IMG/VR virus record: IMGVR_UViG_3300009285_000971
Span: 1-23,181 of that record
Strand: one strand, 5' to 3'
Source: a virus
DNA length: 23,181 bases
Shown: piece by piece, positions 1 to 23,181 of the stretch
Numbering within the stretch: position 1 is the first letter of the stretch
Layout of the letters: each line of letters opens with the position of its first letter
Position numbers and translations under genes: made by a program
The notes under the pieces: generated by a model
The model's database searches: none
What the model saw: the letters and a program-made list of their open reading frames with translations, nothing else
What the model was told of the DNA's origin: nothing

Positions 1-375
1 TTTCACCTTTTCACCAACAAAGGAAAGGTCTTTATCTTTTGTAGCGACACCAGCAAGGCGAGGTTTAAGTTTGAAAGACACCTCGTTCCACCTTTTCATT
101 TCTATGTTAGGAGTAAAGTCAGCGGAGTTTACATCACCTAAAGTTATTTTTATTTCGTCTTTTGGTTCGCCTTTGTACTTATCCAGTTCGGCATTTTTAA
201 CTATATCCCTTTTAAGTGAAGCTCCTTCCATTTGATATTTGGCTTTTATTTCAGTAGCGAGTTCGTATTTTGCCGTCAGTTTGTCTTTGGAAACTTCATT
301 GGACGCACCAAACATCAAACTCCCTCCAACTCCGAGGATTGCTATAGCTCCCAATGCTATAAGTATTTTTTTCAT
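1..375 (-). CDS. Partial hypothetical protein with N-terminal membrane anchor or signal peptide
   Basis: This gene runs off the left edge, so only its first 125 codons are visible. The ATG lies one base beyond the TAG stop of the tail-fibre gene, so the two are almost certainly cotranscribed and coupled. The N-terminus is MKKILIALGAIAILGVGGSL: two lysines and a hydrophobic stretch of about 18 residues, which fits a signal peptide or membrane anchor. The rest is mixed and lysine-rich (SKDKLTAKYELATEIKAKY and onward) with no motif I recognise. Its place directly after a tail fibre would suit a fibre accessory, a host-surface protein, or the start of a lysis or surface module outside the window. 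No function can be assigned. The reading frame and start are well supported by continuous coding and the neighbour spacing. Confidence 0.8.
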   Translation of the reverse strand, partial: MKKILIALGAIAILGVGGSLMFGASNEVSKDKLTAKYELATEIKAKYQMEGASLKRDIVKNAELDKYKGEPKDEIKITLGDVNSADFTPNIEMKRWNEVSFKLKPRLAGVATKDKDLSFVGEKVK

Positions 376-376
376 A

Positions 377-2890
377 CTATTCTCTAACCCAAATTCTACT
401 TATGTTTATATAAAGAAAATTTGGCGTACCTGTAACAGTACCGGTTTCGATGTTTGCGCCTTCTAGTGCCGTAAATGTACCATTCGATTGAATAGCGATA
501 GTGGATGTTGCCGTACCACAGGTTATTTGATTTGAATCATTATCTTGCGCGTCTGTAAGATTCACCACAATCGAAGTTCCTCCCCAGACAGAACAAGTTA
601 TAGAGATTGCGGAGTATCCATCAGGTTCGGAAGGGAGTCCTATAAGTTTCGCCGAAGAAAATCCGTTAAAGAAAGGAGCTGATGTCGAAGAAACCCTAAA
701 TCTTAATCCGCTTTTTGAAGGAATCACTATCGGGTCGTTGTTTGTTGAGGTTGCAATGAGAAACTGATTATCTGATAGGTCAAGAGCGACTTGACCCCTT
801 GTACCCATTATTGGCGCATCTCCTTGAGGAATTGTTAAATATCCTGTGGAAGTTATGTGAAGGTTCGTTGTTGTGGCCTCTGTGGTAGTAGCGAATCGGA
901 CAAAGAGTCGGTCAATCGTGGATGAGGACGTAGTAAGAATCCCCACGGCGGTTGAAGTAGGACGAATTGCAAATTGACTTTCAAAACTCCAGTTAGAGCC
1001 AGTGCCTGCTCCAGAATCAGCGTCAACCCCATCGCAAAGTCCCGCGCCTCCAGTGATTGTAGCACAATCAGGAGTCAGAACGCCTGCGGTATTTATCAAT
1101 CCCGTACCCAAAAGATTTGTGAAATGTTGAGAGTTAATTCTCAAAGCTCCTACATTTTGAGTTCCCGTGGTAGTAGCGTGAGTGGATGTAGAAAGCGTTG
1201 AAATAAGATTATTGATTGTTTGTATCCCAGTCCAAGTATTCGGATTCGCCAAATTAAGCCCGATAGTTCTTGCCGTACTTCCGTTGTACGTTCCTGAAAA
1301 GGTAAGAGTCCCGTCAGTCGCTGTTAAATCAGCTAGATTTGAACCAAGAGCAATACCTGAAATAGTGGAATTGGTCAGATCTGTGTTAGCAACCGAAGCG
1401 CAAATCGCCACCCCTAAAGCCGATAGAGAGCGCGGGAATTGATTAGTACACGAAGTTCCTGTGTATTCAGCTAAAATTCCTCCTGCTCCGGCCTGAACCA
1501 AAGCAGAAGTAAGACCGTCAAAATCCACTTGTCCTGACACGTTAAGAGTTGTTGAAGTTGCGTCTGTGGAAGTCGCATTTCTTGCAAACAACCCCTGAAA
1601 AGTTGAAGAAGCGGAAGTTACGAGTAGTCCTATGGTCGTTGTGGGGGCTAGAGAGAGGTTCCCCGTGGAGTTTGCGGCGTTCATATCCCACGTCTTCCCG
1701 TATCCAAGAGCGTTTTGTTTAGCGTTAAACGTAACCCAATCAGCCGCCGCTAGGCATCCGAACACACCCGAGGTAGCGGTATCACACGCCATATCGTCTC
1801 CCGTGAGAGTAAGCCCGACTCCTCCGGTTAAATTCGTATCGGCAGAAATATCTATTCCTGAAATACTTGTTGAATCGTGAAGATGCGAGTTATCAGTAAC
1901 TGCTATCGCAGAAAGCGTTCCGGTAACGTCTCCGCCTACTGCAAGATCGGCTACGTTTGCATCTGTAATACACGCGGTACAAGTTATGGTTACGCCTCCG
2001 GGAAGCGTTGCTGCGCCGGATACGTTAAGAGTATTAAACATCGTATGCCCGGAAACCGAAAGCACGCTTGTAGTGGCTTCTGTCGTGGTGCCATATCTGA
2101 CAAACAATCTGGCTATGGATGACGAAGCAGTATGTAAGGTTCCCGCGCTAAAGGTTTGTAAGCCAGTCCACGTGTTCGCGTTTCCTAAATTAAGTCCAAT
2201 GGTACGCGCTGTTTGGCCATCGTAAGCCCCTGAAAAGGTCAAGGTGCCATCTGTTGCCGTGAGATCAGCCAAATCTACGTCTGTTGCCACTACCGTTGCA
2301 CACGTAGCCGCGCCGAGCGCAGAGAGAGAACGGACATACTGATTCGTACATGAGGTTCCAGCGTATTCGGCGGTTATTCCTGTAGCTCCGGTTTGAACAA
2401 GAGCAGAGGTAAGCCCGTCTACATCTAACTGTCCTGTCACATTAAAATTTGTCGTGGTTGCGTTTGTAGTAGTTGCTTCTTTTACAAATAACCCCTGAAA
2501 AGTTGAAGAAGCGGAAGTGATAAGAAGTCCCACGGTTGTGGTTGGTGATAATGAGATTTGTCCAAGGGAATTAGCGGCGTTGAGTTCAAAGGTCTTACCG
2601 AAATCAGCACCGCCGCCTCCGCCTGCGCCAGTTGCGTCTGTCCCGCAAGAAAAAATACCTGAAGTTGAGGATTTCACGTCACAGTTCGCGGCATTAAGGG
2701 CAGATACCGTAAGATTAGTTGTAGAAGCATTTTGAGTATAAATCCGAAGCCACGTTCTTAAAGGAGACGTACTACCAATTTCGTAGGTATTATCAAGAAA
2801 TGGTAATATATTCTGTTCGTATCTTGTCGAAGGCAAAGCAAAAGTAACAGAAGGTATCAAAAGAAAAACTATAGCAAGAAGTTTTTTCAT
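377..2890 (-). CDS. Large modular tail-fibre / surface-adhesin-like protein with signal peptide
   Basis: This 837-residue protein is probably the phage's main receptor-binding fibre or a fibre-like surface protein. Residues 1-19 look like a cleavable signal peptide (MKKLLAIVFLLIPSVTFA, then LP). Residues 28-50 carry the motif ILPFLDNTYEIGSTSPLRTW, which resembles the (D)NTYDIGS segment of many phage fibre repeats. Two copies of a module begin at residues 98 and 398, and a partial third lies at 633-683. Each contains LADLTATDGTLTFSG.Y.G..ARTIGLNL and SSTFQGLF..ATTT.ATTT..NVSG. The C-terminal 140 residues (about 695-837) are unique, with beta-rich composition, and may form the tip. The Ser/Thr-run style is common in Parcubacteria proteins. 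The gene overlaps the collagen-like gene by ATGA. It is clearly more GC-rich than its neighbours: one sampled 60-base line is about 52% GC, against about 33% in the nearby endonuclease. A host-derived adhesin is the main alternative. Confidence 0.75.
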   Translation of the reverse strand: MKKLLAIVFLLIPSVTFALPSTRYEQNILPFLDNTYEIGSTSPLRTWLRIYTQNASTTNLTVSALNAANCDVKSSTSGIFSCGTDATGAGGGGGADFGKTFELNAANSLGQISLSPTTTVGLLITSASSTFQGLFVKEATTTNATTTNFNVTGQLDVDGLTSALVQTGATGITAEYAGTSCTNQYVRSLSALGAATCATVVATDVDLADLTATDGTLTFSGAYDGQTARTIGLNLGNANTWTGLQTFSAGTLHTASSSIARLFVRYGTTTEATTSVLSVSGHTMFNTLNVSGAATLPGGVTITCTACITDANVADLAVGGDVTGTLSAIAVTDNSHLHDSTSISGIDISADTNLTGGVGLTLTGDDMACDTATSGVFGCLAAADWVTFNAKQNALGYGKTWDMNAANSTGNLSLAPTTTIGLLVTSASSTFQGLFARNATSTDATSTTLNVSGQVDFDGLTSALVQAGAGGILAEYTGTSCTNQFPRSLSALGVAICASVANTDLTNSTISGIALGSNLADLTATDGTLTFSGTYNGSTARTIGLNLANPNTWTGIQTINNLISTLSTSTHATTTGTQNVGALRINSQHFTNLLGTGLINTAGVLTPDCATITGGAGLCDGVDADSGAGTGSNWSFESQFAIRPTSTAVGILTTSSSTIDRLFVRFATTTEATTTNLHITSTGYLTIPQGDAPIMGTRGQVALDLSDNQFLIATSTNNDPIVIPSKSGLRFRVSSTSAPFFNGFSSAKLIGLPSEPDGYSAISITCSVWGGTSIVVNLTDAQDNDSNQITCGTATSTIAIQSNGTFTALEGANIETGTVTGTPNFLYINISRIWVRE
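1211..1699 (-). repeat. Tail-fibre repeat unit B (residues about 398-560)
   Basis: Second copy of the fibre module, starting GKTWDMNAANS and ending NTWTGIQTIN. It keeps the exact 300-residue register of unit A over its first half, then gains about 11 residues (around NSTISGIALGS). Conservation at both DNA and protein level implies tandem duplication within the gene. Confidence 0.85.
2141..2599 (-). repeat. Tail-fibre repeat unit A (residues about 98-250)
   Basis: First copy of the fibre module, starting GKTFELNAANS and ending NTWTGLQTFSAG. It is matched by a second copy 900 bases further along the gene. A 29-base stretch at 2490-2518 is identical to 1590-1618. Confidence 0.85.
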
Positions 2891-3846
2891 ATTGAGTAGA
2901 AAAATCCTAGTTGACTTCCAGAACCGGGAGCATTAACTACTGTTAATGTTAATGTAGTTCTATCGGCACCACTTATAGTAAACCCGTTATTTTCAAATAA
3001 AATAGAGGGAAAATCAGAGCCAACAACAAAATGAGCTTTACGATTGTATGGTACTGTAAAAGTCAAAGTAGAACCATCTGTTGAAGTCGAAAGGTCTTTC
3101 ATATAACTTATATCACCTCCTCCGCCTACATTCTCAAACTGCATACCAACAGGGTTTTTACCTATTTCGTCTACTGCTCTCATTATAGCTTCAAGTCCTT
3201 TTATTTGTGAGGGGTCAATCTTTTTTAATGCAGAGTTGATTTTAGCGATAACTTCTTCAGGAGTATCAGGCGAACCATTTTGACCATCTCTACCCGCGGG
3301 ACCTATAATAGATTTCCCGTCTTCACCATTCTTACCATTCTTTCCCGGTCTCCCTGTTTCACCCTTTAATCCTTGAAGTCCTTGTTCACCTCTAGTTCCT
3401 TGTATACCTTGTTCTCCACCTTCTCCTTTTTCTCCTTTTTCACCCTTATCTCCTTTAATAGTTACCAATTCAGCCCCTTTAATTTCAACTTTCATCTCTG
3501 TCGGGAACTCTTCTGGTTTTGGTGGTTCTTTTTTACTAATATCCTTTAGGAACTTATTTGTTATAAGTCCGGCACTCTTTATCTCTTCGAGCTTCCGTAC
3601 TACCATTTCAGGATGATGAATATCGTCTTTTAAACTATCAATAGTTTTTATGGCTTCTTGGAGATTTCTAATAGTTCCTGTAAATCCTAATGTTTCAGTA
3701 GATTTATCTCGTGTGGAATTTTGAAGTTCTTGTAATTTAATTCTAAGTTCATCAAGTTTCTGATTTGTTTCAGAAATACGCTGAATAGTCCCATCAGAGT
3801 TGATGGCGAGTTTTTCTTCTGGGGATTGGTGAATAAGGTGTTTCAT
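2887..3846 (-). CDS. Collagen-like fibre protein
   Basis: A 319-residue trimeric-fibre candidate. Residues 20-100 are charged and heptad-like (coiled coil). Residues 132-191 form a collagen-type Gly-X-Y tract of 16 uninterrupted triplets (GDKGEKGEKGEGGEQ...), a two-residue break, then about three more triplets; this corresponds to bases 3274-3453. A glycine cluster near residue 243 (VGGGGD) leads to a beta-rich C-terminal domain of about 75 residues ending GSGSQLGFFYSI. Phage collagen-like proteins usually form rigid trimeric shafts of tail fibres, which fits its place just ahead of the large tail-fibre gene. It overlaps both neighbours by four bases (ATGA), so translation is coupled. Collagen shaft is seen directly; the trimer and fibre role are inferred. 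Confidence 0.8.
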   Translation of the reverse strand: MKHLIHQSPEEKLAINSDGTIQRISETNQKLDELRIKLQELQNSTRDKSTETLGFTGTIRNLQEAIKTIDSLKDDIHHPEMVVRKLEEIKSAGLITNKFLKDISKKEPPKPEEFPTEMKVEIKGAELVTIKGDKGEKGEKGEGGEQGIQGTRGEQGLQGLKGETGRPGKNGKNGEDGKSIIGPAGRDGQNGSPDTPEEVIAKINSALKKIDPSQIKGLEAIMRAVDEIGKNPVGMQFENVGGGGDISYMKDLSTSTDGSTLTFTVPYNRKAHFVVGSDFPSILFENNGFTISGADRTTLTLTVVNAPGSGSQLGFFYSI

Positions 3847-4688
3847 TTTGTTATAGAAATACTAACTTGTCCGGTCTGTAAAAAATGTTTATTTCTCGGA
3901 CGTCCCCAAGTGTCTGTTTTTTTATGACAATCCTTACAAAGAGTTCTACCATTATTTATATCCCAAAATTCTTGACAATTCATGGCGTCATCTAAGGAAC
4001 TTATATTATTCTCATAGAAAATTTGAGCAAAAGTTTTAGGATAATGGTCTACATTTAACTCTGCTCCTCTTTGTTTACATTGTTGACAAGTATAGTTATC
4101 ACGTTCAAAAATAGTTTTCCTCCATTGTTTATATTCAAGTAGTATTCTAATTTGGTCTAATAAAGGAGTTACTCCACCTTTCCAATTTGAACCGTTTCCC
4201 CCTCGGTTTGCCAAACTTAAATTCTTACGATGTTCGGTAGTAAAAATCTTATTACGTAATTTCTCTATAGTCTCTAAAGTTGGATGAGTTCCCAAACGTG
4301 CAAGTGAGAATTTCTTTCGAGTTTCTTCAGAAAATGTTCTTCCTTTAAGTTTTTCACTCATTTTTTTCTTACTTTCTTCAGTATGTTTTCTACCAGAGAA
4401 TGATACTTTTCTTCCTATATCTTTTGCGTACGTACTCATTTTCTTTTTTGTCTCTTCAGAAAGTTTTTTTCCGAGCCAATATTTAATTCCACCATTTTTA
4501 TAGTATTTTTTAATTGTTTCACTAATTTTCCTTCTAGAGGCATCTGAAAACTTGTATCCTGTATGAAGAAGAGATAACTTTTTTCTCGTTTCGAAAGAAT
4601 GCAAATACCCTAAAGTTTCCTTTCTTTTTAGTCTACTTTCACTCATTTTCTTACGAGTTTCGTCTGTATGATGTCTTCCCGTGAACAT
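3843..4688 (-). CDS. Free-standing HNH homing endonuclease with a long NUMOD3 array
   Basis: A 281-residue probable DNA endonuclease. Residues 1-160 are a tandem array of about six to eight NUMOD3-type DNA-binding helices, each with a core like S.ET.KKMS...KG (for example at 8-17, 31-41, 49-58, 76-85, 102-111, 119-128, 150-159). Residues 169-190 carry the linker WKGGVTPLLDQIRILLEYKQWR. The nuclease domain follows: zinc knuckle C201-C204, catalytic-type DH at 214-215, the NNGRTLCKDCHKK segment with C251, C254 and H255. NUMOD3 modules often follow a GIY-YIG domain; none is present. The array is long for the family. It has its own promoter-like sequence, and it ends by an ATGA overlap with the collagen-like gene. 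Its AT-richness (about one third GC in a sampled line) suggests separate origin. Likely a selfish element rather than a virion part. Confidence 0.88.
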   Translation of the reverse strand: MFTGRHHTDETRKKMSESRLKRKETLGYLHSFETRKKLSLLHTGYKFSDASRRKISETIKKYYKNGGIKYWLGKKLSEETKKKMSTYAKDIGRKVSFSGRKHTEESKKKMSEKLKGRTFSEETRKKFSLARLGTHPTLETIEKLRNKIFTTEHRKNLSLANRGGNGSNWKGGVTPLLDQIRILLEYKQWRKTIFERDNYTCQQCKQRGAELNVDHYPKTFAQIFYENNISSLDDAMNCQEFWDINNGRTLCKDCHKKTDTWGRPRNKHFLQTGQVSISITK

Positions 4689-4689
4689 A

Positions 4690-4718
4690 TTGACTTTTTT
4701 GTATTTATACTATATAAT
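4690..4718 (+). promoter_or_regulatory. Plus-strand sigma70-type promoter TTGACT-17-TATAAT
   Basis: TTGACT at 4690-4695 and TATAAT at 4713-4718 are separated by exactly 17 bases: five of six and six of six matches to the sigma70 consensus. It points opposite to every other gene in the window. A start of transcription near 4725 would leave only about eight bases before the ATG at 4733. Confidence 0.55.
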
Positions 4719-4725
4719 TATAGCA
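4717..4725 (-). promoter_or_regulatory. Extended -10 promoter (TGCTATAAT) for the HNH gene
   Basis: Read on the minus strand, this is a perfect extended -10 element, TGCTATAAT. The hexamer ends 29 bases before the HNH ATG at 4688, which predicts a leader of about 20 bases. No good -35 is seen at 17 bases (AGATAA), but extended -10 promoters do not need one. It overlaps a plus-strand -10. Confidence 0.55.
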
Positions 4726-4732
4726 TACTTAT

Positions 4733-4843
4733 ATGTATTTTATCTACTGGTTATTCATAGTCCTCGTATTCTCCGTGTTTTTACTGGGAGCGATTATGGA
4801 CTTTTCTCGGTTTCTCTGGAGAAAATTTCAGAAAAAAGTTTAA
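4733..4843 (+). CDS. Candidate 36-residue membrane microprotein, antisense to the operon
   Basis: A short plus-strand reading frame of 36 codons plus TAA. It encodes one strongly hydrophobic segment (MYFIYWLFIVLVFSVFLLGA, then I), followed by a basic, aromatic tail with RFLWRKFQKKV, so it would be a single-pass inner-membrane protein with a cytoplasmic positive C-terminus. The first 20 codons lie in intergenic DNA; the last 50 bases are antisense to the end of the ejection-protein gene. A near-consensus promoter ends 15 bases upstream. There is no Shine-Dalgarno sequence and the leader would be nearly absent. Size and layout resemble type I toxins, small holin-like proteins or superinfection-exclusion peptides, but no family is recognised. 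Chance is a real alternative, since AT-rich DNA readily encodes hydrophobic residues. Confidence 0.4.
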   Translation: MYFIYWLFIVLVFSVFLLGAIMDFSRFLWRKFQKKV

Positions 4844-6254
4844 GAATCGCTGTCTGTTGAGCCGGAGCTAATCCTTCAAGAACAGGGGACACTTTTGTTA
4901 AGGCATCTATTGCTTTTGCGGCTGTTATCTTAAATGGTACTGATTCAATAGCTCGTCGTGCAGCTACTCCAGCTATTGCTCCATAAATACTACCACCAAA
5001 ATAGCCTCCAAGTCCTCCTCCAATAAAATCTCCAAAACTCAATACTTGATTACCGGCTTTTCTTGCTATTCTCTCAAGGAGTCCATCTCTAAAACGGATT
5101 TCATTTGAAAGTTCTGTAAATAGTCTACGAGTTCCTTCTGGGGCTTTATTTTTTACTACTTCTCTTAAATTATTTGCAAATTGTTTAAGAATGATTTTAT
5201 CTGAACTCAATTGTCCTCCCAAAAACGCTCTATCTCCAAGAGTTCTATCTACGAGTTGTCGTAATCTGTTTGCTTCTTCAAGAGTTAATGACGATTTAGA
5301 TAATAACTGTTTGGTTTGAGGCGCTAACCTCATTACAATTGTCTTTATGTCGTCTCGTTTAAGTAAAGCTCCTTGAGCTTCAGGAATTTTAGCAAGATTA
5401 TCGAGAAAACTATTAGTTCCGATTGTTATTTTTGCTCCTGATTTTCTTGCCGCTGAAGAAAGAGCAGAATTGATTTTATTGCTTAATACCTCTACCGCAG
5501 ATGATGATTCGTTAAAATGAGTGTTAGCTGACTTTAACGCTGACTTATTTTGTACTACGTATTTTGCAAAATCATCCACTTTATCTTTTGCAATATCGTT
5601 TAATACTTGTGATTTATTTCTACTCAAAGCACTATTAACAAACCGTGCTGGTAATTGCTCAATTTGTTTACCGATAGCTCGTAATCCAGCTCCTGCAATC
5701 GGTAAAGCGGCTCCAACGGCTCCACCGACGAGTGTACTTTTTGTTACGTCTTTTATACCTCCTCCTTCTGATATTGCTTTTGTACCACCAAGACCCGCAC
5801 CAAGTCCTATAGTTTTTAATAAACGACTTGTAAAGTTGCCTGTAGTTCCAACTCCTTTTGTACCAGCTACTGTCAATCCTATATTAGCAACGTCTCCTAA
5901 TACCTGTTTCGGAGAAGGTGCTGATATATCGTAAAACTGAGAATTATCTTGTTTTCCAAGTAAACCTTTTGTTTTTTCAAACGCTAAACCTCCAAGTGTT
6001 CCGATTGCCTGTCCAACTTGTTCTCCAGGGAAAACTTTATTAACAATGTTAGTAGTTTTTTCGAGTACACCTTTTTTAGGTTGTATAACTTCTGGTTGTA
6101 CTACAGATACAGACTCTCCTGACGTTTGTACCATATCTTGATATTGAGGATATTTTACAAGCATTTTTTGTCCTAATTCAGCATCAGGAATATCACTATA
6201 CTGTGGGTATTTTTGTTTAATAGTTTGTCCAAATTGTTCTAATGTTTTAGTCAT
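4794..6254 (-). CDS. Internal virion / DNA-ejection-type protein with glycine-rich hydrophobic segments
   Basis: A 486-residue protein placed where P22-like phages encode ejection proteins. Residues 11-44 hold two copies of a KYPQY motif separated by a D..DAELGQKML helix, a short repeat I associate with phage internal proteins. Then come Gly/Ala-rich hydrophobic stretches (around LLKTIGLGAGLGG, TLVGGAVGAALPIAGAGLRA and near the C-terminus FIGGGLGGYFGGSIYGAIAG) that could insert in membranes, with a helical, lysine- and leucine-rich middle. Such features suit proteins ejected with DNA to form a channel through the cell envelope. No lytic or enzymatic motif is visible. It overlaps the preceding gene by ATGA. 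The role rests on composition and gene order. Confidence 0.6.
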   Translation of the reverse strand: MTKTLEQFGQTIKQKYPQYSDIPDAELGQKMLVKYPQYQDMVQTSGESVSVVQPEVIQPKKGVLEKTTNIVNKVFPGEQVGQAIGTLGGLAFEKTKGLLGKQDNSQFYDISAPSPKQVLGDVANIGLTVAGTKGVGTTGNFTSRLLKTIGLGAGLGGTKAISEGGGIKDVTKSTLVGGAVGAALPIAGAGLRAIGKQIEQLPARFVNSALSRNKSQVLNDIAKDKVDDFAKYVVQNKSALKSANTHFNESSSAVEVLSNKINSALSSAARKSGAKITIGTNSFLDNLAKIPEAQGALLKRDDIKTIVMRLAPQTKQLLSKSSLTLEEANRLRQLVDRTLGDRAFLGGQLSSDKIILKQFANNLREVVKNKAPEGTRRLFTELSNEIRFRDGLLERIARKAGNQVLSFGDFIGGGLGGYFGGSIYGAIAGVAARRAIESVPFKITAAKAIDALTKVSPVLEGLAPAQQTAILKLFSEIFSRETEKSP

Positions 6255-7921
6255 CGGATTCCTAATGGGTCGTTATTTGTAACTGCTTGTCCTCCGCTTA
6301 ATTGAAGATTTCTAATCACTGTTGCTCTGTTAGAATCTTTTTGTGCAAGAGTTCCCGCAGTATCCCCCGGTTGTGGGAAGTACTGACGTTCTGCATTAGC
6401 GAACTCTTGGTCACTAATTACAGCACCTGACTCACGACGTAAAACAGCATTAACAAAATTCCTTTTTGCTTGCTCGAACTGTTGTCTATCTGATGACTGA
6501 AGTATATTAGGAAGATATTGGCCACCATACGAACTTACTCCAGTAAATTTATTTCCTATACGGTCAATAATACTGTCTGCTTCTACCATTCGGGTTGCAT
6601 ATCCAAGAGCACTCCTCTCAGAATCAGTTAAGGGTTTTCCAGTAACGGCTGATTTATTCGCCAAATCTTTTTCAAAAGCTAATTTTTGTTGGTCTTGAGC
6701 ATACTTCAACCCAAATTGCCTTTTATCTTCTTCAAACTTTTTAGTAGCCAAATCTTGTTCAAATTGTGTCTGTTGTCCAGCAGTTGCTATTTTAGATTGA
6801 GATAACGCAAATTCGTTAACGTACCGAGCATCTTCTCGCACTTGCTGTTGCATTTTATCTTGTCTTGCTAATTGTTCACGAGATATATCCACTGCGGATT
6901 GTCGTTTGGCTTGTAAATTTGCAAGTTGTGTCTGAAGTGGAACTGCTTGAGAACCTAAAGCGCCCATTTTTGCAATTGCTTGTCTTTCAAGCGCTGAAGA
7001 CTGCCCTGTAATAAACGGAGTCGCTATTTGTTGATCTTGTATATTAGCAATACCTAAATCTTTACTCGCGTTTATGTTTGCTTGTTGTTTTATTAAAGTA
7101 TCGAGCTGACCCCTTAAAGCTGTCTCCTCGGTAGTAGGAGATAGTGTCCCTAAATAAGTATTAAAAAGTGCATCAGAACCGCCTAAACCACCAGGATACT
7201 GACCTTGTAAGCTACCCATACCACCACCGCCAGAAGGTCCAAAACTGCCCGTAGAAGCGCTTTGAGGCGGAGTACCACCTGTTACACCAAAACTTTTGTT
7301 TCCGAGGTTGTACGAGGTGTTAAAGGCCGTTTTCTGCTCGGGACTAAAAGAGGAAATATCAAAAGTTTTAGGAGTTGTTTGTCCTTGAAGTGCTTGGGTC
7401 TGTCCTGGGAGAGGACTTAGCTTTGGAGCTGTTGCGCCTTGCGTGAATTGTCCGCCTTGAAAAGTACCAGTAGGCGTTTGAGTTGTTTGATATCCTTGAA
7501 GTGTTTGAGGTGATACACCAAATTTTGCCGCTTGTTCAACTAAAGAAGGACTTCCTGATAACTGTCCTTGTAGGTTTGAGGAAACAATAGTTCCTTGAGG
7601 ATTTTGAGGGTTGATTGTTCGAGAAATAGTTTCTCCTGTTCTTGCGCCTTCAGTTAACGCTCGTTGAAATGGCGATACATCTCCAAAAACAGTCTTTCCT
7701 TTCGTAAGATAATTCAGTCCTTCAGTAGCAGGGTTGATTTCAGAGAGAGCTTCAAAGTTACCAGTGAATTGAGCTTTAGGAATTTGATAAAGTGTCCCTC
7801 CATATCGTACATACGCAGAATCAGCTGTATTTGTTCCTGCTGGTCCTCCACCTCTAAAAATCTGTCCTTCATCAGGAACATCTACATCTATATTTTGATA
7901 AGGGATTTGATAGCGAGCCAT
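6251..7921 (-). CDS. Internal virion / DNA-ejection-type protein with long Gln-rich helical region
   Basis: A 556-residue protein. The N-terminal half is Gly/Gln/Ser/Thr-rich and probably disordered (for example GSFGPSGGGGMGSLQGQYPG). Residues about 270-430 are a Gln- and charge-rich helical or coiled-coil region. The last 75 residues contain QFEQAKRNFVNAVLRRESGA followed by VISDQEFANAERQYFPQPGD, a segment I recognise as typical of the C-terminus of phage internal or structural proteins. No catalytic motif is seen. Start is the ATG in a TAATG overlap with the 55-residue gene upstream; the stop overlaps the next gene by ATGA. With the following gene it forms a likely pair of ejection proteins. 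An internal scaffold or core protein is the alternative. Confidence 0.62.
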   Translation of the reverse strand: MARYQIPYQNIDVDVPDEGQIFRGGGPAGTNTADSAYVRYGGTLYQIPKAQFTGNFEALSEINPATEGLNYLTKGKTVFGDVSPFQRALTEGARTGETISRTINPQNPQGTIVSSNLQGQLSGSPSLVEQAAKFGVSPQTLQGYQTTQTPTGTFQGGQFTQGATAPKLSPLPGQTQALQGQTTPKTFDISSFSPEQKTAFNTSYNLGNKSFGVTGGTPPQSASTGSFGPSGGGGMGSLQGQYPGGLGGSDALFNTYLGTLSPTTEETALRGQLDTLIKQQANINASKDLGIANIQDQQIATPFITGQSSALERQAIAKMGALGSQAVPLQTQLANLQAKRQSAVDISREQLARQDKMQQQVREDARYVNEFALSQSKIATAGQQTQFEQDLATKKFEEDKRQFGLKYAQDQQKLAFEKDLANKSAVTGKPLTDSERSALGYATRMVEADSIIDRIGNKFTGVSSYGGQYLPNILQSSDRQQFEQAKRNFVNAVLRRESGAVISDQEFANAERQYFPQPGDTAGTLAQKDSNRATVIRNLQLSGGQAVTNNDPLGIR

Positions 7922-8088
7922 TATGGTTTTTCTAATTTACTAATTCTTAACTCGTGGTCTTCAACTATTTCAAGTAAAGATTGAATTACTGCCGCAATAT
8001 CGTTATCGTTCATACCCCTGACAACCTCAAGAATAGTTTTTCCCTTTACATCAACCTTCTCTTTTGTTTTTGTTTCAATGATACCCAT
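7921..8088 (-). CDS. Small acidic helical protein, 55 residues
   Basis: A short gene beginning MGIIETKTKEKVDVKGKTIL and ending with a predicted helix rich in Leu/Ile/Glu (VIQSLLEIVEDHELRISKLE). It fits exactly between its neighbours: its ATG is two bases after the TAA of the HNH gene, and its own TAA shares a base with the next ATG (TAATG). That perfect fit in the operon is the main evidence that it is real. The C-terminal helix could dimerise or form a coiled coil. No family is recognised; a chaperone or minor virion component linked to the ejection proteins is possible. Confidence 0.7.
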   Translation of the reverse strand: MGIIETKTKEKVDVKGKTILEVVRGMNDNDIAAVIQSLLEIVEDHELRISKLEKP

Positions 8089-8090
8089 AA

Positions 8091-8558
8091 TTATTTTTTA
8101 TGTGGACATTTGCCATAAAAACCTTTTGCCATATTACAATTATGGCAAAGAATTTGAAATCCATCAGGGAATCCTTCTCTAATAATCCATCTATATAACC
8201 CCGACCCTTTCTTTTGTGGGTCAGTGAGTCGTTCTTGCCTACCACCTCCGTTTATATGATCTATACAAAGGAATTCATAGGTAATTTCTCCGCAACAATT
8301 ACAACTCATTGTTCCATTCGAATAGTATTTGAAAACCGCAAGACGGCATTTTAATCTCCATTTCTTCATTGTTTCGTTTGACTTTATACGAACATAGTCC
8401 TTATTTTTGTTTCGCCATTTTTTATGTTCCGTTTTCCTATATTCAATATTTTTTTCTCGCCATAAAGTATCTCTACAAGTTGTTGAACAAAAAATTTGAT
8501 GAGGATGTCTAAAACTCGTCTTAAATTTTTTAGTACATTTCTTACAATTTTTCACCAT
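8091..8558 (-). CDS. Free-standing HNH endonuclease with N-terminal zinc ribbon
   Basis: A 155-residue HNH (His-Me finger) nuclease of the type common in phages. N-terminal zinc-binding cysteines are C5, C8, C24 and C28 (CKKC and CSTTC). A lysine/arginine-rich linker of about 50 residues follows. The nuclease core has CNCCG at 86-90, the catalytic FLCIDHINGGG at 96-106 (D100, H101), YRWIIREGFPDGFQ, then LCHNCNMAKG at 137-146. This is the IDHINGGG...LC.NCN.AKG subfamily, different from the NUMOD3 enzymes elsewhere in the window. The ATG lies inside the end of the upstream appendage gene (overlap of seven bases). It interrupts the structural module and is probably a mobile homing gene. Confidence 0.88.
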   Translation of the reverse strand: MVKNCKKCTKKFKTSFRHPHQIFCSTTCRDTLWREKNIEYRKTEHKKWRNKNKDYVRIKSNETMKKWRLKCRLAVFKYYSNGTMSCNCCGEITYEFLCIDHINGGGRQERLTDPQKKGSGLYRWIIREGFPDGFQILCHNCNMAKGFYGKCPHKK

Positions 8559-9811
8559 GTGTTCGTAATTAAAAGCGAAGTAGCAGATGTTGAAATGCCA
8601 GCCTTTCTTGTAACTGTTCCTACACTTGTTGCTATGGCACCAAACGTATTAGAAAGATAGTATTGAGTTCCTACTGTGAGTCCCGTAAACCCAGAGACCT
8701 CTGAATCGAGCATTACTATTCCCGTATCTAATCCCGCAACCGCGACCTTCATAAATCCTATAAAAGCATTTGATTCGTCTGTTGTACGAGCGGAGGCATT
8801 GTAAATACGTCCTGCGACTGTGGTAGTAAGGAGTTCAAATTCTAAGCGACCACTTGCAGTTTCAGATGACCATCCATTAGTAGAATCCCATCCAACTATA
8901 CCTCCGCCACTATAACTAACATTATCATCAGAACGAACTCGATAAGCGTTTGTATTGTCTAATGTCCCTGTTCGTTCTAAAACAATAAAGTATTTTGTGT
9001 TTGCCGTGATATTTACTTCTGAATCAAGAGTAAAAGTATATTCGACATAACCTGTTGTGATGGACGAACCCGCAAGTGTCGCAGAACCAAGAAACGTCCC
9101 ATCAGGAGCTCCTGCGGAATTCGACTGAATACCGACTTTAATACTATCTGTAGGCGTTCCAACTTTTTTTAGAAACACTTTTATTTTAGAAGTTCGAAAT
9201 CCAAAAGTTTCTTGAATCGCCTGTCCTTTTTTCGTTCCTTGTGTTGTTGGAGGTGGTGCTGTAGCGCCAACTGCTTGGTCACCGGGTGCCCCCGTACTAT
9301 TTACATCACGTTTTGAAAGGTCCGCCGCGGCATCCTCTAAAAATACTGCCGCGTTTATCGCGATTGATTCCCCTGCGGTATACGTTTTTTCCGAAGGCGC
9401 ACGAATAGCGATATTTGCCTGTGTACCGGAAATAGTAACCTGTTGGAATTTTGCAATGCCCGTCTTTAATACATACGCAGGTGCGTTATCGGGATTTGAA
9501 ACAAAATTGGCAGGAGTAGACCCCCAAAAAGTATCCCCGTCCGTCTCCACATGAAACGAATTTGCGGTTGTGGTGTCGGGGATGTCAAGAGAATCAACCG
9601 ATATGGCGAAGTTAAATTCTCCAGTAGTGGGAGTGAGTTTCCAGCCGGTAGAAGCAGAAACATAATTTGCCGATTGTAAGTATCCTTGTTGTATCTGAAT
9701 AGGTTCAGTAGAATTTCTCATTGTTAATTTAACAATACTAGAAACAACATCCTCAGTAGGAACTTCTGATTCAGGCAAAGTATACAATTTTAGTTCTTTT
9801 GATTCTGCCAT
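8552..9811 (-). CDS. Tail appendage / fibre protein with carbohydrate-binding-like beta domain
   Basis: A 419-residue structural protein. I start it at the ATG at 9811, one base after the TAG of the preceding gene (TAGtATG); an upstream in-frame TTG at 9841 would add ten residues. Residues 54-98 (GWKLTPTTGEFNFAISVDSL and onward) resemble the short GW.I...GEF repeats of phage appendage proteins. Residues about 196-330 look like a beta-sandwich (FGFRTSKIKVFLKKVGTPTD, Y..GGIVGWDS..GW), comparable to carbohydrate-binding modules. Residues 345-419 (SGFTGLTVGTQYYLSNTFGA region) form a domain seen at the ends of tail fibres. A receptor-binding or baseplate-like role is inferred; no enzyme motif is visible. 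Confidence 0.65.
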   Translation of the reverse strand: MAESKELKLYTLPESEVPTEDVVSSIVKLTMRNSTEPIQIQQGYLQSANYVSASTGWKLTPTTGEFNFAISVDSLDIPDTTTANSFHVETDGDTFWGSTPANFVSNPDNAPAYVLKTGIAKFQQVTISGTQANIAIRAPSEKTYTAGESIAINAAVFLEDAAADLSKRDVNSTGAPGDQAVGATAPPPTTQGTKKGQAIQETFGFRTSKIKVFLKKVGTPTDSIKVGIQSNSAGAPDGTFLGSATLAGSSITTGYVEYTFTLDSEVNITANTKYFIVLERTGTLDNTNAYRVRSDDNVSYSGGGIVGWDSTNGWSSETASGRLEFELLTTTVAGRIYNASARTTDESNAFIGFMKVAVAGLDTGIVMLDSEVSGFTGLTVGTQYYLSNTFGAIATSVGTVTRKAGISTSATSLLITNTW

Positions 9812-9812
9812 A

Positions 9813-10187
9813 CTATGTTGATTCGTCCTCCCAAAGTTCAACAGTAAATATAATTGGGAGTGCTACTGGTAAAGGATTTGTGGATGTCCACGCAAGTTCT
9901 AACATAAAGTTATTCTGTCCAAGACAATTTTTTAGTTCTGTTCCTTTGTAAATCACTTTTCGTTTTGAAGGATAGTTCGTATTATTGATAACTGTTAAAG
10001 CTACATTCGAAGATAAATCATCAAGATAGATTTTCGGTGTTATAATTGTATTTGCGGCAACTGCTCCCGCAAAAGGAATTGAAACTTTAGTAATACTAAA
10101 TTTCTGCCCGATATTAAAGTTCCAACGCATATATGATACGAGAGTTCCTGTTGTGCTATATTGGTCAATTCCATAGGTAGTTGGCAT
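9813..10187 (-). CDS. Small beta-rich structural protein coupled to the propeller gene
   Basis: A 124-residue protein beginning MPTTYGIDQYSTTG and continuing as alternating beta-like segments (FNIGQKFSITKVSIPFAGAV, ITPKIYLDD, FMLELAWTSTNPLPVALPII). I choose the ATG at 10187 because it comes one base after the TGA of the preceding gene (TGAaATG), the arrangement for stop-start reinitiation. A start at 10247 is also open but would overlap the propeller gene by 59 bases and add an unconvincing N-terminus. The content reads like a C-terminal domain of the preceding protein now encoded separately. Stable one-to-one production with the propeller protein would follow from the coupling. No named family. 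Confidence 0.7.
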   Translation of the reverse strand: MPTTYGIDQYSTTGTLVSYMRWNFNIGQKFSITKVSIPFAGAVAANTIITPKIYLDDLSSNVALTVINNTNYPSKRKVIYKGTELKNCLGQNNFMLELAWTSTNPLPVALPIIFTVELWEDEST

Positions 10188-10188
10188 T

Positions 10189-11400
10189 TCATTGTGAAAC
10201 CCACGCCGGAATAAGACGGGGCGCGATATTACTCGCTTGTAAAACATACTTCAAAGCACTTACCGTTGGCGAAGTACCAGTAGATGTTGTTTTCATTACA
10301 TTATGAAGACCTGCTGGAATCCGAGAATCTTTTGAACCCCATGCCCACACGCAACCTGCAACAGCTGGATTTGTTGTAAATCCTCCCCAGACGATTCTAC
10401 TTCCTAAAGCGTCTACAGCTCCAGCAAAAGGTGGTAAACCTTCCTCTTGGAACACAATCTCCGAAACCGACTCACCACCGATATATTTCAATAATCGAAC
10501 TCCATTTTGAGCGTTCCCTGTCCAAACATAAATTGCACCATTTACATTCAAACATGCTGTTGCAAGAGGATCAGTAAAAAATATCGGTCCAAGGTAGAAT
10601 GAAACTGTATCTGTCGGGTCCCATAAAACGAATGCTGATTTCCCTTGATTAACTGTAGTATCAACAGTATAAATTCCCGTAATAAACAAACTCTTTGAAA
10701 AACTTTCGATTGATGTCGGATAGAATCCAAACGGCAAATCAAGTGCATTATAAGCAGATACCACCGTAGTTCCGTTAGTATCACCTTCGTCTGTTACCTT
10801 TTTCGTATTGATTCTGTGAACTAACCCTTGACCATTGATAAAATCTAAGAAGTAGAGCGAGTTATCGCCGTGAACATGAGCAACATGATTTGGCATTGAA
10901 ACCGAACGCAACGTTGGGTATGTGGTGTTAGTAAGAGCTGTTTGAGTACCAAGTGTTGCACCTTTCCACGCGTTATCCACAAGCGTGGGAGAATTATTCA
11001 ATGGTCCATAACGTGAAACGTCATCAGTTGAAGCACCTGTCCCAAAAATGTAAATATAATTATTGTAGTACTCTGCCCATGTTGCTGTACCTCCAGCAAC
11101 TGTTCCAATAAGGGTCTCTGACGCTAAAGATGAATTATAAGAAATGAGTCGTCCATTTGATAACACAACGTATGTTAAGGTATTTTTAGGATTATTTAGT
11201 ATCCGCACCACTTGTGAGGTTACATTTGCTCCAGAAAAGACAGCTGACCCCACAGGTACACAAAATCCTGATGTTCGAGTATCAGTTGAAAGTATGGGCA
11301 AATCGGGATCAACGGCAGTTGACGCATTAAAAGTTCCCTCAGTCCCAAAATACTGGCTTGCCGACCACCCTTTGAAAATTTGATTGATAGGAAGTTTCAT
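10189..11400 (-). CDS. Beta-propeller-like tail/neck protein (P22 gp10-like by position)
   Basis: A 403-residue protein with repeated beta-strand pairs suggesting a propeller: YVVLSNGRLISYNSS, YNNYIYIFGTG, GDNSLYFLDFI, KSLFITGIYT, VNGAIYVWTG, GSRIVWGGF, each a strand with a W/Y/F and Gly turn. The C-terminus carries GSKDSRIPAGLHNVMK and ALKYVLQASNIAPRLIPAW. In P22 the gene after the gp4 adaptor encodes gp10, a propeller that plugs the tail hub; here the order is the same, so a hub or neck role is plausible. It overlaps the adaptor gene by ATGA. The gp10 comparison rests on gene order and inferred fold, not recognised sequence identity. Confidence 0.6.
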   Translation of the reverse strand: MKLPINQIFKGWSASQYFGTEGTFNASTAVDPDLPILSTDTRTSGFCVPVGSAVFSGANVTSQVVRILNNPKNTLTYVVLSNGRLISYNSSLASETLIGTVAGGTATWAEYYNNYIYIFGTGASTDDVSRYGPLNNSPTLVDNAWKGATLGTQTALTNTTYPTLRSVSMPNHVAHVHGDNSLYFLDFINGQGLVHRINTKKVTDEGDTNGTTVVSAYNALDLPFGFYPTSIESFSKSLFITGIYTVDTTVNQGKSAFVLWDPTDTVSFYLGPIFFTDPLATACLNVNGAIYVWTGNAQNGVRLLKYIGGESVSEIVFQEEGLPPFAGAVDALGSRIVWGGFTTNPAVAGCVWAWGSKDSRIPAGLHNVMKTTSTGTSPTVSALKYVLQASNIAPRLIPAWVSQ

Positions 11401-12539
11401 AACTCTACAAAAAGATTAGGATTTGAAATCTCTTCTTCTTCTCCCGGATCTAACACAGCATTTCCTTTACTTCCGTGGTCTCTTTTCATTTGTTCGTACC
11501 CTTCTTTGAACATTTTGTCATATAATTGTGCTTTAGAAGAATTTGGTTCAACTGACGTAAAGTAAATTTTGAGTGCCTCAAACACTGGTAACTGATTATG
11601 GGGTTCAGGAATCAATGAAACTTCTCCTATAATGTATGCCGCCGCGGCTCCAGTTGTTAAAGATGTTCCATTATAAGTTCTACGTAAAATAAGAGTTGTT
11701 GAGGAAGTTACAGCGTCAATTTCATACCAATATCCATCACCTGATGAAGCCGCAGTATTTGAATGAGTCACTCGTAACCATCGTCCTGCCATAGGAGTTG
11801 TCCATGCAGGTGTTCCTGAACCAGTTACTGATGTGGAACTATTTGTGATTATATCTATATTTCCTGTAGTATAATCCGCTATTGACAAATCTCTTGCTAT
11901 TCGTCGCGCATTGATACTAACCACATTGCTAGTTGATGGCCGTGGCAATATCTCAATCGCGTCATCATAGACAAAATAATGTGTAGGAATGTCTGAAGAC
12001 CTTTGAACCTCGTTCAATCTATCCCACTGTGTTCGAGACGAAATCTCTTTAGGTACATATCGGTAACTTCCTGCTGTTATGTAGATACTCTGCGGTTTAT
12101 AAGTATAGACAGGAAGCATGTACCGTTGAGTCAAGACCGTATGCGTTCCTGATTGACTTCCTGAAGTATTAACTGCTGTTCCACCAATTGTGGTTGACAC
12201 TTGAAATGCATTAGCTGTCAAACCTGCCACAATAACATAATACGTAGTTCCCGCCGTAAGACCTGTTGGAAGAACACCTGTTGTCGAGAAATACACTGCC
12301 GTATCAATACTGAATTTATGTGCCGTTAAGGTGAAAACTGCTGGCGAGGCAATTGTTACAGTAACCGTACTTGCTACTGAGGAAAGATTATACTGTTTCC
12401 ACAAAAACGGCCAATCACGAGATGAGATGATTCGTTTTTCTGAATCGTTCATAAGGGAATCCAACAATGTAAGAGTTGCTGACGCAGAGTTATTGCATAG
12501 ATTTCCTGCTAAGTTCCTACGGCCAGTATAAGTAAGCAT
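11397..12539 (-). CDS. Head-tail adaptor / tail accessory protein (P22 gp4-like) with two inserted beta domains
   Basis: A 380-residue protein. The core is split: residues 1-58 (LDSLMNDSEKRIISSRDWPFLW), 138-225 (YMLPVYTYKPQSIYITAGSYR, then PTHYFVYDDAIEILPRP) and 304-345 (GEVSLIPEPHNQLPVFEALK) match the pattern of phage adaptor proteins that join portal to tail. Between them sit two beta modules: residues 60-137 (STTGVLPTGLTAGTTYYVIV, then NAFQVST), the small domain databases call E1_FCCH-like, and residues 226-303 (SVTGSGTPAW..PMAGRWLRV...WYEIDAV), another common phage beta module. These are probably surface decorations. It is followed by the propeller gene, as in P22 (gp4 then gp10). The adaptor role is inferred from pattern and order. 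Confidence 0.65.
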   Translation of the reverse strand: MLTYTGRRNLAGNLCNNSASATLTLLDSLMNDSEKRIISSRDWPFLWKQYNLSSVASTVTVTIASPAVFTLTAHKFSIDTAVYFSTTGVLPTGLTAGTTYYVIVAGLTANAFQVSTTIGGTAVNTSGSQSGTHTVLTQRYMLPVYTYKPQSIYITAGSYRYVPKEISSRTQWDRLNEVQRSSDIPTHYFVYDDAIEILPRPSTSNVVSINARRIARDLSIADYTTGNIDIITNSSTSVTGSGTPAWTTPMAGRWLRVTHSNTAASSGDGYWYEIDAVTSSTTLILRRTYNGTSLTTGAAAAYIIGEVSLIPEPHNQLPVFEALKIYFTSVEPNSSKAQLYDKMFKEGYEQMKRDHGSKGNAVLDPGEEEEISNPNLFVEL

Positions 12540-12542
12540 AAA

Positions 12543-13055
12543 CTATTTTTTTCTTGGATTATTCTCTCTGAATAAACTCCAACCCACTTTTTTATGACAT
12601 TCCTTACACAAAGTACGACCATTGTCTATAGCGAAACGAAGTTCTGGAAACAAAGAAAAAGGTTTTATATGGTCAGCTTCAAGTTTGCTTCCATGTTTTT
12701 TACCCCCAAAAATACAATGATAGTTGTCTCTTTCAAAAACTGATTTTCTCCAAAGTTTGTATTCTAACGATTCTCTAATCATACTGTTTCTTGACGTGAC
12801 TCCTCCTTTCCAAGCCCAATGTTTTTCACCATATATTGAAGATTTTTTTCCTTTATTCCCCGGAATCATCCCTTTATGTACATCACTAAGTTTTTTTCTT
12901 ATCTCAAAAGAACGTTTTTTTCCTATATTTGCTATTCTAATTTTCTCTATAGTTTCTTTTGATAAAGGTTTTTGTTTCCCTTTCCAAAATCGAGCATGAT
13001 TTTTTCTGATTTTTGCTTTTATGTACTCTGAAAGTTTTTCTCCTTTTTGTGCCAT
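12543..13055 (-). CDS. Free-standing HNH endonuclease with NUMOD3 motifs
   Basis: A 170-residue protein counted from the ATG at 13055; an in-frame TTG at 13073 would add six residues but overlaps the upstream gene. Residues 30-70 hold NUMOD3-like helices (LSKETIEKIRIANIGKK, FEIRKKLSDVHKGMIPGNKG), followed by WAWKGGVTSRNSMIRESLEY and the nuclease core: C114, then ADHIKPF with D128-H129, and NGRTLCKECHKK with C150, C153 and H154. The second cysteine of the first zinc knuckle, expected at 117, is glycine (CIFGG), so zinc binding may be altered or the enzyme weakened. It shares the linker and NGRTLCK.CHKK core with the enzyme at 3843-4688, so the two are related. Inserted between the coiled-coil gene and the adaptor gene with gaps of only 7 and 3 bases. 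Confidence 0.87.
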   Translation of the reverse strand: MAQKGEKLSEYIKAKIRKNHARFWKGKQKPLSKETIEKIRIANIGKKRSFEIRKKLSDVHKGMIPGNKGKKSSIYGEKHWAWKGGVTSRNSMIRESLEYKLWRKSVFERDNYHCIFGGKKHGSKLEADHIKPFSLFPELRFAIDNGRTLCKECHKKVGWSLFRENNPRKK

Positions 13056-13062
13056 ACTAGAA

Positions 13063-13464
13063 TTATAGACCAATCTGTTTACTCTTCCAACGCTCCTCTA
13101 AGTCTAAGACAAATGTTTCTCGCAATTTCAATTTCTTTTCCTTTTCAGTAAGTTCATAGAAGTACTCATCGAGTTTATCTTGTTTTGCTATAAGTCCATA
13201 GTATATTTCTTTTTTTTGCTCAATTTGTTTCTCAATACTTACTAGTTCTGTCAACAATCCCGATTTCTTATCGGTTATATCTTTAGAAAACTGTTCAAAT
13301 TCTTTCAATTTCTTTAACTTTTCTGGGTCATAATTTTCTCGGACATTATTGAGTTTCTGAGTAATTTCTCGCCAAAATCTACGCAATCGAACATTAGTAT
13401 CTACTAATTCGTCATTCTGCTTTTTCAAACTCGACTCGGCTTCTTTTTGAGAAAGAAGTTTCAC
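13063..13464 (-). CDS. Coiled-coil protein, 133 residues
   Basis: A highly charged, almost entirely helical protein with heptad-like Leu/Ile spacing from about residue 5 to 125 (KLKKLKEFEQFSKDITDKK, LVSIEKQIEQKKEIYYGLI, ELTEKEKKLKLRETFVLDLE). No membrane segment or enzyme motif is visible. The start is GTG at 13464, adjoining the TAA of the preceding gene (TAAGTG); no internal methionine offers an alternative. Its place between capsid-completion genes and the tail adaptor suggests a minor structural or assembly protein, but no function can be named. Confidence 0.75.
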   Translation of the reverse strand: MKLLSQKEAESSLKKQNDELVDTNVRLRRFWREITQKLNNVRENYDPEKLKKLKEFEQFSKDITDKKSGLLTELVSIEKQIEQKKEIYYGLIAKQDKLDEYFYELTEKEKKLKLRETFVLDLEERWKSKQIGL

Positions 13465-14049
13465 TTAATTCGTATTTCGTTTAGGAATTATATCTGCCCA
13501 ATATGATCCATTTCCTCCAACAACAGAAAAACTAACCCGAACATAGTTTCCTATGCCTTCAGGAAGAATAATCATCTTTGTTGAAGTTCCTACTTTTCCA
13601 GGATTCCAACGATGAATAGGAGTTGACGAAGAGTGTTCAACAAATGCACTTGGAACTGTGAACCCAAGAATAGTTGTTGAGGCAATGTCTTCTCCAAAGA
13701 AGTCAACATTATCTAACGAATATTCAACAGACCAGTTAAGAGTCGCACCTACAGTTGTAGGAGCAAACTGAAGATACATATAGTTTTTATCAGAACTTCC
13801 AACATACTCGGTCTGTGTTGAAGATGCATTTCCTATCCAAATACGCGAATATGATGTAGTAGCGTTATTTGTTACGTTTTGGAAAGGAAGAGTACTAGTA
13901 GCTACTCCGGTTGCCTTCCCAGGATCAGTTCCGTCAGTAGTAAAAGCAGTTGTAGCTTGTGCTGTTGGAATATCTCTCGTAGTCGTTACACCAACAAGGA
14001 TTAAAGCACTAAAGAGCAAACAATATAGTAATTTTTCTAGTCGTGACAT
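13465..14049 (-). CDS. Exported structural-type protein with signal peptide
   Basis: A 194-residue protein. Residues 1-32 look like a signal peptide: MSRLEKLLYCLLFSALILVG, then a small-residue cleavage site near AQA-TTA. The mature part is rich in Ser/Thr with beta-strand patterns (YSRIWIGNASSTQTEYVG, MYLQFAPTTVGATLNWSVEY) and ends with VGGNGSYWADIIPKRNTN. The middle (NWSVEYSLDNVDFFGEDIAS) resembles bacterial surface or phage appendage domains, and the SST style matches Parcubacteria-like proteins. ATG lies one base after the TAG of the preceding gene (TAGtATG). Export is unusual for a virion part; a host-surface or envelope-attached role is possible. Confidence 0.7.
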   Translation of the reverse strand: MSRLEKLLYCLLFSALILVGVTTTRDIPTAQATTAFTTDGTDPGKATGVATSTLPFQNVTNNATTSYSRIWIGNASSTQTEYVGSSDKNYMYLQFAPTTVGATLNWSVEYSLDNVDFFGEDIASTTILGFTVPSAFVEHSSSTPIHRWNPGKVGTSTKMIILPEGIGNYVRVSFSVVGGNGSYWADIIPKRNTN

Positions 14050-14050
14050 A

Positions 14051-14386
14051 CTATTTACTTTTATTTACTTTTTTCTCGACCTTCAAATCTTCAAACTCTT
14101 TTTCGACTTTTTTTCCTTTTGTAGTTACTTTAGCTTCAACTGGTAACGAGACAACAGGAACTTCCTCTTCTAGAAAACACTTATTCTCTAACTTAGCGCG
14201 TTCTAATCTATTTGAAGTAACTAACCGAGCCAAGTCCATTTCTCTATCTACGAGATGTTTACAGAAGTGATCTGCTTTGTAATCCTCTAGCATAATCGAT
14301 TCTCCCGCCTTGAAGGTATAGGGAACTCCACCATATCCATGAATGAATTCTCTATCGGTGAAGTTAATAAATTTCTTTGCTTGCAT
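14051..14386 (-). CDS. Small conserved-type phage protein, 111 residues
   Basis: Residues 1-65 are compact: NFTDREFIHGYGGVPYTFKA, then GESIMLEDYKADHFCKHLVD and REMDLARL. This DREF...GVPYTFK.GES...EDY.A.HF.KHL.DRE pattern is one I associate with small proteins found next to phage capsid genes. Residues 80-111 are a Lys/Glu-rich, probably disordered tail. It is the fourth gene with a TTAWMAACTAA leader element and lies just downstream of the large stem-loop. A head-completion or capsid-associated role is plausible, but no function is established. Confidence 0.68.
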   Translation of the reverse strand: MQAKKFINFTDREFIHGYGGVPYTFKAGESIMLEDYKADHFCKHLVDREMDLARLVTSNRLERAKLENKCFLEEEVPVVSLPVEAKVTTKGKKVEKEFEDLKVEKKVNKSK

Positions 14387-14393
14387 AATGATT

Positions 14394-14406
14394 ATTAGTT
14401 GTTAAT
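14394..14406 (-). promoter_or_regulatory. TTAWMAACTAA palindromic leader element, copy 4
   Basis: Minus-strand ATTAACAACTAAT ends eight bases before the ATG at 14386. ATTA and TAAT arms flank a five-base centre, ACAAC. The start has no Shine-Dalgarno sequence. Confidence 0.5.
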
Positions 14407-14460
14407 TTTGACCCCATCTCTGTCTTGTACAAGCAAGACAGAGTGGGGTCACAAAGTTAA
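14402..14460 (-). other. Strong stem-loop at the 3' end of the decoration gene
   Basis: Arms 14410-14427 and 14434-14450 pair over 17 bases (gacccca + ctctgtcttg against caagacagag + tggggtc) with one bulged base at 14417 and a six-base loop. With two more bulges the stem extends outward through TTT/AAA and TTAA/TTAA to 14402 and 14460, so it includes the TAA stop of the gene at 14457. Neither strand has a T-tract after the stem, so it is not a standard intrinsic terminator. An mRNA 3'-end stabiliser, RNase III site or partial terminator between capsid and later genes is more likely. Confidence 0.75.
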
Positions 14461-15191
14461 TCTATTCGAAGGTAAATAAGGGCGTACTCAGTCGTAATAC
14501 CGGTAGCCATATGTTCACCGCCAATGTTGGTAGCCGCAATTGCTGGCGCCATTGAACCAGACGTGCCGCCGGCTAGTGAACCAACGACTTTACCTGCCAC
14601 ACCCGTTCCCGTAAAGAGAACCGAGCAAGCACCTTTTGTCTGAAGCCATCCAAAACCGTCAGCGGCAATAACTCGGGGTGCAACACCAACAATAACTCCA
14701 GTAGGAGTACCCGGTTCAACAACAACTTCGTCGTAAGGATGTTTGACAATAATGAATTTTGAAGCCGTAGTAAGAGCTATAAGCAAAGGGTCTTCAAGTT
14801 CAATACTACCTAATGTTGCCGCTACAGTAGCGGTATTGCTTTTAATTCGATAGAGATACCCTTGGCCTGGGGTAACATTCACTGAAAGATATCCTTCAGC
14901 GAATTGATTTACCGCCCAAGTTGTAGAGGTTGAGGTTACAACTGTTGTACCTCCAATCGCTACCGCCGTATTAACTCCTAACCCGCCAGTTGGCTGATCA
15001 TTTGTTGCGTCAAGCGGAGCACTTTGATACACCTGCCCTGCGATAGTGGCAGTACCGCCGTTTTTGAAGTACCGGAACCCTCGTCCGTCTATTGTCTCAG
15101 CATACGTTCCCAAAGGAAGTTGCTGAGTTGTAGAGTCCTTTCGCAAATCCTGTCCAGTAACCTGTAGAGGACCCGCTAATTGAGTCTGCAT
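14457..15191 (-). CDS. Probable capsid decoration / head surface protein
   Basis: A 244-residue protein, mostly short beta-prone, Gly/Ala/Thr-rich stretches. The start, LPLGTYAETIDGRGFRYFKN, then GGTATIAGQVYQS, resembles phage proteins encoded right after the capsid gene. The C-terminal part includes VIVGVAPRVIAADGFGWLQT, then KGACSVLFTGTGVAGK and a final TTEYALIYLRID. No signal peptide, coiled coil or enzyme motif. A role as a decoration or capsid-stabilising protein is inferred from position one gene after the major capsid protein and from composition. It is noticeably GC-rich (about 58% in one sampled line) compared with neighbours. It carries its own leader element and ends at a strong stem-loop, suggesting high or separately controlled expression. 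Confidence 0.6.
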   Translation of the reverse strand: MQTQLAGPLQVTGQDLRKDSTTQQLPLGTYAETIDGRGFRYFKNGGTATIAGQVYQSAPLDATNDQPTGGLGVNTAVAIGGTTVVTSTSTTWAVNQFAEGYLSVNVTPGQGYLYRIKSNTATVAATLGSIELEDPLLIALTTASKFIIVKHPYDEVVVEPGTPTGVIVGVAPRVIAADGFGWLQTKGACSVLFTGTGVAGKVVGSLAGGTSGSMAPAIAATNIGGEHMATGITTEYALIYLRID

Positions 15192-15201
15192 AATTGTATT
15201 T

Positions 15202-15216
15202 AATTAGTTAATAATT
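15202..15216 (-). promoter_or_regulatory. TTAWMAACTAA palindromic leader element, copy 3
   Basis: Minus-strand AATTATTAACTAATT: five-base arms AATTA and TAATT around TTAAC. AACTAA ends 12 bases before the ATG at 15191, and no Shine-Dalgarno sequence is present. The 24-base gap holds little else. Confidence 0.5.
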
Positions 15217-15755
15217 TAATCTGTATCAACGTACCAGATATTTGTGCTCGAACCGATATTTACTGCGGAGGGTACTTGGTCTACTCCTGTACCGTTGTAC
15301 AACCTCATAGTAACGAATCCTGCAGTTGAGGACGCTTTTGCAGATATAATATCCCATCCACTCGCGTTTAGACTAAGCGCCGTAGTTTTAGTTGATGTTG
15401 CTAGTTGAGCAAATACTACATCTCCTGACGCAATACCTGTTACCGCACAATCAATCTGGATACTAGAAGTTGCAACCACTGAAACGTCACCTTCTGGTGC
15501 ACGAAAGTCGCAAGTAGTAGCTTTTAGTTCAGCGTTGTCTGAACCATTTGCACCAATCTGAAAGTTCTTTTCGCTGTAATACCCTCCGTTATACTGAACA
15601 TAGGGCATATAGTTTTCAGCAAGAAGTCCTCCTGCCGCTCCTAAACTGTCTTTAGGAGGGAATTTTGGAATATCTTGTACAGGACTCGTCAACACGACTA
15701 CAAGAGCACCTATGGCAATTAGCACTGCACCTACTGAAATGAATATATTTTTCAT
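15216..15755 (-). CDS. Membrane-anchored or exported small protein, Parcubacteria-style
   Basis: A 179-residue protein with an N-terminal hydrophobic segment (IFISVGAVLIAIGALVVVL, residues 4-22), either a signal peptide or an anchor. A Gly/Tyr linker follows (LLAENYMPYVQYNGGYYSEK), then a beta-rich domain, LKATTCDFRAPEGDVS, IQIDCAVTGIASGDVVFAQL, WDIISAKASSTAGFVTMRLY, ending NIGSSTNIWYVDTD. I associate this AEL.ATTC...DCAVTG..SGDVVFA.LATST pattern with small secreted proteins of Parcubacteria. It sits between major capsid and decoration genes with its own leader element. It could be a virion surface fibre or a host-surface protein borrowed by the phage; the sequence does not decide. Confidence 0.68.
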   Translation of the reverse strand: MKNIFISVGAVLIAIGALVVVLTSPVQDIPKFPPKDSLGAAGGLLAENYMPYVQYNGGYYSEKNFQIGANGSDNAELKATTCDFRAPEGDVSVVATSSIQIDCAVTGIASGDVVFAQLATSTKTTALSLNASGWDIISAKASSTAGFVTMRLYNGTGVDQVPSAVNIGSSTNIWYVDTD

Positions 15756-15763
15756 GTGATTTT

Positions 15764-15778
15764 GATTAGTTTATAATC
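15764..15778 (-). promoter_or_regulatory. TTAWMAACTAA palindromic leader element, copy 2
   Basis: Minus-strand GATTATAAACTAATC: perfect five-base arms GATTA and TAATC around TAAAC. AACTAA ends ten bases before the ATG at 15755. A wider inverted repeat, TGTGATT and AATCACA, also encloses it and reaches the first base of the start codon. Confidence 0.55.
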
Positions 15779-15781
15779 ACA

Positions 15782-16831
15782 TTAGACAGATGTAATTCCG
15801 GTAAGTTTTGCGTGCCTTTTGAAGTTTCGAGAGATAAGTTCTCCGCCAAGATAGATATGACCCACAACCGATGCTGAGTTTGTCGGTTTAATCCATCCTG
15901 ACCACGAAAATCCGAGACCTTCAAGCGAGGAATAATCGTTACCTTCAATATCTTGAGATCGATATTTAATAGCTTCAGTCATTGCCATTGGAAGACCATA
16001 CCAATCAATAAAGTCCTCATTGACAAAATACATTACGCCTGATGTAGATTTCTCATCTGCAAGAATAGGAAATCCTTTGAAGAAAAGACCAGTAAATCCA
16101 GTACCTCCTACCATTCCTGTTCCTACTTTACCGAGATTGCCTGCCGCCTTCATCATTGAGACATCTTTTGCGATTCGCTCTTGTGGTTGAAGAAGTTGCT
16201 CATAAAGCGAGAAAACCGCTTCTGTTGTCAAACCAATAGTAGGTTTCTGTGCGCCTGACGACGCCGCATTATAGAGCGTTGACATCTTTGCAAGAGAAAG
16301 AGTCCCTGATGATGCTGTTACAGTTGATTTTAGAGTTGTGTATGTTGACCGAGACAAAGTACCAATAGTTGTTACATTTGTCGCGTCATCAACAATTGCT
16401 TCTAATCCGAGAAAATCTTTACTTCCGTTTCCTGTTCCATCTCCATAGAAGAGAGTTCCAATATCGTCAGCCATATCTTGAGCGGTTGACGCCATCTCAA
16501 GTTTAGCCAAATCAATAACTTTCTCTTCTGTGGCATTTGCTGAAAGCTCGTCCAATGGGAGAGCTACCGACATTTGATAGAACTTAGGAACAAATTCAAG
16601 ATTCACTCGATTGTCTGTTGCTGATGTAGAGAAAGTATCAAATCCTGCAAATGAAGTACCAGTTGTATTCTTAGAATACTTGACTGGGAACTTCATTCTC
16701 TCACCAACAAATTTTGATGCTCGTGAAAGCATACGAGTCGCAAATACGTTTCCGTTAAGAATAGTATCTACAACTTTTGGTAACAACTTCGATTGTGTCG
16801 TAGTTGTTACGCGAGTTCCAAGTGCGCTCAT
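15782..16831 (-). CDS. Major capsid protein, HK97 fold
   Basis: A 349-residue coat protein. Diagnostic stretches are FPVKYSKNTTGTSFAGFDTF (N-arm and E-loop region), VPKFYQMSVALPLDELSANA, DDIGTLFYGDGTGNGSKDFL followed by GLEAIVDD, the P-domain GLTTEAVFSLYEQLLQPQER, and the C-terminal GLGFSWSGWIKPTNSASVVG followed by HIYLGGEL. These give the usual order for HK97-fold phage coat proteins. It follows a separate scaffold-like gene, so no N-terminal delta domain is needed, as in P22-like assembly. Start is ATG with an AACTAA leader element and no Shine-Dalgarno. Hundreds of copies are needed per particle, so strong translation is expected despite the missing ribosome site. Confidence 0.9.
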   Translation of the reverse strand: MSALGTRVTTTTQSKLLPKVVDTILNGNVFATRMLSRASKFVGERMKFPVKYSKNTTGTSFAGFDTFSTSATDNRVNLEFVPKFYQMSVALPLDELSANATEEKVIDLAKLEMASTAQDMADDIGTLFYGDGTGNGSKDFLGLEAIVDDATNVTTIGTLSRSTYTTLKSTVTASSGTLSLAKMSTLYNAASSGAQKPTIGLTTEAVFSLYEQLLQPQERIAKDVSMMKAAGNLGKVGTGMVGGTGFTGLFFKGFPILADEKSTSGVMYFVNEDFIDWYGLPMAMTEAIKYRSQDIEGNDYSSLEGLGFSWSGWIKPTNSASVVGHIYLGGELISRNFKRHAKLTGITSV

Positions 16832-16840
16832 TTTTGAAGT

Positions 16841-16853
16841 GTTAGTTTATAAA
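16841..16853 (-). promoter_or_regulatory. TTAWMAACTAA leader element, copy 1 (major capsid gene)
   Basis: Minus-strand TTTATAAACTAAC. The arms are only TTA and TAA around TAAAC. AACTAA ends ten bases before the capsid ATG at 16831. The TAA stop of the scaffold-like gene lies inside the element. Confidence 0.45.
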
Positions 16854-17590
16854 TTTCCCCATGACGTTCGTCGTAATTCATTAGTCGTCATGTAATCTTT
16901 TGGAGGTTTTTCTCCTCCTGTTGTCTTTGTAGTAGTATCAGCGAGTATTTTACGAGCGTCTGAATGAGAAGTATCAGGTTTTCCTTTTAACATCTCATGA
17001 ATCTTATATCCTTTCTGAAAATCGAAATTATTGTTTTCGTCAGTAGGACGGTAATCAAGCATTGTTTTTATAAGCTCATTTCGGTCAAACTTTTTTCCTT
17101 CGTCTTCAAGTTTCTTAACCTCATTATCTACCCACTTATTCCATTTCGTTGTTTCTTCTAATGCTTGGCGTTGATACTGTTCCTGACGTTCAATAACTTT
17201 CTTTTCGATTTCCTCAGTTCGAACTTGCTCATACTCACTGTACTTCTGCCACGCTATCTCGTTTTCTCCATATAATTCCCGAAACCAATCAGGTATATCT
17301 GTTGATTCGGTCTTTTTGGAGTAATCTTCTTTGAAAGCGGCGAGTTCTTGAATAATTTTAGTATTCTCCTCGTCTCGCTCTCGTAACCTATCTAGCTCGG
17401 TTTCTCTTTCGATCCACCGTGGATGCTTATGAAAAGGCAAATTATCTTCGGGAGTACTCTCGCCCTCCTTTGGCTTGTCCTCTTCTGGTTTGGTTTCGGG
17501 TAGCGACTCCGGTGGAGTTTCCTTCTCCATGTCCTTGAAAGGATCTGAACCCTCTGTGGGGACATCCGCTAGAATTTCTTTTAATTCCAT
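16847..17590 (-). CDS. Scaffolding-like protein
   Basis: A 247-residue, very acidic and helical protein directly before the major capsid gene, where scaffold genes belong. Residues 1-60 are Pro/Glu-rich and disordered (ETPPESLPETKPEEDKPKEG). Then PFHKHPRWIERETELDRLRE starts a long charged helix or coiled coil to about residue 190. The C-terminus is basic and ends ELRRTSWGNL, suitable for contacting coat protein. No protease motif is seen, so coat processing is not suggested. No Shine-Dalgarno precedes the ATG at 17590. The scaffold role rests on position and composition, which are typical. Confidence 0.72.
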   Translation of the reverse strand: MELKEILADVPTEGSDPFKDMEKETPPESLPETKPEEDKPKEGESTPEDNLPFHKHPRWIERETELDRLRERDEENTKIIQELAAFKEDYSKKTESTDIPDWFRELYGENEIAWQKYSEYEQVRTEEIEKKVIERQEQYQRQALEETTKWNKWVDNEVKKLEDEGKKFDRNELIKTMLDYRPTDENNNFDFQKGYKIHEMLKGKPDTSHSDARKILADTTTKTTGGEKPPKDYMTTNELRRTSWGNL

Positions 17591-17642
17591 ATATTTACGC
17601 AGGGGTTTTTAATGGGAACTCCGAGCAAACCCTTAATAATAA

Positions 17643-17864
17643 TTATTTAATAGATTTCTTCATAGCTTCCATCATTTTATACTGTGTGTATTCAGAATCC
17701 ATATTCGTACTTCCTTCACGTTGCATTTCTTTGAATTTTCGTCTTTCTAACACTTTTTCTCGCGCTTTATCATATCGTTCACCTAGTACTTTGTTAAATC
17801 GCCGTACGGGAAACGAGACCATATCTGACATAACTTCTGTTACTTTGTTTCGGTTATCTCGCAT
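17643..17864 (-). CDS. Small basic hypothetical protein, 73 residues
   Basis: A Lys/Arg/Glu-rich, probably helical protein (MRDNRNKVTEVMSDMVSFPV, then RRFNKVLGERYDKAREKVLE). It overlaps the end of the MPFKSKAQ-type gene by 11 bases, which supports coupled translation. The 52 bases after its stop hold a weak GGGTTT/AAACCC inverted repeat and nothing else. No known family; minor head protein or nucleic-acid binder are both possible. Confidence 0.6.
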   Translation of the reverse strand: MRDNRNKVTEVMSDMVSFPVRRFNKVLGERYDKAREKVLERRKFKEMQREGSTNMDSEYTQYKMMEAMKKSIK

Positions 17865-18000
17865 ATCGTTTCAGTGCTTTTTCTTGACCAACCTTATTTG
17901 GCAATGCTTTTATTGAAGATGTTTTTGAAGCAAATTCCTTTGCAATTTTAGGATGACGGGCAAACATATAACGTGCTTGAGCTTTACTTTTGAACGGCAT
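17854..18000 (-). CDS. Small phage protein of the MxFKSKAQxRxMFA type, 48 residues
   Basis: A 48-residue gene starting MPFKSKAQARYMFARHPKIA. The core M..KSKAQ.R.MFA..P.IA.EFA is a recurring small phage protein pattern, often near portal and capsid genes; its function is not known to me. It is basic (many Lys/Arg) and ends KALKRYAR. The ATG shares one base with the portal TAA stop (TAATG), so it is translated with the portal, and its end overlaps the next small gene by 11 bases. This tight fit and the recognisable N-terminus make it confident despite its size. Confidence 0.78.
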   Translation of the reverse strand: MPFKSKAQARYMFARHPKIAKEFASKTSSIKALPNKVGQEKALKRYAR

Positions 18001-19865
18001 TATCGTACAGGCGTGGTTACTTGTTTAACAAGACCTTGTAAAAGAATCTTCTGTTGATCTTGAGTATTTTGTTGTTGCGACCTTTTTTGTTCTCCTTCTT
18101 GTTGCTGTTGGACTTGCTGTTGTATCTGTTGTTGTTGTTGAGCTTGTTGAATAGCCATTTGTTGCTGTTGTTGCGCTTGTAAGTCAGGAAATAATGCTAT
18201 AGGGTCTGCTTTCCATAAGAATAAGTTCTTAGCGGCCTCACGGGGATTTGGAAATTCTAGACGATCAAAGAATGTAATTGGATCAATACCTTGTGCACCC
18301 CATAATTCTATTGCTTCATTTCGTTTGTTAAGAGGATCGTGAGGTATCATTGACCCTTCTTTTACTCCGATTGAAAGTTTTAAATCTCCAAATTCGCTGT
18401 TTACTAGTTGAATATATTCTTGAGTCCGTTCATTGCCGAGAACTGCGGCAAAATGTGGTTCGTCATAGTACACATACATCAGTTGAACAAACCAATTGAA
18501 TACTTTATCTGAAAACTGTTCGAGATATGTTGAAACCCCGCCACCAATCCGGTCTGAATCTTGTCCTTTAATAATTAGTTTCCCTCTAACTGTTTGTTCG
18601 TTTACTGTTCCTTGAGGAGTAGAACCACGCGTACCAAAGATATTACGTAACTCATTTCGGTAGTCAAGCAACGATTCATACACAAATGAAGGCAAAGGTT
18701 CTCCTGAGTCACGTTTGATTGAATCGTTTACGTTACCTGTCGGAACCCATATTGCACCACCCCCTCGTAATGCTTTTGACGCCTTATTAGCTTGTTCTTC
18801 AGTAAACGCTTCTCCTGATACTATCAATCCGCCATTTGTATTATCGGCGTTTCTATCAATCTGTAAAAGACGTTTATTGATTAAATCTTGTAAACTAAGG
18901 TTTTGTTGGACTAAATTAGTGTCGTCATGCGGATGTTTCCCAAGATTAAAGATTGAAAGAAATACATATGGTTTTTTACGGTTTTTGAAGTGATTTCGCC
19001 CAGGCACTGTTTGTGTTTGAGGTTTTCCTGTCTCATCAATAGGCGGTTGACCGGTAAAAGGGTCGGCAGGGAGAGGTTGTTCAGTTTCATAATTCCAATG
19101 AGGATTCTTATTTTTTGCGAGAACTTCGTCTTCTAATGTCCAAAACACATAGTCATCAGTTGTCCACATCACATATTGAACTTTGGTTCCCATTTTTTCT
19201 TTAACTTTGTCTGTAATGAATGCTGTTTTTTTAGGAAACCGAAGAACTAAGTCTGATGCCATATCTTCTAAAAGCTCACCAATGTAATACCCAGTATATT
19301 CACATTCCTCTATAGTTGCTTTTGGGTCTAAAATGAGTTTCTGGGGACGTAAAGGAACAGACGTTATATCGTTTTCTTTCATTGACCACCCTACTTTCAT
19401 AACACCAAGCAAGTACAATGCCCAATATCGCGCTACTTGCTTAACTTTCAAGTTATATGACATCTCATCAGAAATATACATTAGCATCTTTCGTACTTTA
19501 TCTGCTAATGCGTTTCCAGGTTCAGTGTTATCTGCTTCTACTAATGGGTCGGCTTTTGGACGAGTAGCAATAGGCAAAAATGTTTCTAGTGCCTCAAAAA
19601 TTAAGTTATCAACGAGCGGTCGGTCTCCTTTTGTTAAAGAAAATTGCTTTCCCAACCAATAATTCTCGTTATCTAATTGTTTTGGTTCTATTAGTTTTTG
19701 ATATGGTTCCCATTGTTTTATCCAATCACGTTTAAGTTCAATAAGTTCCTCATCTTTCATTGACAACTCAAGTTCAGGAAGCAACGGAGACACAACACTC
19801 TCGTCTTCGCCGGAGGTTTTATTAGTTGGATTCAGTAATGAATAGAAACCTTCAAGTAAATTCAT
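18000..19865 (-). CDS. Portal protein
   Basis: A 621-residue portal, the dodecameric ring through which DNA is packaged. I start it at the ATG at 19865 (MNLLEGFYSLL), which overlaps the terminase TGA as ATGA; a TTG four codons upstream is less likely. Portal-type features: DRPLVDNLIFEALETFLP (80-98), ILDPKATIEECEYTGYYIGE (178-197), YVFLSIFNLGKHPHDDTNLV followed by QQNLSLQDLINKRLLQIDRN (300-339), FVYESLLDYRNELRNIFGTR (394-413) and TVRGKLIIKGQDSDRIGGG (425-443). The clip/stem order fits podovirus-like portals. Residues 562-608 are a glutamine-rich tail (QAQQQQQMAIQQAQQQQQIQ and onward), helical and possibly part of the barrel. Between small-terminase/large-terminase genes and scaffold, the order is canonical. 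Confidence 0.9.
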   Translation of the reverse strand: MNLLEGFYSLLNPTNKTSGEDESVVSPLLPELELSMKDEELIELKRDWIKQWEPYQKLIEPKQLDNENYWLGKQFSLTKGDRPLVDNLIFEALETFLPIATRPKADPLVEADNTEPGNALADKVRKMLMYISDEMSYNLKVKQVARYWALYLLGVMKVGWSMKENDITSVPLRPQKLILDPKATIEECEYTGYYIGELLEDMASDLVLRFPKKTAFITDKVKEKMGTKVQYVMWTTDDYVFWTLEDEVLAKNKNPHWNYETEQPLPADPFTGQPPIDETGKPQTQTVPGRNHFKNRKKPYVFLSIFNLGKHPHDDTNLVQQNLSLQDLINKRLLQIDRNADNTNGGLIVSGEAFTEEQANKASKALRGGGAIWVPTGNVNDSIKRDSGEPLPSFVYESLLDYRNELRNIFGTRGSTPQGTVNEQTVRGKLIIKGQDSDRIGGGVSTYLEQFSDKVFNWFVQLMYVYYDEPHFAAVLGNERTQEYIQLVNSEFGDLKLSIGVKEGSMIPHDPLNKRNEAIELWGAQGIDPITFFDRLEFPNPREAAKNLFLWKADPIALFPDLQAQQQQQMAIQQAQQQQQIQQQVQQQQEGEQKRSQQQNTQDQQKILLQGLVKQVTTPVR

Positions 19866-21448
19866 TGATTTCGCCAATCATCTAATTCTTCGACTTTGGG
19901 ATATACGAATCGTGGTTTCCAAGGCATAGTATCGTCTTGTCGTAATTCTGTTGATACTGGGAATATATTTTGTTCTCCTGTAAAGATTTTACCACCTTCA
20001 TTTTTGAATCTATCCATTCCTACTCGCCAATATAGCGAAGCATGACACCAATGATCCATTCCATTTGACGACTCCCAGCTAAATTGTGGTACTCCTAAAC
20101 TATCTAATTCAACTATTTTGTAAAGTGTATCCCAGTGGCTTTGAAATTCTGCCCAATCGTCTTGTGTTCCTTGTAATGGTATTTTCTTATTAGCAAAGTC
20201 GTCTATAACCATTTGTAATCCCCGATTTCTATCTACGATAACATTCCCCGCTTCCTCGTTTTTACCCCATCGGATAAGCTGAAATGTCTTTCTATCTCGC
20301 GCGTAGTGGCATAAAAATACTCGTCCTGGATACTTTTCTCGTAACCGTCTTGGTTCAGTTAAATCGGGTAAGGCATCAATAACCGCAATACTTCTTTCAT
20401 ACTTTGCCAAAAGCGACTCAATCTCTTTCCAATCATTTGCGATCCCTGCATAGAAGATTCCTTCTTTATTTCCGAGTACGTAATGCTTTTTGAGCCCAGA
20501 GTCACAACCAATGACAATACGCTCTTGGGAATTAATATCATTAGTGCAGTTACGATAAATAATATCAGGGGTGACTTGATTTCCTTCACCAACATATGGG
20601 AGACCCAAGACGAAATTTGAGAAGTATTCTGCTGATTTAGTTTCATGATATTTGATTATTTCCTCGGCAGTAATCCATGGTGCCATTAGAAATGAAATCC
20701 AATAGCCAGAAAATTCTTTATCACGATATTTACGAACCCATCGTCCTACTCGTCGTTCCTCGTTACTTAGTAAATGCTTACAATACTTGCATATAAAACA
20801 TCGTTTGATACTGTCAATACTTTCAGGCCATGATAAAAACTGTTCTTTGTAGCAACTGTTACAGGTGATAAACCAATGTTTTTGGTCTGATTTCGCCCAG
20901 TATCTTGACACTCCATTTCCTTCAACGCTTGGGTTTGAAAAGTGCCATTCCCATTTGTACTGTGAATGTTGGAGTCGTGAAGCGTATTGCTGGATGACAT
21001 CTTGTTTTGAACGGTCTTCTTCGTCATAAATGTTTAGGTCTGAGGAAACAGCAAGTGCGGCGCGTTCCCCCCATGTTCCTCGATAATAAATAACATTATC
21101 TCCGACTTGTTTTTGTTCAACTGCGTCTTTTTCTTTAACATAATCTAGTAAAATAGGATTTTGTGTTATAATTCGATTAACTTTGCCTCCTACAAAATCG
21201 TGCATATCAGAAAACGAAGGCATTGTATAGATTATATCAAGTTTCTTGTGTTTGGCGAGAAAGAATGATTTCAATATCGCCATTGTTGAAAATCCAATCT
21301 GTGCGGCTTTATAACATACTAGTTTTGGTGAAAAATCTCTATAGATATCATATAAGAATAAATGGTCATAAAAATCTAGTACTTGGCCAAGCTCATTTTT
21401 TATCTGATACTTCCGTAGCCATCTGATTATTGATGATTCGTTTTCCAT
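19862..21448 (-). CDS. terL: Terminase large subunit, GpA family
   Basis: The 528-residue DNA-packaging motor, ATPase plus nuclease. The Walker A is the deviant lambda gpA type, KAAQIGFST at 47-55 (compare KSARVGYS), with lysine at the front. Walker B is LNIYDEED at 138-145. A zinc finger follows: C196, C199, C217, C220 and C223 supply candidate ligands, as in GpA enzymes. The nuclease carries acidic residues at D316 (VIGCDSG), D358 (AVIDALPD) and D465 (DHWCHASLYWRV). Length is a little short for GpA (about 600 or more). The ATG is inside the end of the small-subunit gene (56-base overlap), and its stop overlaps the portal by ATGA. Confidence 0.92.
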   Translation of the reverse strand: MENESSIIRWLRKYQIKNELGQVLDFYDHLFLYDIYRDFSPKLVCYKAAQIGFSTMAILKSFFLAKHKKLDIIYTMPSFSDMHDFVGGKVNRIITQNPILLDYVKEKDAVEQKQVGDNVIYYRGTWGERAALAVSSDLNIYDEEDRSKQDVIQQYASRLQHSQYKWEWHFSNPSVEGNGVSRYWAKSDQKHWFITCNSCYKEQFLSWPESIDSIKRCFICKYCKHLLSNEERRVGRWVRKYRDKEFSGYWISFLMAPWITAEEIIKYHETKSAEYFSNFVLGLPYVGEGNQVTPDIIYRNCTNDINSQERIVIGCDSGLKKHYVLGNKEGIFYAGIANDWKEIESLLAKYERSIAVIDALPDLTEPRRLREKYPGRVFLCHYARDRKTFQLIRWGKNEEAGNVIVDRNRGLQMVIDDFANKKIPLQGTQDDWAEFQSHWDTLYKIVELDSLGVPQFSWESSNGMDHWCHASLYWRVGMDRFKNEGGKIFTGEQNIFPVSTELRQDDTMPWKPRFVYPKVEELDDWRNQ

Positions 21449-21839
21449 CGAGTAACAACTTTCTTACTTTTTCTTCATATTCTTTATCAAGTTTTGCTAA
21501 TTCTTTGTTATCTATTTTCATATCTACATTCAAAGTTCTTGATTCTGTTTTTTCAACTGGTTTGAATCCTGCTCTATCCATAATATCTTTAGATGCAACA
21601 TAACTAACCATTTCTGATTTTGCTTTTTGAGATAGATGGAATATCTTACTTTCTGCTTGTTCTGCGTGGTCTGCGAGATATTCTTGTATCTTTATTCTTC
21701 TTAAGTTTTGAGAAGATATTGCTCCTGCAGAATTTTCGCTTGTTGTGTCATAGTTCATCAATACGGCTTTTGTTCCATTTCCTGTATCTAAATAATCTTT
21801 GACAAATCCTTGTTCTTTTTTAGTTAATCGTGTGGCCAT
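21393..21839 (-). CDS. terS: Terminase small subunit
   Basis: A 148-residue DNA-recognition subunit. The N-terminal helix-turn-helix region LTKKEQGFVKDYLDTGNGTKAVL matches the Terminase_2 pattern (LT.KQ..FV..YL.TGNAT.A), followed by SQNLRRIKIQEYLADHAEQA. The middle DIMDRAGFKPVEKTESRTL is also usual for this family (...DRAGYKPVEK). The C-terminal helix (ELAKLDKEYEEKVRKLLLDG) probably contacts the large subunit. It precedes the large subunit with a 56-base overlap, the standard order. No Shine-Dalgarno lies before the ATG at 21839. Confidence 0.85.
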   Translation of the reverse strand: MATRLTKKEQGFVKDYLDTGNGTKAVLMNYDTTSENSAGAISSQNLRRIKIQEYLADHAEQAESKIFHLSQKAKSEMVSYVASKDIMDRAGFKPVEKTESRTLNVDMKIDNKELAKLDKEYEEKVRKLLLDGKRIINNQMATEVSDKK

Positions 21840-22098
21840 GAATACTTTTATATGATTTCCATAATACTTCTAATCCGTCATGTTCTCCTGTGAAATCGTT
21901 TATATCAATTGCTTGATAGTATTCTTTGTTTCCATTAGTAAAATCTGGTTTTCCCTTCATAATCCATCTGCCATCATACAAAATTGGTTTTTCAAATTCT
22001 AAAGAATCTAAAATTTCTTTCTCAACATAATTCTTAGTTACCCCAACACTGTTAGGTTTTACAAGTTTGATTCTATTTCCTTCTTTGACATTTTCCAT
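21820..22098 (-). CDS. Hypothetical protein, 92 residues
   Basis: A soluble, mixed alpha/beta-type protein: MENVKEGNRIKLVKPNSVGV, then PILYDGRWIMKGKPDFTNGN and DINDFTGEHDGLEVLWKSY. No family is recognised. It overlaps the zinc-ribbon gene before it by 40 bases and the small terminase after it by 20 bases, so it is embedded in the operon. A packaging regulator or DNA-binding accessory would fit the place, but nothing in the sequence shows it. Confidence 0.65.
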   Translation of the reverse strand: MENVKEGNRIKLVKPNSVGVTKNYVEKEILDSLEFEKPILYDGRWIMKGKPDFTNGNKEYYQAIDINDFTGEHDGLEVLWKSYKSIHGHTIN

Positions 22099-22328
22099 TC
22101 TTTTTCTAATGTTTTAGTTCCGTGAGCTTGAATAAAGTTCTTATTGATTGTTCCGTCTTTTTTCAATGGCTGTAATAGATCTTTAGCAAACAGATTTCGT
22201 TCTACGTTAGTTTTTCTTGTCCATCTGCCGGGAATCTCATGCTTTTCTTCTATGTAACAATATCCACATGTACCATAAAATCGTTGTTCAAAAGAAGTTA
22301 TTTCATTCTTGCATTTTTGGCATTTCAT
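22059..22328 (-). CDS. Small zinc-ribbon protein, 89 residues
   Basis: Two CxxC knuckles at C3/C6 (MKCQKCKNEI) and C21/C24 (YGTCGYCYIEEK) form a likely zinc ribbon. The rest is basic and helical, with NLFAKDLLQPLKKDGTINKN, then FIQAHGTKTLEKEWKMSKKE. Zinc ribbons of this size in phages bind nucleic acids or proteins. It overlaps both neighbours (26 and 40 bases), so it belongs to the packaging operon. The specific role is unknown; a terminase-associated or transcription factor is possible. Confidence 0.65.
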   Translation of the reverse strand: MKCQKCKNEITSFEQRFYGTCGYCYIEEKHEIPGRWTRKTNVERNLFAKDLLQPLKKDGTINKNFIQAHGTKTLEKEWKMSKKEIESNL

Positions 22329-22515
22329 CTTTTAACGAATCAACCCAATTTTCTAATTCTTCTGATTCAGGTTCTAGAATAGCGCCTTTTTGTTTTAACT
22401 TTGATTGTATTTGTCTTACTTGGCGTTCGGCTTTTGGAATTGTCCATACACCAATGAGAACGAGTATCAACGCTCCTATTAACCCTGTAACAATTCCTAG
22501 TAAGTATTCAATCAT
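22303..22515 (-). CDS. Small membrane protein, 70 residues
   Basis: Residues 1-25 form one transmembrane helix (MIEYLLGIVTGLIGALILVL, then IGVWTIP), followed by a charged helical tail of about 45 residues (ERQVRQIQSKLKQKGAILEP, then ESEELENWVDSLKDE). The layout N-out, C-in single-pass with coiled tail is seen in many small phage proteins, including Rz-like spanins and envelope regulators; no lipobox or partner gene is present, so spanin is not claimed. It starts by ATGA overlap with the 50-residue ORF and overlaps the zinc-ribbon gene by 26 bases. Confidence 0.62.
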   Translation of the reverse strand: MIEYLLGIVTGLIGALILVLIGVWTIPKAERQVRQIQSKLKQKGAILEPESEELENWVDSLKDEMPKMQE

Positions 22516-22664
22516 TGAATTGTAATTTGACAGTACTCAGAATCATTTGCTGTTTTGTTTGCTTCTAAAGAAATAATATCTTTATCATTTTCAATGATAG
22601 ACGCTTTTTGTAGCCGGACTTCTGATGATTTTATTCTGTCATTATAGGTCTTTCCTCCTTTCAT
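22512..22664 (-). CDS. Candidate small protein, 50 residues
   Basis: A possible gene starting MKGGKTYNDRIKSSEVRLQK and ending YCQITIQ. It fills most of the space between the coiled-coil gene and the membrane-protein gene, and its TGA overlaps the next ATG (ATGA), which supports it. Against it, the only perfect Shine-Dalgarno sequence I found in the window (AGGAGG) is inside its first codons. That site would instead serve an ATG 11 bases on, which gives only three codons. Composition is plausible for a helical peptide. No family recognised. Confidence 0.42.
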   Translation of the reverse strand: MKGGKTYNDRIKSSEVRLQKASIIENDKDIISLEANKTANDSEYCQITIQ

Positions 22665-22702
22665 AACAAACTTGACTTATTTACTCTTTCGTGATTTAGT
22701 TT

Positions 22703-22963
22703 CTACCACCACTTTGACTTACCTACGGGCTTTTTTGCTTCTACTAACTTTTCTAAAAACTTTGAGTATTCGACATTAAGCTGCCGCTGAACCTGTCTAG
22801 CGTCTTCCAAAACCTTTACTCTAGTTTCAAAACCTTGTAAATATGGTTCTATGACGGTCTTTTCCAATTCTTTCAACCGTGCTTTTAATTCCTCGATAGA
22901 GGTTTCAATGGCTATGATTCGCAGTTGTGCCCGACTTTCGGGATCAAGTTGAGTTGAATCCAT
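22703..22963 (-). CDS. Small coiled-coil protein, 86 residues
   Basis: A helical protein with heptad spacing through much of its length: LRIIAIETSIEELKARLKEL, then EKTVIEPYLQGFETRVKVLE and NVEYSKFLEKLVEAKK, ending KSKWW. It is the first complete gene after the probable promoter at 22989-23016, so it may head the late operon. No family is recognised. A leader of about 20 bases without a Shine-Dalgarno sequence precedes the ATG at 22963. Confidence 0.66.
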   Translation of the reverse strand: MDSTQLDPESRAQLRIIAIETSIEELKARLKELEKTVIEPYLQGFETRVKVLEDARQVQRQLNVEYSKFLEKLVEAKKPVGKSKWW

Positions 22964-22988
22964 AATAACACGAGAATTAGGTATTTTT

Positions 22989-23016
22989 ATAATATATTAC
23001 TCTATAAAAAAATCAA
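22989..23016 (-). promoter_or_regulatory. Probable sigma70-type promoter of the late operon
   Basis: On the minus strand, TTGATT (23011-23016) and TATTAT (22989-22994) are 16 bases apart, four of six and five of six consensus matches. It sits in the 56-base gap after the partial zinc-ribbon gene, about 25 bases before the coiled-coil ATG. It is very AT-rich, so a chance match is possible. Confidence 0.42.
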
Positions 23017-23019
23017 TGT

Positions 23020-23181
23020 TTAGAGGTGTTGAAATCTTTTTTTATGCTTTCTTTTTCTTTCGTGTAATTTCCGATATTCTTCCTGTCTTTTCAGATTCTT
23101 ATATCGCTTGCAATTAAAACACGTTGCTTTTCGGGTCTCAATAACCCGTTTGACGATATTCTCGCAGTATTGGCATTTTAA
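23020..23181 (-). CDS. Partial small zinc-ribbon protein
   Basis: The 3' part of a gene that enters from the right edge: 53 visible codons and a TAA stop. Two knuckles, CQYC and CFNC, spaced 15 residues apart, form a zinc ribbon; the tail is highly basic (KNLKRQEEYRKLHERKRKHK), a nucleic-acid-binding signature. The pattern C.YC...R..TCFNCK..K matches small zinc-ribbon proteins of phages and Patescibacteria, often beside HNH genes. The start is outside the window, so the size is unknown. Its frame is open to the edge without an internal start that fits. Confidence 0.7.
   Translation of the reverse strand, partial: LKCQYCENIVKRVIETRKATCFNCKRYKNLKRQEEYRKLHERKRKHKKRFQHL

Follow-up and report, generated by a model that had tools for sequence, protein, structure and literature searches.

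The window, the whole 23.2-kb stretch of DNA that was analysed, is a virus record and an incomplete contig in which every clearly annotatable gene lies on the minus strand, as the initial annotation had described. These genes encode a terminase, a portal, the major capsid protein, tail proteins, a putative ejection protein, an HNH protein and a fibre. The capsid protein is closest to Manatee Spring phage and TM7 phage DolZOral124 (~32% identity), so that a host among the Patescibacteria is plausible. Opposite this late operon, a short plus-strand frame runs into the 3' end of the ejection-like gene, and two divergent promoter-like sites lie in front of it (Table 1).

Table 1. Features at the locus and in its surroundings (window coordinates)
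Feature	Position	Strand	Basis or remark
Collagen-like fibre gene	2887-3846	-	
HNH homing endonuclease with NUMOD3 repeats	3843-4688	-	NUMOD3 1.4e-19; HNH/homing PHROGs; divergent, shares -10 region
Sigma70-like promoter TTGACT-17-TATAAT, for the microprotein	4690-4718	+	11/12 consensus; predicted +1 A4725
Perfect palindrome TATAATTATA, common to both -10 hexamers	4713-4722	both	sequence
Extended -10 promoter TAGATA-18-TATAAT with TG before the -10, for the HNH gene	4717-4746	-	10/12 consensus; predicted +1 ~4710
Candidate 36-codon single-helix membrane microprotein, convergent with the ejection-like gene	4733-4843	+	translation, predicted helix, positional homologues in L003, L004, L005 and L010
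Putative ejection / internal virion protein gene	4794-6254	-	486 aa; 3' end overlapped by microprotein frame
Ser/Thr-rich protein, 837 aa	in the window	-	

The plus-strand frame translates to MYFIYWLFIVLVFSVFLLGAIMDFSRFLWRKFQKKV. Structure prediction gave one continuous hydrophobic helix over residues 2-35, with a basic tail (mean pLDDT 93), and the Kyte-Doolittle 17-residue maximum (KD17) was 2.75. The first 20 codons lie outside the ejection-like gene, and the frame then overlaps its last 50 nt (4794-4843) in antisense. Together with a predicted leader of 8 nt to the ATG at 4733, this agrees with the nearly leaderless, one-helix, basic-tailed frame that the initial annotation had proposed. 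Searches with the microprotein against Pfam, PHROGs and NCBIfam gave no match or insignificant ones. Taken alone, the window frame is not decisive as evidence of a gene (shuffle probability 0.014).

The plus-strand promoter consists of TTGACT at 4690-4695, a 17-bp spacer and TATAAT at 4713-4718. On the minus strand, the extended -10 element TGCTATAAT occupies 4725-4717, with TAGATA 18 bp upstream. When all 46,352 positions on both strands of the window were ranked by log-odds sigma70-like scoring, from which the promoter rules of the host may differ, the plus-strand site ranked first. Among 3000 Markov resamples of these 75 nt, 4 reached its score, and it stood at the 99.8th percentile of the regions that precede ATGs. 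The minus-strand site scored 9.8, and the divergent pair (4713 on the plus strand, 4722 on the minus strand) was the best in the window, with a minimum score of 9.8 against 7.9 for the next pair. The overlapping promoters with a shared symmetric -10 region, as first proposed, were thus confirmed as sequence features. Promoter-like sites in total were not in excess in a simple consensus scan (24 versus 27.9 expected), so that only the rank of the plus-strand site is notable, not its existence. The second-best plus-strand site, TTGACC-18-TATAAT at 3280-3309, lies antisense within the collagen-like fibre gene.

The predicted starts of the pair, A4725 and ~4710, are 15 bp apart, and the minus-strand leader to the HNH ATG at 4688 would be ~22 nt. 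This layout resembles the bidirectional bacterial promoters with symmetric -10 elements described by Warman, Grainger and colleagues (PMC10268837, PMC12825309), in which the -10 elements of opposite strands overlap; such promoters are defined by starts 7-25 bp apart, with a mode of 18 bp (PMC10268837). In the window, where the pair is read from sequence only, the spacing is shorter than that mode, the plus-strand arm also has a near-consensus -35 element, and each arm carries a coding frame.

The overlap with the ejection-like gene stands, whereas the name "ejection protein" used in the initial annotation is putative. The protein includes a hydrophobic, Gly-rich stretch, its sole PHROG match is weak and of unknown function, and its low-confidence structure model (mean pLDDT 57.7) found no match in a fold search. 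No homologue was found in the genome contigs searched, and the sole match among sequenced phages was N-terminal, in Maribacter phage Panino; the corresponding proteins of L010 and L004 had no match among sequenced phages. Scans of viral contigs, differently seeded with ejection proteins, provided no more than four informative relatives. The ejection-family set therefore comprised five members, namely the window and the usable IMG/VR relatives L003, L004, L005 and L010, whose ejection proteins are 68%, 51%, ~40% and ~40% identical to that of the window, respectively. Two further records, L006 and L007, match the protein in its N-terminal part only. Neither the terminase nor the portal of the window was found in the other ejection-family records, which may be fragments; this result fits a mosaic late module.

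All four relatives carry an antisense hydrophobic ORF across the stop codon of the ejection gene, with lengths of 45 aa (L003), 40 aa (L004), 25 aa (L005) and 20 aa (L010, where the product has no basic tail). An antisense ATG ORF with KD17 of at least 2.6 crossed the stop at 5/5 ejection-family ends, compared to 5/655 of the remaining gene 3' ends of these phage contigs (Fisher 2e-10). With KD17 of at least 2.4, the counts were 5/5 and 8/655 (Fisher 1e-9), and when stop-crossing ORFs at this threshold were counted only at ends followed by a gap of at least 30 nt, they were 5/5 and 2/232 (Fisher 3.5e-9). Dinucleotide-preserving shuffles of each intergenic segment gave probabilities of 0.011 to 0.11 per phage, with a product of 2e-8. 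Both the Fisher and the shuffle values assume independence and are overstated, since the five lineages are related.

Conservation of frame and promoter in related phages, which the initial annotation had suggested as a check, was seen for the frame, which recurs by position in 5/5, and in part for the promoter. A strong promoter ranks 5 of 34,090 in L010, with the ATG following almost directly as in the window, whereas L003 and L005 have no strong promoter directly in front of the frame. At the level of the peptides, the alignment score of window and L003 was reached by 0/1000 shuffles; similarity was weaker for window and L004 (1/1000) and for L003 and L004 (3/1000), marginal for window and L005 (17/1000), and not seen for the L010 peptide in the same shuffle-tested alignments. 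In the 20 codons outside the overlap, the frames of window and L003 differ at 13, 5 and 14 sites at codon positions 1, 2 and 3, and this conservation of second positions is as expected if hydrophobicity is what is kept. A column-shuffle coding test (0/4000) was biased, because the alignment had been chosen in frame, and we relied instead on a null that also searched alignment offset and frame; with this null, the intergenic similarity of window and L003 had a P of 0.017 to 0.038. The evidence for selection on the exact sequence of the microprotein is thus modest. The case for a gene rests mainly on position, and the microprotein appears to be conserved by place rather than by sequence.

A chance frame in AT-rich antisense DNA, next to a chance promoter, would account for the single-sequence shuffle probabilities of up to 0.11 and for the weak sequence conservation beyond L003. 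Joint recurrence in 5/5 against a background of ~1%, and the coincidence with the top-ranked promoter of the window, make such an origin very unlikely. The locus could also be regulatory and non-coding, in that the plus-strand promoter produces an antisense RNA or transcriptional interference directed at the late operon's 3' end, with the hydrophobic frame being incidental. The top-ranked promoter and a transcript antisense to a late gene are in line with this, as is the report that RNAs diverging from bidirectional promoters are often antisense and non-coding (PMC10268837). Regulation of this kind has no need of a hydrophobic ATG frame, yet the frame recurs in 5/5 homologues and in several non-homologous slots. 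Furthermore, the folding of RNA from 4725-4900 was ordinary (z -1.25), and a search of Rfam returned no match. We thus regard a purely regulatory locus as unlikely. The frame is probably a real, undescribed and unannotated phage gene rather than a chance frame.

The non-homologous slots come from syntenic phages, which were found through the tail gene at 10189-11400 and whose ejection-position gene, assigned by gene order, does not match the ejection-family profiles. A convergent minus-strand membrane ORF was present at the end of this gene in 5/16 covered syntenic phages (L026, L029, L034, L053 and L055; Fisher 4.5e-6). A weaker ORF of 34 aa (KD 1.94) in L025 starts 7 nt after TTGACT-17-TAGAAG, and several syntenic phages have no convergent membrane ORF. 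In L053 and L058, the opposite strand past the end of the ejection-position gene holds an extended series of additional genes that are apparently non-virion, which suggests that the microprotein is part of a non-late programme. In three phages, the ejection-position gene ends with ITC-stop (L047:15372), ITC-stop (L027:11985) and IACK-stop (L038:18938), and the next gene starts immediately (MAYCL, MAFCI and MYCLI, respectively). This repeated adjacent-gene layout possibly represents a split protein; a frameshift or intein signal was not established at these junctions.

The gene neighbourhood in several phages bears on whether the peptide acts in lysis timing, as a small holin, pinholin or antiholin encoded off the late strand. 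Probable lysis genes directly follow the ejection-position gene in L032, L040, L043, L051 and L052, and the single-helix peptide of L010 is divergent from a peptidase (PHROG metallo-endopeptidase/endolysin) that is followed by a holin-like ORF. That ORF also means that L010 already has a holin candidate beside its peptidase. A strand opposite the late genes and a host-type promoter of its own are unlike usual holins, and no lysis gene or endolysin was recognised among the proteins scanned in the window, itself an incomplete contig. A lysis function is quite unlikely in our estimation.

The convergent overlap further recalls type I toxin units, in which the mRNA of a hydrophobic toxin is neutralised by a 3'-overlapping RNA, here the late ejection mRNA. 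The yonT/SR6 system of prophage SPbeta and its relatives (PMC5848175, PMC6562991) share with the microprotein a small hydrophobic single-helix product and the convergent 3' overlap. They differ in having a dedicated promoter for the antisense RNA: within the final 300 nt of the ejection gene, the highest-scoring site on the sense strand ranks 380 of 46,352 (window) and 362 of 34,090 (L010), and the overlapping transcript would be the late virion mRNA. Better sense-strand sites do occur in L003 (rank 7) and L005 (rank 14). A toxin-like peptide had been among the initial suggestions; its small hydrophobic helix is predicted here, but the promoter of a dedicated antisense RNA was found in neither the window nor L010. 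A classical type I toxin is accordingly less likely, and we consider it highly improbable.

A further suggestion was that the frame had been brought in with the homing gene. The gene at 3843-4688 is a free-standing NUMOD3 HNH homing endonuclease and a neighbour of the microprotein, not part of the unit. In L005, L010 and L025, the frame is present and no HNH gene adjoins it, and in L003 and L004 the HNH genes are of another family (phrog_374/3377), share the strand of the frame and end 1 to 12 nt upstream of it. A third arrangement with an HNH gene near the frame occurs in L029. An origin of the microprotein as a passenger of the window HNH gene was therefore rejected, since relatives keep the frame without that gene. 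These arrangements suggest that the microprotein is the more stable element, around which HNH genes come and go. In L003, a promoter-like site similar to that of the window, TTGACTTTTT, lies immediately ahead of the next late gene's start codon, and the HNH gene is located between this site and the frame. Three HNH-like genes are found within the 23 kb late operon (3843-4688, 8091-8558 and 12543-13073), two of which are mutually related.

On the basis of position, open frame, helix prediction, promoter rank and recurrence in relatives, we put the probability at roughly 0.6 that the 36-codon frame is a real gene whose single-pass membrane product is made off the late programme. The gene, on the strand opposite the late virion operon, would have a host-type (sigma70-like) promoter of its own and the 8-nt leader. 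The non-late direction and the host-type promoter make production in the early phase of infection, or in lysogeny from the resident phage genome, the most likely timing. The peptide would insert in the inner membrane of the host, its basic C-terminus towards the inside, where it may alter the membrane or an entry partner, and late transcription through the gene from the other side would shut it off. The size of the peptide, its single helix, the host-type promoter of its gene and the place of that gene led us to this exclusion-type role, which we propose tentatively; exclusion or membrane modulation nevertheless seems a likelier function than control of lysis or type I toxicity.

Single-pass phage membrane peptides include exclusion peptides and small holins, and the microprotein is like them in size and in its single helix. 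It likewise shares with the phage small proteins reviewed in PMC11323111 its size, a single helix and a likely host-directed product, and differs from them in having no family match and in being conserved by place. Genes this short are usually missed by automatic callers, particularly if they lie antisense to a long gene, and a fixed position can bring to light genes that have diverged in sequence past recognition. More speculatively, the frame may represent a widespread unannotated class of membrane microproteins whose genes occupy one set place, converging on the last ejection-position gene, and whose phages perhaps infect Patescibacteria. Such peptides would be conserved by place and physical character and not by sequence, would be expressed from a host-type promoter on a nearly leaderless transcript and would be turned off by colliding late transcription, so that the DNA-entry gene and the peptide would be mutually exclusive in time. 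If true, such a membrane peptide, conserved by place and encoded opposite the virion operon, would make a good candidate for host-membrane management or for the exclusion of rivals in a poorly studied phage group.

Two observations concern other late genes. A domain of ~80 residues (residues 55-135 of the product of window gene 11397-12539) is missing from that gene in many relatives and sits inserted in the neighbouring tail gene of L022 (10286-10528); it is apparently a mobile domain in tail proteins. In L022, ~950 nt (L022:4710-5664) also interrupt the major capsid gene between residues ~229 and 255 (numbering of the window protein). This insert carries an HNH-containing open frame (CVICGTKDNLCVHHIKTRK...) and is probably an intron with a homing endonuclease.
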